DNA of 64,000 bases from an uncultured bacterium (GTDB lineage Bacteria > Verrucomicrobiota > Kiritimatiellia > CAIKKV01): positions 1 through 64,000 of the forward strand of contig CALHRZ010000007.1 in assembly GCA_938038445.1 (NCBI GenBank). The letters run 5' to 3'. Of this stretch, positions 1 through 64,000 are shown one piece after another; position 1 is the first letter of the stretch; every line of letters begins with the position of its first letter. The notes under the pieces are model-generated. The model was not told the DNA's origin. It was given only the letters and a program-made list of their open reading frames with translations, and searched no databases. Made by a program: the position numbers and the translations under genes.

Positions 1-150
1 TTGAGCGACCTCGCGCCGGTGGAAGGCGACGCCCTTGACCGACATCGGCGCCGACTTGCCGGACGATGGATTGGACCAGCCGAGTTCCTCGACGAAAAGT
101 CGGGTGAAGTCGAACTGCTGGAGGAGGTTGCGGGCGTTGGAGAGGTTCAT
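1..150 (-). CDS. N-terminus of a probable restriction-modification DNA methylase (partial)
   Basis: Fifty codons are visible before the left edge. The protein begins MNLSNARNLLQQFDF and continues through a VEELGW segment, which resembles the start of large Eco57I-type restriction-modification methylases. No catalytic motif (such as NPPY) lies within the window, so the enzyme call rests on N-terminal resemblance and context. The ATG overlaps the TGA of the PIN toxin gene by 4 nt (ATGA at 147-150), and no strong Shine-Dalgarno is seen, so translation is probably coupled to the toxin. The upstream PLD-SNF2 helicase on the same strand is a usual companion of such methylases in defence loci. It could instead be another large protein of that locus. 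Confidence 0.5.
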   Translation of the reverse strand, partial: MNLSNARNLLQQFDFTRLFVEELGWSNPSSGKSAPMSVKGVAFHRREVAQ

Positions 151-626
151 GAGTCGATTCGCGCTCGCGATCGGCGCTTTGTCTTGTAATCCGCTCGCGT
201 CTCCCGCGCGGTCATCGGCGACTCCGGCAAAAGGAACTGTCTCATGGAACGGGCCACGTCCGGACAGGCGCGGAGGATATGCTTGTCTTCGGTGACCAAC
301 GGCACTCTCAGCGAACGCGCCAGGACGACGTAGGTCGCGTCATAAGCCGTCAGGCCCGACGAATGGGCCGTGGTCATGATGGCCGAAGGTGTGCACCCTT
401 CCGCCCGATCCGTGAGCAAGAGCGCGGTCGTCTCCGCTGCATCGGTCGCATCGTGTAACGCGATCTTCCTTGCCTTCGTTTCCTGCAGCAGCGCATTCAT
501 CGCCTCGGACCGGCACAACGGATGGGTGACCCATGTCGCATCCCGCGCACGGACAGCGCGGGCATCCGGCGCGAGAGGGGATTCGAGGAGGAAAGCGATA
601 ACAACGTTGGCATCGACAACAATCAT
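147..626 (-). CDS. PIN-domain ribonuclease toxin (VapC/FitB-like)
   Basis: A 159-residue protein opening MIVVDANVVIAFLLES, the usual PIN strand with the first metal-binding Asp (D5). The other acidic positions expected of a PIN nuclease are also visible: a Glu in CRSEAMNALL and Asp residues in TAYDATYV and VTEDKHI. PIN toxins are Mg-dependent RNases that cut tRNA or rRNA. The ATG overlaps the antitoxin stop (ATGA, 623-626) and the stop overlaps the methylase start, so the gene sits in the middle of a coupled trio. A basic tail of about 22 residues (ARETRADYKTKRRSRARID) extends past the usual end of the fold. Family assignment is firm; the RNA target cannot be read from sequence. Confidence 0.87.
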   Translation of the reverse strand: MIVVDANVVIAFLLESPLAPDARAVRARDATWVTHPLCRSEAMNALLQETKARKIALHDATDAAETTALLLTDRAEGCTPSAIMTTAHSSGLTAYDATYVVLARSLRVPLVTEDKHILRACPDVARSMRQFLLPESPMTARETRADYKTKRRSRARIDS

Positions 627-868
627 CGCTTCCCGTCCCTCGCGTCACGAATGATCTGCACGATTTCTTCACCGCTGATCGGCTTCAATGTCTTGATCGG
701 CGGCGGCAATTCCGTAGTGGCGGTTAGATCCAGTTCCAGCTCCCGTTCCAGAATCGAGATGATCTCCCGGTTCATGGAACGATGATGCGCGGCGGCGCGT
801 TGGCGCAACCGCTCATGCAAATTTGGCGGGATATTCTTGATCAGCAATGCGGGCATAGTACGCTCCAT
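623..868 (-). CDS. Ribbon-helix-helix antitoxin (FitA/VapB-like)
   Basis: An 81-residue protein with the core LLIKNIPPNLHERLRQRAA followed by HHRSMNREIISILERELE. This is the beta-strand and two helices of FitA-type ribbon-helix-helix antitoxins (residues about 7-45). The rest (PPPIKTLKPISGEEIVQII) would be the toxin-binding tail. Two starts are possible, ATG at 868 or ATG at 856 (MPALLIKN); the second matches typical FitA length. It precedes the PIN toxin with a 4-nt overlap, the normal antitoxin-first order. Three phased GATACC-type repeats just upstream are a plausible autoregulatory operator. The gene begins only about 30 bp after the helicase stop on the same strand. Confidence 0.82.
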   Translation of the reverse strand: MERTMPALLIKNIPPNLHERLRQRAAAHHRSMNREIISILERELELDLTATTELPPPIKTLKPISGEEIVQIIRDARDGKR

Positions 869-870
869 TT

Positions 871-898
871 GATACCTATACGATACCGAAATGGTATT
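871..898. promoter_or_regulatory. Candidate antitoxin operator: three GATACC/GGTATT half-sites at 11-bp spacing
   Basis: On the plus strand GATACC occurs at 871-876 and 882-887, and an inverted copy GGTATT at 893-898; the start positions are 11 bp apart, one helical turn. The last two form a perfect inverted repeat ATACC-GAAAT-GGTAT (883-897). The array fills the gap between the helicase stop (899) and the antitoxin start (868), where a ribbon-helix-helix repressor would be expected to bind. A weak minus-strand promoter (TTGCGC, 17 bp, TACCAT) could lie in the end of the helicase gene. The operator role is inferred. Confidence 0.5.
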
Positions 899-3800
899 TC
901 ACCGTTTTGGATCGCGCAAGCCCAGCGAGCAGATCACCTGCGGCTCGTTGGTCTCGACGTTGTCGCTCATGCGGCAGAGTCGGGCGTCGTGGCGCAGCGC
1001 GATGACCAGTTCGGCAAGCGCCTGGTTGCTGATTCCGCTCTTGAGCTGGCGGTTGAGGATATCGGTGGCGGATTGGAGCAACGGGAACTTGTAGATGTCC
1101 TCGACGGCCTGGCGGAGTTCGGGCAGGTCGAAGAGGGTACCCTTGATTTCTTCGGCGTAGGCTTTTAAACGTTCATAGGTGCGGAAGCGGGCGCCGGATG
1201 GGCGGCCGAGCTGGCCGCCGACGGATTTTTCGGTTTCGACGATGAGTTTGACGCCCTTGGCAACCATATCATGGTGGTCGTCATGGCGCGGGAGGGGGTG
1301 GGTGTTGGGGGCGCATTCCGCCGCCTTGAGGATGGCGAATTGCGATTCGGTGACGCTGTGGCCCTGTTTATCCACCCACGCCAGTGCGTCGTTGCCCTCG
1401 GCCGTTCGCAGATAGACGAGCGCGCCTTCGGGCTGGTCGGGGCGCGGGGTGTGCGGCCGTGTTGAATAGACGACGTTCGGCAGGGCTGGGATGATCTTTT
1501 CGAGCGGCGGGTCGCGGTCTATGGCGTTCTTCCAGATCTGATAGGCGTAGGAGGCGAGGTCCACCTCCGCGTCCTCCTCGCCGTCCAGAATGCCTGCCTT
1601 TTCCGTGAAGAGATCGCGGATGGTTTGAGCGTCGTCTTGGTCCTCGAAGAAGGCTTCATCCGCGCCGACCACCTCGGCGTTCTCCTGAAGGCGGCGGCGC
1701 ACGCGGGCGCGAAGCCGGATAATCCGCTCGACTCCTTCGGCGGGCAGGAAGGAGTAGCAAAGGATCGTGTCGGATTGCTGGCCGATACGGTCGACGCGGC
1801 CGGCGCGCTGAATCAGCCGGATGATTGCCCAGGGCAGGTCGTAGTTCACCACGATTGCGCAGTCCTGGAGGTTCTGGCCTTCGCTTAAAACGTCGGTGGC
1901 CAGAACGGCGCGCAACTCCTCGCCGGGGGGCACCTGGTTGCGTTTCCCGTTGCTGACGGGACTGAACCGGTAGGCGACAGTGGTGGGATCGTCGGAATCC
2001 CCTGTGAGGCCCTCGATTGCCGCGACTCCTTTGGCCTTGAGTTGTTCGGTCAGGTAGCGAATCGTGTCGGCGAACTGGGAGAAGACCAGGACTTTTTCGG
2101 TCGGGTGTTGTCGGGTCAAGAGGTCGTAGAGCGTTTGCAGTTTGGCGTCCTGCGCGGCGTTCCAGTCGCCGGCGTTTTTCAAGATCTTTAGCAACGCGGC
2201 GGCGTCCCGACGGAGGTCCTCGGAGAGGTCGGCGTTGAACAGTTCGGGCTTCAGCCACTTGAGCTGGCGGCGGAAGCGCGTTGCGTAGGTCTCGTAAATC
2301 TCGGCGGCTCGGGCGCGGAATTCCGCTTCTGTGAGGCAACGGCGAACCGAGGTGAGCGGGTCGCGTTCGGCGTTATCGTCGTCATTGGAAGTCGGGTCCC
2401 AGAAATCGGAGTCTTCGTCGTTCGCCGTGGGGTCCAGCACGCCCATATCCTGGGTGCCGATGGGAAGCGGCGATCGCTTCTCGATGGCGTGCAGGCAAAT
2501 GAAGTTTCGAAGGGCGTGGCGTTCGACCGAGCGGAGGAAGGAATAGCCGCTGCTTTCCAGTCGCTTGAAGAGGTTGGTTCGGCAGAACCCCTTGAGTCGC
2601 GCGCCGGCGCGGGAAAGGTCGGCCAGGATTCGTGCTTCATCGGGTGTCGGCGGTTGGTGGGGCGTTGGAAGCAGATAGTTGCCGAGTCCGTAGCGGGGCA
2701 GGGTCAAATGATTGACGGCATCCGCCACGTCGTCGGCGAACAGGCGTGCATAGGGGTCGTTTGGATCCTGGTCGTTGATGTTGAAGCGCAGGGTTTTCGG
2801 CGTGCGGGTGGGGAAATACGAGCGGGTTCCGTCCGCGAACTCCAGGTATTTGCGCGAGTGCACGGGGTCGAACTTGGCGTAGTTTTCCTGGATAAAACTG
2901 CGCGTGCGGCGGACCAGATAGAGGCGCATGAGGTCGCGCCAGTCGTCGGCATATTGGCTTTTTTCGAAGGCTGCGAGCGAACGGACGGGGCATTGGTGCC
3001 GTCGAATGAACTCGGTTTCGCCGAGTTCCCGGAGCAGTTTTTCCGGGCGGATGCCGATGTCCATCCGTTCGTCAATGAACAGGCGGAGTTGGTTGGAGAG
3101 GTCCAGGTAGGTCTTGTTGTAGGGCGTGGCCGACAGGAGGATGACGCGGCTGTCGTTGGCGGCGATATACTCGGCAATGGCGCGGTATTTTTTGCCTTCG
3201 CGATTGCGGAGGTTGTGGCTTTCGTCAATCAGCACCAGCCGGAAACGGCGGAGCTCGGGCAATTCGCGTTGAACGCGGGTGATGGAGAGGACTTTCGCCC
3301 GGAGTCGGTAGGTCTGCCGATAATCTTCCCACATGCGGACGAGGTTTTTCGGGCAGATGATCAGAGTCTCCAGACCGTGGTCATCTTCGAAGATGCGGGC
3401 CACGGCGGTTGCCATGAGGGTCTTGCCCAACCCGACCACGTCGCCGATGACCACGCCTCCGCGTTTGATGAGGTGATGGGCGGCGATCTTGACCGCCGCT
3501 TTTTGGAATTCGAACAGCTTGTTTCCGAAGTCGCTGGGAATACGGAACTCGCTCAGGCCGGCCCGGGCCTCCTGAGAGAGGTGATAGGCCATTTTGACGT
3601 AAATGTGATAGGGCGGAAGCGGCTGCGGACGCGCCCAACTGTTGTTGATGATCTCGACAAGTTCGCCGGATATATCCAGGCAGAAGCGGTCATTCCATCG
3701 GTCTTCGAACCATTTTGCCAGTTTGTGGCAGGCGTCATGGTCCAGAACGTCCACATTGAGTTCCCCTTGCTGCGAGAGTCCGGCCAGGGTGAGGTTGCTG

Positions 3801-4279
3801 CTGCCGAGGTATCCGATCGTCGGGTTGAGCGGGTCTTGCCGGAAGAGGAGATACAGCTTTGCATGGAGCGGGTGCCGCAAAAAGAGCTTTACAACGACCT
3901 TGCGCGCGGCAATCTGCGCCGCCAATTGCCGGAGGCCCTCCTCATCGGCGTTTGTGGGGATCCCGGCCATCAACTGGTCGCGGAAGTCCTGGGCGATTTT
4001 CTTCTTCAGTGCGATGGCCGTGGTCTGGTCCATTTGATCTCCGGCCGCGATGCCGCTGATGGCCCGACGGATCGCGTCCTGGGGCATCTGCTGCATGCCT
4101 ACCAAGAGGCGGCAGCAATGTCCGTCTCCCCCGCGCCATTTTTCGATATAGTCATGCAACAGCCGCCATCCGCGAAGGTTGAAGTAGCCGACGCAGAAGT
4201 CCGCCCTCTCCGAGAGTCCGATCGCATTGGAGAGGGCATTTAAGAGGGGATTTTCAATATTGTCGAAAATCTGAGGCAT
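899..4279 (-). CDS. PLD-SNF2 helicase fusion, defence-type
   Basis: A 1126-residue protein. Residues about 1-200 form a phospholipase-D-like domain with one HxK motif (HAKLY, 139-143) and the following GSSN (159-162), as in helicase-associated PLD domains. An SNF2-type superfamily 2 motor follows: Walker A GDVVGLGKT (279-287), DESH box (352-355), motif III LLSATPYNK, then a helicase C-terminal half with KVLVFSQFADT and motif VI QRAGRVDRIGQ. PLD-SNF2 proteins usually accompany DNA methylases in phage-defence loci, where they are thought to translocate on or cut unmodified DNA. It lies upstream of, and on the same strand as, the toxin-antitoxin pair and the methylase. No convincing promoter was found. 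A weak GGGACG precedes the ATG. Confidence 0.85.
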   Translation of the reverse strand: MPQIFDNIENPLLNALSNAIGLSERADFCVGYFNLRGWRLLHDYIEKWRGGDGHCCRLLVGMQQMPQDAIRRAISGIAAGDQMDQTTAIALKKKIAQDFRDQLMAGIPTNADEEGLRQLAAQIAARKVVVKLFLRHPLHAKLYLLFRQDPLNPTIGYLGSSNLTLAGLSQQGELNVDVLDHDACHKLAKWFEDRWNDRFCLDISGELVEIINNSWARPQPLPPYHIYVKMAYHLSQEARAGLSEFRIPSDFGNKLFEFQKAAVKIAAHHLIKRGGVVIGDVVGLGKTLMATAVARIFEDDHGLETLIICPKNLVRMWEDYRQTYRLRAKVLSITRVQRELPELRRFRLVLIDESHNLRNREGKKYRAIAEYIAANDSRVILLSATPYNKTYLDLSNQLRLFIDERMDIGIRPEKLLRELGETEFIRRHQCPVRSLAAFEKSQYADDWRDLMRLYLVRRTRSFIQENYAKFDPVHSRKYLEFADGTRSYFPTRTPKTLRFNINDQDPNDPYARLFADDVADAVNHLTLPRYGLGNYLLPTPHQPPTPDEARILADLSRAGARLKGFCRTNLFKRLESSGYSFLRSVERHALRNFICLHAIEKRSPLPIGTQDMGVLDPTANDEDSDFWDPTSNDDDNAERDPLTSVRRCLTEAEFRARAAEIYETYATRFRRQLKWLKPELFNADLSEDLRRDAAALLKILKNAGDWNAAQDAKLQTLYDLLTRQHPTEKVLVFSQFADTIRYLTEQLKAKGVAAIEGLTGDSDDPTTVAYRFSPVSNGKRNQVPPGEELRAVLATDVLSEGQNLQDCAIVVNYDLPWAIIRLIQRAGRVDRIGQQSDTILCYSFLPAEGVERIIRLRARVRRRLQENAEVVGADEAFFEDQDDAQTIRDLFTEKAGILDGEEDAEVDLASYAYQIWKNAIDRDPPLEKIIPALPNVVYSTRPHTPRPDQPEGALVYLRTAEGNDALAWVDKQGHSVTESQFAILKAAECAPNTHPLPRHDDHHDMVAKGVKLIVETEKSVGGQLGRPSGARFRTYERLKAYAEEIKGTLFDLPELRQAVEDIYKFPLLQSATDILNRQLKSGISNQALAELVIALRHDARLCRMSDNVETNEPQVICSLGLRDPKR

Positions 4280-4748
4280 TTCGTACGTCCCATTTTTGTG
4301 ACGGCGATTTGGTTAAGTTGCGATTGCGGCGATTGACGTTTAGATGGTCGGTCATCATTTGGGCCGGTGGCCTATGTTTTTGTTCTGGCATGGTGACATT
4401 TCCGTCTTTGCCGCGGGCGGCGCTGCGTGCCGGAGGTTGGGCATATTCGACCGGGAGTTCAGCGACCTAGGGTACGCGGAAAAGCCCGAAAAAGAAGCGT
4501 GAGGTGAATATAGCCAGGGGGTTGGGGGTTGGGCAATAAGAAACCGAAAGGGTTTGAGGGGAATCGCCATTGCGGGCCAAACCGGTTGGCGGATGGTTTT
4601 GGGTGGGCGGATTGTTGGGGTGGGTGACAAAAGAACTCGCAAGGAGCGTTGGGGTGGGGGCGAACGTGAGGAGGGATTGCTCGCAGAAAGGGAGGCATCG
4701 GAAGGGGACGTGTTCCGGGGTATAGAACTGAAGGAGGGAGACGGGGGC
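4280..4748. other. Gene-free stretch, G-rich on the plus strand
   Basis: I see no convincing gene between the helicase start and the tRNA promoter. The open frames here lack starts with ribosome-binding sites and resemble no family. The plus strand becomes strongly purine-rich from about 4500. G-runs at 4517-4532 and at 4601-4624 (GGG-T-GGG, nine bases, GGGG-T-GGG) could form quadruplexes. No clear helicase promoter was found on the minus strand. Confidence 0.5.
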
Positions 4749-4778
4749 TTGACAGTGGAGGGGGAGCGTGGCAGGATA
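4749..4778 (+). promoter_or_regulatory. Candidate promoter of tRNA-Gly
   Basis: A perfect -35 hexamer TTGACA lies at 4749-4754. A weak -10 (AGGATA, 4773-4778, 18-bp spacer, or CAGGAT one base earlier) ends about 18 bp before the tRNA. The -35 is convincing and the -10 is poor. Confidence 0.45.
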
Positions 4779-4796
4779 GGGCAGAGAAGGGGTTAA

Positions 4797-4870
4797 GCGG
4801 GTGTTGCTTAGTGGTAAAGCTCCAGCCTTCCAAGCTGGCCACACGGGTTCGATTCCCGTCACCCGCTCCA
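4797..4870 (+). tRNA. tRNA-Gly (anticodon TCC)
   Basis: A complete cloverleaf is readable. The acceptor stem GCGGGTG pairs with CACCCGC, the D arm is GCTT...AAGC, the anticodon stem is CCAGC/GCTGG with loop CTTCCAA (anticodon TCC), and the T arm is CGGGTTCGATTCCCG. The discriminator is T and the CCA end is encoded (4868-4870). A T-rich run follows at 4878-4884. Confidence 0.96.
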
Positions 4871-4944
4871 GCAAAGGTTTTTTTGTTTTGTGGGATGCTG
4901 GGTGGATGGAGGGGGAGTTTTTTTGGGGGCGGCGCCGTAGCGGC

Positions 4945-4972
4945 TTGACTTTTTTTTGGATGCCGGTATAGT
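4945..4972 (+). promoter_or_regulatory. Promoter of the nusA operon
   Basis: TTGACT at 4945-4950, a 16-bp spacer, and TATAGT at 4967-4972 form a good housekeeping-sigma promoter. It implies a leader of roughly 105 nt before the nusA ATG at 5085. It lies downstream of tRNA-Gly, so nusA need not depend on tRNA read-through. Confidence 0.7.
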
Positions 4973-5084
4973 TTTTCGTAATCGGCACGTGAACCGGCAG
5001 AAAGTGGGAAGCACGCCCACTTTTTTTAATGGTTTTGCGGGCCTGGGACGCCGACTTGTGGGTGGCGAGGGAAGGAGTGAGACG

Positions 5085-6356
5085 ATGGAAGAGATCAAAG
5101 CCTTTCTTTCCTATTGGGAGAAGGAGCGCGGGATAGACCGTGAGATTCTGGTCCAGGCGCTCGAGCAGGCCTTGCTTCAGGCGTCTCGCAAAAGCGTCAG
5201 TCCGGCGAAGAATTTGCGGATCGAAATTGACCGCAAAACCTATGCGATTCGTGCGATCGCGACTGTTAAGGTTGTGGAGCAGGTTCACAATCCGCATGAT
5301 GAGATTACTCTTGCGCGTGCTCGGCGAATCAAACCGGACGCGCAATTGGGTGACGAAGTGGAGGTGGACGTGACGCCGCGGGATTTTGGGCGGATTGCCG
5401 CGCAGAATGCTCGTCAGGTTTTCACGCAAAAGCTTCGGCAAGCCGAGCGGGAAGTGGTTAAGGCCGAGTATACGCATTTGGTTGGCAAGATTGTGAGTGG
5501 AACGGTTCAGCGATTTGATCGGACGGACGTCATTGTCAATCTCGGCCGGGCGGAGGGGGTATTGCCTCGCACGGAGCGGATTCCGGGTGAGGAATACAGC
5601 CAAGGGGATCGCATTCGCGCGCTGCTCATGGAGATTCAGGAAACGGGCGGCGGGCCGATGCTGATTCTTTCCCGGGCGCATCCTCATTTCGTGAAGGCGC
5701 TATTTGAGTTGGAAGTGGCGGAGATTGCCGACGGCACCATTGAGATTAAGGGGATTGCTCGGGAGCCGGGGCAACGGACCAAGATAGCGGTGTGGTCACG
5801 TGACGAGAAGGTCGATCCGGTGGGGGCGTGTGTTGGGCTGCGGGGGTTGAGGGTTCAGAACATTGTGAAGGAACTTTCGGGGGAGAAGATAGACATTGTC
5901 CGTTGGCATGAGGACATCAAGACCTTTGTGGCCAATGCGCTTTCGCCTGCGAAGTTGAGCCGGGTTACGGTGGATCCGGTTCTTCCCAACGTGGTGCATG
6001 TGATTGCGGAGCCGGATCAATTTTCCCTGGCGATTGGGAAACGGGGACAGAATGTGCGCTTGACGGGGAAGTTGACGGGGTGGAAAATTGACATTCAGCG
6101 GGAAGAGGGCGAGGTGACGTTTGAGGAGAAGATGAACCGGGCGATTCAGAAGCTGGCGGAATTGCCGGGCATTGGACCGGCCAGGGCGGAGAAGCTTGTG
6201 AAATCCGGGTTTCTCAACATTGAGGGGATTTTGGCGGCCGATGAGAATGCGATTTCGAATGATGCCGGGCTGACAGTCGAGGAAGCGAAAGAGGTTCTCG
6301 AAGCGGCGGCCATGGCCCAACTGGCGACCGAACGGGGAGAGCAGGGCGGACCATGA
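5085..6356 (+). CDS. nusA: Transcription termination/antitermination factor NusA
   Basis: A 423-residue NusA, which binds RNA polymerase and modulates pausing, termination and antitermination. The N-terminal polymerase-binding domain begins MEEIKAFLSYWEKERGID. It is followed by an S1 domain (KIVSGTVQRFDRTDVIVNLG), two KH domains (the second with LAIGKRGQNVRLT) and a C-terminal helix-hairpin-helix segment (ELPGIGPARAEKLVKSGF). I chose the ATG at 5085 because GGAG (5074-5077) precedes it and NusA similarity starts there; upstream in-frame codons lie in the promoter and leader. It lacks the second acidic repeat of E. coli NusA. The stop overlaps infB (ATGA). The usual upstream rimP gene is absent. 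Confidence 0.95.
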   Translation: MEEIKAFLSYWEKERGIDREILVQALEQALLQASRKSVSPAKNLRIEIDRKTYAIRAIATVKVVEQVHNPHDEITLARARRIKPDAQLGDEVEVDVTPRDFGRIAAQNARQVFTQKLRQAEREVVKAEYTHLVGKIVSGTVQRFDRTDVIVNLGRAEGVLPRTERIPGEEYSQGDRIRALLMEIQETGGGPMLILSRAHPHFVKALFELEVAEIADGTIEIKGIAREPGQRTKIAVWSRDEKVDPVGACVGLRGLRVQNIVKELSGEKIDIVRWHEDIKTFVANALSPAKLSRVTVDPVLPNVVHVIAEPDQFSLAIGKRGQNVRLTGKLTGWKIDIQREEGEVTFEEKMNRAIQKLAELPGIGPARAEKLVKSGFLNIEGILAADENAISNDAGLTVEEAKEVLEAAAMAQLATERGEQGGP

Positions 6357-8776
6357 GAGCGCATGAACTGGCGAAGAAATTAGGCGTTTCGTTCAAGGAG
6401 TTGCAGGAGAAGCTGGCGGCTCAGGGGATGGTGGTGAAGACCGCCTCGAACAACGTGGATGAGTGGATTGAGGCGGCGGAGAAGATTTTTGCGAAGCCTT
6501 TGCCTGCGGCGCCCGTTCTTGCCCCTTCGTCTGCGGGATCTGAACTTCCTTCGAAATCTTCGGTGGTTTCTGGGGGTGCTTCCGAGTCCTCTCTTTCTGT
6601 TGCGAAGGCGGAACTTCCGCCGAGTCCGCCTTCTTCCGGCGCATTGCCGTCCCGGACGGCGCCTATTACTCCTCGGCCGGGTGGCTCTTCGTTGCCTCCC
6701 TCTCGTCAGGCGTTTCCGTCGGCGCCCCCGCGGCCGTGTCCCCCGCAATCTTCGTCTGGTCCGGTTTTGCCGCCTGTGAAGCCTCGGCATCCGCAAGCGG
6801 CGCCTGGTGGCGGGGTGCCGCCGTTGCGGCCGCGTCATCCGCAGGCGATTGCCGGGGCGGTGCCGCCGCGGCCGACGCCGAAGGTGGTGGAAGGCCCGCA
6901 GAAAGTGTCGTCTGCGCCGCCGCCGGAGGTTCCGGCTACTCAAGCGGCGGATATACCCCCTTCTCCTCTGGTTGGGGTAGGCGGGGGCCGCAAGATTGTC
7001 TTGAGCAAGCCAACGGTTCTGGTCAAGGAGCTTGCGGAGTTGTTGGGCGTCAAGCCGAACGTGCTGATTACCGCGTTGATGAAGAAAAACCTATTGGTTT
7101 CCATCAACGAGCGGTTGGAAGCGCGGGTTGCCCAAGAGGTGGCCGAGAGTCTAGGGTTCGAGGTGGAGCGGGAGAAGAAGCCCGAGCATGTTGCGGTGGT
7201 ATCCAAAGCGGCTCGACCGGAGGCGGAGGAAGAGGACCAACCGGAAGATCTGGTGCCGCGGCCTCCGGTGGTGGCCGTTATGGGGCATGTGGACCATGGG
7301 AAGACATCGCTTCTTGACCGGATTCGGTCCACGTCGGTAGCCGCAGGCGAAGATGGAGGGATTACCCAGCATATTGGCGCGTATACCGTGGCGGTTGGGG
7401 ACAAGGCGATCACGTTTCTTGACACGCCGGGGCACGAAGCCTTTACCGCGATGCGGGCGCGGGGAGCGCATGTGACGGATATTGCCTTGATTGTGGTTGC
7501 GGCGGACGATGGCGTGATGCCTCAGACGGAGGAAGCGATACGGCATGCACAGGCCGCGCGGGCTCAGGCGCCGGATCGGACGGCGATTGTGGTGGCGATT
7601 AACAAGGTGGATTTGCCCGGGGCGAATCCGGCGCAGGTCAAGCAGCAATTGGCGGCCATTGGTTTAGCGCCCGAGGAATGGGGGGGGGAGACGCTTTGTT
7701 GCGAGGTCAGCGCGCTGACCGGGCAGGGGATACAGAATCTTCTGGAAACCCTTCTTCTTCAGGCGGAGATGCTCGAGTTGAAAGCCAATCCGAAACGCCG
7801 AGCGCGGGGGGTGGTATTGGAAGCCCAGCTTGAGCAAGGGATGGGGCCGACCGCTCATTTTCTTGTCATGAACGGCACACTTCACGTGGGGGATATTGTA
7901 CGGGTGGGGCCCTACTGGGGGCGGGTCCGTGCGATGGTTAACGACAAGGGGCAGCGGGTAAAGGAGGCAAGTCCCGCTTTTCCCGTCAAAGTGATGGGGT
8001 TATCGGGCGTTCCGGATGCGGGGGCGGAATTCCGTGTTTGCGAGACGGAGAAAATTGCGCGGGAAGCGGCGGAGGAGGAGGCGCGCAAGACGCGCATGGA
8101 ACAGTTAGCGGCGCCGAAGAAGGTTTCGATGGAATCGCTGTATGAAACCCTTCAAGAGGCGTCGCGGCTCGAACTTCGGGTGATTGTGAAGGCGGATGTG
8201 CAGGGGTCGGTCGAAGCGATCCGTTATGCGTTGCAGAATATGAAGAGCGAGAAGGTATCGCTCGAGGTTGTGATGAGCGGAGTCGGTAACGTCACGGTAA
8301 ACGATGTGCTGTTGGCCAAAGCCAGTCGCGCGGTCATTCTTCAATTTCGCGTCGGCAAAGAGGGGGATGTGACGCGGATGGCGAAGCACGAGGGGGTGGA
8401 AATCCGCCCCTATTCGATCATTTATGAGCTGGTGGACGATGTGAAGAATCTGATGGCCGGTTTGTTGCCGCCGGAGTTGATTGAGCGCGTGACGGGCCAT
8501 GCGGAGGTGCGGAAAGTTTTTGCGCTATCTCGCGGGACGGTGGCGGGATGTTTTGTGACCGACGGGCGGGTGGCCTCTCAGGCTCGCGTTCGGGTGCGTC
8601 GGGGGGGCGAAACGGTGCACGAGGGGCCGATTCTATCCCTTCGGCGATTTCAAGCGGACGTATCGGAAGTGCGGGAAGGGCAGGAATGCGGCATTCGGCT
8701 CGAGCAGTTCACCGATTTTCGGGAGGGGGACTTGCTGGAGTTCTACGAGGTTGAAAAGAGAACGCCCCAGTTGTAG
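6353..8776 (+). CDS. infB: Translation initiation factor IF-2
   Basis: An 807-residue GTPase that delivers initiator fMet-tRNA to the 30S subunit. An N-terminal IF2N module ([17 protein letters not shown]) is followed by a long Pro/Ala/Ser-rich linker (about residues 45-220) and a second IF2N module ([15 protein letters not shown]). The G domain has G1 GHVDHGKT (311-318), G3 DTPGHEAF and G4 NKVD, followed by the EF-Tu-like beta barrel and the C2 domain. The start overlaps the nusA stop. The ylxR and L7Ae-like ylxQ genes often found between nusA and infB are missing here. The high-GC Pro-rich linker is typical of IF-2 in GC-rich genomes. Confidence 0.97.
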
Positions 8777-8788
8777 AAAGAGCGGGCG

Positions 8789-9193
8789 ATGAAGAAAGAT
8801 CGGCTTGCGCGCGTCAATGCCATGCTCCTGCGTTCGATTGGGGGCTATTTCGAACGGGCGATCAGCCTGGAGAAAGATGGGTTTGACCGTTCCATTCTTA
8901 CGGTGACGGGGGTGGATATTGCGGCCAATCTCCGAACGGCTCGGGTTCGGGTCTCGTTTTTAGGGGAGGAGTCGGCGCGGCGGCGGCATCTTCGGCGTTT
9001 GGAGAGTCATCGGGCGGGTCTGCAACGTCATCTGGCCGATACGCTTCTGTTGAAATTCACCCCGCGGCTCCATTTCGTTTTGGATTCTTCGTTGGAGGAA
9101 GGGGACCGGGTTTTGCGCCTGATCGAGTCGTTGGAGGAAGAAGAGCGCAAGGGGGATTCGGCCGGCGTGGAGAGGAAGGGAATCAGGGAATGA
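8789..9193 (+). CDS. rbfA: 30S ribosome-binding factor RbfA
   Basis: A 134-residue KH-like protein needed for late 30S maturation and processing of the 16S 5' end. The family pattern is visible: an N-terminal helix (RLARVNAMLLRSIGGYF), a strand region (ILTVTGVDIAANLRTARVRV) and the C-terminal motif LLLKFTPRLHFVLDSSLEEG. It begins 12 nt after infB and its stop overlaps the truB start (ATGA, 9190-9193). The operon position between infB and truB supports the call. Confidence 0.93.
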   Translation: MKKDRLARVNAMLLRSIGGYFERAISLEKDGFDRSILTVTGVDIAANLRTARVRVSFLGEESARRRHLRRLESHRAGLQRHLADTLLLKFTPRLHFVLDSSLEEGDRVLRLIESLEEEERKGDSAGVERKGIRE

Positions 9194-9924
9194 AGCGGTA
9201 TTTCGAGGGTCCTTCGGAGGAGATGCCGGATGGGGTGGTGTTGATTGACAAACCGGTGGGGTTGACCTCTCACGATGTTGTGGATCGGATTCGGAACCGG
9301 TTCCGGATCCGGAAAGTGGGTCATGGAGGCAGTCTTGATCCTCAGGCGACGGGTTTGCTGGTGGTTTTGGTGGGGAAGGGGACGCGGCTATCCGATCGTT
9401 TTCTGAATTCCGACAAGGAATACGAAGGGGTTCTGCGGCTGGGGCTGACGACGGATTCGTACGATTTGGATGGCGAGGTACGCACGACGGCCGCGTGGGG
9501 GGGGATTGAGCGGGAGCAAGTGGAGGCAGTTATGCGGCGGTTTCAGGGGGATGTGATGCAGACGCCGCCGATGATTTCGGCCGTTAAGCGAGGCGGGGTT
9601 CCCTTGTACAAGCTGGCACGGCGGGGGCAGGAGGTCGAGCGTGAGGCGCGTCTGGTGCATCTTTACGAGTTTACCCTTCTTTCCTTTACTCCGCCGGATG
9701 CCGCTTTCCGATTGCGTTGTACCAAAGGGACGTACGTTCGATCCCTTTGCCACGAGGTGGGAGAGGCGCTTGGTTGCGGGGCGGTGTTGGCGGCGTTGCG
9801 GCGGACGGCGTCGGGGGCGTTTCGTGTGGAGGATGCGATTGGGCTTGAAGCGGCCCTTGCTTTGACGCCGGGAGAATTTGCGGGGCGGGTGATTCCGCCG
9901 GCACGGATTTTGATGTTGACCTGA
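9190..9924 (+). CDS. truB: tRNA pseudouridine-55 synthase TruB
   Basis: A 244-residue enzyme that isomerises U55 of tRNA to pseudouridine. The catalytic Asp lies in GGSLDPQATGLL (D50). The family signatures KPVGLTSHDVVD near the N-terminus and CTKGTYVRSLCHEVG in the C-terminal half are intact. The protein is short and lacks a PUA domain, as in many bacteria outside Proteobacteria. Its start overlaps rbfA and its stop lies one base before the GTG start of ribF. Confidence 0.96.
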   Translation: MKRYFEGPSEEMPDGVVLIDKPVGLTSHDVVDRIRNRFRIRKVGHGGSLDPQATGLLVVLVGKGTRLSDRFLNSDKEYEGVLRLGLTTDSYDLDGEVRTTAAWGGIEREQVEAVMRRFQGDVMQTPPMISAVKRGGVPLYKLARRGQEVEREARLVHLYEFTLLSFTPPDAAFRLRCTKGTYVRSLCHEVGEALGCGAVLAALRRTASGAFRVEDAIGLEAALALTPGEFAGRVIPPARILMLT

Positions 9925-9925
9925 C

Positions 9926-10912
9926 GTGAAGGGGCCGGTCAGCCATTCGCGTGTGCAGGAGTCGCGGCCGCTTTGCCTGGCGGCGGGTGTTTTTGATGGG
10001 GTCCATCGGGGGCATCAGGCGGTGATTGCTGCGGCGCTACGGGAGGCGCGTCAGCGGGGGGGTGTGTGTGGGATTCTGACGTTTGATCGGCATCCCCGTC
10101 AGGTTGTCGGTGCGGGGGCGCCTTCCCCATTGACGAACTTGGGGCAGAAAATGGCGTTATTTCGCGCCCTGGGGGTGGAGGAATGTTTTATTCTTCAATT
10201 CACTCCGGCCTTTGCGAACCAATCGGCGGCGATGTTTTTGGAGCGCCTTCGGAAAACCTTTCCCCAATGGCGGATGATTTCCGTGGGAGCAGGCTGGCGA
10301 TTTGGGAAGGGTGGGGAGGGGCATGTTGGATTTCTGCGCCGGTATGGGGAACGGCATGGGATCCAGGTGGCGGTGGTACCGCCTGTTTGTTATCGGGGGG
10401 CGCCGATTTCCAGCACGCGGATTCGGGAAGCGCTTCGGCGAGGAGCGGTTCGGGCGGCGGCGGAGATGTTGGGGCGTCCTGTATTGCTGAAGGGGCGGGT
10501 TGTGCGGGGGCGGGGTTTAGGTCGGCGATTGGGTTTTCCGACGGCGAATCTGCGGTTTTCTGGGGAGATCCTCCTGGGCGGTGGCGTTTACGCCTGCCGG
10601 GTGCGAGTGGGGGAGAGGGAGTGGAGGTCTGGAGTGATGAACGTGGGCTATCGGCCGACGGTTTCGCGTTCGGCTGGCGGGGTGGAGGTTGAGGTGCATG
10701 TCTTGGGCTTTCGGGGTTGTTTATACGGGAGGCGGCTTGAGGTGGAAGTGATTCGCCGGCTGCGAGCCGAGCGGAAGTTTCCTGATCTTGAGGCGCTTCG
10801 TCGGCAGATGGCCAAGGATGTTCAGCGGGCGTTGCGCCTGCTGGGTGGGGAGGCGAAGCGGTCCGTGTTGTGCAAGAACGGTGCTTTACAGAGTGGGGGC
10901 GATGCGGTATAG
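9926..10912 (+). CDS. ribF: Bifunctional riboflavin kinase / FAD synthetase RibF
   Basis: A 328-residue enzyme that phosphorylates riboflavin to FMN and adenylylates FMN to FAD. The N-terminal nucleotidyltransferase carries GVFDGVHRGH (HxGH at 27-30) and the ISSTR motif. The C-terminal flavokinase has the RLGFPTANL signature. The GTG start one base after truB is supported by tight operon spacing and by homology beginning close behind it. The 3' end contains the promoter of rpsO; the -10 overlaps the ribF stop codon. A tail of about 20 residues after LRLLGGE has no family counterpart. Confidence 0.95.
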   Translation: MKGPVSHSRVQESRPLCLAAGVFDGVHRGHQAVIAAALREARQRGGVCGILTFDRHPRQVVGAGAPSPLTNLGQKMALFRALGVEECFILQFTPAFANQSAAMFLERLRKTFPQWRMISVGAGWRFGKGGEGHVGFLRRYGERHGIQVAVVPPVCYRGAPISSTRIREALRRGAVRAAAEMLGRPVLLKGRVVRGRGLGRRLGFPTANLRFSGEILLGGGVYACRVRVGEREWRSGVMNVGYRPTVSRSAGGVEVEVHVLGFRGCLYGRRLEVEVIRRLRAERKFPDLEALRRQMAKDVQRALRLLGGEAKRSVLCKNGALQSGGDAV

Positions 10913-10913
10913 T
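10885..10913 (+). promoter_or_regulatory. rpsO promoter inside the 3' end of ribF
   Basis: TTTACA at 10885-10890, a 17-bp spacer and TATAGT at 10908-10913 give a strong promoter match. The -10 element covers the ribF TAG stop. It would start transcripts about 40 nt before rpsO, separating ribosomal protein S15 supply from the upstream operon. Confidence 0.7.
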
Positions 10914-10959
10914 ATTGCCGAACAACAGATAGGACGATCAGGAGAAGGTAGTTTTCTTC

Positions 10960-11223
10960 ATGGAAAAAGCAGTCAAAGAAGCGATCCGAAAAGAGTATCA
11001 GCGGCACGAGAAAGACACGGGTTCCTCTGAGGTGCAGATTGCTATATTGACGCGGAGGGTTGAGAACCTGACGGAGCATTTGAAGCTTCACCGCAAGGAC
11101 CATAGTTCTCGTTACGGTCTGATCAAGATGGTCAGCGAACGTCGGCGTCTTCTTAATTATCTGAAGAGCCGCAATGAGAGTCAGTATCAAGCGTTGATCA
11201 AGCGGCTCAAACTCCGTCGGTGA
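10960..11223 (+). CDS. rpsO: 30S ribosomal protein S15
   Basis: An 87-residue S15, a primary 16S rRNA binding protein of the platform. The signature is clear: TGSSEVQIAILTRRVENLTEHL, then HRKDHSSRYGLIKMVSERRR and a C-terminal YLKSRNESQYQALIKRL. A good AGGAG lies upstream. It is followed by pnp, the order seen in many bacteria, but pnp has its own promoter here. Confidence 0.98.
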   Translation: MEKAVKEAIRKEYQRHEKDTGSSEVQIAILTRRVENLTEHLKLHRKDHSSRYGLIKMVSERRRLLNYLKSRNESQYQALIKRLKLRR

Positions 11224-11297
11224 AGTTCGGCTGTTTCCGGCGGCGTTTTTCGTGGATGGGGTGGACCCGGTGTCCTCTTGCGGGGCGTTCCCTTGCC

Positions 11298-11326
11298 TTT
11301 TGGCTGGGTCGGGATTATCCTATAAT
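11298..11326 (+). promoter_or_regulatory. pnp promoter
   Basis: A perfect -10 TATAAT at 11321-11326 stands in an AT-rich patch between rpsO and pnp. The best -35 at 17-bp spacing is TTTTGG (11298-11303), which is weak. The predicted leader is about 40 nt. No clear terminator hairpin was seen after rpsO, so read-through from rpsO is also possible. Confidence 0.6.
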
Positions 11327-11371
11327 AATTTATGAGCAAAAAGAATGAGAGATGAGAAGAGGCAGGAGACC

Positions 11372-13516
11372 ATGAAGGATACGAAACAGGTGCAGGTAGA
11401 GACGGGTGGAAAAACCATCATTTTGGAGAGTGGGTTATTGGCTCGGCAGGCTGGCGGTGCGGTGACTGTTCGGCTAGGCGACACGGTATTGTTTTCAGCG
11501 GCCACGATGTCTTCTTCGGTTCGGGAGGGGATTGATTATTTTCCCTTGCAGGTGGAGTATCGGGAGAAATTCTACGCGGCTGGAAAGTTTCCGGGTGGTT
11601 ATTTCAAGCGGGAATCGCGTCCGAGCGAAAAAGAGACGCTGACGGCACGATTTACGGACCGTCCGCTTCGGCCGCTTTTTCCGGCCTGGCTTCGCAACGA
11701 GGTGCAGATCATGGGGATGCTGCTGTCGGCGGACGGGCAGAACGAATCGGATGTGCTGAGCATTACGGCGGCCAGCGCGGCGTTGATGCTTTCCGAGATT
11801 CCATTCAACGGACCGGTAGCGGGCGTTCGGGTGGGGAGGGTTGGGGGGCGACTGGTTGTGAATCCGACCGTGGCGGAGATGGAACAGAGTGATCTGGATT
11901 TGATTTATGCGGGGAACCGGGATTTTCCGATTATGATTGAGGGATCGGCGAAGGAGGTATCGGAGGAGGAGATGCTGGCGGCCATGCGGGAGGCGCATGG
12001 CCACGTCGTTCGGCTGATAGACGCCCAGCTTGAGTTGCGGCGGCTGATGGGGTTACCGGAGAAGAAGGCGCCGGAGGCTCCGCCGGAATCGCCGGTGCTG
12101 GCGACTGCGCGGGCTGCGATGGGGGATGCGTTGGCGGACGCGCTGCTGATTCCGGGAAAACTGGAACGGCAGAATCGGGTGGAAGCGGTGAAAGCGGAAC
12201 TCAAGGAGCGGCTTGCGGCGGCCCATCCGAGCGTGAGCGAGGAGGAGTTCCGGGCGGTGTTTGACGCGCTGGAGATCGAAACGGTTCGAAAAAACTTTCT
12301 TGAACGGGGGCGGCGCGTGGACGGACGGGGACCGGATGAGATCCGGCCGTTGTATGCCCAGGTCGGTGTTCTGCCTCGGGCGCACGGTTCGGCCTTGTTC
12401 AGCCGCGGCGAAACGCAAGCGCTTGGAACGGTGACCCTGGGGACCGGATCGGATGTCCAGGAGATGGATGCCATTACGGGGGGACCGACCAAAAAGAGCT
12501 TTATGCTGCATTACAATTTCCCGCCATTTTCGGTGGGCGAATGTGGTCGGATGGGGCCGGTTGGTCGGCGCGAGATCGGCCATGGCGCGTTGGCGGAGCG
12601 GAGTCTGGAGCCGGTGATTCCGAAAGAGTATCCTTACACGATCCGCGTGGTTTCCGAGATTATGGGATCGAACGGCTCGAGTTCGATGGCGAGTGTCTGT
12701 GTGGGCACTCTTGCCCTCATGGATGCTGGGGTTCCGATTCGGAAGCCGGTGGCCGGCATTTCGATCGGCCTCTTTACATCGCCCCAGAAGTCTCAGACGG
12801 TTGTGGATATCATTGGCGCGGAAGACCACTGTGGCGACATGGATTTCAAGGTTGCGGGCACCCGGGATGGGATTACGGGGTTTCAGGTGGATCTGAAGAT
12901 CCCGGGTTTGTCGTGGGCCATGGTCGAGGAGGCTTTTCGCAAGGCTCGGCAGGCTCGGCATCAGATTCTGGATTTCATTCAGAGCGTGCTTCCGGCGCCG
13001 CGGCCGGCTCTATCCCCATACGCGCCGCGCATCCATACCATGACGATTCCGGTGGACAAGATCGGGGCTCTGATTGGTCCTGGGGGTAAGAACATTCGGC
13101 GGATCACGGAGATCAGCGGAACGCAGATTGACATCATGGACGACGGCACGATTCAGATTTTCAGCACGAATGAGGCGGGGATGGAGATTGCCATTCGCGA
13201 GATTAGCATGCTGACGGCCGAGGCCCAGGAAGGGCAGATCTACAATGGAACCGTCACTGGGATTAAGCCGTTTGGAGCCTTTGTGGAGATCTTTCCGGGA
13301 ACGGACGGGCTGGTCCACATCAGCGAGATGGCCGATTTTCGCATTAACAACATTGAGGACATCTGCAAGGTTGGGGACCGGATGTGGGTCAAGTGCATTG
13401 GGGTGGATGAACGGGGCCGGATCAAGCTGAGCCGGAGGGAAGCGCTGCGCGACCGGGCGAAACAGGCGGAAAACGAGGCATCGAAAGCATCTGGCGAAAC
13501 GCCGAAGCAGAGCTGA
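11372..13516 (+). CDS. pnp: Polyribonucleotide nucleotidyltransferase (PNPase)
   Basis: A 714-residue phosphorolytic 3'-5' exoribonuclease, a component of RNA decay. Two RNase PH domains (about 10-140 and 325-545) flank a helical linker. The second carries the catalytic acidic segment [14 protein letters not shown] domain ([18 protein letters not shown]) and an S1 domain ([20 protein letters not shown]) follow. I chose the ATG at 11372, preceded by AGGAG (11364-11368), rather than the ATG at 11345, which has no ribosome-binding site; the spacing is short, so the longer form remains possible. Confidence 0.96.
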
Positions 13517-13528
13517 GGTTTTTCTGTT

Positions 13529-15055
13529 GTGACCCGGAGGGGTCAAGCCGAAGAGCAGAGTATAACCGGACGGGCCGCTGTCCTGTTGTTGGCCGACGGT
13601 GCGTTTCCCTCCCGGTTGGAACCGTTGACGTTTCTTCGAAAGGCCAGCCGAATCGTCTGCTGTGATGGGGCGGCTGCGGCTCTGCACCGCATTGGCCGTT
13701 CCCCCGAAGCCATCGTCGGGGATCTCGACTCGCTACCGGCCTTTTTACGGAATCGGTATCGCGATCGCGTACGGCTGGATCCGGGGCAGGAAGACAATGA
13801 TCTGGCCAAAGCGTTTCGGTACTGTATTGCGCAGGGATGGCGGGATATTCTGATTTTGGGTGCTTCGGGCGGGCGGGAGGATCATACGCTCGGCAATCTC
13901 AGCCTGCTGGCGGATTTTGCGCGAGAGGCGCGGGTTCGCATGGTCACGGACAAGGGGGAATTTCGGGTTTTGCTCCGCCCGGGCCGCGTGTTGTGTCAGC
14001 CGGGCCAGTCGGTTTCCCTTTTTTCGTTTGATCCGGGCGATCCGATATCCGCTGAAGGGCTCCGGTATCCGGTTCGGAATCTTCGACTCCGGCGTTGGTG
14101 GATGGCGACGCTCAACGAAGCGACGGGTTCCTCATTTCGAGTCATGTTCCGCAAAGGTCCGGTGCTTGTCTTTTTGGCGCATCGTTATTTGGGCAGGGGC
14201 CGGTGGGAGTCGGAAGGGGAGCCTTTGGTACAGCCGGCGGCCCTCACGATTGCGGGAAGCGACAGCGGAGGGAATGCAGGAATTCAAGCGGATCTGCGGG
14301 TGTTTCAGGCGTTTGGGGTTCATGGCTGCGCGGCCCTTGCGGCTTTGACGGCACAGAATCCCTCGGGCGTTCGCGCGGTTCACAAGATTCGTCCTTCGTT
14401 TTTGGTCGAGCAGGTGGAGGCGGTGTTCGATGCGTATGTCCTTGGATCCATCAAAACGGGCATGTTGGCCTCGGCTGGGCTGATTGAGGCGGCCGCTGCT
14501 GTTTTGGCTCGCCGTGCGCGGGGGATTCCTTTGGTCGTGGATCCTGTGATGGTGGCTACAAGCGGGGCACGGCTGTTGGAGCCTTCCGCCGTGGCGGCGC
14601 TGGAGGGGCGGTTGCTTCCGCTGGCAGTGCTTGCAACGCCGAATCGTCCGGAGGCGGAGGTCCTATGGGGGCGGCCGATTCGATTGCGCAAGGAGGTCGT
14701 GAGGGCCGGGCGGGCCCTTGCGGAGCGGTGGGGTTGTTTTGTCCTGCTCAAAGGGGGGCATGGCAGGAGGAACCGTGGGGAAGACCTTCTCAGCGGGCCG
14801 GACGGGCGTGCCATTTGGTTTACGACGCCGGAAGTGGTTCGTCCGTTGACGACACACGGGACGGGCTGTTCCCTCAGTGCGGCGATTGCGGCGCTTTTGG
14901 CGGTCGGATGGCCGGTCGAGGAGGCGGTGCCTGTGGCGAAAGCGTGGTTGTATGAAGCGCTGGCGACCGGGCGTCGAGCGGGGCCGCGGGCCGCGGTACT
15001 CGGGGTTCCGCCTCCCGATGATGGGAGATGGGTCATGCGGGAGGAGGCGCGGTGA
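13529..15055 (+). CDS. thiN-thiD: Fused thiamine diphosphokinase (ThiN) and HMP-phosphate kinase (ThiD)
   Basis: A 508-residue two-domain protein. Residues about 15-225 form a thiamine pyrophosphokinase with GDLDS (64-68), QEDND (87-91) and [10 protein letters not shown] (114-123), which makes thiamine diphosphate from thiamine and ATP. Residues about 237-500 form a ThiD kinase of the ribokinase fold ([39 protein letters not shown]), which phosphorylates HMP and HMP-P. The fusion joins the pyrimidine-branch kinase to the final cofactor kinase. The GTG start lies 13 nt after pnp; homology begins at AAVLLLADG. The stop overlaps the GTG of the next gene. No thiamine riboswitch was seen upstream. 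Confidence 0.9.
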
Positions 15056-15738
15056 GCATTGCATGGAGTCGCGTTCGGGCCGTTTTTTGCGACATGGACG
15101 GCACTTTGATTGATACGGACGAGTTGTGGCATGAGGCGACCGAGGCGGCGTTTGCCCGCTTCGGTTTACCCCTGGAGCGGGGCGATTTCGCGGAAACGTA
15201 CGGCATGGACAATCAAAGCGGGGTGCGGTACTTGCTTGAGAAGCATCGGCGGACATCTCCTTCGGCGGCGGAACTCGTCCACGCGATCGAAGAAGAAACG
15301 GAGGCGGCTTATCGCCGAGGCGTTCGTCCCATGCCGGGGGCCGAAGCGCTGTTGGAACTTTTTCGCATTCGGGGCTATCGCGTGGCGCTGGTGTCGACTT
15401 CGCCACCGGTTCTGATTCGACTTGCAGTGGAAGGATTGGGGTGGAACCGGTTTTTCGATCTGTTGTTGAGTTCGGAAGAGGTGGGTCCTGGGAAACCGGA
15501 TCCGGCCGTTTATGTGGACGCGGCCCGGCGGTTGGGAACGCCCCCTGAGCAGGGAGTCGCGCTGGAGGATACGGTTTTTGGCGCGCAGAGTGCAGCGGGG
15601 GCCGGTTTGGCGGTTATAGGCGTAACGGCCGATCCGGTTCGGGCTGAGGCGTTGCGGCCGTGGACGGTTTGGCAGGCGCCTTCGCTGGGCGCGGTTCGCG
15701 AGAGTCTCCAGCGGGCCGCGGCTGCGGGCTCCATGTGA
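15052..15738 (+). CDS. HAD-superfamily sugar-phosphate phosphatase/phosphoglucomutase-like
   Basis: A 228-residue HAD hydrolase of the beta-phosphoglucomutase-like subfamily. Motif I is FCDMDGTLIDTDELW with the nucleophile and acid/base Asp pair. Motif II is ALVSTSP, motif III the Lys in PGKPDP, and motif IV ALEDTVFGAQSAAGAG. The helical cap between motifs I and II is of the C1 type. I chose the GTG at 15052, which overlaps the preceding TGA (GTGA), because motif I starts shortly after. The substrate is not predictable; fructose-1-phosphate, phosphoglycolate-like and sugar phosphates are all possible. Confidence 0.85.
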   Translation: MSIAWSRVRAVFCDMDGTLIDTDELWHEATEAAFARFGLPLERGDFAETYGMDNQSGVRYLLEKHRRTSPSAAELVHAIEEETEAAYRRGVRPMPGAEALLELFRIRGYRVALVSTSPPVLIRLAVEGLGWNRFFDLLLSSEEVGPGKPDPAVYVDAARRLGTPPEQGVALEDTVFGAQSAAGAGLAVIGVTADPVRAEALRPWTVWQAPSLGAVRESLQRAAAAGSM

Positions 15739-15753
15739 ATGAGGAGGGCGGGC

Positions 15754-16695
15754 ATGGAAAAAATCAAAATCGGGATCAGCACGTGTCTGTTGGGCGAGCC
15801 GGTGCGGTACGATGGCGGTCACAAACGGGATCGGTTTCTCACGGATACGTTGGGGCGATATTTCGAGTATGTTCCGGTATGTCCCGAAGTCGAATGCGGG
15901 CTGGGTATTCCGCGCGAGTCCATGCGTTTGGTCGGCGATCCGGAGCATCCGCGCCTTCTGACGCGGTTGACGAAGCAAGATCATACGGAACGGATGCTGC
16001 GATGGGCGGAGCGTCGGGTGCACGAGCTGGCGTCGGAGGGGTTGTGCGGATTTATTTTCAAATCGGACTCACCGAGCAGCGGTTTGTTTCGGGTGAAACT
16101 GTACAATGAGAAGGGGATGCCGGCGGGGCATTCCGCGGGGCTTTGGGCCCGCGCGTTTACGCGAGCCTTCCCTCGGTTGCCGGTGGAGGAAGAGGGGCGT
16201 TTGCATGATCCGGATTTGCGGGAGAATTTCATTGAGCGAGTCTTCGCGTTGAAGCGGTTTCGCGACGAGGTGGGCGATGAGCCGCCTTTGTCGCGGGTTC
16301 TGATGGAGTTTCACGCGCGGAACAAGCTGTTGGTCATGGCGCATGATCCCCGGGCTGTGACGGAACTGGGCCGGCTGGCGGCGCAGAAGAAGGGTAAGGA
16401 AGGGGTGGCGGCGTATGAGGAGCGGTTTTTGAAGGCTCTGATGATTGTGGCAACGATTCGCCGGCATGTGAACGTGCTTCAGCACATGCTGGGCTTTTTC
16501 CGGCGTGTGCTGGACGAGGGCGATCGGCGGGAACTGGTCGAAACGATTGCGGCGTACCAGCGGGGTCTTGTGCCATTGATTGTCCCGTTGACGTTGTTTG
16601 GGCATCATCTTCGCCGGCATCCGATTCCATGGCTTGTGCAACAGACTTACCTGAATCCCCATCCCATTGAACTGAAGTTGCGCCATCATGCCTGA
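15754..16695 (+). CDS. TudS (DUF523)-DUF1722 protein, RudS-like tRNA thiouridine desulfidase
   Basis: A 313-residue protein of two joined families. The N-terminal DUF523/TudS part (about 5-150) has ISTCLLGEPVRYDGGHKR, VCPEVECGLGIPRE and GFIFKSDSPSSG, with Cys residues placed to bind a [4Fe-4S] cluster. The C-terminal part is DUF1722 (YbgA), with KRFRDEV and HQM-like helices. Proteins of this architecture include RudS, which removes sulfur from 4-thiouridine in tRNA; that function is inferred here. The ATG at 15754 is preferred because GAGGAGGG precedes it; an ATG at 15739 lies directly after the previous stop. The 3' end overlaps pyrC by 8 nt. Confidence 0.82.
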   Translation: MEKIKIGISTCLLGEPVRYDGGHKRDRFLTDTLGRYFEYVPVCPEVECGLGIPRESMRLVGDPEHPRLLTRLTKQDHTERMLRWAERRVHELASEGLCGFIFKSDSPSSGLFRVKLYNEKGMPAGHSAGLWARAFTRAFPRLPVEEEGRLHDPDLRENFIERVFALKRFRDEVGDEPPLSRVLMEFHARNKLLVMAHDPRAVTELGRLAAQKKGKEGVAAYEERFLKALMIVATIRRHVNVLQHMLGFFRRVLDEGDRRELVETIAAYQRGLVPLIVPLTLFGHHLRRHPIPWLVQQTYLNPHPIELKLRHHA

Positions 16696-18010
16696 GCGAT
16701 TTCCAGCGGGGGGGGTTATTTGTTTTAGGGGAGGGCGGGTGTTGGATCCGGCCGGCGGAAGGGATGTTGAGGGAATGCTCTGTGTTGCGGGGGGAAGAAT
16801 CGTTTCAGAGGTACCTTCCGGAGGTTTCGAACCGGTGATCGTGGATGCGCGGGGTTGGTGGATACTTCCGGGGCTTGTGGACATGCACGTCCATTTGCGG
16901 GAACCTGGGGGTGAGGAGGCGGAGACGGTGGCTTCAGGATGTCGGGCGGCGGTTCATGGCGGTTTTGTGGCGGTCGGGGCGATGCCCAACACGACGCCGC
17001 CGATGGATTCGCCTGGGGAGGTGCGCGCGGTGTTGGATCGGGCCCGGGCGGCGGGTTATGCGCGGGTTTTTCCCTGTGCGTGTTTGACGGTGGGACGCCG
17101 GGGTCGGCAGCCGGCGAATCTGGCGGCGCTTGCGGAGGCGGGTGCCGTGGCCTTTACGGATGATGGGACGACGCCGGCGGATGTGGCGGTGCTTCAGGCG
17201 GCGATGGAAGAGGCGGCGGCTCTTGGGCGCGGGGTACTCGATCATGCGCTTGATCCTGAGGCTGGGGGGCATCTCCATGCGGGCCGGTGTGCGAGGGCGC
17301 TGGGGATCGAGGGGATATCGTCAGCGGCGGAGTATCGAATGGTTGAACGCGATCTCGAATTGTCTCGGCGGACGGGATGCCGCGTGCACATTCAGCATGT
17401 TTCGACGCGGGAGGCGGTGGCCTTGATTCGTGCGGCCCGGCGGGAGGGAGTTCCCGTTACGGGGGAGGTTACCCCTCATCATCTTGCGTTGTGCGAGGAA
17501 GATATTCCGGGGCGGGACACCCGGTTCAAGATGAGTCCGCCGCTCCGGACGGCGGCCGATCGCGAAGCGCTGCGGGAAGGGGTTGCGGATGGAACGCTGA
17601 CGGTCCTTGCGTCCGATCATGCGCCTCATCCGATGCAGGCCAAGCAGCAGGCGTTTGAGAGGGCGCCGAATGGGGTGGTTGGGTTGGAAACCGCCCTGGG
17701 GGTGACATTTGGGGTGTTGGTGGGCGGGGGAATTCTTCGGCCGCTCGAATGGGTGGCGCGTTGGAGCGTTGGACCGGCGGATATTTTAGGGTTGGAGAGA
17801 CCTTCGCTTGCGGTCGGTGCTGTTGCCGATTTGGTGGTGTTCGATCCCGAGCGGTTATGGACGGTTCACGCGGAGCAATTTGTCTCTCGTTCTCGGAATA
17901 CGCCCTTCGAGGGGTGGCGGATCAAGGGAAAGGCCATTTTGACGATGCGGGAGGGATCGGTTTGTTTTGCCGATCGTGCGGTGTTTGACAGGATTAGCCA
18001 GACGCGCTAA
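16688..18010 (+). CDS. pyrC: Dihydroorotase
   Basis: A 440-residue class I dihydroorotase, which cyclises carbamoyl-aspartate to dihydroorotate in pyrimidine synthesis. The metal motif DMHVHLREPG lies at about 65-74, MPNTTPP follows, and the catalytic Asp is in ASDHAPH. The position usually holding a carboxylated Lys reads AFTDDGTT, an Asp as in Aquifex-type enzymes. Such forms often work with aspartate carbamoyltransferase, but no pyrB is present here. The length is standard, and the start overlaps the end of the TudS-like gene by 8 nt. Confidence 0.93.
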   Translation: MPERFPAGGVICFRGGRVLDPAGGRDVEGMLCVAGGRIVSEVPSGGFEPVIVDARGWWILPGLVDMHVHLREPGGEEAETVASGCRAAVHGGFVAVGAMPNTTPPMDSPGEVRAVLDRARAAGYARVFPCACLTVGRRGRQPANLAALAEAGAVAFTDDGTTPADVAVLQAAMEEAAALGRGVLDHALDPEAGGHLHAGRCARALGIEGISSAAEYRMVERDLELSRRTGCRVHIQHVSTREAVALIRAARREGVPVTGEVTPHHLALCEEDIPGRDTRFKMSPPLRTAADREALREGVADGTLTVLASDHAPHPMQAKQQAFERAPNGVVGLETALGVTFGVLVGGGILRPLEWVARWSVGPADILGLERPSLAVGAVADLVVFDPERLWTVHAEQFVSRSRNTPFEGWRIKGKAILTMREGSVCFADRAVFDRISQTR

Positions 18011-18037
18011 AGTTCCATCCGAGTTGAGGAGACCGCC

Positions 18038-18523
18038 ATGGCATTTTTGCTGGCCCGGACGGGCGCTCGCGAAGGGGTTCGGATCGAGCTTGACCGAGAT
18101 ATGATCACGCTCGGCCGGGCGGAAGACAATGACGTCGTGATCGAAGCCGAATCGGTTTCCGGCCATCATGCGAAGATCTGGAAAGCCGAGGAGGGCTATC
18201 GCCTAGCGGATCTCAACTCGACGAACGGAACGTTTGTGAATGGTGAGCGGATTACCGAATGCGGGCTTTTGCCGGGGGCGGTGATCATTCTGGGGCAGGA
18301 GGAGTTTGTCTTCGAGCCGGCGGCCTCGCCGCTCAGTACGACGGTTCGCATTCGGACGACGGCGGAAGGAGCGGCTCCGCCTGTGGATTTTACGAGTGTT
18401 TCTCCTTATCGAGGCGGGCGCGATTTTCGTCTATTGTGGACAATTCTGATTATTTTGGCGGCGCTGGCGGCTTTTGCGGGATTGCTTTTTCTGTTTGTTT
18501 CCTTGCAGGGTTTGGGGGGGTGA
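18038..18523 (+). CDS. FHA-domain protein with C-terminal membrane anchor
   Basis: A 161-residue protein. Residues about 5-95 form an FHA phosphothreonine-binding domain: ITLGRAEDNDVVI, then SVSGHHAKI and DLNSTNGTFVNGERI, with the canonical G-R, S-x-x-H and N-G residues. After a linker, residues about 133-158 are a single hydrophobic helix (LLWTILIILAALAAFAGLLF), so the FHA domain should face the cytoplasm as a tail-anchored protein. The stop overlaps the GTG of the pseudopilin gene. FHA proteins beside secretion genes can act as phospho-dependent scaffolds, but no kinase gene is adjacent. Confidence 0.85.
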   Translation: MAFLLARTGAREGVRIELDRDMITLGRAEDNDVVIEAESVSGHHAKIWKAEEGYRLADLNSTNGTFVNGERITECGLLPGAVIILGQEEFVFEPAASPLSTTVRIRTTAEGAAPPVDFTSVSPYRGGRDFRLLWTILIILAALAAFAGLLFLFVSLQGLGG

Positions 18524-19149
18524 ACCTCGCAGCGATTTGTCGCAAGGAGAGGCGGGGCTTTTCGCTGTTGGAAGTTCTGGTTGCGCTCGCGATTTTTGTT
18601 TTGTTGGGGGCGTTGGTTTTTTCCTTGATAGGGGGGGGGCGGGCGCTTTTGGAGCGTCAGGCGGACTGGAAGAGGCTTTCGGCTGGGATTGGTTCAGCCC
18701 TTGAGCGGATGGAGGGGGATTTGACCTCAGCACTAATAGCGGGGGAAGGGAGGTCGCCTTTATTCGAGGTGGGCCGTTTTGGGGGAAATTCGGTATGGCG
18801 AGGGTTTACGGCGATACCGGAAGAGGAGCGAACGGCGGGGTGGGGAAACGTCTATCATGTGGAATGGGTGGAATGGCGGATTGAATCCGGCGGGTTGGTT
18901 CGAGAGGCGCGGCGGGATTGGGTTGGGGGGGATCGCGAGAAAAAAGAGCGATGGGAAGGGATTCGGTTGTTACGGCTGGCTGCGTGGGATCCAAAGGGGG
19001 AGGAGTGGGTGGAAGTTTGGGGGGGTGAACGGGACGGTACGATTCCTCCTGCTGTTCGGGTGACGGTGGGGAATGGGGTGCGGGAGTGGTCGGTGGTGGT
19101 TGCGATTCCTGTGGGATTTGGGGGTGGGGTGAGGGGTTCGATCAGGTAA
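18520..19149 (+). CDS. Type II secretion/type IV pilus minor pseudopilin (GspJ-like)
   Basis: A 209-residue prepilin-like protein. A short basic leader ends KERRG, followed by FSLLEVLVALAIFVLLGAL, which shows the prepilin peptidase site G/F, the Glu at +5 and the hydrophobic assembly helix. The C-terminal globular part includes GNVYHVEWVEWRIESGGLVRE, the pattern seen in GspJ. The GTG start at 18520 overlaps the FHA stop and places the leader at a sensible length. No other secretion gene is in the window, so it is an orphan minor pilin here. The last 8 nt overlap the convergent glycosyltransferase gene. Confidence 0.8.
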   Translation: MNLAAICRKERRGFSLLEVLVALAIFVLLGALVFSLIGGGRALLERQADWKRLSAGIGSALERMEGDLTSALIAGEGRSPLFEVGRFGGNSVWRGFTAIPEEERTAGWGNVYHVEWVEWRIESGGLVREARRDWVGGDREKKERWEGIRLLRLAAWDPKGEEWVEVWGGERDGTIPPAVRVTVGNGVREWSVVVAIPVGFGGGVRGSIR

Positions 19150-20347
19150 GGACTTCGCGGAGCGCGGACTCCAAGGTATCCACACAGCGAGGCCAGTTGA
19201 AGCGGGTGACGATCATTTCCCGTGCGCGGTCCGCGATTTTGGCTCGCAGCACCCGATCCGCGAGGAGGAGGGAGATGTTTTCGATCATGAGGTGGGGGGT
19301 ATCGGCGAGCATGATATTGTGGCCGGGCTCGACGGGGAATCCTTGGGCGGAGCGGCTGGTGGCCACAACGGGGAGTCCTGCGGACATGGCCTGGAGAATT
19401 TTGCCGCTGAAACCCACACCGATTCGGAGGGGGCAGACATAGATGAGGCAACGGGCGAGATAAGGGGCCATATCGTTAACTTCGCCGGTGACGATGATTC
19501 CGAGGTTTCTTTTTCCCCATTCCACGATGGAGGGAGGCGGCGAACTTCCGATTACGTAGAATTTGAGTTTTGGAAAGCGTTTTCGGAGGGGGAACCAGAC
19601 CTTTTCCACGAACCAGAGGACGGCATCGCAATTGGGCTCGTCGCGGAAAAAACCGGTAAAGCAGATGGCTTCTTCGCGGGCCTCGTCGCCTCCCGGCAAG
19701 GGGCGGAACCGGTCCACATCCACGCCATAGGGGGAGACGGCGGTTCGGACGTTCGGTTCTCCCGCGAGTAATTCCTGGCGTTCTTCTTCCGTCAATGTGA
19801 GGACGAGGTCGGCGCTTCGGTAGAGCGCCATTTCCCAGGGTTCAATCCGGGAAAGGGCCAGTCGTTTCCAGAGGCTGGGGAGGGAGTAGGGCGCGACCTG
19901 GATGGATTTTCGGAGGGCGGTTGCGACGCATCCGTGGACGGAAATCACGCGGCGGACGGCGGGAAGATAGGGGTTTTCAAAGAGATATTGGCCCATGGCG
20001 GTGAATTCGGCGATGGCTGCGTCATAGCGGGAACGGGCGATCATTTCTCCGATGCAGGCGGACATTTGGGGATCGTAAAAGCGGCATAAAGGCCATGGGA
20101 CCGGCCCGAACACTTGGCAGCGGAGGTTGCGTTGGGGAGAGGGGGGGGGAGGGAAGGGGCGGGTTTCGATTTCGGGAGCGAAGGCACGGACTTCATCCAG
20201 GAAGGACTCATCTCCGGGTTTGAGAAAAGTAGCGAGACCGAGCGTATATCCTCGTTGCGCGAGAAGGCGCATCCGGTGGTGGATGACGATGGAGCCGCTG
20301 AACACACGGGAATGGGGCAACGTGGGAGTGATGAAGAGGAGTTTCAT
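19142..20347 (-). CDS. Glycosyltransferase family 4 (GT-B)
   Basis: A 401-residue GT-B glycosyltransferase. The N-terminal half begins MKLLFITPTLPHSRVFSG, and the C-terminal nucleotide-sugar half has SPYGVDVDRFRP, FTGFFRDEPN and the acceptor/donor motif GVGFSGKILQAMSAGLPVVATS. The ATG at 20347 overlaps the stop of the PP-loop gene (ATGA); further upstream codons lie inside that gene. Donor and acceptor are unknown. Other polysaccharide genes lie about 16 kb away, so a role in surface glycan assembly is only suggested. Confidence 0.87.
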   Translation of the reverse strand: MKLLFITPTLPHSRVFSGSIVIHHRMRLLAQRGYTLGLATFLKPGDESFLDEVRAFAPEIETRPFPPPPSPQRNLRCQVFGPVPWPLCRFYDPQMSACIGEMIARSRYDAAIAEFTAMGQYLFENPYLPAVRRVISVHGCVATALRKSIQVAPYSLPSLWKRLALSRIEPWEMALYRSADLVLTLTEEERQELLAGEPNVRTAVSPYGVDVDRFRPLPGGDEAREEAICFTGFFRDEPNCDAVLWFVEKVWFPLRKRFPKLKFYVIGSSPPPSIVEWGKRNLGIIVTGEVNDMAPYLARCLIYVCPLRIGVGFSGKILQAMSAGLPVVATSRSAQGFPVEPGHNIMLADTPHLMIENISLLLADRVLRAKIADRAREMIVTRFNWPRCVDTLESALREVLT

Positions 20348-21372
20348 GCGATTCGCCATTGTTCGAGGAGAAGGGCGTCGGCGGGTGGAGACAGCAACAC
20401 GACGGCCGGACCGGAGTAGGTGCGGATTTGGATAGGGATGGGAATGCCGTGGCGGGCTTTGGCGTAATGGGCGCAAAGGGACGCGGCGCGTTGGCGGCAG
20501 TCTTCATCGGCCCCTTCCGGCAGGAGGCAAAAGGGTCCCTTGCGGTCGAGGGCTTCAAGTCCCAACCAGCCGGCGCTGAAGAACTGTTCGCGGAGGATGC
20601 GGTTGTCGGATTCGTTTCGCCCGACGATGCACTTGACGCGGGGGGAAAGGCGGAAATGGCGGCCGTGGAAAAGGAGGCGAACGAGGGAAAGATTTTCCAC
20701 GCCTTCGTGTTTTCGGAGATCGCGCAGGCGGGCGGCGAAATTGGGCTCGGCGAGGCAGCAGCCGCCGGCGACCGGGGGGATTTCGCGGATCCCGTAATGA
20801 GAGGCGAATTCCATGTGGCGTTTTCGGGAGCGGCCTTCGAAGTCGCCGAGGCGGGCGCGATCGAGCCAACCGCGCCGTTCGACTTCGCTCTCAGGGAGCA
20901 GCCGGGCTGAGAGGGGCCGGACGAGACGGTTGGAGAACCCCGATTCTTCGGCTACCAGGGCGAGCGAACGGGGGTTTTGGGACATGGGACGCTGGTTGAG
21001 GATTTCGCCGGTGAAAAGGAAATGGTATCCCTCTCGTTCCATGAGGAATCCGGCTCGTCGGATCATGCGGGCATGGCAGTCAATGCAGGGATTCATGCCG
21101 CTGCCGAACCCATGGCGTGGGTGGGCGATGAGCTCCAGGATATCGGCGGTAAAATCCTCGACCCGGAGCGGGAGATGGAGTTGTTCGGCGGCGGCGCGCG
21201 CGCGGGCGGATGAAAAGAAGGGGCTTTCGAAAACCAAGCCTAGCACTTCAACCCCTTGTTCGCGAACCATGCAGACGGCCAGTTGGCTATCCAGCCCACC
21301 GGAGAAGAGGCCGATGGCGCCGAGAGGAGAAGGGTTGGATGTTGGCATTTGGCTTGAGGGATAGTTTTCCAC
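20344..21372 (-). CDS. PP-loop ATPase, ThiI/MnmA-like tRNA thiolation protein
   Basis: A 342-residue protein with the PP-loop SGGLDSQLA (about 24-32), the CxxC pair in NPCIDCHARM, TGEILNQRPMSQ and a later GCCLAEPNF. These motifs mark a family often annotated as ThiI- or MnmA-like tRNA sulfurtransferases, which adenylate a uridine and insert sulfur. The THUMP and rhodanese domains of classical ThiI are absent. The GTG at 21372 is the longest start; an ATG at 21348 is an alternative. Neither has a clear ribosome-binding site. A possible desulfidase of thiouridine is encoded about 4 kb away. Confidence 0.75.
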   Translation of the reverse strand: MENYPSSQMPTSNPSPLGAIGLFSGGLDSQLAVCMVREQGVEVLGLVFESPFFSSARARAAAEQLHLPLRVEDFTADILELIAHPRHGFGSGMNPCIDCHARMIRRAGFLMEREGYHFLFTGEILNQRPMSQNPRSLALVAEESGFSNRLVRPLSARLLPESEVERRGWLDRARLGDFEGRSRKRHMEFASHYGIREIPPVAGGCCLAEPNFAARLRDLRKHEGVENLSLVRLLFHGRHFRLSPRVKCIVGRNESDNRILREQFFSAGWLGLEALDRKGPFCLLPEGADEDCRQRAASLCAHYAKARHGIPIPIQIRTYSGPAVVLLSPPADALLLEQWRIA

Positions 21373-21438
21373 GTGCTAAAAGCAAAATAGCATAATGAAA
21401 GCCGCATTCACAATCCGCCGTTTTAGGAGGGGTGAAAC

Positions 21439-24438
21439 ATGACGACACGTGGTTTGGCGATTTGGTTGTATGGATTTGCGTTGGCCGTACGGGGGATCGC
21501 CCAGGCACCGATCACCAATGTATATTATGTGGCGCTTGGAGGGTCTGCGACGCCGCCCTATTCGAGCTGGGCGACTGCCGCAACGGATATTCAGTCGGCG
21601 GTGGACCTGGCCTCGGCGGCATTCAAACCACCGGAGGTGGATTGCGTGGTCTTGGTGACGAATGGGACCTATGTGCTGAATGGTTCGATTGTGATTACGG
21701 ATGGGATTACGGTTCGGAGTGTAAACGGACCTGCGGCGACCGTGGTGGATGGGAACTATCCGACGGCGACCAATCGGTGCTTTTTCATTACCGGCGATGC
21801 CGTGATCGAGGGATTCACGATTACGAACGGCTATGCATACCCCTTCGGAGACACGGCGGTTTTGACCAATCGGGGCGGGGGTGTTTATCTTCACGAATGC
21901 AAGGCAATCCTTCGGAACTGCCGGATCTTTGGCAATCGGGCGGGAACGGCCGCCCAAGGGGGGGATGGCGGGGGGGTGGCGATTGTCGGAGGCGCCGCTC
22001 AAGTGCAGGATTGCATGGTTGCGGGAAATTCAACCATGGGATCGGGGGGGGTCGTTCAGCGCGGAACAGGGATTTTCATTGATGGCGGTTTGTCAACCGT
22101 GATCGGTTGTACGGTTTCCAATAACGCGCAAGGCGGCAACAATGGAAGCGGTGCCGGTCTGTACATTGCCAACGGGTCCGGCGTATTGGTTTCGAACTGT
22201 GTGTTCCTCCTCAATTCCTCTTCGCGTTACGGCGGCGGCGCTTATTTCTTTGGCGGGACCCTCACGCATTGCTTATTCTCGAACAACTACGCCCGATCGA
22301 CTGCGGGGGGCGCCTATCCCTATGGCCTCACAACGGGCAGTCGCCTGCTGTATTCGGAGGTTGTGGACAATCGTTCTGGAGAGTCGGGAGGGGGCATCGC
22401 GATCAACCGAGGGATTGTCTCCCATTGCCTTGTGGCGAGAAATCATGCGGCCGTTTCAGGTGGTGGAATTCTTAACAGCGAGGGAACGGTCATCAATTGC
22501 CGGATTAGTGAAAACACAGCGGGGAGTAGGGGGGGAGGATTATACCGCGAAAACAAAAATTATACAGTGGAAGGATGTACGATCGTACGGAATTACGCAG
22601 GACTCGAAGGCGGCGGCGTTTACAATCTGGCTCCCAATCAACTTTTCACGAATAACATCGTCTTTTGGAATTATGCCACGAACGGCGTTCGAAACGATGT
22701 GACGGGCAATCTCACAGCGTTCGTATATTCCTGTGCCCTGGAGTTGGCGGACGGGGCGAACGGCAATCTGACAAACGATCCTGTTTTTATGGATGCGGGT
22801 TCGGGCTATGGGACCAACGCGGTGGCGGGCGATTATCGGCTGCAGGCTCATTCGCCCTGTGTGGATGCGGGCACCAATCGGCCGTGGATGGCGTGGCCGG
22901 CGCGGGATCTCGGCGGCGAATTTCGGATTCGACCCTTTGGGGGGAGGGTGGACATGGGCGCGTACGAAGCCTATTCAGCAGCCGGCCCTCTGGCGGTTGG
23001 CATTCAAGCATGGCCCGTGACGGGTGCGGCGCCGTTACAGGTGATGTTTTATGGGGAGACCTCGGGGGAGACGAACGGGCTGCTCTGGAAATGGGATTTT
23101 GGAGATGGGACGGCGAGTGGCTGGGAAGCCAACGGGGCGACATCGCATGTCTATGAAGCTCGGACGAATGCGTACACGGTGACCGCATGGGTCACGAACG
23201 CGATGGGCGAGGCGGCTGTGACGGTTCGAACGAACTGGGTTATGGTATGGCCCGAGATTGTATTTGTGTCTCTGGCCGGGCTTCACCAGGCGCCCTTTAC
23301 CAACTGGACGGACGCGGCCACGAATATTCAGTCGGCCATTGACGCAGCGGGAGGGGGATACTCCACGGTTCTTGTTGCGCCGGGGGAATATTCTGTGACA
23401 AACATTGTTCTGAACAAGGGCATCATTCTCAAAAGCGCATCCGGCCATCCAGCCGACACCATTCTTCGGGGGCGTTCTCCAGCCATTTCCTCCCGTGTGG
23501 TCTCGATCACAGCGGCCGGCGCATGGTTGGAGGGCTTTACGATTACGAATGGAAACAGTGGGACCGCAAACGGCGGAGGAGTTTCCATGACGGCCGCCGG
23601 TGTGATAACCAACTGCGTCTTGGTCGGGAACCGGTGCACATCGGGGCGGGGGGGAGGGTTGGAAATTACCGCCGGGGTTGTGGTGGATTGCACGATAATC
23701 AGCAACGAGGTAGCCGGTACGTTGGGGGGAGGAGGGCTCTACCTGTTTGGTGCCAACGCTGTGGCGCGCCGGTGTTACGTCGTGAGCAACCGGGCGGTGA
23801 ATGTGCATGGAGGCGGTGTCCGTATCGATTCGGGGACGATGGAACACTCGGTGATTGGGTGGAATCAAGCAGGGCTCGCCGGAGGGGGGATTCTGAAAAC
23901 CGGTACGGTGACGGGGGTGTTTCGCAACTGTCTGATTCTGGGGAATGAGGCGGGGTTGACGGGTGGGGGAGTTCAAGTCGGCCAGGGGACGCTGGTGCTG
24001 GAAAATTGCACGTTGGTTGGGAATCGTGCGACGGATGGGGGGGGTGTATTTGGGGCCGTTGCGGCGACGGCGGGGACGAACTGCATAGTGGTCTTCAATC
24101 AGGCGACGAATCCGGCCGGATCGGGCGATCTGGCGGGAACGGCGACGAATTTTGTTTATTCGTGCAGTTTGGCGTTGCCGCATGGGTCGAATGGAAATAT
24201 GGCGGTTGATCCCCAGTTTGTCCGTGTCGGCCAGGGGTTTGGGCTTTTGCATGTGGCGGGCGACTATCGCTTGAGAATGGGCTCATCGTGCGTGGATGCG
24301 GGCACGTTTTTGCCGTGGATGTTGGGGGGCACCGATTTGGCGGGGTTGCCCCGGATTCTGAACGGGGCACCGGACCTGGGCGTTTATGAGGGTGCGGTTC
24401 CGGTTCTTCGGCGGGGAACCATGATCTGGATTCGCTAG
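21439..24438 (+). CDS. Secreted double beta-helix protein with central PKD domain
   Basis: A 999-residue exported protein. The signal peptide is MTTRGLAIWLYGFALAV...IAQA. Two right-handed beta-helix units (about 30-510 and 607-990) are built from Gly/Asn-rich coils such as GGGVYLHECKAILRNC and CTLVGNRATDGGGVF. A PKD domain (about 517-605, WKWDFGDGTASG) sits between them. Each unit opens with an AATDIQSAVD or AATNIQSAID segment and ends in SPCVDAGT...MGAYE or SSCVDAGT...LGVYE, the choice-of-anchor Q pattern, so the protein looks duplicated. Such proteins are adhesins or polysaccharide-active surface proteins. A strong AGGAGG (21425-21430) precedes the ATG. No covalent sorting signal was recognised. 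Confidence 0.85.
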   Translation: MTTRGLAIWLYGFALAVRGIAQAPITNVYYVALGGSATPPYSSWATAATDIQSAVDLASAAFKPPEVDCVVLVTNGTYVLNGSIVITDGITVRSVNGPAATVVDGNYPTATNRCFFITGDAVIEGFTITNGYAYPFGDTAVLTNRGGGVYLHECKAILRNCRIFGNRAGTAAQGGDGGGVAIVGGAAQVQDCMVAGNSTMGSGGVVQRGTGIFIDGGLSTVIGCTVSNNAQGGNNGSGAGLYIANGSGVLVSNCVFLLNSSSRYGGGAYFFGGTLTHCLFSNNYARSTAGGAYPYGLTTGSRLLYSEVVDNRSGESGGGIAINRGIVSHCLVARNHAAVSGGGILNSEGTVINCRISENTAGSRGGGLYRENKNYTVEGCTIVRNYAGLEGGGVYNLAPNQLFTNNIVFWNYATNGVRNDVTGNLTAFVYSCALELADGANGNLTNDPVFMDAGSGYGTNAVAGDYRLQAHSPCVDAGTNRPWMAWPARDLGGEFRIRPFGGRVDMGAYEAYSAAGPLAVGIQAWPVTGAAPLQVMFYGETSGETNGLLWKWDFGDGTASGWEANGATSHVYEARTNAYTVTAWVTNAMGEAAVTVRTNWVMVWPEIVFVSLAGLHQAPFTNWTDAATNIQSAIDAAGGGYSTVLVAPGEYSVTNIVLNKGIILKSASGHPADTILRGRSPAISSRVVSITAAGAWLEGFTITNGNSGTANGGGVSMTAAGVITNCVLVGNRCTSGRGGGLEITAGVVVDCTIISNEVAGTLGGGGLYLFGANAVARRCYVVSNRAVNVHGGGVRIDSGTMEHSVIGWNQAGLAGGGILKTGTVTGVFRNCLILGNEAGLTGGGVQVGQGTLVLENCTLVGNRATDGGGVFGAVAATAGTNCIVVFNQATNPAGSGDLAGTATNFVYSCSLALPHGSNGNMAVDPQFVRVGQGFGLLHVAGDYRLRMGSSCVDAGTFLPWMLGGTDLAGLPRILNGAPDLGVYEGAVPVLRRGTMIWIR

Positions 24439-24447
24439 ACCGGTTGA

Positions 24448-24744
24448 TCAGTCCAATTGATCTTCCACGGGGAGGAGGAAGGCTTTGATTCCTTCCGTGG
24501 CGCCCAGCGTGGCTCGGAGTTCGGCCAAGGCGTTCATGACGCAGGGAGCCATTTCGTCCGGCACCACCATCATGGTGACGCGATTGGCGCCTGGCCAGAC
24601 CGTGTTGTCGAGGCGGGGGCCGGTTCGTTTGCCGCGCCCGATGACGCGGGGCCAGGTGGTATAGCAGTGGACGCCGGCTTTGAAGGCGGCTTGGAGGACT
24701 TCCTCATGGACGGCGACATTATAGACGGCGAGGATCATTTTCAT
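24448..24744 (-). CDS. PII-like signalling protein at the end of an RND efflux operon
   Basis: A 98-residue protein with the ferredoxin-like pattern of the PII superfamily: MILAVYNVAVHEEVLQAAF, a T-loop-like GRGKRTGPRLDNTVWPG, then NRVTMMVVPDEMAPCVMNAL. The uridylylated Tyr and the ATP-binding motifs of GlnB are not evident, so it belongs to the group of PII-like proteins encoded beside transporters. The ATG overlaps the RND permease stop (ATGA), making it the last gene of the tetR-tolC-MFP-RND unit. It probably senses a ligand and modulates the pump; the ligand is unknown. Confidence 0.75.
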   Translation of the reverse strand: MKMILAVYNVAVHEEVLQAAFKAGVHCYTTWPRVIGRGKRTGPRLDNTVWPGANRVTMMVVPDEMAPCVMNALAELRATLGATEGIKAFLLPVEDQLD

Positions 24745-27700
24745 ACGGCGACTCCATTTCCGGCCGGCTGACGGATTTTGAAGAGACTATAGAGGAGGGG
24801 GACGATGACCAACGTTGCGAACATGCCGACGAGGAGACCGCCGATGACGGTGATGCCGAGTGGTTGCCAGGATTCCGAGCCGACATCCTCTCGGACGGCC
24901 AAGGGAAGCATGCCGAAGACGGTGGTGAGGGTAGTGATGAGAACGGGCCGAAGGCGCGAGCGACCGGCGTTTTGGATGGCGGTCTTTAATTCCAGTCCAC
25001 GAGCCCGCAAGAGATTGGTGTAGTCGATGAGCACGATGGCGTTATTCACGACGGTTCCGACGAGGAGGATCACGCCGATCAGGCTCATCACGCTGATGGG
25101 TGTCCGAGTGACATAGAGGGCGGCGAGGACGCCGGAGAAGCCGAAGGGGACGGCGAACATGACAATGAACGGATCGAGGAGGGATTCGAATTGGGCGGCC
25201 ATGACGATATAGACGAGGATGAACCCGAGTGCGATCAACAGATAAAGGTCGCGGAAGGACTTTTCCTGTTCGCGCACAAGGCCGCCCATTTGGATTGCGA
25301 TTCCGGGCGGGGGGACGATTCGCTCCGCGATGAGGCGTTGGAGGTCTTGGGCCACATCGCCCATGGGACGGCCGAGGAAGTTCATTTCCACCTTGACGAG
25401 GCGTTCTTGATCGAGCCGTTCAATCGAGACGGGGCCGCGTGTTTCCACGACGTCCGCCACGGCGTCGAGGCGAATCCGTGCGCCGGAAGGGAGGGCGAAT
25501 TCGGCGTTCAGAAGGTCTTGGAAGGACTGGCGTTGGTTCTCCTGGAGCTGGACGAAGACATCGAAGAGGTTTTCGCCTTCGCGGTACTGGGTAGCGGTTC
25601 TGCCGTAGAAAAGGGTTCGAAGGGAGTCGGTGATCCAACTCACGGGGATTCCGAGAGCGGCGGCTTTTTCGCGGTCGATGCGCACGGCGACTTCGAGGTT
25701 GCCCAAGTCTCGGCTGATCGTGACATCGCGCGTGCCGGGAATGTGTTCGGCCAGGGCTTTGATGTCGAGGGCAAGGCGTTCGGTGATTTCGAGATCGTGG
25801 CCTAAAATTTCTACGGCGATCGGTTTTGTACCGCCCCCCATGAGGCGTTGGGAGAGGGGGTCGCCGAGATCCACGTTGAGTTTGACGATTTCCGGCCAGT
25901 GGCGGATTCGGTCGGCGATGGCGTTTCCGAGTTCCTTGGAGGATTGGCGCCGTTCGGTTTTCGGGACGAGGCGGAGGTTGAATACGCCCACGTGGGAACC
26001 ATCCCGACCCCCGAAGGAGCCCTGCCGCGGAGCGCCGCAACGCCAGGCGAAGAGGCGAACGGCGCCCGGTTCGGCCACTTCCTGAACGACGGGGACGAGC
26101 CGCCGCATGACGGCGGCGGTTTCTTCCACGCGGGTGCTCACCGGCAGTTCCACGGTCAGGGTCACCATCGCGCTGTCCTGTTCGGGCATGAATTCGGTGC
26201 CCACCCGGGCGGCGAGGAGGAGGGAGCCGCAGAATATCGCAAAGGCGCCCAAGAGGACGATGGGGCGGTTTCGGAGGGCCCAACCGAGGAAGCGGCTGTA
26301 GGCGGTTTCGACCCACACGAATCCGCGCTCGCTCGTGTCGAACAAGCGGCGGCCCAGGGGACCGAGAGCGGCGCGCCGGGCGGAGGCTGGCCGGATAAGG
26401 CGGGAGCACAGCATGGGGGTGAAGAAAAGGGCGCAGAAGAGGCTGGCCATTAGCGTGAGTGTGACGATGCCCGCAAGCTGGGTGAAGAAGATTCCGATGA
26501 TGCCTTTGACGAAGACGAGGGGAAGGAAGACGACAATGGTCGTCAAGGTGCTTGCGGCGATGGCCAGACCGACCTCTTCGGCTCCGAAAACAGAGGCTTC
26601 CCGAACTTTGACGCCGCGATCGGCATGGCGGGTGACATTTTCCAGAACGACGACGGCATTATCGACAACCATTCCGATCGCGATAGCAAGCGCGGAAAAG
26701 CTCAGGACGTTAAGGGTCCAGCCCATCACGAACATGAAGGTGAACGCGATGATGAGGGAGAAGGGGATAGTCAACGCGACGACGAGGGCACTGCGGAGGC
26801 TTCGCAGAAAGAACAAGGTTGTCAGGATGACGAAAAGGCCGCCCCAGAGAACGGTGCGGGAGACATTTTGAACGGACTGAAGAATATACTCGCTGCTGTC
26901 CATGATGAGGTTGATTTCAATGTCGCGCGGGAGGCGTTCGGCGATGGGTGCGAGCGCCTTTCGGACGGTTTCGCAGACCTCGACCGTGTTGGCGCCGGAC
27001 CGTTTTTGGACCAGGACAATCATTCCCCGCTGTCTCATGGTTTCGACGATGCGAGTTTCCTCTTCGAAGCCGTCCACAATCTGGGCGACGTCGCGGAGCC
27101 GGACGATGCGGTCGTCCACGCGTTTGAGTGGGATTTCCGCGATCTGGTCGGCGCGTTCATACTCGCCGGGGACCCGGATGGTATATTCCTGAGTGCCAAT
27201 TTTCATCGAGCCGGCGGGGAGGGTCAAATTTTCGGCTGCGAGCGCCTGGAGGACATCGCTGAGCAGCAAGTTGACTGCGGCCAATCGTTCCCGGTCCAGC
27301 ATAATACGAATTTGGCGGATCGGTCCGCCGATGACGGTAACGCCGCCGACGCCGGGGAGTCGTTTCAAGGGATCCGCCAGTTCGTCGTTGATCAACGTAT
27401 CCATTCGTTCCCAGCTTTCGCGGCCGCTGACGCTCAAGACCAGGATGGGGAAGTTTGCGGTATTGAACTTGAAAAGGATCGGGGTTTCGATGTCCTCGGG
27501 GAGTTCCCGTTTCGCGAACTCGAGCCGGTCCCGAATATCGTTGGCCGCTTCGTTCAGATCGGTACCCCAGACGAATTCGCAGGTCACGACCGACAATCCT
27601 TCGCGGGTTTGACTGCGGATTTTGTCCAAATTGTTGACGATGCTGAGAGCGTTTTCGACCGTGCGGGTGACCTTGGTTTCCACGTCTTCGGTGCTCGCGC

Positions 27701-27857
27701 CGGGCCAGGGGGTGATGACGCTGATGGCGGGGGGTTCGATTTCCGGCATCAGGTCGAGGGGGAGTCGGTAGAGCGAGAAAAGTCCGAGGACCAGGATGGC
27801 GAGGAAGACCATCGAGGTGGCGACGGGGCGGGAGACGCCGAATTCGGGTAATCTCAT
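24741..27857 (-). CDS. RND efflux transporter permease (HAE family)
   Basis: A 1038-residue inner-membrane proton/drug antiporter of the AcrB/MexB type. TM1 lies in RPVATSMVFLAILVLGLFSL near the N-terminus. A large periplasmic loop follows, then the TM2-6 block with the TM4 motif GMVVDNAVVVLENVTRH, where one Asp is followed by Asn instead of the AcrB Asp pair, and the second half with GVILLVGTVVNNAIVLIDY. I chose the ATG at 27857, overlapping the MFP stop (ATGA), because the RLPEFGVSRP start is family-typical and upstream codons lie inside the MFP gene. Substrates are probably amphiphilic toxicants. Confidence 0.95.
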   Translation of the reverse strand: MRLPEFGVSRPVATSMVFLAILVLGLFSLYRLPLDLMPEIEPPAISVITPWPGASTEDVETKVTRTVENALSIVNNLDKIRSQTREGLSVVTCEFVWGTDLNEAANDIRDRLEFAKRELPEDIETPILFKFNTANFPILVLSVSGRESWERMDTLINDELADPLKRLPGVGGVTVIGGPIRQIRIMLDRERLAAVNLLLSDVLQALAAENLTLPAGSMKIGTQEYTIRVPGEYERADQIAEIPLKRVDDRIVRLRDVAQIVDGFEEETRIVETMRQRGMIVLVQKRSGANTVEVCETVRKALAPIAERLPRDIEINLIMDSSEYILQSVQNVSRTVLWGGLFVILTTLFFLRSLRSALVVALTIPFSLIIAFTFMFVMGWTLNVLSFSALAIAIGMVVDNAVVVLENVTRHADRGVKVREASVFGAEEVGLAIAASTLTTIVVFLPLVFVKGIIGIFFTQLAGIVTLTLMASLFCALFFTPMLCSRLIRPASARRAALGPLGRRLFDTSERGFVWVETAYSRFLGWALRNRPIVLLGAFAIFCGSLLLAARVGTEFMPEQDSAMVTLTVELPVSTRVEETAAVMRRLVPVVQEVAEPGAVRLFAWRCGAPRQGSFGGRDGSHVGVFNLRLVPKTERRQSSKELGNAIADRIRHWPEIVKLNVDLGDPLSQRLMGGGTKPIAVEILGHDLEITERLALDIKALAEHIPGTRDVTISRDLGNLEVAVRIDREKAAALGIPVSWITDSLRTLFYGRTATQYREGENLFDVFVQLQENQRQSFQDLLNAEFALPSGARIRLDAVADVVETRGPVSIERLDQERLVKVEMNFLGRPMGDVAQDLQRLIAERIVPPPGIAIQMGGLVREQEKSFRDLYLLIALGFILVYIVMAAQFESLLDPFIVMFAVPFGFSGVLAALYVTRTPISVMSLIGVILLVGTVVNNAIVLIDYTNLLRARGLELKTAIQNAGRSRLRPVLITTLTTVFGMLPLAVREDVGSESWQPLGITVIGGLLVGMFATLVIVPLLYSLFKIRQPAGNGVAV

Positions 27858-29050
27858 TGGGGTTCCTCCCCACTGGAGGCGGTCAGGATCCGGATGCTCG
27901 CTCCATCGGTTAATCGGTGTTGTCCCATGATGACAATGGGATCGCCTTCGACCAGGCCGCTCAGGATTTCCACCCATGAACCCTCTCGGATGCCGGTGGT
28001 GATGTCCCGGGCTTGAGCCGTTTCGCCGTTGGCCACGTAGACGATTTGGCGGTCGAGAATACGGATGATGGCCTCTGCGGGGATTGCGAGAGTCCGGGGG
28101 CGGATTTTGAGCGGGATACGGACGGAGGCATACAACCCCGATTTAAGGGGCAAGGAGTCGTCGGGAGGATTTTCGACGCGAAACTCGAGCGTGGCGGTTC
28201 GGATGGTTTTATCTACGGTTGGGAAAATGGCATACAGGTCGGCTTGAAGGGGGCGGTTTGGACGGGTGTCGATTTGAATTTCGGCCTTGACCGGCCGACC
28301 GGCGAGTTCGGGGAGATAGCGGGTGGGGATGGCGCAGCGGATGCGGACAGTGTCGGTATGCACGAGGCGGAGGAGGGGAGTGGAGGGGGACACCAAGGTT
28401 CCGGGATCGGCATACCGGGCCGCGACGATTCCATCGAAGGGGGCGCGGAGGAAGGCTTCGTTGCGGGTGACTTCTGCGGCTTGGAGGGCTGCTTCGGCTT
28501 GCGCGAGGCGAGCCAATGCCTGTTCGAGAGCGGCGGCGGCTTGCTCATCGAGTGTCACGGCGCGGTCTCGGGCCTGTTCCGTGATGGAGCCTTGGGCGAA
28601 GAGATTTTCCGCTCTTCGGCGTTCCCGCTCGGCCTCCGTGCGGTTGATTCGGGCGGCGGAAACGGCAGCACGCGCGACTTGGAGGGCGGCCTGTGCTTGA
28701 GCCACCGCTGCATCGAGGTCGTCGTGTTCCAGTTCGGCCACGCGCATACCGGCCTTGACGCGGACGCCTTCCTCGATGGGGGTTCCGTCTTCGCGGGCGA
28801 GGCGGGCCAGGCGGCCGGATATTTTTGGACGAATCTCCACGTCGTACAGCGCTTCCACGGTTCCGTTCAGGGACAGTTGTTCTTGGAGATCCATTCTTTC
28901 CGCGGAGGCGACGCGGACGGGCACGGGGGATCGGGTGGTGGTTTGCGTGGCTGCGGGTGGTTTTTTTGAGGACCGGAGTCCCGCGAGGGTGCCGGCGATG
29001 ATGACGAGGGTGATGAGAAGGATCAGGAGGATTCGGAGGAATGTTTTCAT
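27854..29050 (-). CDS. RND periplasmic adaptor (membrane fusion protein)
   Basis: A 398-residue HlyD/AcrA-type adaptor. An N-terminal membrane helix (LRILLILLITLVIIAG) anchors it. The lipoyl halves are GTVEALYDVEIRPKISG and FLRAPFDGIVAARYADPGTL, enclosing an Ala/Glu/Arg-rich coiled-coil hairpin at about 110-205. Beta-barrel and membrane-proximal domains follow (PAEAIIRI, GLVEGDPIVIMGQHRL). It bridges the RND permease and the TolC channel encoded on either side. The start overlaps the tolC-like stop and the end overlaps the permease start, each by 4 nt. Confidence 0.94.
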   Translation of the reverse strand: MKTFLRILLILLITLVIIAGTLAGLRSSKKPPAATQTTTRSPVPVRVASAERMDLQEQLSLNGTVEALYDVEIRPKISGRLARLAREDGTPIEEGVRVKAGMRVAELEHDDLDAAVAQAQAALQVARAAVSAARINRTEAERERRRAENLFAQGSITEQARDRAVTLDEQAAAALEQALARLAQAEAALQAAEVTRNEAFLRAPFDGIVAARYADPGTLVSPSTPLLRLVHTDTVRIRCAIPTRYLPELAGRPVKAEIQIDTRPNRPLQADLYAIFPTVDKTIRTATLEFRVENPPDDSLPLKSGLYASVRIPLKIRPRTLAIPAEAIIRILDRQIVYVANGETAQARDITTGIREGSWVEILSGLVEGDPIVIMGQHRLTDGASIRILTASSGEEPQ

Positions 29051-30477
29051 GGTGTCATTTCTTTCTCCAGCAGATCCGACAGGTCGGAGGGGTCGTCATC
29101 GAGCGGGGAAAGGGTTCCGACGGCGCGCCGCAGAGCCAGCCGCGCGAGGGTGTGTTGGTAAAGGGCTTCGGCGTATAGGGCCTCGGTTCGAAGGAGGGCG
29201 GCTCGTGCCTGCGCGAGTTCGGCGGCGGTGGTCACGCCTTCCCGATAACCGGCATCGGCCAAGGTGAGGGCTTCGCGGGCGCGTTGCAGGTTGACCGTTT
29301 GGGTTTCGACGATGCGTTCTGCGTTTTCGAGTGCGGCGAGGGTTTGAGAGAGTTCGAGCCAGACTTTTTCTTCAACAGATTCCCGCTCCCGGAGACGCCG
29401 TCGGAGGATGGCCTCTTCCTCGGCGATCCGGCCTTCACGGGCGAGTCCATCGAACAAGAACCAGTCGGCCTGAAGGCCGACCGACCAATCGGGGGTCCAG
29501 TCCCCCGCCCCGAGCCGGTCGTTATCGAGGCGCACTTGGTTGTATTGATAAAAGGCGGAGATCATGGGGAAGCGGGTTCCCTTTGCGGCCTGGACCGATT
29601 CCTGTTGGAGGCGGATCAGAAGGTCGGCCTGGTTGAGTTCCGGGCGGAATGCGAAGGTTTTTTGAAGAAGCGTTTTGAGCGCCGGTCGGCCGGCTTGGAG
29701 GGTGAGTTCGCCCGCCAATTGGACGGGAGTCTCTTCCCGAACGCCCATCAATTGGAAGAGGCGGAGACGGGCCACATGCACACGGTTTTGGGATTGAATG
29801 TGTTCGGCATGGGCGTTCGCGAGTTCCACTTCGGCGCGGAGAACATCGTACCGGGCGGCGACGCCTTGGGCGGCGCGGTCGCGGGTATTCCGGAGCTGCG
29901 TTTCGGCCGATTCGACGGCGGAGCGGGCGGCACATTCCAATCGCTGGGCGAGCAAGACGGCATAGAACGCCGAGGCGGTTTCCAGGACCAAGGCTTGAGT
30001 TCGACTGCGGATGAATTCATCGGACCAGAAATCGTAGAGGCGGGCGGCCCGCAACGCGGCCTGGATCGCGCCGCCGCGGAAGAGGGGTTGCGTGATGCGG
30101 AGACTGGCAGAATACCGTTCGAAGGGATCGGGGTTTGGGGTTGCTCCGGTGGTGCTGGGATCGAGGCGGGCGGCCGTGCCCTGGAGGGCGAGGGAGGGAA
30201 GAATCTGGCCGTAGGAGGAGAGGATACGCCCCGAGGCGATTTCTTTTTCTTCGAGTGCGGCGAGCAACTCTTTGTTCTGACGCAGGGCCAGTTTAACGGC
30301 GTCGGAGAGGGTCAAGACTCCTGCGATGGCCGGCGGGTTTTCTGGGGGAGGGGCGGGTGGGTGGGCGCGTTCGATCCGTTTCTCGCGAAGGGTGGCATGA
30401 TAGGCGGATCGAGTCACGCAGCCGGAGAGGAGGGCAGCGGAGCAGAGGAGGAGCGAACGAAGGGGGAGGCGGTTCAT
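29047..30477 (-). CDS. TolC-family outer-membrane efflux lipoprotein
   Basis: A 476-residue outer-membrane factor. The signal peptide MNRLPLRSLLLCSAALLSGC ends in a lipobox with Cys20, so it should be lipidated, as OprM is. Two repeated OEP helical domains follow, recognisable by LSDAVKLALRQNKELLAALEE and by PELNQADLLIRLQQ, with the second-repeat turn near WSVGLQADWFLFDG. I chose the ATG at 30477, overlapping the TetR stop (ATGA), because it gives a proper signal peptide. The gene is the outer-membrane part of the tripartite pump. Confidence 0.93.
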   Translation of the reverse strand: MNRLPLRSLLLCSAALLSGCVTRSAYHATLREKRIERAHPPAPPPENPPAIAGVLTLSDAVKLALRQNKELLAALEEKEIASGRILSSYGQILPSLALQGTAARLDPSTTGATPNPDPFERYSASLRITQPLFRGGAIQAALRAARLYDFWSDEFIRSRTQALVLETASAFYAVLLAQRLECAARSAVESAETQLRNTRDRAAQGVAARYDVLRAEVELANAHAEHIQSQNRVHVARLRLFQLMGVREETPVQLAGELTLQAGRPALKTLLQKTFAFRPELNQADLLIRLQQESVQAAKGTRFPMISAFYQYNQVRLDNDRLGAGDWTPDWSVGLQADWFLFDGLAREGRIAEEEAILRRRLRERESVEEKVWLELSQTLAALENAERIVETQTVNLQRAREALTLADAGYREGVTTAAELAQARAALLRTEALYAEALYQHTLARLALRRAVGTLSPLDDDPSDLSDLLEKEMTP

Positions 30478-31142
30478 GGGGAGCGCGACTCCGGTGGGCG
30501 GATGGCCGTCAGAAAGGTCTGGACAGCGTTTTCCGCGAGCGTTTCGAACGGGGTGAGGGTTGGGTTTAAGTTCCAGTAGCGGACGAACCCGAGGAGAAAG
30601 GCTTGGAAACACAGGGTGAGGCAAACGGGGTCGAGGGGGAGGAAAAGCCCTTCCGACACGCCGCGGCGGAACAGGTCCGTGAGGGTGGCGGAGTAGTGGG
30701 CGATGAAGGGGGTGTGGTGGTGCTTCAGGGTTCGTTCGAAGAGAAGCCGGTCGGAGGGTTCGTTGCTGAAGACGATTTGGGCGAGCGGTTGATGGAGGCT
30801 GATGCGGCGGAGGAAGAGGCGCATGATGGCGGCGATGGCGACGCGGGGATCGGGGATTTGGGCGACGAGGGCGTCGAATTCGCGCGTCAATTCCTCGTGG
30901 TGGTGGCGCAGGACATGGGCGTAGATATCTTCCTTGTCGCGGAAGAGGTTATAGAGGGTTCCGACGGCGAATCCGGCACGCGCGGCGATGGAGGCGATGG
31001 AGGCCCTGTGGAATCCCTTTCGGATGAATTCGGATTCGGCGGCTTCCAGAATGGCGGCGCGTCGGAACTCCCGTTCGCGGGTCTTGCGAAGGCTGCGACC
31101 GGTTCGAGATTTCCCTTTGGCTATTTGGCGGGTTCGGCGCAA
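30474..31142 (-). CDS. TetR-family repressor of the efflux operon
   Basis: About 222 residues if started at the TTG at 31142. The N-terminal helix-turn-helix is clear (ILEAAESEFIRKGFHRAS, SIASIAARAGFAVGTLYNLF, RDKEDIYAHVL), followed by a helical ligand domain. The frame stays open to a TTG at 31181, but that codon lies between a good -35 and -10 (31201-31173), so the true start should be downstream. The TTG at 31142 is the best candidate, though it lacks a clear Shine-Dalgarno. The gene is first in the tolC-MFP-RND-PII unit, overlaps tolC by 4 nt, and has two inverted repeats upstream, which suggests autorepression relieved by pump substrates. Confidence 0.85.
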   Translation of the reverse strand: MRRTRQIAKGKSRTGRSLRKTREREFRRAAILEAAESEFIRKGFHRASIASIAARAGFAVGTLYNLFRDKEDIYAHVLRHHHEELTREFDALVAQIPDPRVAIAAIMRLFLRRISLHQPLAQIVFSNEPSDRLLFERTLKHHHTPFIAHYSATLTDLFRRGVSEGLFLPLDPVCLTLCFQAFLLGFVRYWNLNPTLTPFETLAENAVQTFLTAIRPPESRSP

Positions 31143-31146
31143 TTTA

Positions 31147-31161
31147 TGAATCTCTGATTCA
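31147..31161. promoter_or_regulatory. Candidate TetR operator 1
   Basis: TGAATC-TCT-GATTCA is a perfect inverted repeat with 6-bp arms. It lies just upstream of the preferred TetR start and downstream of the predicted transcription start, where repressor binding would block transcription of the efflux operon. Confidence 0.55.
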
Positions 31162-31166
31162 AAACA

Positions 31167-31180
31167 TGAATTAGTATTCA
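31167..31180. promoter_or_regulatory. Candidate TetR operator 2
   Basis: TGAAT-TAGT-ATTCA is a second perfect inverted repeat with arms matching operator 1 (TGAAT/ATTCA). The repeats start 20 bp apart, about two helical turns. It covers the predicted -10 element, so binding would exclude RNA polymerase. Confidence 0.55.
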
Positions 31181-31201
31181 AAATCTAAACGCCGGCGTCA
31201 A
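31173..31201 (-). promoter_or_regulatory. Promoter of the tetR-tolC-MFP-RND-PII operon
   Basis: On the minus strand, TTGACG (31201-31196), a 17-bp spacer and AATACT (31178-31173) give a good promoter. It lies at the 3' end of the upstream MurU-AmgK gene on the same strand and overlaps operator 2. Confidence 0.6.
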
Positions 31202-33134
31202 GATATTTTTCGAGGAAAAGGGAGAGGGTGGGGAAGGAGGCACGGCCGCCGAGGCGGCGGACTGCTCGGTGCATGAGCCGGAGGGCGGCAGGAATATGAT
31301 CGGCGAAAGCGGCCGTTGCGGGGGAAGACCCGAGCCGCGCATAGGCGCCCAGAGCCTGGGCGAGCCGCTGTACGGCGGCCGTAAAAAAATCGTCGGTTTC
31401 GACGGGAAACGAGACGTGGCGGCGATATTCTTCCAACAGGGCGTCCTGAAGGGATTCGGAAAGGGAGACATAAGGATCGAAGAGGAGGGAGGCCAGATCA
31501 TACACGGCCGGCCCCCAGCGCATGCCCTGGTAGTCAATGAAGGCGGGGCCTTGCGGTGTGAGCAGAATATTGGAGGATTGGAGATCCCGATGGAGGAGCA
31601 CCCCTGGTAGTGTCAGAAGGCGTTGTGCAACATCTTCCATCTCGCGGAGGAGGGGGCGGATTTGGGCTGGCGTCATTCCCAGCCGGTGTTCGAGGAAGAA
31701 ACGGGCCCAGTAGCGGCGTTCCCAGCGATAGAGGCGGGGCGAAAAAGGAGGTGCGAGAGGAAGGTGGGCCGCTTCTGCGGCGGGGCGCCCCTTCTCGTGG
31801 AGGCGTGCGGCGAGGGCGAGCACCGGCTGATAAAGGTGGAATCGTTGGGTTTCGGAAGCGGTTCGCACGGCGGTGCAGAGGTCGAGGTCGCCCAGGTCCT
31901 CCAAAAGGAGGCAACGGCGGCGGGTCTGGGAGTTCAGGAGTTGGGGAACGCGGAGACCCAACTGATGAAGGAAGAGGGTATGGCGGGCGTATCGTGCGTT
32001 TTCTTGGCGTTCGCGCCCATATTCAATCAAGATGGCGGTTTTTTCTGCGGACAGCACGCGGACGAACGTTCGGTCCGAACCGCGCGCTGGAAATGCGCAG
32101 AGGGTTGTTCGATCGGGGTTCCAGCCGGCCTTTTGGAGGACGGTGGAAAGGCGGGGCCAACGGGCGGCGGGGAGAATACAACCGGTCAGGCGGGAGGCGA
32201 ACACCGTTGTTCCCGGTGCGACGACGGCCTGGCGCAGTTCGGTTCCGGGCGCGATGGAAGCGCCGGGGGCAACGAGGGAGTTTTCGATTCGAGCGCCTTG
32301 CCCGATCGTGGCATCCGGAGCGAGAGCGGTCCATCCCTTGAGATGAACGCCTTGGCGGCGGAACCGTTTTCGCAGTCCATTCTGGCGGCGGTCATAGAGC
32401 GCTGCACCCGGGGTTCGACTGCGGAAAGCGGCTTCCACGGCCTGATGGGTTGCGAGGTAATCGGAGAGGGTTCCGAGGTCGGCCCAAAAAGCGTTTGGCA
32501 AGGCACAACCCCGGATGACACCGCCTGAGGACTGGGCTTTTTCGTAGGCTTCGATGATGGAGGAAGGAATGGAAGGCGTCAGGAAGGGGAGGATGCGTCG
32601 GTCGAGGAGATGGAGGCCGCTGAAGGTGAAGGCATCGGGCTTTCCGGGGGATCCCTGACGGAACGAGGCGATGGTTCCTTTTTTCATGAGGACGGTTTGA
32701 GGCCCGATATGGGGGATGAGCCAGAGAACGGCGAGGGGAGGTGAAGGGGTTTGCCAGGTGGAGAGGAGGGGGGAGGGATCGGCTTCGAACGCGATGTCGC
32801 CGTTGATCAGCCAGAAGGGGTGGTCATCCAAAAACCATTCGGCATGACGCAACGCCCCGCCGGTGCCGAACGGACCGGCTGATTCAAACGAAAAATGGAG
32901 CTGGAGGGGGCCTTTCCAGGCGGAGGCGACGGCCCATACGGTATCGGCGCGACCCGCGAGGTTGATGAGGACATGCTGCACACCCCATTGGACGAGCCGG
33001 TCGAGGGTATGGTGGAGCAGAGGGCGGTTCCAGAGGGGGATGCAGGGTTTTGGGACGGCGTAACTAAGGGGGCGGAGGCGGGTGGCGAGGCCGGCGGCGA
33101 GGAGGAAGGCTTTGGTAGGCCGGGGAGGGGTCAT
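31185..33134 (-). CDS. Fused sugar-1-phosphate nucleotidyltransferase (MurU-like) and sugar kinase (AmgK-like)
   Basis: A 649-residue protein of three parts. Residues about 8-230 form a nucleotidyltransferase (LLAAGLATRLRPLSYAVPKP, INGDIAFEA). A short left-handed beta-helix follows (about 265-315, APDATIGQGARIENSLVAPG). The last part, about 330-640, is an APH-like kinase with the Brenner motif LLHRDLQSSNIL and the metal motif FIDYQGMRWGPAVYDLASLL. AmgK phosphorylates MurNAc/GlcNAc at the anomeric carbon and MurU makes the UDP-sugar, together a shortcut for peptidoglycan recycling. The upstream namZ gene overlaps by 4 nt and supports this role. Kinase specificity is inferred. Confidence 0.85.
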   Translation of the reverse strand: MTPPRPTKAFLLAAGLATRLRPLSYAVPKPCIPLWNRPLLHHTLDRLVQWGVQHVLINLAGRADTVWAVASAWKGPLQLHFSFESAGPFGTGGALRHAEWFLDDHPFWLINGDIAFEADPSPLLSTWQTPSPPLAVLWLIPHIGPQTVLMKKGTIASFRQGSPGKPDAFTFSGLHLLDRRILPFLTPSIPSSIIEAYEKAQSSGGVIRGCALPNAFWADLGTLSDYLATHQAVEAAFRSRTPGAALYDRRQNGLRKRFRRQGVHLKGWTALAPDATIGQGARIENSLVAPGASIAPGTELRQAVVAPGTTVFASRLTGCILPAARWPRLSTVLQKAGWNPDRTTLCAFPARGSDRTFVRVLSAEKTAILIEYGRERQENARYARHTLFLHQLGLRVPQLLNSQTRRRCLLLEDLGDLDLCTAVRTASETQRFHLYQPVLALAARLHEKGRPAAEAAHLPLAPPFSPRLYRWERRYWARFFLEHRLGMTPAQIRPLLREMEDVAQRLLTLPGVLLHRDLQSSNILLTPQGPAFIDYQGMRWGPAVYDLASLLFDPYVSLSESLQDALLEEYRRHVSFPVETDDFFTAAVQRLAQALGAYARLGSSPATAAFADHIPAALRLMHRAVRRLGGRASFPTLSLFLEKYLDAGV

Positions 33135-34291
33135 TCGGGCCGGTAGAGGAGGAGGGAGGAACGGAGTTGGTTGAAGCGGCGGAGGTTCGGCTCCCAGCGA
33201 GCGACAATGGAATGGGGAGGGGCGCCGTCGAGGAGTGCGAGTCGCACCTCATCCGTTCCATAGAGTTTGTCGAAGAATTCGGGCCGTGCCTTTTGCCACA
33301 GGCGTTTTTTCCCGTACAGTTCCTGGAGGGTTGAAAGGATGAGGACGGAGAGGGCGACGGGTCGGAAACGGCGCGGGTCCGTTACGACGATTCGGACACC
33401 GGAGAGAAGTCGGTTGGCCCATGGGCCGCTATTGGGGATGAAGGGGTGGAAATGGCACGAGACCCCGGGAAGGGGGGAGTCGGCAAGGCGTTCCAGGACT
33501 TCGGGGGCACGCATCCAAGGGGCTCCGAAGACTTGGAAAGGAAGGAGGCCGGTTCGATCGCACGTGAGCGAGGGAACGGCTTCGGTGAAGACGGTGGCGA
33601 GGTAGCATGCGGCGGATTCCCAGGAACGGATGCCGGGGGAGGGTGGGACCCAAGGTGGCCAGTCGGGTCCACGATGGGGCTGACGGGGCCATGCCCTCAT
33701 GGGGGCGATTTTAAGGGGCAGGTCAAGATTCCAAATCTTTTGGAGGCAGAGGGCCGTTTCGCCAGGGGTCATGGCGGTCGCGAGGGGAAGGGGTACTGCG
33801 CCGACAAAACTGGTGAAACGGCTTTCCAGCAGAGGACCATCCGGTTGGAAGGGAAGGGGAATGGGGCGATCGGCGATGATGAGGGGGGTCTGGAATCGGG
33901 CGGCGGTGCGGAGAACTTCGGCGAGTGTGCTCAGGTAGGTATAACATCGCGCGCCGATGTCCTGGAGGTCGAAAATCAGGAGGTCCAGGCGCCGGAGTTG
34001 AGCGGGATCGGGTGCTGGGCGGGTCCCGTAGAGGGAGCAGAGAGGAATATTCCAGTGGGGGAAGCGCGTCGAGGGGACGGGTTGTCCTGCCCCGGCGGAC
34101 CCGAAAAAGCCGTGTTCGGGCGAGAAGAGGACGGCGAGAGTGGTATCCTGTCGGCGATGCCAGGCTTCGGCGGCCGTGCAACCGTTTTGGGTCATGGCGG
34201 CGATGTGGGAGACCAGGCCCACCCTCTGACCGGCACCTGCGCGGCGTGCAAGCAGGACATCCATACCGGTTGCGAAACGCGGGCGGCTCAT
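33131..34291 (-). CDS. namZ: Exo-beta-N-acetylmuramidase NamZ (DUF1343, GH171)
   Basis: A 386-residue DUF1343 protein, the family of NamZ, which releases MurNAc from the non-reducing end of peptidoglycan fragments. Family motifs are clear: VGLVSHIAA, LFSPEHGFFGSAGAGQ, LIFDLQDIGARCYTYLSTL and IADRPIPL. No signal peptide is predicted, so the substrate would be imported muropeptides or glycans unless export is unconventional. The ATG at 34291 overlaps the stop of the sensor-kinase-like gene (ATGA) and starts where the family does. The stop overlaps the MurU-AmgK start. The two genes form a MurNAc release, phosphorylation and UDP-activation route. Confidence 0.88.
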   Translation of the reverse strand: MSRPRFATGMDVLLARRAGAGQRVGLVSHIAAMTQNGCTAAEAWHRRQDTTLAVLFSPEHGFFGSAGAGQPVPSTRFPHWNIPLCSLYGTRPAPDPAQLRRLDLLIFDLQDIGARCYTYLSTLAEVLRTAARFQTPLIIADRPIPLPFQPDGPLLESRFTSFVGAVPLPLATAMTPGETALCLQKIWNLDLPLKIAPMRAWPRQPHRGPDWPPWVPPSPGIRSWESAACYLATVFTEAVPSLTCDRTGLLPFQVFGAPWMRAPEVLERLADSPLPGVSCHFHPFIPNSGPWANRLLSGVRIVVTDPRRFRPVALSVLILSTLQELYGKKRLWQKARPEFFDKLYGTDEVRLALLDGAPPHSIVARWEPNLRRFNQLRSSLLLYRPE

Positions 34292-36210
34292 GCCGGGGGA
34301 GATTCTCGGGGCGGCGATTCGCCCAGGAACCGACGGATGGCCTCGAGGAGCGTTTTCCGCTCGAAGGGTTTTTGGACGAAAGTCCATTCGCAAGGGGGCA
34401 TGAATCGGCGGAGATAATCGCGGGAGAAGCCGGAGGTGATGATCAGGGGGGCGCCGGGCTTGGCATCGACGAGGCGGCGCATAAACGGCTCGATATCCAT
34501 ATCGGGCATGACGGCATTGACCATACAGATGGCATAGGCGTCGGGGGATTTGCGGTAGAGGGAGAGACCTTCGGCGGCGGTTCGAGCGGTATGGACGCGG
34601 AATCCTTCGTTGTTGAGAAGCGCCTCCGTTTCTTCGAGAAAAATGTCCTCGTGGTCTATGGCGAGGATCAGGGGTTTTTCCTCCCGGCGCGGGGCGAGCT
34701 GGGGGGCGGCGATGGGCAAGAATATCTGGAAGACGGTTCCAGAGGCTGGCGTGCTTCGGACGGAGACCCATCCCCCGTAGCCGAGTACGGCGGTATGTGC
34801 GACGGAGAGGCCGAGTCCCATGCCGCCGTTCTCACGGGGGGAGGAGAACGGGTCGAAGAGATGGGCGAGGTCTTCCGGCGAGAGGTTGGCGCCGGTATCT
34901 CCGATTTGGACGATGGCGTAGGGGCCGATTTGGGCGCGGGGATTCGCCTGGATGTCCGGCCGTTTGACCATCTGCTCACGGCAGGAAAAACGGATTTGAG
35001 CGCCTTTGGGGAGGGACTCTGCGCGTTGGAACAGGAAATCAATGAAAATATCCACCAGTTGAGCAGGGTCGGCCAGGACGTGGGTAGGGCGCCCGGAATC
35101 GGAGAAACGAATTTCCACGCCGTTTCGCTCGAGGGCAGGTTGGGCCAGTTCGATGGCGCGCGTGAGGGCCTGTTTCAATGAGACGGGTTGGAGGCGGACA
35201 TCGCCTTCGGTATTACTTGCCCGGGCGATGGTAAGGATGCGGCGGGTAAGATCCTGGCCCAGGCGGGAGGCATCCATAATTTTTTGCGCGTCGGCGTGGG
35301 CGCTGGTATTTCGGGCGACGGTGGAGAGAAGCGAAGAGGCGAAACCGGTGAGGGCGCCGAAGATGCGGGAATATTCGCGGGCAACAGTGCTGGAGAGTTT
35401 GCCCAAGGCCTCCATTTTTTCGGCGCGCCGGTGGTGTCGTTCATTCCGGAGTGTTCGGCTCACATCCCGGAGGATAAGGACGACGCCTTCGAGTCGGCGG
35501 GGGTCGAGGAGAATGGGGGCTCCCGAGACCGAGACTTCTTTCTCTTTCTTGTTTTTGTCGGTCAGAAGAAGCGTTCGTTCTGGAAGGGAGCGGGCTTTGC
35601 CGCTTCGGAGCATTTTCATTGCGGGGCATTCGATGGGGCGGCGGCTTTCGGGGTCGGCCACGAGGCAGATGTCGGCTAACGAGCGTCCAATGGCATCTTT
35701 GCGATTCCAGCGGGTGAGGCGTTCGGCGGCGCGGTTGAAGAAGTTGATGGTGCCTTGTCGGTCGGTCGTGATCAGGCCATCGGTGAGGGAATCGAGGGCG
35801 GTGGTGAACCAACGGCGGGACTCTTCGAGGCGGGTTTCGTACTGATGACGGAAGAGGGCGATTTCGAGGGCGATTTTGAGATCTGTTTTTTCCAGGGGGC
35901 GGTGGAGGAAACCGAAGGGGGAAGCGGATTGGACTTTTTCGAGTAGGGCGGGATTGGAGGAGTCGGCGATGTACACGACGGGGATGCGGAGTTTCAAGAG
36001 TTGGGCACCGGTTTGGAAGGCGTCCGGATGACCTTCGAGTTCTGTTTCGATGAGGGCGAGATCGGGCGGGAGCGAGTGGGCGGCTTCGAGCGCCTGTTGG
36101 CCGGAAAGGGCGGGGCCGTCGGCGCCATATCCGAGCGAGGCGACGAGGTTCTGGAGTTCGGCGCCGGCCTCGGGGGTTTTGGAAAGAATCAAGATGCGAA
36201 TACCCGCCAT
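34288..36210 (-). CDS. Degenerate hybrid histidine kinase (REC-PAS-HK-REC) lacking phosphotransfer residues
   Basis: A 640-residue cytoplasmic protein with receiver, PAS, dimerisation/ATPase and receiver domains. The usual phospho-residues are altered. The first receiver has Glu55 (LALIETELEG) for the Asp and Arg104 for the Lys. The H-box reads LGKLSSTVAREY with Arg278 for His. The ATPase N-box has Gln395 for Asn. The last receiver has Asn565 (MVNAVMPDMD) for Asp. The G2 box GGMGLGLS and DTG remain. It should be unable to autophosphorylate and may act as a phosphorylation-independent scaffold or sensor. It heads the namZ operon with ATGA overlap. The reading frame is intact over full length, which argues against a pseudogene. 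Confidence 0.85.
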   Translation of the reverse strand: MAGIRILILSKTPEAGAELQNLVASLGYGADGPALSGQQALEAAHSLPPDLALIETELEGHPDAFQTGAQLLKLRIPVVYIADSSNPALLEKVQSASPFGFLHRPLEKTDLKIALEIALFRHQYETRLEESRRWFTTALDSLTDGLITTDRQGTINFFNRAAERLTRWNRKDAIGRSLADICLVADPESRRPIECPAMKMLRSGKARSLPERTLLLTDKNKKEKEVSVSGAPILLDPRRLEGVVLILRDVSRTLRNERHHRRAEKMEALGKLSSTVAREYSRIFGALTGFASSLLSTVARNTSAHADAQKIMDASRLGQDLTRRILTIARASNTEGDVRLQPVSLKQALTRAIELAQPALERNGVEIRFSDSGRPTHVLADPAQLVDIFIDFLFQRAESLPKGAQIRFSCREQMVKRPDIQANPRAQIGPYAIVQIGDTGANLSPEDLAHLFDPFSSPRENGGMGLGLSVAHTAVLGYGGWVSVRSTPASGTVFQIFLPIAAPQLAPRREEKPLILAIDHEDIFLEETEALLNNEGFRVHTARTAAEGLSLYRKSPDAYAICMVNAVMPDMDIEPFMRRLVDAKPGAPLIITSGFSRDYLRRFMPPCEWTFVQKPFERKTLLEAIRRFLGESPPRESPPA

Positions 36211-36237
36211 TCGCCTGTGGCCTCCGCGTTCGGGAGC

Positions 36238-36266
36238 AGTATGGCAAAACGGTGGGATGCATTCAA
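36238..36266 (-). promoter_or_regulatory. Candidate promoter of the kinase-like/namZ operon
   Basis: On the minus strand, TTGAAT (36266-36261), a 17-bp spacer and CATACT (36243-36238) fit a housekeeping promoter at four of six positions each. GGAGG lies before the ATG at 36210. Both hexamers are moderate. Confidence 0.45.
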
Positions 36267-36348
36267 GTGGGGAGGTTTAAGAGGAAACCCGAGGCTTGAA
36301 GGGCGGGAAGGTTGGGAATACCATGTGGCAAAAACGGAAATCGAGGCC

Positions 36349-36465
36349 ATGAATCGGGTTGAACGCGCGTTTGGGGAGGCGATGGAAACGTTACGGATCG
36401 GGGACACGCCTGAGCATTTGCCATTGAAGAAGGATTTGTCCCAGGGGGCGGGGCATGCCCGTTGA
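36349..36465 (+). other. Doubtful 38-codon open frame before the methyltransferase gene
   Basis: An ATG frame (MNRVERAFGEAMETLRIGDT, continuing to a TGA at 36463-36465) overlaps the next gene start by 11 nt. I see no ribosome-binding site and no family resemblance. It may be a short leader frame or simply untranslated leader of the methyltransferase gene. Confidence 0.15.
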
Positions 36466-37126
36466 TGCGGTTCCATGGGTTCGTTCCCGTCTTGAGCGGT
36501 GGATTCCGTATGGACTTTACGCGGGGTTGGCCGTTGCGCTGGAGGGGTGCGAGGATGTGCTTGACCTCGGGTGTGGAACCGATTCCATGATCCGGCATTT
36601 TGTGGTTAGCCGACGCGTGATCGGGGTGGACCGCTATTACCCCTCGCTTTTAAACAATCGGAAAACGACCGGCTACGCGGCGTGGGTGCAAGCCGATCTT
36701 TGCGCGCTTCCGTTTGGTCCGAAGTCTGTGGATGCGGTGACGGCATTGGATGTATTGGAGCATTTGGAAAAAGCGGAGGGTTTGGCGCGGTTGAAGGAGT
36801 GGGAGGCGATTGCCCGGAAGAGGGTGGTGATTTTGACTCCAAACGGGTTTGTTCCGCAGGCGGCTTCCGAAAATCCGTGGCAGGCGCATCGGAGCGGATG
36901 GACGGTGGAAGAATTTGAGCGCCAGGGGTATCGGGTATCCGGTGTTTACGGGTGGAAGAGGTTGCGCGGTCCCTATGCGCGATTGAAATGGAAGCCGGCG
37001 TGGTTTTGGGAGATCGTGTCCGCCCTTTCTCAGCCCTGGGTGGGTTGTCGTGCCCGGCTGGCGTTTCATTTGTTGGCGGTGAAAGGGGTGGAGGAAACGG
37101 CCTGGGCATGCGGGTTAGGGGTGTGA
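36455..37126 (+). CDS. Class I SAM-dependent methyltransferase
   Basis: A 223-residue methyltransferase. Motif I is VLDLGCGTDSMIRHF, followed by the acidic end of strand 2 in VIGVDRYYPSLL, and the post-I region VDAVTALDVLEHLEKAEGL. This resembles UbiE/small-molecule type 11 enzymes. The substrate is unknown. The next gene, a polysaccharide flippase, starts 1 nt after the stop, so methylation of a glycan or its lipid carrier is a reasonable guess. The C-terminal segment after GWTVEEFERQGYRV lacks a recognisable extra domain. Confidence 0.8.
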   Translation: MPVDAVPWVRSRLERWIPYGLYAGLAVALEGCEDVLDLGCGTDSMIRHFVVSRRVIGVDRYYPSLLNNRKTTGYAAWVQADLCALPFGPKSVDAVTALDVLEHLEKAEGLARLKEWEAIARKRVVILTPNGFVPQAASENPWQAHRSGWTVEEFERQGYRVSGVYGWKRLRGPYARLKWKPAWFWEIVSALSQPWVGCRARLAFHLLAVKGVEETAWACGLGV

Positions 37127-37127
37127 A

Positions 37128-38462
37128 ATGGCAGAAAACGAGAGGGGGCTCTTTTTTTTACGTGATCGGCTGAACCAGTTGGATCACCCTTATTTTCGCC
37201 AAAGCGCGATCGTTTTTCTGTTGAGTCTGATGGGGGGCGTCCTCAATCTGGCATGCCGGATTGTGCTGGGAAGAATGTTGACGGGGGAGCAGTACGGAGA
37301 GATGGAGACAGCGTTGCAATTCGGCTCCTATTTGATGATGCCCTTGAGCACGCTTAATCTGTTTCTGATTCGCCAGGTGGCCGAGGCAGATGGTTTGGGT
37401 GATCCGGCGCGCATTCAGTCGGCTGTTCGGATTTTGGGGGGCTGGATTTTACTCTATGGGGGTGGGAGTGCCATCGGGCTTGTTGTTCTCGGGCCCTGGT
37501 TACGGGATTGGTTCCGGTATCATTCGCTCTGGCCGTTTCTCGCTACGGCGACTTTGGGTGTGACGACCTCTGCCTTGCTTGTGGGGGCTGCCCTGTTGCA
37601 GGGGACCCGACAATTCTGGCGCAACGGGTTTGTCGGTCTGGCGGGTCCTTCGGTTCGGATTGTGGCTTCGTGGGGACTGGTGGGATTGGGCTATGGAGCA
37701 ACGGGGGCAATTGCGGCGCTTTCGATTTCCAACGTGGTCATGGGTGTTGTGAGCCTTTTCTTGATTCTTCCGCTCCTGCGGCCCTGGCGTCCCAGCGCAG
37801 AGGTGTCGCAACGGGTTCTTGGGCGCGCCTTGGTTCCCTTGACTTTGATTTTCTGGATGGGCGGTATTTTGGGGGGGGTGGATCTTTTTTTTGTCAAAAG
37901 GGTGTTTGATCCTTGGATAGCGGGGGACTATGCCCGTGTGAGCGCTGTGGTTCGCCAAGGGCTGATGTTGAATGGTTTTTTAGCGGTGACCCTGTTCCCC
38001 TGGGTGGCGGCGGAAAAGGCGGGTGGGCGGAGTACCCAACATCTTTTGCTTCGCGCGTTAGGGGTGGCAGGGGGGATGGCTCTTGGAATGGCGGTGGTTT
38101 TCACCCTTTTTCCTGGGCTCATTTTGAGATTGTTTTATGGCGAAGTGTCGGAGCGGATGTTGCAATGGACGCCTCGGTTGGCCTGGGCGCTGGTGCCGGG
38201 CAGTCTGATTCCACTTCTCATTCAATATGTACTGGCCAGGGGAGAATATCGCGCGCTTCTTATCGTATGGCCGGCGGTGGGGCTCTATCTCTTCCTTTTG
38301 GGGGCGTTCTGCGATTCCATTGAGGCGATCATACCGGCCGTAGGATTCGGGCTGTTGGCGATTGCGGCGCTCATGACGTGGCGGATTCTGCGGGTTCAGT
38401 GCGCGGCGGAGTCCTCCTCCCGCCAGGCGGCGACGTCCACGCCGTCGGACTCGAGCGTGTAG
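37128..38462 (+). CDS. Wzx-like polysaccharide flippase (MOP superfamily)
   Basis: A 444-residue integral membrane protein with about 12 hydrophobic helices (for example QSAIVFLLSLMGGVLNLACR, AVGLYLFLLGAF), the size and pattern of oligosaccharide flippases that move undecaprenyl-linked repeats to the periplasm. The N-terminal half has the typical YGEMETALQFGSYLMMPLS segment. It follows a methyltransferase at 1 nt. The last 67 bp overlap the 3' end of the convergent FkbM gene, so the C-terminal tail (SSRQAATSTPSDSSV) is antisense to that gene and may be dispensable. Confidence 0.85.
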   Translation: MAENERGLFFLRDRLNQLDHPYFRQSAIVFLLSLMGGVLNLACRIVLGRMLTGEQYGEMETALQFGSYLMMPLSTLNLFLIRQVAEADGLGDPARIQSAVRILGGWILLYGGGSAIGLVVLGPWLRDWFRYHSLWPFLATATLGVTTSALLVGAALLQGTRQFWRNGFVGLAGPSVRIVASWGLVGLGYGATGAIAALSISNVVMGVVSLFLILPLLRPWRPSAEVSQRVLGRALVPLTLIFWMGGILGGVDLFFVKRVFDPWIAGDYARVSAVVRQGLMLNGFLAVTLFPWVAAEKAGGRSTQHLLLRALGVAGGMALGMAVVFTLFPGLILRLFYGEVSERMLQWTPRLAWALVPGSLIPLLIQYVLARGEYRALLIVWPAVGLYLFLLGAFCDSIEAIIPAVGFGLLAIAALMTWRILRVQCAAESSSRQAATSTPSDSSV

Positions 38463-39169
38463 CCCGCCTCGCGAAGTCGGCGTCGGCAATCGGTGCGGTC
38501 CTCCATCGTCAGATGTTGTTCTTCGTACAGGATGAGGCGGGGGCGCCATTCCGATTGCATGATCTGACGAACCACAAGGGCATCGGCGCCTTCCACGTCG
38601 CTCAGGACGAGATCCACGTGGTGGATGCCGTGTTTGCGGCATAAGGTCGAAAAAGTGAGTGTTGGAATTTCTTGGCAGGCAAGGAACGGCTCGAGTCCGG
38701 GAAATTGCGCGGCATGTTTGAGCACTTGTTGTCGGTCGAACGACCCCAGTTGGTCATGGCCGGGAGGCAGCGAATTATTTTCCCGGACGAACCAGAAAGG
38801 GATTGTGCCGTTTTGGGGACCCAGGGCGGCCTGTTCGAAAAGGAGCCCTTGACGCCCGATATAGGCTCGGCGAAGACGTTGGAAAACGTAGGGCACGGGC
38901 TCCACGAGGATGCCTTGCCATCCGAACCGATAAATGAACTCGCGGAGCGGGTCGCCTGAAAGGCCGTCGTTTGCGCCGATGTTGAGGAAGTAGACGTTTC
39001 GGCCTTGGCAGGCGGCGAGCCGTTGGAGGGCTGTTCGCGCCAGACTGTGTTCGCGCCAGTGCTCGGGCAGCAGCCAGAGCAGGCGGTAGAGAAAAGACTT
39101 GAGCTGGACCGATCGGGCGAGCGGGGGGCGAAGCCGCTGCGCGATCCACAAAAGGGGGGTAGGGATCAT
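38396..39169 (-). CDS. FkbM-family methyltransferase
   Basis: A 257-residue methyltransferase of the FkbM family, commonly acting on sugars in surface glycans. Motif I is VYFLNIGANDGLSGDP, followed by ILVEPVPYVFQRL, and the family core VDLVLSDVEGADALVVRQIM. The ATG at 39169 overlaps the stop of the GT2 gene (ATGA); codons farther upstream lie inside that gene. The 3' end overlaps the convergent flippase gene by 67 bp. Together with the glycosyltransferase upstream it suggests decoration of an exported glycan. Confidence 0.87.
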   Translation of the reverse strand: MIPTPLLWIAQRLRPPLARSVQLKSFLYRLLWLLPEHWREHSLARTALQRLAACQGRNVYFLNIGANDGLSGDPLREFIYRFGWQGILVEPVPYVFQRLRRAYIGRQGLLFEQAALGPQNGTIPFWFVRENNSLPPGHDQLGSFDRQQVLKHAAQFPGLEPFLACQEIPTLTFSTLCRKHGIHHVDLVLSDVEGADALVVRQIMQSEWRPRLILYEEQHLTMEDRTDCRRRLREAGYTLESDGVDVAAWREEDSAAH

Positions 39170-40203
39170 GGGGGCGCCGGCGCTTCGGGTTTTGCGGCCC
39201 CGTACAGCGGCCGGCGATGACGAAGCAGCCAGAGGGCCCACTGGAGTTTGACGGAACCGGGCCAGCATTCCGAAACGAACACGGCGTCTGGAACCGTTCG
39301 GGTGCGTTGAATGCGTTGCCGATGGCGTCGGATATCAGGAAACAGACGGATATTCCACCCGATGGCGCGGAGATCCGCAGCGGCAACGGCAAAGTGACCG
39401 AGAAGGCAGAGGAAGAGGATTTCCATCAAAAGGAGCGCGCTATAGAGAGGGAGGATTCGCGCCAGGTAGCCGGCGCTGTAATTTTTGAGGAGGGTTCGAA
39501 GCAGGTGCCGTTCGGCCCAGTAGCGGGTTTGGGGGCGTTTTTCGTTGGACAAGGTGGCGAAATGGCGATGAACGACCCGTGCGCCGGTGCGGATCAGGAG
39601 GCGGTACCCGTGAATCCGGATTCGCCAGCAGAGGTCCACTTCGTCATTCAGTGTGAAATGGAGGGGATCGTATCCGCCCGCTTTTTCGTAAGCATCGCGG
39701 CGGGTCAAAAGAACTGTTCCGCTGCACCAGGCGGAGAGGATCCGGTCCTCGCCCGTCCAGCGCCAGCCTGCTCCAAAGCAGTGTTGGACGCCGAACCGGT
39801 CTACCCTGTACCCTTGGAGCTCGATTGTCGTGGGGTCTTTGTGCCAGACGTGTGTACAACCGCAGACTCCGCAGTCGGGATGGGCGTCCATCACTTCCAT
39901 CAGTTTGGCGAGGACGTCCGGATCCAGTTCGGTATCGTTACAAAGGAAGAGGAGAAAATCTCCCTGGGCATGGCGGGCGCCGAACGCGAAGCCGCCTCCC
40001 GTCCCTTCGTTTCTTACGTTGCGGAGGATTCGAGCATCCCGGCATTCGGCGGTGAAGCGGGGAAGGGAGTTGTCAGTAGAAGCGTTATCCACGATGAGGA
40101 TTTCTCGATCGCAGAACGTTTGCGCCAAACACGATCGGTAACAGGCGATCGTGAGATCGGGTTTATTCCAATTGAGGATGATGATGGAGACCCGCGGAGG
40201 CAT
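39166..40203 (-). CDS. Glycosyltransferase family 2 (rhamnosyltransferase-like)
   Basis: A 345-residue GT-A glycosyltransferase. The N-terminal Rossmann part is VSIIILNWNKPDLTI with VDNASTDNS. The nucleotide-binding DxD-like motif is LFLCNDTELDPD, and the acceptor/catalytic region is FTLNDEVDLCWRIRIHGYRL. The pattern matches dTDP-rhamnosyl-type GT2 enzymes. One or two hydrophobic helices near about 250-285 (LPLYSALLLMEILFLCLLGHF) could anchor it. It lies 43 nt after the oxidoreductase cluster and overlaps the FkbM gene, so it could be on the same transcript. Confidence 0.87.
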   Translation of the reverse strand: MPPRVSIIILNWNKPDLTIACYRSCLAQTFCDREILIVDNASTDNSLPRFTAECRDARILRNVRNEGTGGGFAFGARHAQGDFLLFLCNDTELDPDVLAKLMEVMDAHPDCGVCGCTHVWHKDPTTIELQGYRVDRFGVQHCFGAGWRWTGEDRILSAWCSGTVLLTRRDAYEKAGGYDPLHFTLNDEVDLCWRIRIHGYRLLIRTGARVVHRHFATLSNEKRPQTRYWAERHLLRTLLKNYSAGYLARILPLYSALLLMEILFLCLLGHFAVAAADLRAIGWNIRLFPDIRRHRQRIQRTRTVPDAVFVSECWPGSVKLQWALWLLRHRRPLYGAAKPEAPAPP

Positions 40204-40246
40204 GGCGTGAAAATGTTGAATGTTGAGGTCTGACCCCAGGGGAAGG

Positions 40247-41329
40247 TTAAGAGGGCCAGGACCAGACGGAGTCGTCGTCGGTTACGGGAAGGGCGACGGG
40301 GCGGCCGCGCGCGGCGGATTGGTACATGGCGAGGACGATTTCCACCGTGTGCCGAACGGAAGATACGGGGATGACGACCTCCCGATTTTCATGGATGGCT
40401 TCGATCATGTCTTGAATCACGACCCCATGATCGAGGAATCCAAAGTCGGTGGCGCCGGTAGCTCCTGTGGCCTGGGTGGCATTACCGTACTGACGGATTT
40501 CGTTGTCTTCCGGCCGTTCGTCCTTGAACTTCCAAATCGTCATCCGCTCACCGACCACGACGGCCGTGCCATCCGTGCCGTGGATTTCGATTCGGACATC
40601 CACCCCTGGCCACAAGGCAGTGGAGGCTTCCACCATTCCGCGGGCGCCGTTTCGAAAACCGAGGAAGGCGTAAAGGGTGTCCTCGAGATGGATGCCGGGA
40701 TGGGCGAGGTTCAGCATCCGCGCATCCACTTCCGCCGCTTCGCCCGCCAGGTAGTGCAGCAGGTCGATATAATGAAACGCATGCTGGACGGTCACACCCG
40801 CCCCGGATTTGCGGGACATCCGCCAGGCATCGGATTGATAGTAATCGGTCGGTCGGAACCACTTCATGATGGCATCGGCCTGGAGAAGGCGGCCGAAGCG
40901 GCCCTGGAGTGCGGCGGTTCGGATGGCTTGAATGGATTTGCGGACGCGGCATTGGACGGTGCAGCCGAATTTAACGCCGGCCTTTCGGCAGGCTTCGATC
41001 ATCGCGTCGGTTTCCCGCAATGTCATGGCGGGAGGCTTTTCCGTCAGCACGTGTTTGCGGGCCATGGCGCAGGCGAGGACGGCATCGAAATGGAGGTGAT
41101 TGGGCAGGCAGACGTTTACGACATCCACCTCAGGGTCGGCCAGCATATCGTTGAGCGATTCGTAGGCTCGGGTCCCGTATTCAGCGGCCAGTTTTTCTGC
41201 GCGGGGTCGGTTGGTGTCGCAAACTGCGACGAGGCGGCCTCCGCGGGAGTGTTTGATTCCCTTGGCGTGGAAGGGGGCGACAAGCCCTGCGCCCAAAATT
41301 CCGAAGCCGATTGTTTTCGAGGGGGTCAT
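40247..41329 (-). CDS. Gfo/Idh/MocA-family oxidoreductase C
   Basis: A 360-residue NAD(P)-dependent oxidoreductase. The Rossmann motif is IGFGILGAGLVAPFHAKG, and the family Lys is in VLTEKPPAMT. The C-terminal half has GAGVTVQHAFHYIDLLHYL, the usual substrate-side His pair. The family oxidises or reduces sugars, inositols and amino sugars; the substrate is not predictable. The ATG at 41329 overlaps the stop of the zinc dehydrogenase gene (ATGA). It is the third Gfo/Idh gene of one operon-like string, which suggests several redox steps on one polyol or sugar-acid skeleton. Confidence 0.88.
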   Translation of the reverse strand: MTPSKTIGFGILGAGLVAPFHAKGIKHSRGGRLVAVCDTNRPRAEKLAAEYGTRAYESLNDMLADPEVDVVNVCLPNHLHFDAVLACAMARKHVLTEKPPAMTLRETDAMIEACRKAGVKFGCTVQCRVRKSIQAIRTAALQGRFGRLLQADAIMKWFRPTDYYQSDAWRMSRKSGAGVTVQHAFHYIDLLHYLAGEAAEVDARMLNLAHPGIHLEDTLYAFLGFRNGARGMVEASTALWPGVDVRIEIHGTDGTAVVVGERMTIWKFKDERPEDNEIRQYGNATQATGATGATDFGFLDHGVVIQDMIEAIHENREVVIPVSSVRHTVEIVLAMYQSAARGRPVALPVTDDDSVWSWPS

Positions 41330-42375
41330 GGCAGTTCCTCCGGGGTGAGCACTCCTTTCAGGGCTTCCAGCTTCTCGATTGCGTCGAACAGGCGCTCCCA
41401 TTCTGAGAGGGGGGCTTTGTGGGTGACGAGTTTCTCGGCAGGGATTGCACCGCCGGCGATTAGGGCGACGGCGCGATCCCAGGCGAGGTAGTGCGTGGAC
41501 ATGTTGAAAAAGAGGGTCAGCACCTTTTTCTGAAACTCGTCCCAGGGCAATTCGACGGGGCGGTTGCCCGTCAAGCCGATGGCACAGATTTTTCCCATTT
41601 TTCTGGCGAACGCGGCGGCGCCGGCGATGGCGCGGGGGGCCCCGCTGCATTCGACGATGAGATCGGCGCCTCCGCCCTCAGTGAGGGCGAGGATCTGCTC
41701 AGCGGCGTTATCCTTTTGAACGTTGATCAATTTTGAAAACCCGAGTTCGCGAGCTTTGGGCATGCGGAGCGATTCGTCGCCCGTTGTGCCGAGGATGACG
41801 ACCTCCCGTGCTCCGCAGGCGCGGGCGGTGAGGGCTGCGAGGAGCCCGATGGGACCGGGACCGATCACCACCACGAAATCGCCGGGAGTGAAAGCGCCGC
41901 GGATGATGAGGTCGGTTACGGCGTTGGCCGTGGGTTCCACCATTACCGCTTGGTCCCAGGTCATGGAGTCGGGGATCGGGTGCAGGAGGGCTTCGGGATA
42001 GACGATTGCGGGGGCCATTCCCCCATGGATCCCCCATCCGGGGGATCGTTTGTGGGGGCAGATTTGGATGTTACCCGTTCGGCAGAGGGGGCAAACGCCG
42101 CAGGCTTTCGTATGGGGTTCGGCGACCACGCGGTCGCCGGGTTTGAGGCGGCGGCAGTTGGGTCCGCAGGCGACGATGGTGCCGGCGAACTCGTGCCCAA
42201 GAATGACGGGGGGCCAGTAGGGGAACTGGTCATGTCGGATGTGGATATCGGAGCCGCAGATGCCGCAGGCGGCGATGTGGATGCGGACTTCGCCCGGGCC
42301 GGGCATACCGGGATCGGGCATTTCCCGCACTTCGATAAAGCCGACGCCTTTTTGCGTTTTGACCAGCGCTTTCAT
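41326..42375 (-). CDS. Zinc-dependent medium-chain alcohol/polyol dehydrogenase
   Basis: A 349-residue MDR-family dehydrogenase. Catalytic zinc ligands are in ACGICGSDIHIRHDQ and ILGHEFAG. The structural zinc loop has four Cys in CGVCPLCRTGNIQIC. The NAD site is VVIGPGPIGLLAALTARACG. It resembles threonine/sorbitol dehydrogenases. The ATG at 42375 overlaps the M20 hydrolase stop. In the cluster it would oxidise a secondary alcohol or reduce a ketone made by the Gfo/Idh enzymes. Confidence 0.92.
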   Translation of the reverse strand: MKALVKTQKGVGFIEVREMPDPGMPGPGEVRIHIAACGICGSDIHIRHDQFPYWPPVILGHEFAGTIVACGPNCRRLKPGDRVVAEPHTKACGVCPLCRTGNIQICPHKRSPGWGIHGGMAPAIVYPEALLHPIPDSMTWDQAVMVEPTANAVTDLIIRGAFTPGDFVVVIGPGPIGLLAALTARACGAREVVILGTTGDESLRMPKARELGFSKLINVQKDNAAEQILALTEGGGADLIVECSGAPRAIAGAAAFARKMGKICAIGLTGNRPVELPWDEFQKKVLTLFFNMSTHYLAWDRAVALIAGGAIPAEKLVTHKAPLSEWERLFDAIEKLEALKGVLTPEELP

Positions 42376-43604
42376 GGGAGGGACTCCATATAAGCCGGGA
42401 GGAACGCGAGAAGCGTCTCGGCGGCTTCCGCAATTTCTTCGGGCCGGATATGTTCGTCGCGGGAGTGGGCGACCGAGAGGGAACCGGGTCCCCAAACGAC
42501 GGTGGGAATGTGAAGAACTTCCGTGTAGTAGCAAGCGTCACAGGAGGCGGTCATGGCGTCTATGCGGGTGGGGCGGCCTTGTGCGGCGGAAGCCCTGAGC
42601 AGCAGTTGGGGCAGGGGATGGGTAGGATCGAGCACGCTGCAATTATGGCGGTACATGAAAGACAGGGCGAAACGGCCGGCGAGATCGGGGAGGGTATCCA
42701 GCGCGGTTTTGAATTCCCCGCAGATTTGGTCGCGGGTACGGTTGGGGAGGAAGCCGAGGACGCCTTCGAGTCGGGCGCGGCTGGGGGCGGTTGCCGGCCA
42801 GTTGCCGGCTTCGATGCGGCCAAAGGTGAGAGGCATGGGGTTAGGGTAAGGATCGAAGAGCGGAAAGCCGCGTGATTGGTTGAGGAGTTCGTGATGATAG
42901 TTTTCGAGAGCACTCATCGCCTCGCGGGCCAGGAGGAGGGCGCTGCGGGTTTGGCCGGCCTGTCCGCTGTGGCCCGCCTTGCCTTGGAGGAGGAGGCGGA
43001 ACCAGACGGCCCCGCGAATCGATGTCATGATCCGTTGTTCGGTCGGTTCCAGGACGATGCAACCGGAAGCTTCCTCGCCGCGGCGCGCCATGGCAAGGGT
43101 TCCGTTTCCGCCATTTTCCTCTTCGACCACGAGATGCGCGACGAGATCCCCTGGAAGGGAAACTTTTCGATCGGCAAGGGCGCGGAACAGGAGAAAGAGG
43201 AGGGCGATTTGTCCCTTGGCATCGCACGCGCCGCGGCCGTACAGTCGGTTTTCGTGTTCCCTGGCGTTCCAAGGGTCTGCCATATCTTCGGAAGGGGGCA
43301 CGACATCTCCATGTGTATTGAACAAAAATGGGGGTGCTTCGCCGGTGCCTGGGCGGCGGATGCGGAGATTGAAGCGGCCCTTGTAGGAAAGGTCGGGGAT
43401 GGGGGAGGAGTAATCGGGGTCGCTTTTCAGATCATCGGAAAGCGGGATTCGCTCCACCTCGGCGCCGATTCGTTGGAATGCGTTTTCGAGGAAGAGGAAG
43501 GACTCTTTTTCTTTTCCGGGTGTAGAGGGGAATGCGATGAGATGGGAGAGGAAGCGGACGGTTTCGGGCAGGAGTGGTGCGAGGGAGGTTGTGGGGGCGC
43601 TCAT
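42372..43604 (-). CDS. M20-family metallohydrolase (ArgE/DapE-like)
   Basis: A 410-residue zinc hydrolase. Metal ligands and catalytic residues are visible in LFNTHGDVVPPSED, LYGRGACDAKGQIAL and VVEEENGGNGTL. The lid dimerisation domain begins near RGAVWFRLLLQGKAGHSG. ArgE/DapE-type enzymes remove acetyl or succinyl groups from alpha-amino acids. Its place directly after an aminotransferase and before a dehydrogenase suggests deacylation of an N-acyl amino intermediate, but this is inference. Starts and stops overlap both neighbours by 4 nt. Confidence 0.88.
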   Translation of the reverse strand: MSAPTTSLAPLLPETVRFLSHLIAFPSTPGKEKESFLFLENAFQRIGAEVERIPLSDDLKSDPDYSSPIPDLSYKGRFNLRIRRPGTGEAPPFLFNTHGDVVPPSEDMADPWNAREHENRLYGRGACDAKGQIALLFLLFRALADRKVSLPGDLVAHLVVEEENGGNGTLAMARRGEEASGCIVLEPTEQRIMTSIRGAVWFRLLLQGKAGHSGQAGQTRSALLLAREAMSALENYHHELLNQSRGFPLFDPYPNPMPLTFGRIEAGNWPATAPSRARLEGVLGFLPNRTRDQICGEFKTALDTLPDLAGRFALSFMYRHNCSVLDPTHPLPQLLLRASAAQGRPTRIDAMTASCDACYYTEVLHIPTVVWGPGSLSVAHSRDEHIRPEEIAEAAETLLAFLPAYMESLP

Positions 43605-44926
43605 GGCGAGGCTTCCACATCGTGGAGTGCCGCTTCAAAGAGGGCGAGACTTTCCTCCGCCTCTTCCTGGGTGATGACAAGGGGTGGGGCGACACGGATG
43701 ACGTTTCCGTAGAAGCCGACGGATCCGATCAGAAGTCCCTTTTCGGCGGCGGCGTCAATCAGGGGACGAATTATTTCCGGAAAAGGTTCTCGGGTCGTCT
43801 TATTCTTGACGAATTCGAGTCCCATGACGAGCCCCATTCCACGAACATCGCCGAGGAAGCGGCTGTGTCGGGCAATTTCCAGCAAGCGCTGTTTCATGAA
43901 AGCTCCCATGCGGGCCGAGTTGCCGACGAGATCTTCCTGCCGGTAGATTTCGAGAATGGCGGACACGGCCGCGCTGGCGAGGGGGTTCCCGCCGAGGGTA
44001 CTGGACATTTCGCCTTTTTTGAGGCAGGCAAAGATTTCGGAGGAACCGGCGACGGCGGAGACGGGAATGCCGCAGCCGATGGCCTTGCCGATGCAGACGA
44101 GGTCGGGTTTAAGGTCTTCGTGTTCCATCGCCCACATGCGGCCGGTGCGGCCGTAGGAAGACTGGACTTCGTCGAGGGTGAACAGAAGGTTGTTGGCCCG
44201 GGCCCATTCTTCAAGGCGTTTGAGCCATCCGTGTGGCGGGAAGACAAAGCCTGCGGCTCCTTGGTAGGGCTCGACGATGAGACCTGCGAGCGAACCGGTG
44301 GAATTGGCGGCGATTTCGGTTTCGAGGTAATCGAAGTAGCGCGGGAAGCGGGGGCCGTCCTTGCACCATTCGAAGGGGTCGTGGTAGGGGTTGGGGTAGA
44401 GGGCGCGGATCACGCCGGGCATCGGGGGGCCGTAGCCACGTTTCGGACCGGCCATTCCGCCGACGGAGGCGGCGCCGTAGGTTCGTCCGTGGAATCCGCC
44501 GATGAAAGAGAGGATTTCGAATTTTCCGGATCGTCGTTTCATGAGGCGGAGGCAGGCTTCGACCGCTTCGGACCCTGTGCTGAGAAAGAAGCACTTGTCG
44601 AGATGGGATGGGAGGGCCTTGACGAGCCGTTCGGCTGCTTCGATTCGGTAGGTGTTGGGGCATTCGTAATTATTGAGCAGATCGCCCGCGGCCTTTCGGA
44701 CGGCCTCCACGAGTCGGGGGTGGCAGTGACCGACATTGGTGACCAGCACGCCCGAGGTCCAGTCGAGGAAACGGTTCTCATCGGCGTCGGTCACGACGCA
44801 GCCGCGGGCGGACTTCCAGACGACAGGGGCCTGGTAGCCGGTGACATCGGCTTCGTAGCGGTGCCATTTGTCGAGAAGGGCTTTTCCTTTTGGGCCGGGG
44901 AGCGGGGGGGTTACGGACGTGATCAT
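43601..44926 (-). CDS. Class III PLP-dependent aminotransferase
   Basis: A 441-residue fold-type I aminotransferase of the acetylornithine/4-aminobutyrate group. Motifs: LSTGSEAVEACLRLMKRRSG, FIGGFHGRTYGA, LFTLDEVQSSYGRTGRMW with the PLP-binding Asp-type region, and the Schiff-base Lys in CIGKAIGCGIP. I chose the ATG at 44926 since family similarity begins shortly after and upstream codons lie in the dehydrogenase gene. It starts 11 nt after that gene's stop and overlaps the M20 gene. The substrate is an omega-amine or amino sugar-like ketone; this cannot be refined. Confidence 0.9.
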   Translation of the reverse strand: MITSVTPPLPGPKGKALLDKWHRYEADVTGYQAPVVWKSARGCVVTDADENRFLDWTSGVLVTNVGHCHPRLVEAVRKAAGDLLNNYECPNTYRIEAAERLVKALPSHLDKCFFLSTGSEAVEACLRLMKRRSGKFEILSFIGGFHGRTYGAASVGGMAGPKRGYGPPMPGVIRALYPNPYHDPFEWCKDGPRFPRYFDYLETEIAANSTGSLAGLIVEPYQGAAGFVFPPHGWLKRLEEWARANNLLFTLDEVQSSYGRTGRMWAMEHEDLKPDLVCIGKAIGCGIPVSAVAGSSEIFACLKKGEMSSTLGGNPLASAAVSAILEIYRQEDLVGNSARMGAFMKQRLLEIARHSRFLGDVRGMGLVMGLEFVKNKTTREPFPEIIRPLIDAAAEKGLLIGSVGFYGNVIRVAPPLVITQEEAEESLALFEAALHDVEASP

Positions 44927-44937
44927 GGCGGGATTCC

Positions 44938-45948
44938 TTATGCGGGGGAAAGGCCGAGCTGGAAGCCCTGATCGAGCAGTTCCTTGTTGACGATATTGCG
45001 GGGGGGCTTTCCGGCGGCGAACTGGAGCAGGTCGTTCAAGATGCTTTTGCGGATTTGGTCGCCCGATTCGACGGAGGCCCATGCGGTATGGGGGGTGAGA
45101 ATGACGTTTTCCAGGTTGAAGAGGGGGAGGGAAAGGGGGGGGGGTTCGACTTCGTAAACGTCGATAGCGGCGCCTGCGATTTTCCGTGTTCGGCAGGCTT
45201 CCGCGAGCGCATCCGTGTCCACCATCCCGCCGCGGGAGGTGTTGATGAGGTAGGCGGTCGGTTTCATCAGCGCCAGGGTATGGGCGTTGACGAGGTGACG
45301 GGTTTCGGGGGTGAGGGGGGTGTGGAGGGTGATGAAATCAGACTCGCGGAAAATGGTTTCGTGGTTTACGAAGGGGACCCCGAGTTGGGCTTTACGCTGT
45401 TCGGAGAGGTAGGGATCGCAGGCGAGAATCCGGAAGCCGAAGCTTTTCAACCTGAGAATGAGGGTGCCGCCGATCCGGCCGGCGCCGATGACGCCGAGTG
45501 TTTTTTCTTTCATTCGGTAAAGAGGAAAGAGGCGGGTAAAATCCCATTGGCCGGAGCGGCTGGATTCTTCGAGCGTTCTGCGGCCGGCCACGATTTTGCG
45601 TGCGCAAGCGAACAAGAGGGCGATGGCGTGTTCCGCAACATCCTCGACGCAGTAATCGGGCTGATAGACGAAGAGGATGTGGCGGCGGGTACAGGCGGCC
45701 ACGTCCACGTTGTCGTAGCCGATGCCATGGCGGATGATCAAGCGGCAGTGGGGGAGCCGGGCGAGGAGGGAGTCGGTGATTTTGACCATATTGACCACCA
45801 GCGCGTCGGCATCGCTGACCGCGGCGGCGACATCTTCTTCGGGACGGAATTTGAGTTGAAAGGCGGCGAAGGAGTGGCCGGCCTTGGTGAGTTCCGCGGT
45901 TTCCCAGTCGAGGTTTTCTTCGATGTAGTCGGTGACGGCGATCTTCAT
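44938..45948 (-). CDS. D-isomer-specific 2-hydroxyacid dehydrogenase (SerA-like)
   Basis: A 336-residue NAD-dependent dehydrogenase. The nucleotide site is LGVIGAGRIGGTL. Catalytic Arg is in NTSRGGMVDTDAL, Glu in DVYEVEPPPL, and His in LTPHTAWAS. No ACT domain follows, so it is not a regulated SerA. The ATG at 45948 overlaps the stop of Gfo/Idh B (ATGA). In the cluster it would interconvert a 2-hydroxy acid and a 2-keto acid. Confidence 0.9.
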   Translation of the reverse strand: MKIAVTDYIEENLDWETAELTKAGHSFAAFQLKFRPEEDVAAAVSDADALVVNMVKITDSLLARLPHCRLIIRHGIGYDNVDVAACTRRHILFVYQPDYCVEDVAEHAIALLFACARKIVAGRRTLEESSRSGQWDFTRLFPLYRMKEKTLGVIGAGRIGGTLILRLKSFGFRILACDPYLSEQRKAQLGVPFVNHETIFRESDFITLHTPLTPETRHLVNAHTLALMKPTAYLINTSRGGMVDTDALAEACRTRKIAGAAIDVYEVEPPPLSLPLFNLENVILTPHTAWASVESGDQIRKSILNDLLQFAAGKPPRNIVNKELLDQGFQLGLSPA

Positions 45949-47018
45949 GCGCGAACCTCCACCCAGCGGTTGGTTTGGTCGGCCTGGTAAATGGCTTCCA
46001 CCACACGGAGGGCGGCGACGCCGTCTTGGCCGGTGATATCGGGCTCGGTATCCTGGAGGATGCAGTCCGCGAATCGGCGAACGTACATCAGGCCCATATA
46101 GCCGGAGTAGCCTTTGACGGGTTCGAGTTCGAACTCGAGGGAGCGGCGGGGCGAACCGGAGAAGGCGGGATCGTCGGAACAGAGAACGAGGAGATCTTTT
46201 TGTCCTTCGTAAGCGGGAGCCCAGGCGAGGACGCCGCGGGTGCCGCGGATGCCGATGTAGAGATCGCGCCCGTAGGGGAAGGCATCGGGCACCGTGTAGC
46301 TGATATCGAGGGCCATGACGGCGCCGTTGCGGAACTGGAGATGGGCGAAGGAGTTGTCTTCGATGTCGTAACGGGTATTGACTTTCACATTTCGGCCGGA
46401 AACGCATTGGACTTCATCTTCGAGCAGGAAGCGGAACAGGTCGATCCAATGGACGCCGAGGTTATACATGGGGCCTCCTCCGGAGCGGCGTTTTTCGAGC
46501 ATCCAGGGGGAATGGCCGTCGAGGTAACGCTGGAGACGGCCGGCGGCGATACGGCCTTCGCCCCCGACGACGCGGCCGATGAGTCCCTCCTCGATCAAGC
46601 GCTTGATTTCGCGGGCTACGGGATGGTAGCGCCAGCAGTAACCGGTAGTGAATTTGACGCGGTTGCGGCGGGCGGCTTGAACGATGGCGGCGGCGCCGGC
46701 TGCCGATGCGGCAACCGGTTTTTCGACCATGAGGTGAACGCCGGCTTTGGCGCAGGCCACGGCGGCTGCGGGGCAATCGGCATGGGGGAGGAAGAGGGCG
46801 GCAACATCCGGTTTTGCTTTGCGGAGGAGATCGTCCACGGTTTTGAACTCTTGGAGGCCGAAATCGCGGGCGAATGCGATGCGGAGGTTGTCGTTCGGCT
46901 CCACTACGGATTGGACATGGAACGCGGGGACAGCCTGGAAAAGGGGCATGTAGGACCGTGGGTGGAGGTGGCCGAGTCCCAGAATGGCGACTCGAAGGGG
47001 AGGGGAGCTTTTTTTCAT
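45945..47018 (-). CDS. Gfo/Idh/MocA-family oxidoreductase B
   Basis: A 357-residue oxidoreductase with Rossmann motif VAILGLGHLHPRSYM, in which the usual final Gly positions are altered, and the catalytic-region Lys in HLMVEKPVAAS. The C-terminal half contains GGGPMYNLGVHWIDLFRFLL. Start at 47018 overlaps the stop of Gfo/Idh A (ATGA). It shares only the general family plan with the other two Gfo/Idh proteins of the cluster, so the three probably act on different intermediates. Confidence 0.87.
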   Translation of the reverse strand: MKKSSPPLRVAILGLGHLHPRSYMPLFQAVPAFHVQSVVEPNDNLRIAFARDFGLQEFKTVDDLLRKAKPDVAALFLPHADCPAAAVACAKAGVHLMVEKPVAASAAGAAAIVQAARRNRVKFTTGYCWRYHPVAREIKRLIEEGLIGRVVGGEGRIAAGRLQRYLDGHSPWMLEKRRSGGGPMYNLGVHWIDLFRFLLEDEVQCVSGRNVKVNTRYDIEDNSFAHLQFRNGAVMALDISYTVPDAFPYGRDLYIGIRGTRGVLAWAPAYEGQKDLLVLCSDDPAFSGSPRRSLEFELEPVKGYSGYMGLMYVRRFADCILQDTEPDITGQDGVAALRVVEAIYQADQTNRWVEVRA

Positions 47019-48220
47019 CGTGAGGAAACTCCTTCGATTTGCGGGATCTCGATTTCTGTGCCGCGCTGTTCTGCGGACACATAGGCTGCATAGGTGGTGG
47101 CTGTGGTATCGAGCGCGAGGTCGAGGTCGGATTGGGGAGTGGTGCCGGTTGCGGCGCAGAGGAGGAAATCTTGGATTTCGGCTTGGTAGCCCATTGTGAA
47201 GTTTTCGTCGGGTGCGGCGGGGGTCCACCCTTCCTGGGTACTGGACTTTTCGATGAGGTAGATTTCGCGGTACTGTTCGCCCTTCGGATTGTAGGTGAGG
47301 GCGAGGGTGGTGGGGCTGATGGCGCAACGTGTCCGGTGGTTATTGGCGAAGACTTCGACGTAGTCGTAGATGCCGCCCAAGACAACCTCGCCGGTGAGGA
47401 TGTCCGCGACGGTGCCGTCCTCAAACGTCACGTGGATGAAACCGTAGTCTTCGATGTCGCGGTAATTGGTTCGGATAAAGCCGGCGTCGCGGTAGCCGGG
47501 GATACGGGTGAGTTCATGCGTACGGGCGGTAACGGAGACGGGGCGGATGGGGCGGCCGGAATGTGCGAGTCCCTCCTGGCGTTTGAGGTAAAGGCAAGCG
47601 CCGAGGGGGTGGACTCCTTTTCCGATGAGGGAGCCGCCGCCGGCATATTTCCAGATTCCGTAGACGGGGGATGCGGAGCCATTATGGGACTCTTCGCCCA
47701 TGAGGCGCAGAATCTGGGCACGGGTTTTGACGATGATTTCGCGCTCTTTTTGGACGCTGGGGGCGTAGACGAAATTTTCGCCGTAGCCGAAGAAAATGCC
47801 TTGTTCGCGTACGGTGTCTGCGATACGGCGCAGGGTTTCCGTGACCTCATGGAGCATGGGGATTTTGGGGGCGCGGTTGCCGAAAAAGGAGTCGTCGTTC
47901 GGCGGTCCGAAGCAGCCGGTGAGCGGTTTTTCACACAGGATGCCTTTGTGGGCTTTTGCAGCGGTGAGAATGGCCTCGGCGTGAGCGTAGGGTGGGGAGC
48001 AGATATCCACCACGTCCACGTGGTCCAGCATTGAGGTGAGCGTAGGAAAGACGGGGATTCCGTGGGCACGGCCGAAGGCGTCTCGGCTTTCCGGCCGGAG
48101 GGAGGTGACTCCGGCGAGGATAGGAGTGATCCCGTAGACCCGTCGGATGCATTCCACGTGGTAGCGGGCGGCAAAGCCGGCGCCGACCACGCCGATCCGG
48201 ACCGTGGGAAGGGGACTCAT
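47015..48220 (-). CDS. Gfo/Idh/MocA-family oxidoreductase A (long form)
   Basis: A 401-residue oxidoreductase with RIGVVGAGFAARYHVECI and the EKP motif in ILCEKPLTG. It is about 40 residues longer than its two paralogues. The substrate-side motif GGGSLIGKGVHPLGACLYL replaces the common GG..D..H pattern. The gene begins 7 nt after the epimerase stop and overlaps the next Gfo/Idh gene. The long variant suggests a bulkier or unusual substrate. Confidence 0.87.
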   Translation of the reverse strand: MSPLPTVRIGVVGAGFAARYHVECIRRVYGITPILAGVTSLRPESRDAFGRAHGIPVFPTLTSMLDHVDVVDICSPPYAHAEAILTAAKAHKGILCEKPLTGCFGPPNDDSFFGNRAPKIPMLHEVTETLRRIADTVREQGIFFGYGENFVYAPSVQKEREIIVKTRAQILRLMGEESHNGSASPVYGIWKYAGGGSLIGKGVHPLGACLYLKRQEGLAHSGRPIRPVSVTARTHELTRIPGYRDAGFIRTNYRDIEDYGFIHVTFEDGTVADILTGEVVLGGIYDYVEVFANNHRTRCAISPTTLALTYNPKGEQYREIYLIEKSSTQEGWTPAAPDENFTMGYQAEIQDFLLCAATGTTPQSDLDLALDTTATTYAAYVSAEQRGTEIEIPQIEGVSSR

Positions 48221-48227
48221 ATGCGGG

Positions 48228-49253
48228 TCAGTATTTGCCGTTCTGGGTTTCGAAGTGGGTGGGTTTGCCGAGCAGTTCGCCGCCTTTACGGATCCAGTGT
48301 GCGATCCACTCCATCAGCAGGCCGATGGGGACGGAGGGGTTGCCGAATAGCCGGTTGGCTTTGCGGGCGTTATTCAGGTAGCCGCGGCCGTTTTCTTCAC
48401 CCTGGATAAGGGCGGGTTTGCCGAAGGCGCGGCCGAACCATTCCGCGGCTTCGCGGATGGAAAAGATTTCGGGGCCGGTGATGTTAAGGACCGTTTGAGG
48501 CGAGGAGGCCAGGCGGATCGCTTGAAGGATCTGATTGCAGGCGTCGCCCTGCCAGATGCCGTTGGCGTAGCCGGTGGTGACATCGACGGGTTCGCCGTTC
48601 CAGACCTTGACGGCGACATCCACGAGAACGCCGTAACGGAGTTCGATGGCGTAGTTGAGGCGGCACTGAACGACTCGTTCTCCGGCCGTATGGGAGTAGT
48701 AATCGAACATGCGTTCACGGCCAAGGCAAGACATCGCGTATTCGCCGACGGGGTCGGGGGGGGTCTCTTCCGTGCAGCCGGCGGTTGCGAGGGGGACGAC
48801 GGGGTAGACACAGCCGGTAGAGAAGGCCGCGATGCGGGACGTTGTGAAGACGCGGGCCACGTTATGGGCGACCATGACATTGATAGCCCAGGTGAGGTGT
48901 TCCTGGCTGTCGGAGCCGAATTTGCGGCCCACGAGGTAATAGACGTTTTCGCATCGGGGGAGAGTTTCGACGGCAGCGGGATCGAGGAGGTCGCATTGAA
49001 TGGTTTCGATGCCGTGGCGTTGAAGGGCGGATAGGTCGGCCTTATCCACGGCGATGATGCGTTTGCGGACACCCGCTGTTTCGACGGCGCGCTTGGCCAT
49101 TCGGGCGAGGGTAGGCCCCACTTTTCCGCCGGCGCCGATCACGAGAATATCGCCTTCGAGATTTTTGACAAATTCGATCAGAGGTGGGAGTGGACGGGAG
49201 AGAAGGTCTTCCAGTTGTTCAGTGGAATCAATTCTTGATGGGTAAGCGGGCAT
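48228..49253 (-). CDS. NAD-dependent epimerase/dehydratase family protein
   Basis: A 341-residue extended short-chain dehydrogenase. The nucleotide site is ILVIGAGGKVGPTLARMA. The expected catalytic tetrad is altered: the strand carrying Ser/Thr reads FSTGCVYPV, and the usual YxxxK Tyr-Lys pair is not evident (YAMSCLGRERM), so it may be a non-classical or inactive member. The ATG at 49253 has a good AGGAG before it. It is the first gene of the ten-gene minus-strand string and lies just behind the promoter at 49293-49320. Confidence 0.82.
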   Translation of the reverse strand: MPAYPSRIDSTEQLEDLLSRPLPPLIEFVKNLEGDILVIGAGGKVGPTLARMAKRAVETAGVRKRIIAVDKADLSALQRHGIETIQCDLLDPAAVETLPRCENVYYLVGRKFGSDSQEHLTWAINVMVAHNVARVFTTSRIAAFSTGCVYPVVPLATAGCTEETPPDPVGEYAMSCLGRERMFDYYSHTAGERVVQCRLNYAIELRYGVLVDVAVKVWNGEPVDVTTGYANGIWQGDACNQILQAIRLASSPQTVLNITGPEIFSIREAAEWFGRAFGKPALIQGEENGRGYLNNARKANRLFGNPSVPIGLLMEWIAHWIRKGGELLGKPTHFETQNGKY

Positions 49254-49292
49254 GGGGGATTCTCCTGGGAACGGCACCAACGGAGGGTATAC

Positions 49293-49320
49293 AATATCGG
49301 GAACAACCAGGAGGCGTCAA
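49293..49320 (-). promoter_or_regulatory. Promoter of the oxidoreductase/aminotransferase cluster
   Basis: On the minus strand TTGACG (49320-49315), a 16-bp spacer and GATATT (49298-49293) precede the epimerase start by about 40 nt. An alternative -10 (TATTGT) sits two bases downstream. The TTGACG -35 equals that of the efflux operon. Confidence 0.6.
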
Positions 49321-49358
49321 GAAAAGAAGGGTGAAAACATGGATCCGGGGAAGGGGTT

Positions 49359-50006
49359 TTAGGAAGGGGGAGTGGGATCGTCTGGAAGCAGGGGGAGGGG
49401 ATCCGGAATCTGGGGAAGGAGCCCTTGTTCGTAGAGTTGTTTGGCCAGAATGGGAAGGGATCGGTTCATATAGAGCCGGAGGCGGGGATTTCGCCGTGGT
49501 TTGTGACCGGACTGTTGAATTTCAGACCAGACGTCGGCCGGGAGGCGCTTTTCGAAGAGGAGCTGGTAAAAACCGATCAGGGCGCCTGTTCGTTCGCTTC
49601 CGGCGGCGCAGTGGACGAGAACCCGTTTTCCTTCCTGTTTGGCGCGATGCAGGATGCTCAGGGCCTTGGAATAATAGTCGATCAAACCGGTGCCATCCCC
49701 TTCAAGGGGGAAAGAAACATACTCAATCCCGAGTTTTTGTACGGCTTGAAGTTCGGCGTTTCGGTCGGCGTCGGAGGAAGGATTTGGGCCTTGGAGGTCC
49801 ACGATGATGTGGATGTTCAAACGTTTCAAGGTTGATTCGATGAGATGGGCCTTGATTTGACCGGAGCGGTAGAGAAACCCTCGATGTACGACCCGAAGCC
49901 GTTTGGGGAAAACGGAGTGGCGAAGCGAATAGGCACCCCATCCTGCAGCGAGGAGCAGGACGAGGATTCCAACGGCGACGACGCGGCGTTTGGAAAAGCG
50001 GCTCAT
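49359..50006 (-). CDS. Membrane-anchored dual-specificity/tyrosine phosphatase
   Basis: A 215-residue protein. An N-terminal hydrophobic helix (VVAVGILVLLLAAGWGAYSL) anchors it and places the enzyme outside the cytoplasm. The phosphatase P-loop is HCAAGSERTG, with Cys133 and Arg139 (Cx5R). A general-acid Asp probably lies in EGDGTGLIDYY. The pattern resembles DSP-like bacterial phosphatases acting on phosphotyrosine or phosphoinositides. It is transcribed in the same direction as, and downstream of, no other visible gene; its start faces the lipid unit at 50281. Confidence 0.85.
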   Translation of the reverse strand: MSRFSKRRVVAVGILVLLLAAGWGAYSLRHSVFPKRLRVVHRGFLYRSGQIKAHLIESTLKRLNIHIIVDLQGPNPSSDADRNAELQAVQKLGIEYVSFPLEGDGTGLIDYYSKALSILHRAKQEGKRVLVHCAAGSERTGALIGFYQLLFEKRLPADVWSEIQQSGHKPRRNPRLRLYMNRSLPILAKQLYEQGLLPQIPDPLPLLPDDPTPPS

Positions 50007-50280
50007 TCTTTAACCATAATGGATGGAGGTTGTCCAAGGCAAACCCATTGCGCGGGTTTCTGATGTCGGCTTGGGCGAGAAGGGTGAGTGAATCGGGGAG
50101 GATGCGCGGAGGGGGATAGGTCTGGCGTGGTCTGCGGGATCGTTTGTTTGGGAATCTGCACCTGGCCCCGAGCTTTTGAAGGTGTGGGGCGTCGAGTGTC
50201 GGGACTTCAGGGAGCGGGGTGGAAGCCGCACCGTTTGGCTTGAAGCGACGAAGGGGCATTTGTTTTTGCGTGGAGAGCGG

Positions 50281-52671
50281 ATGGCAAATCTAGCAGAAGC
50301 CGCACATTGGTTAAACAATTCCGGAGCATCCTCAGATTGGGATGATCAAGGGATGGGAGAGAAAACGAGGTCCATGCTGAAACCGGAAATGATTCCGTTT
50401 GGCCCCCAGGATGCCACGGCGGGAGCGGAGAATGAACTTCTCACGGTGGTTGTGGGGGATCGGGAGCAGGCTGATCTTCCGCGGACCATTCGGGATTCGA
50501 ACTATTTTCGGAATTTGGTTCGCCGCGCATCCTCAGGAGACACGCCTTCTCAACGTTTAAAGGAGCTGGAGCACTACCTTTCCACCAATACGGAGCGGGT
50601 CTGGGAGAACAGCTGGGTCACCTTTCCGGTTCATCTGATGACAGCCTATGCCCGGGAGGTGTTTGAAGCCGACTTGCGTTCCGATGCCCCGCATGGGAAT
50701 GGGCGGCGGAGCGATGCGGCCCGTTTTTTTCTTGTGCGCAATGGGCTGGACTGTTTGCGGATTCCGGTCAGTTACTTACTCAAGCTGGCGATGGCGGATG
50801 CGATCAGCCATGGACCCGAAACGCACTCCTCGGTCCGGAGGACGGGCGAGCGGCTGATGCGCCATTTTCTCAATGACAACACGTCGCCGGAGACTTTTTC
50901 GTTCTATCCCGTCCGCGCCTCCCGGGAGGAGTCCCTGGGGAAGGCGCTGGCCGAGGAGACCTTGCGGCGGTTTTTATTGATCCAGCTTTTGGTGCAGTAT
51001 GCAAACGACCGTTTCGAGTTACGATCCAGGGGGCAAGAGGTGCAAATTTGCTTTGCGCCGTTGACTCCCGAACGGCAAAAGCGGCTTAACGAGCTGGTTT
51101 CGGATTCTTTTTATCGGGACCTTTTCATGAGCCCGTGTCTTTCCGGGTGGGGGGCTAAAGGCGAGGAGAAGCATCACTACATGATTTTGTGCCATGAGGT
51201 GCTTTCGCGCAGTCGGCTCAACACCATGGCGAAATTGCGAGAATGCGGCATTTTGACGCGGAATCTGGTCACGTTGCCGACCGTATCGAACACGAGTCTG
51301 ACGAACAACGGCACGCACATTACGATCGGAAGCCTGGAGCTTACGGCGCGGATGGCGGGGGGGAGTGGCTCCTTTGGTCCGGCGGACGAGAAACGGATTG
51401 GCGATCTGGTGACGAAAATTGTGGAACATTTTTTGCCTCTTTTTGTGGGCACCTACACGGCGGCTCCCTATCGGTTTGATTTTGAGGATTTTCATCCGGA
51501 GACGGTCTTGGGGTTTCTTCCCCATGAGTTGGACTACAGTCATCTGCGGATGGTGTGGAGGCGGTGGAAGAAAAAGGCGCATTTGCAACGGCTGGGCTTA
51601 TCGTTCACGCCGTTTGGGCCCCGGCCGTTGGATCGAGCGATCGGGAGGGTTTTGAGGCTTCGGGGCGACTGGATTCCGGACCAACGGTTGATGGACTACC
51701 TTGTGGCGCCGTTGAGCACCGATCAGAATCCGGCGTTGGATGGTACGATTGGGAATCAGGACCGGCTGAAAGCGGACTTGATGGAAATGGGGGTTTTTGA
51801 CATTCGGATGTCTTTTTACACTCTGTACCGTCAGCGGCTGTATGGACGGATGGGGTTTTGCGGATTTGAGGGGCGTCATTACAGCCAATTTGCGAGCCTT
51901 TCGGAGGATCTCGGGGCGGCGGTGGATCTTCAGCGGCTGGTGACGGCGCTGGCCTTTCAATATGCGTTGGGCGGAGTGGTTTCTCATGCGGACATCCCGG
52001 ACACGCCCGAAGTGGAAAGCGAACGGCGGCAGATATTTTTTGGCGCGGCGATTGGGTTGCCGACCTTTTACATTCGTTCCAATTCCTCGAACGGCTTTCT
52101 TCGACCGATTGCGGAGCAGGCGGCCAAGACGCGGGCGAGCCGGCGCTACGGAGGGTGGACGCGGGTTTGTCATTCGGCTTATCGGAAAGCGTTGGTTGAG
52201 CGGCTGGAGCGGGATGGGGCGGCGCTGATCGAAGCGATGGGGATGCGGGAGCGCATCGAGGATCTTAAGGCGCGGTTGGAACCCAACTCGTGCCGCTCGG
52301 TCGCGCATCGGCTGGTTCGAGGGATTTTGGATGAGGTGGGGGGGCGTCATCCGTTGGGCGTATCGGCCGAGCGGTTCAACGCGGGGGCGGAGCGGTATTA
52401 TCGCATTCGATTGCGGGTTCAATATCTTCAGGAGGCTCTGGGGCTGGTGGCGGACGATTTGAAAAAGTTGCCGGTGTGTCTCCAAGGGAAACCGGAGTTA
52501 GGGGAGGCGGTGCGGTGCATCTTGAACGGGGAAGAACCGGAGCACTTTTTCCGGACGGTTCGAGGAACCATTGTGGACGGAACGGCTTCGCAGTCGGTTC
52601 TGATCAAACTGATTCGGCTGCTGTTGGTTGTGGTGGCCCTGGAAAGTGAACGGCACGGGGTGGGAGGATGA
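50281..52671 (+). CDS. Large conserved-looking protein of unknown function coupled to psd
   Basis: A 796-residue soluble-looking protein that I do not recognise. It has no signal peptide, no clear transmembrane helix except weak hydrophobic patches (LIRLLLVVVALES near the end), and no familiar catalytic motif. It is Arg-rich and alpha-helical in appearance. Notable segments are SNTSLTNNGTHITIGSLEL and GRHYSQFASLSEDLGAAVD. The ATG at 50281 is chosen for a GGAG eight bases upstream; an in-frame TTG at 50176 lacks one. The stop overlaps the phosphatidylserine decarboxylase start (ATGA), so it probably acts in phospholipid metabolism with that enzyme. Confidence 0.75.
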   Translation: MANLAEAAHWLNNSGASSDWDDQGMGEKTRSMLKPEMIPFGPQDATAGAENELLTVVVGDREQADLPRTIRDSNYFRNLVRRASSGDTPSQRLKELEHYLSTNTERVWENSWVTFPVHLMTAYAREVFEADLRSDAPHGNGRRSDAARFFLVRNGLDCLRIPVSYLLKLAMADAISHGPETHSSVRRTGERLMRHFLNDNTSPETFSFYPVRASREESLGKALAEETLRRFLLIQLLVQYANDRFELRSRGQEVQICFAPLTPERQKRLNELVSDSFYRDLFMSPCLSGWGAKGEEKHHYMILCHEVLSRSRLNTMAKLRECGILTRNLVTLPTVSNTSLTNNGTHITIGSLELTARMAGGSGSFGPADEKRIGDLVTKIVEHFLPLFVGTYTAAPYRFDFEDFHPETVLGFLPHELDYSHLRMVWRRWKKKAHLQRLGLSFTPFGPRPLDRAIGRVLRLRGDWIPDQRLMDYLVAPLSTDQNPALDGTIGNQDRLKADLMEMGVFDIRMSFYTLYRQRLYGRMGFCGFEGRHYSQFASLSEDLGAAVDLQRLVTALAFQYALGGVVSHADIPDTPEVESERRQIFFGAAIGLPTFYIRSNSSNGFLRPIAEQAAKTRASRRYGGWTRVCHSAYRKALVERLERDGAALIEAMGMRERIEDLKARLEPNSCRSVAHRLVRGILDEVGGRHPLGVSAERFNAGAERYYRIRLRVQYLQEALGLVADDLKKLPVCLQGKPELGEAVRCILNGEEPEHFFRTVRGTIVDGTASQSVLIKLIRLLLVVVALESERHGVGG

Positions 52672-53690
52672 GACTTCGCCATCAGTATGTGCTTCGCCGA
52701 TCGGGCGAGCCTGTGGAAGAGCGGTTTTGCGGGGATCCTGTGGTTTCTTTTTTGTACGCGCGGGTTCGGGAGGATGCGGGGTGGATGTATCGGGCGTTGA
52801 CTTCGGCGCGCCTGACGACTCTGGCGGCCATGATGCGATTTGATCGCCGTCCGCACGATCCGGGGACGATGCGACGGCGTTATGCCCTTCGGATGGGGTT
52901 GGATTTTTCGGAGTGCGTGGAGTCCGAGGAGGCACTGGATACGCCCCGAAAAGTGTTTGAGCGTAAAATCCGGTACTGGGACTGTCGGCCGATGGAACCG
53001 AATCCCCACGCGGTGGTTTCCCCCGCCGATGCGCGGTTGCTGGTCGGTTCGCTTTCCGCGGACAGTGTTCTTAATATCAAGCACAAGTTTTTTGAATTGG
53101 AGGAATTGTTGGGGGCGGAGGGGCGGTGGGCGTTGCCGCGTTTCCAAAGGGGGGAATGGGCGATTGCGCGGTTGACGCCGGACAAATATCATTACACCCA
53201 TGCGCCGGTTTCGGGCCGGGTGCGGGCGTTTTATGAACTGGACGGGCGGTATCAGTCGTGTCATCCGGCGGTTGTGATTGCGCAGGCGACGCCCTTTTCA
53301 AAAAATCGGCGTGTGGTGACGTTGATCGATACCGATTTACCTGGGGGCACGGAGGTTGGACTGGTGGCCATGGTGGAAATTGTCGCCCTGATGATTGGGG
53401 ATATTGCGTCGTGTTACAGCGTCGAACGCTATGAGAATCCGCAGCCCATCCAGCCAGGCATGTGGGTTAAGCGGGGGGCGCCGAAGGCGCTCTTTCGTCC
53501 CGGAAGTTCCACTGTCGTATTGATGTTTGAGCCGGGTCGGGTGGCGTTTTGTGCCGATTTAGTTCAAAACCAGCAGCGGGAAGACGTTTGCAGCGCCTAC
53601 TATTCGCGGGGAATGGTCCGACCGCTCGTGGAAACGGATGTGCGCGTACGGTCAACGATTGCGTATGCCCGTCGGAGGAGTCCGGCGTGA
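52668..53690 (+). CDS. psd: Phosphatidylserine decarboxylase proenzyme
   Basis: A 340-residue pyruvoyl-dependent decarboxylase that makes phosphatidylethanolamine. The autocleavage site is FRPGSSTVVLMFEPG (Gly279-Ser280), a GSS variant of the common GST. The triad residues are visible: Asp121 in VVSPADARL and His175/His178 in TPDKYHYTHAPVSG. Cleavage would give a pyruvoyl-capped alpha chain of about 60 residues. The C-terminal tail after the cleavage strand (about 48 residues, ending YARRRSPA) is longer than in E. coli. The start overlaps the unknown 796-residue gene and the stop overlaps the Lgt-like gene, a three-gene coupled unit. Confidence 0.9.
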   Translation: MRLRHQYVLRRSGEPVEERFCGDPVVSFLYARVREDAGWMYRALTSARLTTLAAMMRFDRRPHDPGTMRRRYALRMGLDFSECVESEEALDTPRKVFERKIRYWDCRPMEPNPHAVVSPADARLLVGSLSADSVLNIKHKFFELEELLGAEGRWALPRFQRGEWAIARLTPDKYHYTHAPVSGRVRAFYELDGRYQSCHPAVVIAQATPFSKNRRVVTLIDTDLPGGTEVGLVAMVEIVALMIGDIASCYSVERYENPQPIQPGMWVKRGAPKALFRPGSSTVVLMFEPGRVAFCADLVQNQQREDVCSAYYSRGMVRPLVETDVRVRSTIAYARRRSPA

Positions 53691-54745
53691 ATGGAATAGA
53701 AATTCTCCTTATTTTGGCAGGAGGGATTACCCTATTGTTCGTGTGGGGATTTCGAGCTTTACCACGCGAACGGTGGCAGATTATGGCCGTGATTCCGACG
53801 GGTCGGGATGCGGGGGGAGGGTGGGAAGGGGTCAATTTGACGTGGTATGGCTTTTTTTGTGCGGTCGGGGCGTGGTTCACGACGGGGACAACACTTTTTC
53901 TTGCGGGGGCGGCTGGATTGGGGAGGGGATTTTTGCTCACGAGCGCGCTGGGGTTGGCGCCGGTGATTCTCATAGCCTCGCGGGTAATCAACCGGTGGGT
54001 CGAGGGGCACTGGCATGGATTTACCGTGGGGGGGGCGAGTTTTGCCGGGATGTTGGCAGGGCCGTGGATTTTCTGGGCGGCGAGTCGGATAGGGTTTACG
54101 GGCGGCAGGGGCTCGGCGGACGCATTGATTTTGATGAGTGCCCTGGCGCCGGCGTATGCGCTGGGGGAGGGTTTGGGCCGACTGGCCTGTCTCAGTTTCG
54201 GATGTTGTTACGGCCGGCCGATTAACACTCTCCCCGTTTGGCTTCGGATGCCGATGGGTCGGTTGGCGACGGTGTTGGAAGGGCCGCTCAAAAAGGCGGC
54301 CTATGCGCAGGGGTTGGAGGGTGTTCCTCTTGTACCGATCCAAGCGATGACGTCGGTGGTGCTGAGTGTGGCCGGGTTGGTTGGGATGGCGTTTTTTCTT
54401 CAGGGGGCCTATCGGACGGCCCTTATTCTTCCCATAGTGATCAGCCAGGGTTGGCGGGTCGGATCGGAATTTCTACGGGCGGATGATCGGGGAGGCGGCC
54501 GGCTTTCGGCCTATCAATGGATGGCATTGGCGGGGGGGAGTTTCTGGGTATCGGTCGGGGTTCTGTGGCGGGCGGTGGGGGTGGGGGGGACGCCGGATGT
54601 TTGGAGGGGGCTCGAACAAGTGCGATCCTGGCCTGCGCTTGGTTTGATGGCGGCGGTGGCCGTTACTGTTTTTGTGCGCATGGGGATCAGCACGGTAACG
54701 GGAGCGCGAGTGGATTTCCACCTGCGCGTGCCTGGGAAATCGTAG
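53687..54745 (+). CDS. Prolipoprotein diacylglyceryl transferase-like membrane protein
   Basis: A 352-residue polytopic membrane protein of the Lgt superfamily. The signature LGEGLGRLACLSFGCCYGRP aligns with the GRxGxxxxGxxxG stretch of Lgt, but with a Cys pair. Eight or so hydrophobic helices are visible (for example GIEILLILAGGITLLFVWGF). The GTG start overlaps the psd stop (GTGA). The essential Arg and His of E. coli Lgt cannot all be placed, so it may transfer a different head group or diacylglyceryl unit. Its linkage to psd suggests a phospholipid donor. Confidence 0.75.
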   Translation: MNGIEILLILAGGITLLFVWGFRALPRERWQIMAVIPTGRDAGGGWEGVNLTWYGFFCAVGAWFTTGTTLFLAGAAGLGRGFLLTSALGLAPVILIASRVINRWVEGHWHGFTVGGASFAGMLAGPWIFWAASRIGFTGGRGSADALILMSALAPAYALGEGLGRLACLSFGCCYGRPINTLPVWLRMPMGRLATVLEGPLKKAAYAQGLEGVPLVPIQAMTSVVLSVAGLVGMAFFLQGAYRTALILPIVISQGWRVGSEFLRADDRGGGRLSAYQWMALAGGSFWVSVGVLWRAVGVGGTPDVWRGLEQVRSWPALGLMAAVAVTVFVRMGISTVTGARVDFHLRVPGKS

Positions 54746-54776
54746 GGAACGGTGGGGCGATTTTGTCTTTGAACGT

Positions 54777-55556
54777 TCAGAACCGATACATAGCGCCGGC
54801 GATTCCGGATAGCCGATACGGCTTGTCTACGATGGGGCTTTTGGTGATTTCCTGATTCAGCCATTCTCCGAACAGGCCGGCATGAAGGGTCCACTTTTGC
54901 GTCAGCCCTTTTTCGACTCGGATTCCCGCCAGCAATCCCCAACTGCTTTCGGCGGCATATTCCGGCCGATCGGGGGCCGTCTCATCGGCTCGGACCCCAT
55001 AATAGTAATTGTTCAATGGGCGACTGCGCCTGTTGACGCCCACCAAGGGCGTGACCTGGAGGCGTTCGATCCCTCCCAAATCGTTCAGACGGCGCGACAG
55101 GGTTCCGCGCAGCTCGTAGCCCCCGTGTTGCTGAAGGATGTCGGACGACCAGTCGATTCCAAGGGTTGCCCAATCCCAATTCATTTGAAAGGCCAATCCG
55201 GCTTCGAGTGTGCGGTTCCGGTCCGACATTCCGCGCAACGCGGGTCCTTCCTCCGCCTCATACCCTTCGGAGCGCATTTTGACGACTCCCTCCAGGGCCG
55301 CCTTTCCGCGGCGGACCAGTGTATAGGAAAGTTGGGGGCCGAAGAGGCGCAAGCGGTTCCACTGAACCATGAACAGCGGGATCGGTAAAATCTCGAGGGG
55401 CGCGCTTTTTTGAGCTTTTTGGCTGATCACGACACCGGGGCCAAGCATCATGAGCGGGAGGGGGGGTGGTCGTTCGCCTTGCGGATTGGCCGCCGCAGCT
55501 ATCCGCACGGCTACGAGAAGGCAGCTGATCACGATCGGGTTTGTTTTCAGACGCAT
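54777..55556 (-). CDS. MipA/OmpV-family outer-membrane protein
   Basis: A 259-residue exported beta-barrel protein. The signal peptide is about residues 1-22 (IVISCLLVAVRIAAA). The barrel shows alternating strands, for example RLQVTPLVGVNRRSR and NNYYYGVRADE, and ends in a C-terminal aromatic residue (GAMYRF), as outer-membrane barrels do. The MipA family scaffolds murein hydrolases in E. coli, but many members have unknown roles. It is monocistronic, between the convergent Lgt-like gene and the divergent pseudogene. Confidence 0.8.
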   Translation of the reverse strand: MRLKTNPIVISCLLVAVRIAAAANPQGERPPPLPLMMLGPGVVISQKAQKSAPLEILPIPLFMVQWNRLRLFGPQLSYTLVRRGKAALEGVVKMRSEGYEAEEGPALRGMSDRNRTLEAGLAFQMNWDWATLGIDWSSDILQQHGGYELRGTLSRRLNDLGGIERLQVTPLVGVNRRSRPLNNYYYGVRADETAPDRPEYAAESSWGLLAGIRVEKGLTQKWTLHAGLFGEWLNQEITKSPIVDKPYRLSGIAGAMYRF

Positions 55557-55649
55557 AGGGAGGGGAACAATAAAGGGAAACCTTATTTAGAACAACTCAA
55601 AACAACGGAATGACGTTGACGGAGGATAGCGGGACCAATAGGATGAGGG

Positions 55650-56236
55650 GTGTTTTTCGACATCCATGTTCATGCCTATTCCGCCGTATGCCCGCCGGCC
55701 GATGGTAGGATACAATTTGCGATGCAGGAGGAGGTTGTGCAGCGGCATGAGGAATTGGGAATTGAGGGGGGATGTCTTGTTCCTTTGAGTGGGCCGGAGG
55801 TTTATCCTCCTCAATCGGGCGAAGAATGTCTCGGAATGTGCGAGCGTTCGGGAGGTGTCGGTTGATCCCTTGTTACGGCATCGACCCGCTCGGGATTTCG
55901 AACGCCCTGAATGCGCCATTCGGCCTTTGGCTGCAACATCATCGTGCACGGGGATGTCGGATTGTTGGGGAAGTGATGCCGAGTTTCCCCTTTCTCGATC
56001 CCCGTTATCAGAATCTCTTCCGAGCGGTGGCGGAAATCGGGATGCCCCTGGCGTCTGACATTTCGGATCGGCTGATGTTTGGAACCGACCTATGCCGGGC
56101 GGATCGACCTGTTCCTCTTGCGGGATTCCTGTTAGAGTTTCGCGAGGCGGGCGGGATTTCAGAAGGGATTTTTCAGAAAGTTGCACGACGCAATGCGTAT
56201 CGGTTATTAGGACTCGATCGTCCGGAGGCTCTATGA
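55650..56236 (+). pseudogene. Amidohydrolase 2-family metal-dependent hydrolase, frameshifted and internally deleted
   Basis: The GTG frame gives FFDIHVHAYSAV, the metal-binding start of an amidohydrolase-2 TIM barrel, and runs to GMCERSGG before a stop near 55864. Family similarity then continues in the +2 frame (RLIPCYGIDPLG, CRIVGEVMPSFPFLDPR) to the end, so one base, probably a T in CGTTCGGG near 55846-55850, has been lost. A second lesion is an in-frame gap: GMPLASDIS is followed directly by DRLMFGTDLC, removing about 90 residues of barrel that normally separate them. The result should be non-functional. The stop overlaps the acyltransferase ATG (ATGA), a sign it was once an operon member. 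Confidence 0.75.
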
Positions 56237-56991
56237 CGGAAAGGCCCATCATCAAGGTCAAAGGCGTGCAGGGGGAGGGGAGGCGATCTGCCTGGCGGAC
56301 GTACCGAGAGCTTCAGTACGGTCCGCTGTCGTTCGGGGGTGTTCTTTGGGCGGAAGCCGCTGCGTTTCTGTTTAGCGGGATGGGGGGGGGCGCCGGGTAT
56401 GTGTTGCGGCGGTTTGCCTGGCGGCCGTTGTTAGGCGGTTGCGGTCGGGGGGTGATTTTCGGCCGATTGGTTGTTTTGAGGCATCCGAAAAAGATACGGT
56501 TAGGCGATGGCGTTATTGTGGATGACTTGGCCGTTTTGGATGCCAAAGGGAGCGGAAATGAGGGGATTTCGATTGGGAGCCGGGTTTATATCGGGCGGCA
56601 TTCGATTGTGTATTGCAAGAATGGTCGCATCGTTCTTGGGGAGGACGTCAATCTTTCCTCGAATTGCCAGCTGTATTCGTCGAATGATTTACGAGTGGGG
56701 CGGGGAACTCTGATAGGGGCTTACTCCTATTTGATGAGCGGTGGTGCGTATGAAACGGATTCGGCGATTCCCTTTTCGGAACAAGAGGGCATGGGTACAC
56801 GGGGTCCGCTTATCATCGGGGAGCACTGTTGGTTGGGGGCGCGGGTGACGGTGCTGGATGGCGTCTCGATCGGCGATCATGCTGTCGTGGGAGCGGGAGC
56901 GGTGGTGACGCAGACGCTGCCTCCGGGTTGCGTTGCGGCCGGCGTGCCGGCGAAGGTGTTACGGTTGCGGACCGTCGTCCCGTCGGCGTAG
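56233..56991 (+). CDS. Hexapeptide-repeat acyltransferase
   Basis: A 252-residue left-handed beta-helix transferase. Hexapeptide turns run from about residue 80 (IRLGDGVIVDDLAVLDAKGS, IVLGEDVNLSSNCQ) to LIIGEHCWLGARVTVLDGV and IGDHAVVGAGAVVTQTLPPG, the usual ending of WbbJ/CysE-type acetyltransferases. The 45-residue N-terminal stretch before the repeats includes a hydrophobic patch and could dock to the membrane. It overlaps the preceding pseudogene by 4 nt and the convergent membrane-protein gene by 33 bp. Acetylation of a glycan is likely. Confidence 0.85.
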   Translation: MTERPIIKVKGVQGEGRRSAWRTYRELQYGPLSFGGVLWAEAAAFLFSGMGGGAGYVLRRFAWRPLLGGCGRGVIFGRLVVLRHPKKIRLGDGVIVDDLAVLDAKGSGNEGISIGSRVYIGRHSIVYCKNGRIVLGEDVNLSSNCQLYSSNDLRVGRGTLIGAYSYLMSGGAYETDSAIPFSEQEGMGTRGPLIIGEHCWLGARVTVLDGVSIGDHAVVGAGAVVTQTLPPGCVAAGVPAKVLRLRTVVPSA

Positions 56992-59511
56992 AGTGATGGA
57001 GCGGATGGTCATATCGGCTCGCCGGCTATATCGGAAGTAGAGCGTGAGGGGCTGATTGGAATTGAGGTTGAATTCCGTTGCCGCGTTTCGGCCCTGCTCA
57101 ATCGGGTAGGGGGTGGGAAAGAGCGATTTCCCGCCGGCATCGGCTTGAAGATGGCCGAGGGGGGTTTCGGGGGAAGCGTCCGAAGTGTAGTCAAAACGCA
57201 GGGTATAACGTCCGGGTTCAAAGGGGAGGCGGGGGCCGTAGAAAATATAATCGTCCGCCTCGTAGCGTACGCGGAGATAGACCCAGCCGGTTTTTGGATC
57301 CGAATATCCGGCTCGGAAGAACGCATCGGCGGGAAAAACGACTTCTTGTCCAGGGGAAGGGGGCTGCCAGTCCGTGCCCCAGAAGCTGAGGTAATCCAGG
57401 TCAAGCGCTCCTTGAGAGGTTTGCAGGACAGGAAGAATGTTGGACGAAGCGGGGAGGGGTACGGCGATCCAATGCCATTGGGGATTGGAGATGGTTAGGG
57501 TTTGGATTTCGGCGCGATCGGGGGTTGTGCGCAGGGTCAGAGTGCCCGAACCGCGGACCCGGAGTGCCAGATGGGGATCGGGCGCATGGTCGCAGCGGAA
57601 GAAGCGGCCTGTGACCGAGGCGCCTTCTGGCAAGTGCAGACAGACGCCGCGGGTGGCATCGGAGTCGGCGGTCGGCAAGGCGTCGGGCGAAAAAGGGAGA
57701 AATTCGGCTTCCCAAATGCGTGCGGGGAACAGGGGGCGTTGGGGGCGTGGCGGGGGGGGTGGGGAGGCAGGCGATTCGAGGATTTCGAAGGACCAGACGG
57801 ACTGATCCTGGCGCAAGAAGCGCAGGCGGGGATGCTCGAGAAGGCGATCGCGTGTGAAAACGGAGGGGAAGGCGCCGACTTTTTCCGGAAACGCGTCTTC
57901 GTGAAAGATGAGGTAACGAAACCCCCGTTCGAGCAGTTCGTTCAGGAGGGGGTCGGTGATCAGCCCCATATTGAGCGGAGCGAAGCGGGCCGTTAGTTCT
58001 TTGTAACTCTTTGGGACGACGGGTCGGTAGCCGTTCAGCATACGGATTCGGTAGAGGGAAACATAGTGCTGGTAGCGGGCACTCCAGTCCGCATCGCCGG
58101 GCCAGAGGGGGAGCACGACGGCGCGGGGGATTTCCCGCCGGTGGGCGGCGTCCTCCGCGACGGCGGCGTAGGCACCCTGTTCGGAGTCGAGGAGGCAGAC
58201 GGTGACACGGATTTGGGCGAGGTGTTCACCGACCAGGAGAAGGGGCAGGAGGGGGAGTGCGTAGGCGATTCGGGGGACAGGACGAAAGAAGGATTGGAGA
58301 TCGGCGATGGCGATGGCGATGGCGCCGGGCAGAAGAATTGTGAGGATCGCGAAGATTTTAGCGGGCTGCCGGATCATCTTGAATCCGGGAAGGTGTTCGC
58401 GGAACCATTCGAACAGGGCGCCGTTCCAGGGACCGCGAGGGCCGAGGGCGAGCATCACCACGAGAACGCCGGTGGTCCACAAGAGGAGTCCCGCGAGGAA
58501 ACGGCGGCGGTCGGCCGGTGGCGCTGTTTTCCAACGTGTTAGGCCGGTGATCAGGTGGAGGCCGACCAAGGCGTAGAGGACGTAGCCGAGGTAGATATGC
58601 GCGTCACGGCCTTTGCCCCCCCATTGGGAGAGTCCACGCGAGCGGGGGGTATACCAGAGGATTTCCGAGAGGGTTCGTCCCGCGTCGAGGGAAGTGCCTT
58701 CGAAATGGCGATGGGCCGCGCGCCAAGCGAGGAAACCAAGGGTGAGGATAGCGGCTCCGATCGGGAGAGCGGCCAGGACGAGCCGACGCCAAAAAACGGG
58801 GGATCGCCAAGGGAAATTGTTTCGGAGAAGAAGCGCAACGAGGGCCAGCATGGGAAGGGCGAGGAAGGAGAACAGGAAAACATGGCGGTCGTTGAAATAG
58901 GCGGCGGTGAGTGCGGCGGCAGCGAGAAAGCCCCCTTCGACTTTTTCTTCGCGAAGTGCCAGGACGAGCCCCAGCATCAGAAGAGCCGGCCACGTCATGG
59001 CCATGCCGGTTGGACTTCCGCCGAAGAGCATGACCCAACGGAAGGGGAACGCGAAGGATGCAATGGCGGCCAAAGCGGCTAGCCAGTCGGGTTTGAGAAA
59101 CCGACGCAGCCAGAGCCAGGTGAAGAAGTGAGTGAGCCACAGGGTCACGAAGAGGGTGATGTTCCAGGCGCCTGTGCGGCCGAGGAGGGGGCGGGCGGCG
59201 GCGTAGATCAGGGAGAAGGGGAGATTATAGGGGGCGGGTTGGTAACGTTCCTGGTCGTTGCCGGCGTTGAATTCATAGTGGTTTTGGAAAAGGGGGGTTT
59301 TGCCGGCGAGCATATCGCTGAACAGCCAGTGGAAGTAATGGAACTGAAGGTGATCGCCCACGATCATCGCCCGAGCGTTTTTGCGTTCAATGTTGTGGGC
59401 GGAGGAAGGGATGCCTGTAAAAAAATAACGGTAGAGAGGGTAGGCGACGATTGTCCAGACGACAGCGGTCGAGACGAGGGAGCCGAGGAGGGTTCGTCGG
59501 ATTGTAAGCAT
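56959..59511 (-). CDS. Large GT-C/YfhO-like membrane protein with C-terminal beta-domain
   Basis: An 850-residue protein. The first 520 residues hold about 11-12 hydrophobic helices with a periplasmic loop after TM1 containing VGDHLQFHYFHWLF and NHYEFNAGNDQE, the arrangement of GT-C lipid-linked-sugar transferases such as YfhO. The C-terminal 330 residues are soluble, Pro-rich and beta-like, with carbohydrate-binding character (HLALRVRGSGTLTLRT, GRYTLRFDYTSDA). I chose the ATG at 59511 (MLTIRRTLLGSLVST). Upstream codons have no ribosome-binding site. Donor and acceptor are unknown. It is convergent with the acyltransferase gene. Confidence 0.8.
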   Translation of the reverse strand: MLTIRRTLLGSLVSTAVVWTIVAYPLYRYFFTGIPSSAHNIERKNARAMIVGDHLQFHYFHWLFSDMLAGKTPLFQNHYEFNAGNDQERYQPAPYNLPFSLIYAAARPLLGRTGAWNITLFVTLWLTHFFTWLWLRRFLKPDWLAALAAIASFAFPFRWVMLFGGSPTGMAMTWPALLMLGLVLALREEKVEGGFLAAAALTAAYFNDRHVFLFSFLALPMLALVALLLRNNFPWRSPVFWRRLVLAALPIGAAILTLGFLAWRAAHRHFEGTSLDAGRTLSEILWYTPRSRGLSQWGGKGRDAHIYLGYVLYALVGLHLITGLTRWKTAPPADRRRFLAGLLLWTTGVLVVMLALGPRGPWNGALFEWFREHLPGFKMIRQPAKIFAILTILLPGAIAIAIADLQSFFRPVPRIAYALPLLPLLLVGEHLAQIRVTVCLLDSEQGAYAAVAEDAAHRREIPRAVVLPLWPGDADWSARYQHYVSLYRIRMLNGYRPVVPKSYKELTARFAPLNMGLITDPLLNELLERGFRYLIFHEDAFPEKVGAFPSVFTRDRLLEHPRLRFLRQDQSVWSFEILESPASPPPPPRPQRPLFPARIWEAEFLPFSPDALPTADSDATRGVCLHLPEGASVTGRFFRCDHAPDPHLALRVRGSGTLTLRTTPDRAEIQTLTISNPQWHWIAVPLPASSNILPVLQTSQGALDLDYLSFWGTDWQPPSPGQEVVFPADAFFRAGYSDPKTGWVYLRVRYEADDYIFYGPRLPFEPGRYTLRFDYTSDASPETPLGHLQADAGGKSLFPTPYPIEQGRNAATEFNLNSNQPLTLYFRYSRRADMTIRSITLRRRDDGPQP

Positions 59512-59590
59512 GGGGGGAGCATATCGGAGGGGCGCGCGGGGGGCAAGTTTCTTTTCCCTTGTGGCGGGAGCGATCGGGGTGCGAGACGGG

Positions 59591-59620
59591 TTGAAATGGG
59601 GCGGAGCTCTCTGGTATGAT
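59591..59620 (+). promoter_or_regulatory. Promoter of the CAU tRNA
   Basis: TTGAAA at 59591-59596, an 18-bp spacer and TATGAT at 59615-59620 form a good promoter that ends 12 bp before the tRNA. It may also serve the downstream DUF503 gene. Confidence 0.65.
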
Positions 59621-59631
59621 CGGATCAAACC

Positions 59632-59705
59632 GGGCCCATAGCTCAGATGGTCAGAGCGGAGGACTCATAATCCTTTGGTCGCAGGTTCAAGTCCTGCTGG
59701 GCCCA
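59632..59705 (+). tRNA. tRNA with CAT anticodon (Ile2 with lysidine, or elongator Met)
   Basis: The cloverleaf is complete: acceptor GGGCCCA/TGGGCCC, D stem GCTC/GAGC, anticodon stem GAGGA/TCCTT with loop CTCATAA (anticodon CAT), and T arm GCAGG-TTCAAGT-CCTGC. The GGTCGC variable region and TTCAAGTCC T loop resemble tRNA-Ile2, in which C34 is changed to lysidine, more than elongator Met, but the two are hard to separate by eye. No CCA is encoded; TAACCA follows the discriminator A. Confidence 0.92.
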
Positions 59706-59725
59706 TAACCAAACGCGAGGCTGCC

Positions 59726-60007
59726 ATGGTCATTGGTCTTCTGACTGCTACCATCACCCTGCCTGCCTCCCGATCCCTGAAGGATAAGCGGGCGGTGCTT
59801 CGCTCGTTAAAGGATCGGATTCTCAACCGATACAATGTGAGCGTGGCGGAAGTGGGGCGCCAGGACCTGTGGCAGGCGGCAGATTTGGCGTTTGTCACCG
59901 TGGCGGCGGAATCGGAGGTGGTACAAAAACGACTTTCGGAACTTTCGGAGATTTTGCGGGGGAGTCCTTTGTTTGTTCTGACTCGGCTGGAGACGGAGTT
60001 AATGTGA
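59726..60007 (+). CDS. DUF503 (YlxP-like) protein
   Basis: A 93-residue protein opening MVIGLLTATITLPASRSLKDKR and containing NRYNVSVAEVGRQDLWQ, which identifies the DUF503 family. In many bacteria the homologue (YlxP) lies between infB and rbfA and is linked to ribosome assembly. Here it is detached from that operon and sits 20 nt after a tRNA gene. Start at 59726 is chosen because the family begins there. The function is not established. Confidence 0.88.
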   Translation: MVIGLLTATITLPASRSLKDKRAVLRSLKDRILNRYNVSVAEVGRQDLWQAADLAFVTVAAESEVVQKRLSELSEILRGSPLFVLTRLETELM

Positions 60008-60072
60008 GGGGAAAAAGGGCTTGCGTGGGTATACGCGGGGGGTTAAGGTGGACCGGAAGCGAGGATGCCGCG

Positions 60073-60510
60073 ATGGAAAACAGTGCGGACTGGAAACGGG
60101 AGTTGGGCGCTTTTCTTGAAGAGAAGCGTCGGGACAAGATGGAAGAGCGGCGCCAGGAGGCAGAGCAATTCCTCCGGGCCGTCGTGGTGCCGGCGTTTCA
60201 AGAACTTAAGAGTGAGCTGGAGCGGCACGGGCGGATGGTGTTTATCCGGGAGGTATCCTCTTCCGCCTCATTGAAAGTGACCCATCAAGGGGAGGAGGAG
60301 GTGACCTATTCGGTGCACATTCGCACGTTTACAGACCGGACGGAACCCTATCCCAGCATTCGGTATCGGGAGCGGCGCGGGGTGCGGTATGTTACGTTAG
60401 AGGGTGCGTTTGGAACTGCGGGCCAGCCGGTGGCGACAGCCGACATTTCGAAGGAGGATGTTATTCGCAACTTTCTCTTTTACTACATGCGCTACACGCG
60501 GGAGGTCTGA
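60073..60510 (+). CDS. Hypothetical coiled-coil protein
   Basis: A 145-residue protein that I do not recognise. The first 60 residues are a charged helix likely to form a coiled coil (ELGAFLEEKRRDKMEERRQE). The rest is beta-like with TYSVHIRTFTDRTEPYPSIR and RYVTLEGAFG. There is no signal peptide. The ATG at 60073 follows a modest ribosome-binding site; the stop lies 2 nt before the lipoprotein start. It is probably part of the DUF503-TPR-dnaG transcript. Confidence 0.6.
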   Translation: MENSADWKRELGAFLEEKRRDKMEERRQEAEQFLRAVVVPAFQELKSELERHGRMVFIREVSSSASLKVTHQGEEEVTYSVHIRTFTDRTEPYPSIRYRERRGVRYVTLEGAFGTAGQPVATADISKEDVIRNFLFYYMRYTREV

Positions 60511-60512
60511 AC

Positions 60513-62024
60513 ATGAGCCTCGGCAGGGCGGCGGGATGGTTTTTCCCAGCGGTGATTGCTTTTCTAATTGTGGGTTCGGCGGGGTGCGGAGGGCGGGATC
60601 CGGCTTTTCTTCTGGAACGCGGGGCGCGCAATTATCGGGCGGGCAGGTATGACTTGGCCTTTCGCGATTTTCGGCGGGCGGCGGAACTGGATCCCTCCCA
60701 GGGGGAGGGACGTCTTTGGCTGGGGCTGGTTTTATGGCGGAAGGGGGAGACGGAGGGAGCGCTTCAGTCTTTTTACGAAGCGGCGGCGCTTCGGCCCGAG
60801 GATCCGCGTCCCTTTGAGTATGCGGCGCGGGTCTTGGGGAGTGTCGGTCGATGGCGGGAGGCGCGGGTTGCGCTGAATCAAGCGCTTCAGCGGGTGGGGT
60901 CGGCGACCCCTTCTCTCTTGAATGCGATTGGTGTCGCCGCGGCGATGGACGGTCGGATCGAGGCCGCGCGGGCGCAATTTGCCGCCTGCGGCTCGTATGC
61001 GCCGGCGTTGTACAACGCGGCGATTTTGGCGCGGGATGTTTTTCGCGATCGTTCGGCTGCGCGCCGTTATTTCGAAGCGTATCTTCGGGAGGCGCCCGAG
61101 GGCGAGCGGGCGCAAGCGGCTCGTCGAGCTCTTGAGGCGTTGGACGAAGAGGGTGCCAAGGTTTCCCCTGCGGATTCCTCTGTTTCTGCAACCCGGGCGG
61201 CGTTGTCGTCTCGAAGCGGCGATCGGATGAAAGAAGCGCGGGCGGCGCTTGGACGGCGGGCGTATGAAGAGGCGGCATTGCGGTTCCGGGAAGCAGCGGA
61301 AGCGGATCCTCGCAACGCCGATGCGGTTTGGGAGATGGCGAAGGTTTGGGATCAACGGCTTCTGAATGCGGACCGTGCCATTGAGAGTTATCGGCGGTTT
61401 CTGAGGGATTTTGCCGACGATTCCCGGGCGGTGGAAGCGCGACGGCGGCTCAACGAACTGTCGGCTCGACCTCCACCCCTGAGATCACTTCCCGAAACGC
61501 CGCCGGAAAACATCCTCAAGGCCAGCGAGCTTCAGTTTCGGAAACCGGAAAAACGGCAGCCTGAAGCTGCCCAGGCGGCGTTGTTACGTGGGAACGAGTA
61601 TTTGGCGAGGGCCGACTATGACCGTGCGATTTTCGACTATCGCCGAGCGATCGAGTTGGATGACGCGTTGGAGGCGGCGTATTTCAACCTGGGGCTGGCC
61701 TATTGGCATCAGAACAAGGATGCATTCGCGCGAGCGCTTTTCCAGCGCGCGGTTTCGGCGCGGCCGGATTGGGCGGAAGCCCGGTACATGCTGGCGCTTG
61801 TTTACCAACGGGAGGGTCTTTGGATCAAGGCGGAGGAGCATCTGCGCGAGCTGATTCGGATCCGGCCGGACTTTGCGGATGCGTATGCCGTTTTGGCCCT
61901 TCACTATGCCGATGTGCCGGCCCAGAGGAACCAGACCCGCGCCTGGTTTGAACAGTATCTGAAACGGGAGCCCAAGGGGCGTTACGCCTCGGCGGCCCGT
62001 GCGTGGTTGACCCGTAATCCTTGA
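60513..62024 (+). CDS. TPR-repeat lipoprotein
   Basis: A 503-residue protein with a signal peptide and lipobox (LIVGSAGC, Cys25), so it is anchored in the outer or inner membrane facing the periplasm. At least two TPR blocks are readable, about residues 33-130 (ERGARNYRAGRYDLAFRDF) and about 235-495, the second with a clear tandem (LLRGNEYLARADYDRAIFDY, YFNLGLAYWHQNKDAFARAL). Low-complexity linkers near 215-235 separate them. Such lipoproteins scaffold envelope complexes; the partner is unknown. It follows the hypothetical gene at 2 nt and precedes dnaG at 7 nt. Confidence 0.85.
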   Translation: MSLGRAAGWFFPAVIAFLIVGSAGCGGRDPAFLLERGARNYRAGRYDLAFRDFRRAAELDPSQGEGRLWLGLVLWRKGETEGALQSFYEAAALRPEDPRPFEYAARVLGSVGRWREARVALNQALQRVGSATPSLLNAIGVAAAMDGRIEAARAQFAACGSYAPALYNAAILARDVFRDRSAARRYFEAYLREAPEGERAQAARRALEALDEEGAKVSPADSSVSATRAALSSRSGDRMKEARAALGRRAYEEAALRFREAAEADPRNADAVWEMAKVWDQRLLNADRAIESYRRFLRDFADDSRAVEARRRLNELSARPPPLRSLPETPPENILKASELQFRKPEKRQPEAAQAALLRGNEYLARADYDRAIFDYRRAIELDDALEAAYFNLGLAYWHQNKDAFARALFQRAVSARPDWAEARYMLALVYQREGLWIKAEEHLRELIRIRPDFADAYAVLALHYADVPAQRNQTRAWFEQYLKREPKGRYASAARAWLTRNP

Positions 62025-62031
62025 TTATTCT

Positions 62032-63900
62032 ATGGCCGTTGTTTCCAAAGAGGTTCTGGATGAAATTCGGGCGCGAAACGATCTTGTGGAGGTGGTGGGA
62101 GAGGTCGTGCGCCTGACCAGGGCTGGTGCGAATTACAAAGGTCTATGCCCCTTTCACAAGGAGAAGACGCCATCGTTTCATGTGCATTCTGGCCGGCAGA
62201 TGTTTCATTGTTTTGGCTGTGGGGTGGGAGGGGATGTTTTTACCTTTGTGATGAAGCGGGAGGGGGTTGATTTTATGGGGGCCGTTCGGTTGCTGGCGTC
62301 CCGTGCGGGTATTCGGCTTCAGTTCGAGGAGGGCGTGCGGAGGGGAGTGGAGTCTTCGGAACGGGAGCAGTTGCTGGCCCTTCACCGGGATCTGGCGGAG
62401 GAGTATCATCGGGTGTTGTTGAAAGAAGCAGGCGCAGAAGGAGCCCGGCGATATTTGGCGAAGCGGGACTTGGGGCAGGCGGTGGTCAAGGAGTTTCGGA
62501 TCGGCTATGCTCCGGCGGGGTGGGATTTCGCGTTACAGTGGGCGCAGCGGAAGGGATATTCTCCTGCGCTTTTGGCTCGGGCGGGGTTGGTGGTGGAGCG
62601 CGAGGGGGGACAAGGGGGAGGAGGCGGATTTTATGATCGTTTTCGCGATCGGATCATGTTTCCGATCTGCGATGAGCAGGGGCGCGTGGTCGGATTCAGC
62701 GGGCGAATTTTGCGGGACGAACCCCAGGCGGCTAAGTATGTGAACAGTCCCGAGACCCCCATTTTTCGCAAAAGCCGGATTTTGTTTGCGCTTCATCGGG
62801 CACGTGCGGCGATTGTCGAGCAGCGAACGGCGGTGATTTGCGAGGGGCAGATCGACGTGATTCGGTGTCACACAGCGGGGGTGCGGAATGCCGTGGCTTC
62901 CCAGGGGACGGCCTTTACGGAAGAGCATGCGCGAATTCTCGCCCGGTATGCCGACCGTGTAATTTTGGTGTTTGATCCTGATGCGGCCGGCCGTCGGGCT
63001 GCGATCAAAACCGCTCTTCTTTTCACGGAGGCGGGTTTAGACGTTCAGGTGGCAATTCTGCCGCCGGGCCGCGATCCGGACGCGTTCATCCGAGAAGAGG
63101 GGGCCGAAGCATTCCAACGGCGATTAGCAGAGGCTGGTTCCGGTTTCATGTATCTATTGGAAACGATATCGGAGGGCGTGGATCTGCAAACGGCGTCCGG
63201 GTTGCGGCGCGTTTTGGAGGGAGGCTTCGAATGGGTGGCCCGGCTGCCGGAGGAGAGCGGACGGGATCTGCTGTTACGACAGTTGGCCGAACGAACGGGC
63301 ACAAACCCGCTGGCGGTTGGACGGGATTTTCACGATTTTCTCTCCCGCCGTGCAGCAGGGGCTGAACCCTTTTATCCTGAACGGGCGACGGATTCCGATC
63401 GGAAGGCGGAATCGGCATCGGGACCGAGCGCACCTCCTCCGGAAGAGCGGCTTTTGCTTGAGCATGTGGTGGCGGAACCCGAGTTGGCCCTGTGGCTGGA
63501 ACAATTCGCACCGTCGGATTTGTTCACCCATCCCTGTTGTGCGCAGGTGGCCGCGGCGTTGATTGAGGCCAGTCGCAAGGGGGGGGACTGGAAAGATTGG
63601 ATGGAGAAAGAGGAGGGGAGGGATGAAGGGGTTTTGGCCTTTGCCGCCTCATTGCAGATGGCGCCATCGCGCACGGCGGGTTCCGAATTTTCCACCACGG
63701 AGGCCGTGCAGAGTCTGATCCTGAAATTGTGGGGGCGCCGTTTGAAGGCGGAAAAGCAGAAACTTCAGCAATCCCCGTTACCAACCGGAGAGAAAGAGGC
63801 CATGTTGTTTCGTCTGACCGGAGAGATTCGGGCTCTTTCGAACTGGAAGGACGGGCAGGCCGTGATTGAGGAGTATTTAGCGGAGAGGCGGGAGCGGTAA
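62032..63900 (+). CDS. dnaG: DNA primase DnaG
   Basis: A 622-residue primase that makes RNA primers for replication. The CHC2 zinc ribbon has Cys39, His42, Cys60 and Cys63 (CPFH and CFGC). The RNA polymerase core has KYVNSPETPIFRKSRIL. The TOPRIM domain carries AVICEGQIDVIRCH (EGQID where E. coli has EGYMD) and VILVFDPDAAGRRA. The C-terminal helicase-binding region follows residue 470. The ATG at 62032 is 7 nt after the TPR gene. The rpoD gene that often follows dnaG is absent; trmB converges instead. Confidence 0.96.
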   Translation: MAVVSKEVLDEIRARNDLVEVVGEVVRLTRAGANYKGLCPFHKEKTPSFHVHSGRQMFHCFGCGVGGDVFTFVMKREGVDFMGAVRLLASRAGIRLQFEEGVRRGVESSEREQLLALHRDLAEEYHRVLLKEAGAEGARRYLAKRDLGQAVVKEFRIGYAPAGWDFALQWAQRKGYSPALLARAGLVVEREGGQGGGGGFYDRFRDRIMFPICDEQGRVVGFSGRILRDEPQAAKYVNSPETPIFRKSRILFALHRARAAIVEQRTAVICEGQIDVIRCHTAGVRNAVASQGTAFTEEHARILARYADRVILVFDPDAAGRRAAIKTALLFTEAGLDVQVAILPPGRDPDAFIREEGAEAFQRRLAEAGSGFMYLLETISEGVDLQTASGLRRVLEGGFEWVARLPEESGRDLLLRQLAERTGTNPLAVGRDFHDFLSRRAAGAEPFYPERATDSDRKAESASGPSAPPPEERLLLEHVVAEPELALWLEQFAPSDLFTHPCCAQVAAALIEASRKGGDWKDWMEKEEGRDEGVLAFAASLQMAPSRTAGSEFSTTEAVQSLILKLWGRRLKAEKQKLQQSPLPTGEKEAMLFRLTGEIRALSNWKDGQAVIEEYLAERRER

Positions 63901-63903
63901 GGA

Positions 63904-64000
63904 TTAGTCGGGATATTGGCGCACGGACCAGCGGTAGACGGGAATCCCCTTGGAAGCGAAGATCTGTTCGAAATCCGTTCTTTCCTGTTCCGAAGGGATG
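63904..64000 (-). CDS. trmB: tRNA (guanine-N7-)-methyltransferase TrmB, C-terminal end (partial)
   Basis: The last 31 codons of a minus-strand gene are visible. They read PSEQERTDFEQIFASKGIPV, then YRWSV, before a TAA at 63904-63906, which matches the C-terminus of TrmB (SxxERTxFExxFxxxGxPIY). TrmB methylates G46 of tRNA using SAM. The rest lies beyond the right edge. It converges with dnaG with a 3-nt gap. Confidence 0.8.
   Translation of the reverse strand, partial: IPSEQERTDFEQIFASKGIPVYRWSVRQYPD

Follow-up and report, generated by a model that had tools for sequence, protein, structure and literature searches.

The window, that is, the whole 64,000-nucleotide stretch of DNA analysed here, carries on its minus strand (34288-36210) a gene that reads as a full-length hybrid histidine kinase (HK), in which the residues of phosphotransfer appear to have been replaced and whose stop codon overlaps the start of namZ. 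Such a locus raises the question of whether a kinase-like protein deprived of its chemistry is a gene on its way out of the genome, or a component that is kept for a role other than the transfer of phosphate.

Reading frame, predicted fold and catalytic residues

The frame opens with an ATG and runs for 640 codons with no internal stop, and its base composition by codon position is that of the neighbouring genes. The open reading frame, Pfam matches and an AlphaFold2 model together describe a REC1-PAS-DHp-CA-REC2 protein, composed of a pseudo-receiver (REC1, residues 1-125, 35836-36210), a PAS domain (residues 130-252, 35455-35823; PF00989, E 1.3e-13), a DHp helical hairpin (residues 258-335, 35206-35439), a CA or HATPase_c domain (residues 340-505, 34696-35193) and a second receiver (REC2, residues 513-632, 34315-34674), all on the minus strand. 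Pfam recognises PAS, HATPase_c (still with an E of 1.9e-13) and two Response_reg stretches in the protein, and gives no HisKA match in it, even at E<=1. In the model, built with 22 family sequences, all five domains are predicted to be folded (mean pLDDT 84.8), REC1 included, and the pTM of 0.43 makes the arrangement of the domains unreliable. The intact frame and folds over 640 residues that were originally predicted are thus borne out.

The five substitutions on which that prediction was built were each placed by orthologue alignment and read from the codons. Arg278 (CGC, 35377-35379) replaces the phospho-acceptor His of the H-box, Glu55 (GAA, 36046-36048) the phospho-acceptor Asp of REC1, Arg104 (CGC, 35899-35901) the conserved Lys of the same domain, Gln395 (CAA, 35026-35028) the Asn of the N-box, and Asn565 (AAT, 34516-34518) the phospho-acceptor Asp of REC2. 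The alignment adds the acid pair of REC1 (E10/D11, here S10/K11), the Asn282 at position H+4 (Arg282), the REC2 acid D520 (His520) and the G1-box Gly442 (Asn442), as well as the TTK motif of the CA domain, which is lost. On the other hand, Lys614, Ser593 and Asp519 of REC2, Asp438 and Gly440 of the G1 box and the whole G2 box (GMGLGLS) are kept, so that the loss of every phosphotransfer residue, as first claimed, is an overstatement of replacements that are themselves real. A functional hybrid kinase is nevertheless contradicted at the H-box (Arg278, no HisKA match), at the ATP boxes (N395Q and G442N, though G2 is kept) and in both receivers (S10/K11/E55/R104 in REC1, and H520/N565 in REC2, with Lys614 kept). 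An HK fold from which the catalytic residues are gone is what defines a pseudo-histidine kinase, and the pseudokinase reading is supported at the level of the sequence.

Neither a shifted H-box nor a nearby His as acceptor accounts for Arg278, since the window stretch EKMExLGKLSSTVA[R]E matches EKMELLGKLSSTVA[H]E of a relative with 50% identity column by column. His258 and His259, 19-20 residues upstream of Arg278, are both present in that relative together with its own H278. The replacements also exceed chance, because HisKA domains without the His are rare among bacteria (0.9%; PMC12632262) and because conserved columns were lost far more often at catalytic sites (9/10) than elsewhere (53/144; Fisher p=0.0013). 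A further suggestion, that Glu55 mimics phospho-Asp, is not favoured, because the adjacent Mg2+-binding pair is Ser10/Lys11, position 55 is an Ala in the sister protein, and no other domain has accelerated as much as REC1.

A family with recurrent loss of the histidine

A profile search over 346 genomes of one bacterial class (PVC group), all of them assemblies and many incomplete (the window genome is 92% complete), preceded the construction, without the catalytic columns, of a tree of 71 proteins. The window protein falls within a monophyletic clade of 32 members (support 100/100), which is also distinguished by a REC2 signature (SGFSR, Tyr599, Trp609 and QKP) whose full set is absent from the other sampled kinases. 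The family pattern, [SC]GFSR-x-[YMFH]...W.F.QKP, is complete in the window protein as SGFSRDY..R...W.F.QKP, with SGFSR (residues 593-597, 34420-34434, minus strand) forming part of a REC2 face that hardly varies among members; both clade and signature thus include this protein. A degenerate DNA pattern for SGFSR was uninformative across the class, where it matches everywhere at control level. A phylum sample outside the class gave no clear family member; the scores of two genomes in it were comparable to those of non-members.

The H-box His is absent from 23 of the 32 members and kept in nine, and eleven kinds of residue stand in its place (R, Y, Q, K, G, N, D, E, V, I and S). The minimum number of changes at this site on the whole tree is eight, at least seven of them inside the family and one outside, and a hand count from the tree gives about 9-11 losses if loss is irreversible. 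Outside the clade the His is kept in 38 of 39 sampled HKs (absent in one), a difference with a Fisher p of 2e-10 calculated on related rows that are not independent. The receiver and most of the ATP site are spared: His-less members keep the REC2 Asp in 21/22 cases, the REC2 Lys in 22/22, the N-box Asn in 20/23 and the H+4 Asn in 19/23, and the REC2 Asp is found in all 30 other family members that cover the site, the window protein being the sole exception.

The closest relative, or sister (G001, 50% identity), which was the only true orthologue recovered by contig search, keeps H278, N395 and D565 and has A55, and five more distant proteins (G004, G011, G012, G016 and G035; 31-36% identity) show no loss at the main catalytic sites. 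No closer relatives were found among viral contigs. The conservation of the substitutions among orthologues is hence ruled out, since the sister retains His, N-box Asn and REC2 Asp, and parsimony on this alignment places the loss of His278 on the window's own lineage.

A related group of full-length REC-PAS-HK-REC proteins in family f7 constitutes a second site of kinase erosion, with N395H in five genomes (L021, L084, L051, L090 and L050) and a Gly at the phospho-acceptor His in L023.

Selection and domain-specific change

Purifying selection maintains at least one His-less branch of the family, a clade with Gln at the site and a dN/dS of about 0.07-0.1 (G322/G324, 0.080/0.88 by NG86 and 0.080/1.22 by YN00; G322/G325, 0.125/1.25). 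In the window lineage, whose closest relative stands at only 50% with dS saturated, selection after the loss of the His is not directly measurable. A branch codon model excludes neutral evolution for the branch taken as a whole (2dlnL 1193), with omega values that are unusable (saturated dS, branch lengths at their bounds), and for this reason it is silent on the period that followed the loss of the His.

The distribution of change among domains gives an indirect view of selection on the window protein. Conserved columns lost alone number 35 in the window protein and 10 in the sister, and they divide, window to sister, as 13:1 in REC1, 10:1 in CA, 5:4 in PAS, 4:3 in DHp and 3:1 in REC2; the contrast between REC1+CA (23:2) and PAS+DHp+REC2 (12:8) has a Fisher p of 0.014 under a grouping chosen after the data were seen. 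Maximum-likelihood branch ratios, window over sister, are 3.1 for REC1 (0.88 against 0.29), 1.85 for REC2, 1.5 for CA, 1.2 for DHp (0.95 without the catalytic columns) and 1.05 for PAS. The DHp hairpin is the slowest-evolving domain of the protein, with 65% identity to the sister. From these comparisons of sequence, relaxation appears concentrated in REC1 and CA, with PAS and DHp changing at the sister's rate and the conserved columns of REC2 kept.

The namZ neighbourhood

The ATG of namZ (33131-34291, minus strand; 386 aa, assigned by Pfam to the exo-beta-N-acetylmuramidase family) overlaps the stop of the kinase-like gene by 4 bp (ATGA), and namZ is in turn overlapped by 4 bp by a gene (31185-33134, minus strand, 649 aa) that fuses a MurU-like NTP_transferase to an AmgK-like APH domain, according to family matches. 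The fusion scores 79 bits against the NCBIfam MurU model and 71 against AmgK, both under the equivalog cut-offs. It would unite two MurNAc-recycling steps in one protein, and numerous genomes of the class carry it after namZ or in its vicinity. Genes of NamZ and MurU/AmgK type thus stand directly downstream of the kinase-like gene, as expected of a MurNAc-recycling operon. After them, on the same strand, a TetR-type regulator and a TolC-type outer-membrane protein (29047-31181) probably head an efflux operon.

The predicted coupling to namZ holds beyond the 4-bp overlap seen here, for the order kinase-namZ-MurU/AmgK is common to six genomes (G000, G001, G006, G011, G012 and G016) of three families (f1, f5 and f6) of a single order, the window's own family included. 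A family member also directly precedes namZ in G319 (family f39), which brings to four the families with a kinase before namZ. NamZ, with one copy per genome where found, occurs in 47 of 67 genomes of the class, and its presence does not track the kinase family (20/32 family genomes, 27/35 others), so co-occurrence adds nothing beyond adjacency. The pair namZ-MurU/AmgK stands without the kinase in G005, G009, G010 and G013, and without an adjacent kinase in G019, G035 and G344; four of the genomes with a kinase-less pair belong to one genus of the window's order. In genus g6 of this order the pair is kept and the kinase gene gave no match at the thresholds used. The kinase is consequently no obligatory part of a MurNAc-recycling operon.

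Other family members adjoin unrelated genes, such as those for NAD synthase, glucose-6-phosphate dehydrogenase or prmA. Four members (L068, L065, L063 and L126) have as neighbour an ABC exporter operon that includes a PF16949 protein of about 555 aa, and two (L070 and L123, in G335 and G321) are near two DegP-like proteases with PDZ_3 domains. In G004 the intact kinase (L059) adjoins the NAD synthase gene that in G012 is found beyond the operon; namZ was not detected in G004, where the kinase may once have been followed by recycling genes that are now gone. Given that the pair occurs without an adjacent kinase and that family members reside in other contexts, the kinase accompanies the recycling genes of one order as an accessory and is not a fixed part of the pathway. 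The control of cell-wall recycling by this protein, as first proposed, is for the same reason put forward here as a hypothesis only.

Alternative explanations

A decaying kinase, whose function was lost recently in the window lineage and whose gene is on its way out, would account for a sister that keeps His, Asn395 and REC2 Asp, for the 35 to 10 excess of conserved columns lost alone, and for the gene not being found in genus g6. The closest orthologue is indeed as this explanation expects, but the relaxation that should accompany it does not affect the whole gene: the excess is found in REC1 and CA alone, the rates of PAS and DHp match those of the sister and REC2 differs by 3:1 only, with an intact 640-codon frame, a codon-position composition like that of the neighbours and a complete REC2 signature. 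We regard simple decay as rather unlikely. Alternatively, the frame could persist solely for the translation of namZ, with the 4-bp overlap purging nonsense and frameshift mutations although the protein no longer matters. The ATGA overlaps at both junctions and the close coupling in other genomes agree with this idea, which predicts an even missense change across domains; the branch lengths of 0.23 for DHp and 0.88 for REC1 are at odds with it, and make it improbable.

A different possibility, compatible with the other readings and plausible if short of an even chance, concerns the family as a whole, whose members would be receivers or phosphatases: REC2 would be phosphorylated by another kinase or by a small phosphodonor, and the DHp-CA part would remove or read the phosphate. 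The retention in His-less members of the REC2 Asp and Lys, of the N-box Asn and of the H+4 Asn, the position used in HisKA phosphatases, argues for it. A second argument is the published statement that phosphatase activity can do without the His (PMC12632262), whereas DivL, the best studied protein of the kind, is not a phosphatase (PMC4211667). The window protein, with Arg282, Gln395 and Asn565, cannot act in this way, and would be a derived member that lost even this role. Finally, it is very hard to credit that the protein is still an active enzyme by another route, for instance through the phosphorylation of another residue. Its CA domain does keep Asp438, Gly440 and the G2 box, but the N-box Asn, Gly442 and the TTK motif are gone, CA has changed 1.5x faster than in the sister, and the family's eleven different replacements of the His speak against a new acceptor.

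A proposed binding role and its known counterparts

The reading that we somewhat prefer is that the protein is maintained as a dimer without catalytic activity, which would bind a partner by way of DHp and REC2, and the domain pattern, in which it is REC1 and CA that lose conserved columns, would fit such a docking module better than simple decay. The gene belongs to a family of PAS-DHp-CA-receiver proteins that would have come to dispense with autophosphorylation; its members lost the His many times over and preserved the fold and a characteristic receiver face. In the window lineage, REC1 and the ATP domain would be shedding conserved residues because they are no longer needed. The product would be a cytoplasmic pseudo-hybrid histidine kinase with no remaining part in phosphate transfer, which would most likely still work as a PAS-gated DHp dimer and bind another kinase or regulator through its DHp and REC2 surfaces, much as DivL does. 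The protein would then probably signal by partner binding and not by phosphorylation. Against this reading, the window protein is alone in the family in lacking the REC2 Asp, and its REC2 branch is 1.85x that of the sister; genus g6 keeps namZ-MurU/AmgK with no match to the kinase; and the comparison relies on a relative at 50%, with saturated dS and a post hoc grouping of REC1 with CA.

Among the best solved matches to the model in a structural search are WalK, LOV-linked kinases, NifL (9qq6), ShkA and DivL (4q20), and the DHp-CA part superimposes on DivL with a TMt of 0.68. DivL, the Tyr550 pseudokinase of Caulobacter crescentus, is the closest in kind, as it shares with the window protein a PAS-linked HisKA/CA fold in which the His is replaced. 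It is a single conserved protein of alphaproteobacteria and carries no receivers, whereas the present family has a C-terminal receiver and has lost the His repeatedly to many residues, both receivers being dead in the window protein. DivL shows no kinase or phosphatase activity, binds nucleotides weakly and acts by binding (PMC4211667). As in pseudo-receivers (PsR, or aspartate-less receivers), both receivers of the window protein keep the fold without the acceptor Asp; unlike them, the wider family keeps the REC2 Asp, whose loss is restricted to this protein. NifL is an HK-like anti-activator that acts by protein binding, on a co-encoded NifA, and no regulator of the NifA type directly adjoins the window gene. 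A ChrS variant of Corynebacterium glutamicum has no catalytic activity and yet continues to modulate signalling, by a proposed action through a paralogous kinase (PMC9491836), but it arose in the laboratory by a frameshift in the CA domain, and not by natural substitutions in an intact frame. VirA-like and CckA-like hybrid kinases are among the best NCBIfam matches of the window protein (160 and 115 bits), far under the curated cut-offs of 647 and 1000 bits; the catalytic residues are missing from the window protein.

Significance

A last question is related to what such a family may teach about kinase-like sensors. It is tempting, though still tentative, to propose that the class carries a hybrid-kinase-like family whose chemistry is generally unnecessary, in which the His has been lost some ten times while the DHp and receiver surfaces stay under purifying selection, and of which the window protein is a binding-only end point. 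Most of the pseudo-histidine kinases known are isolated cases; the present family, His-less in 23 of its 32 members through about ten losses and with intact relatives on neighbouring branches, may help to reveal the role of a kinase-like sensor once catalysis is dispensable, as well as the order in which the parts of a kinase are lost. Moreover, the proximity to MurNAc recycling in one order offers a physiological context that can be tested. Were the proposal above correct, nature would offer a graded set of proteins that runs from a functional kinase to a scaffold and nothing more, with translational coupling to the genes of cell-wall recycling in one order.
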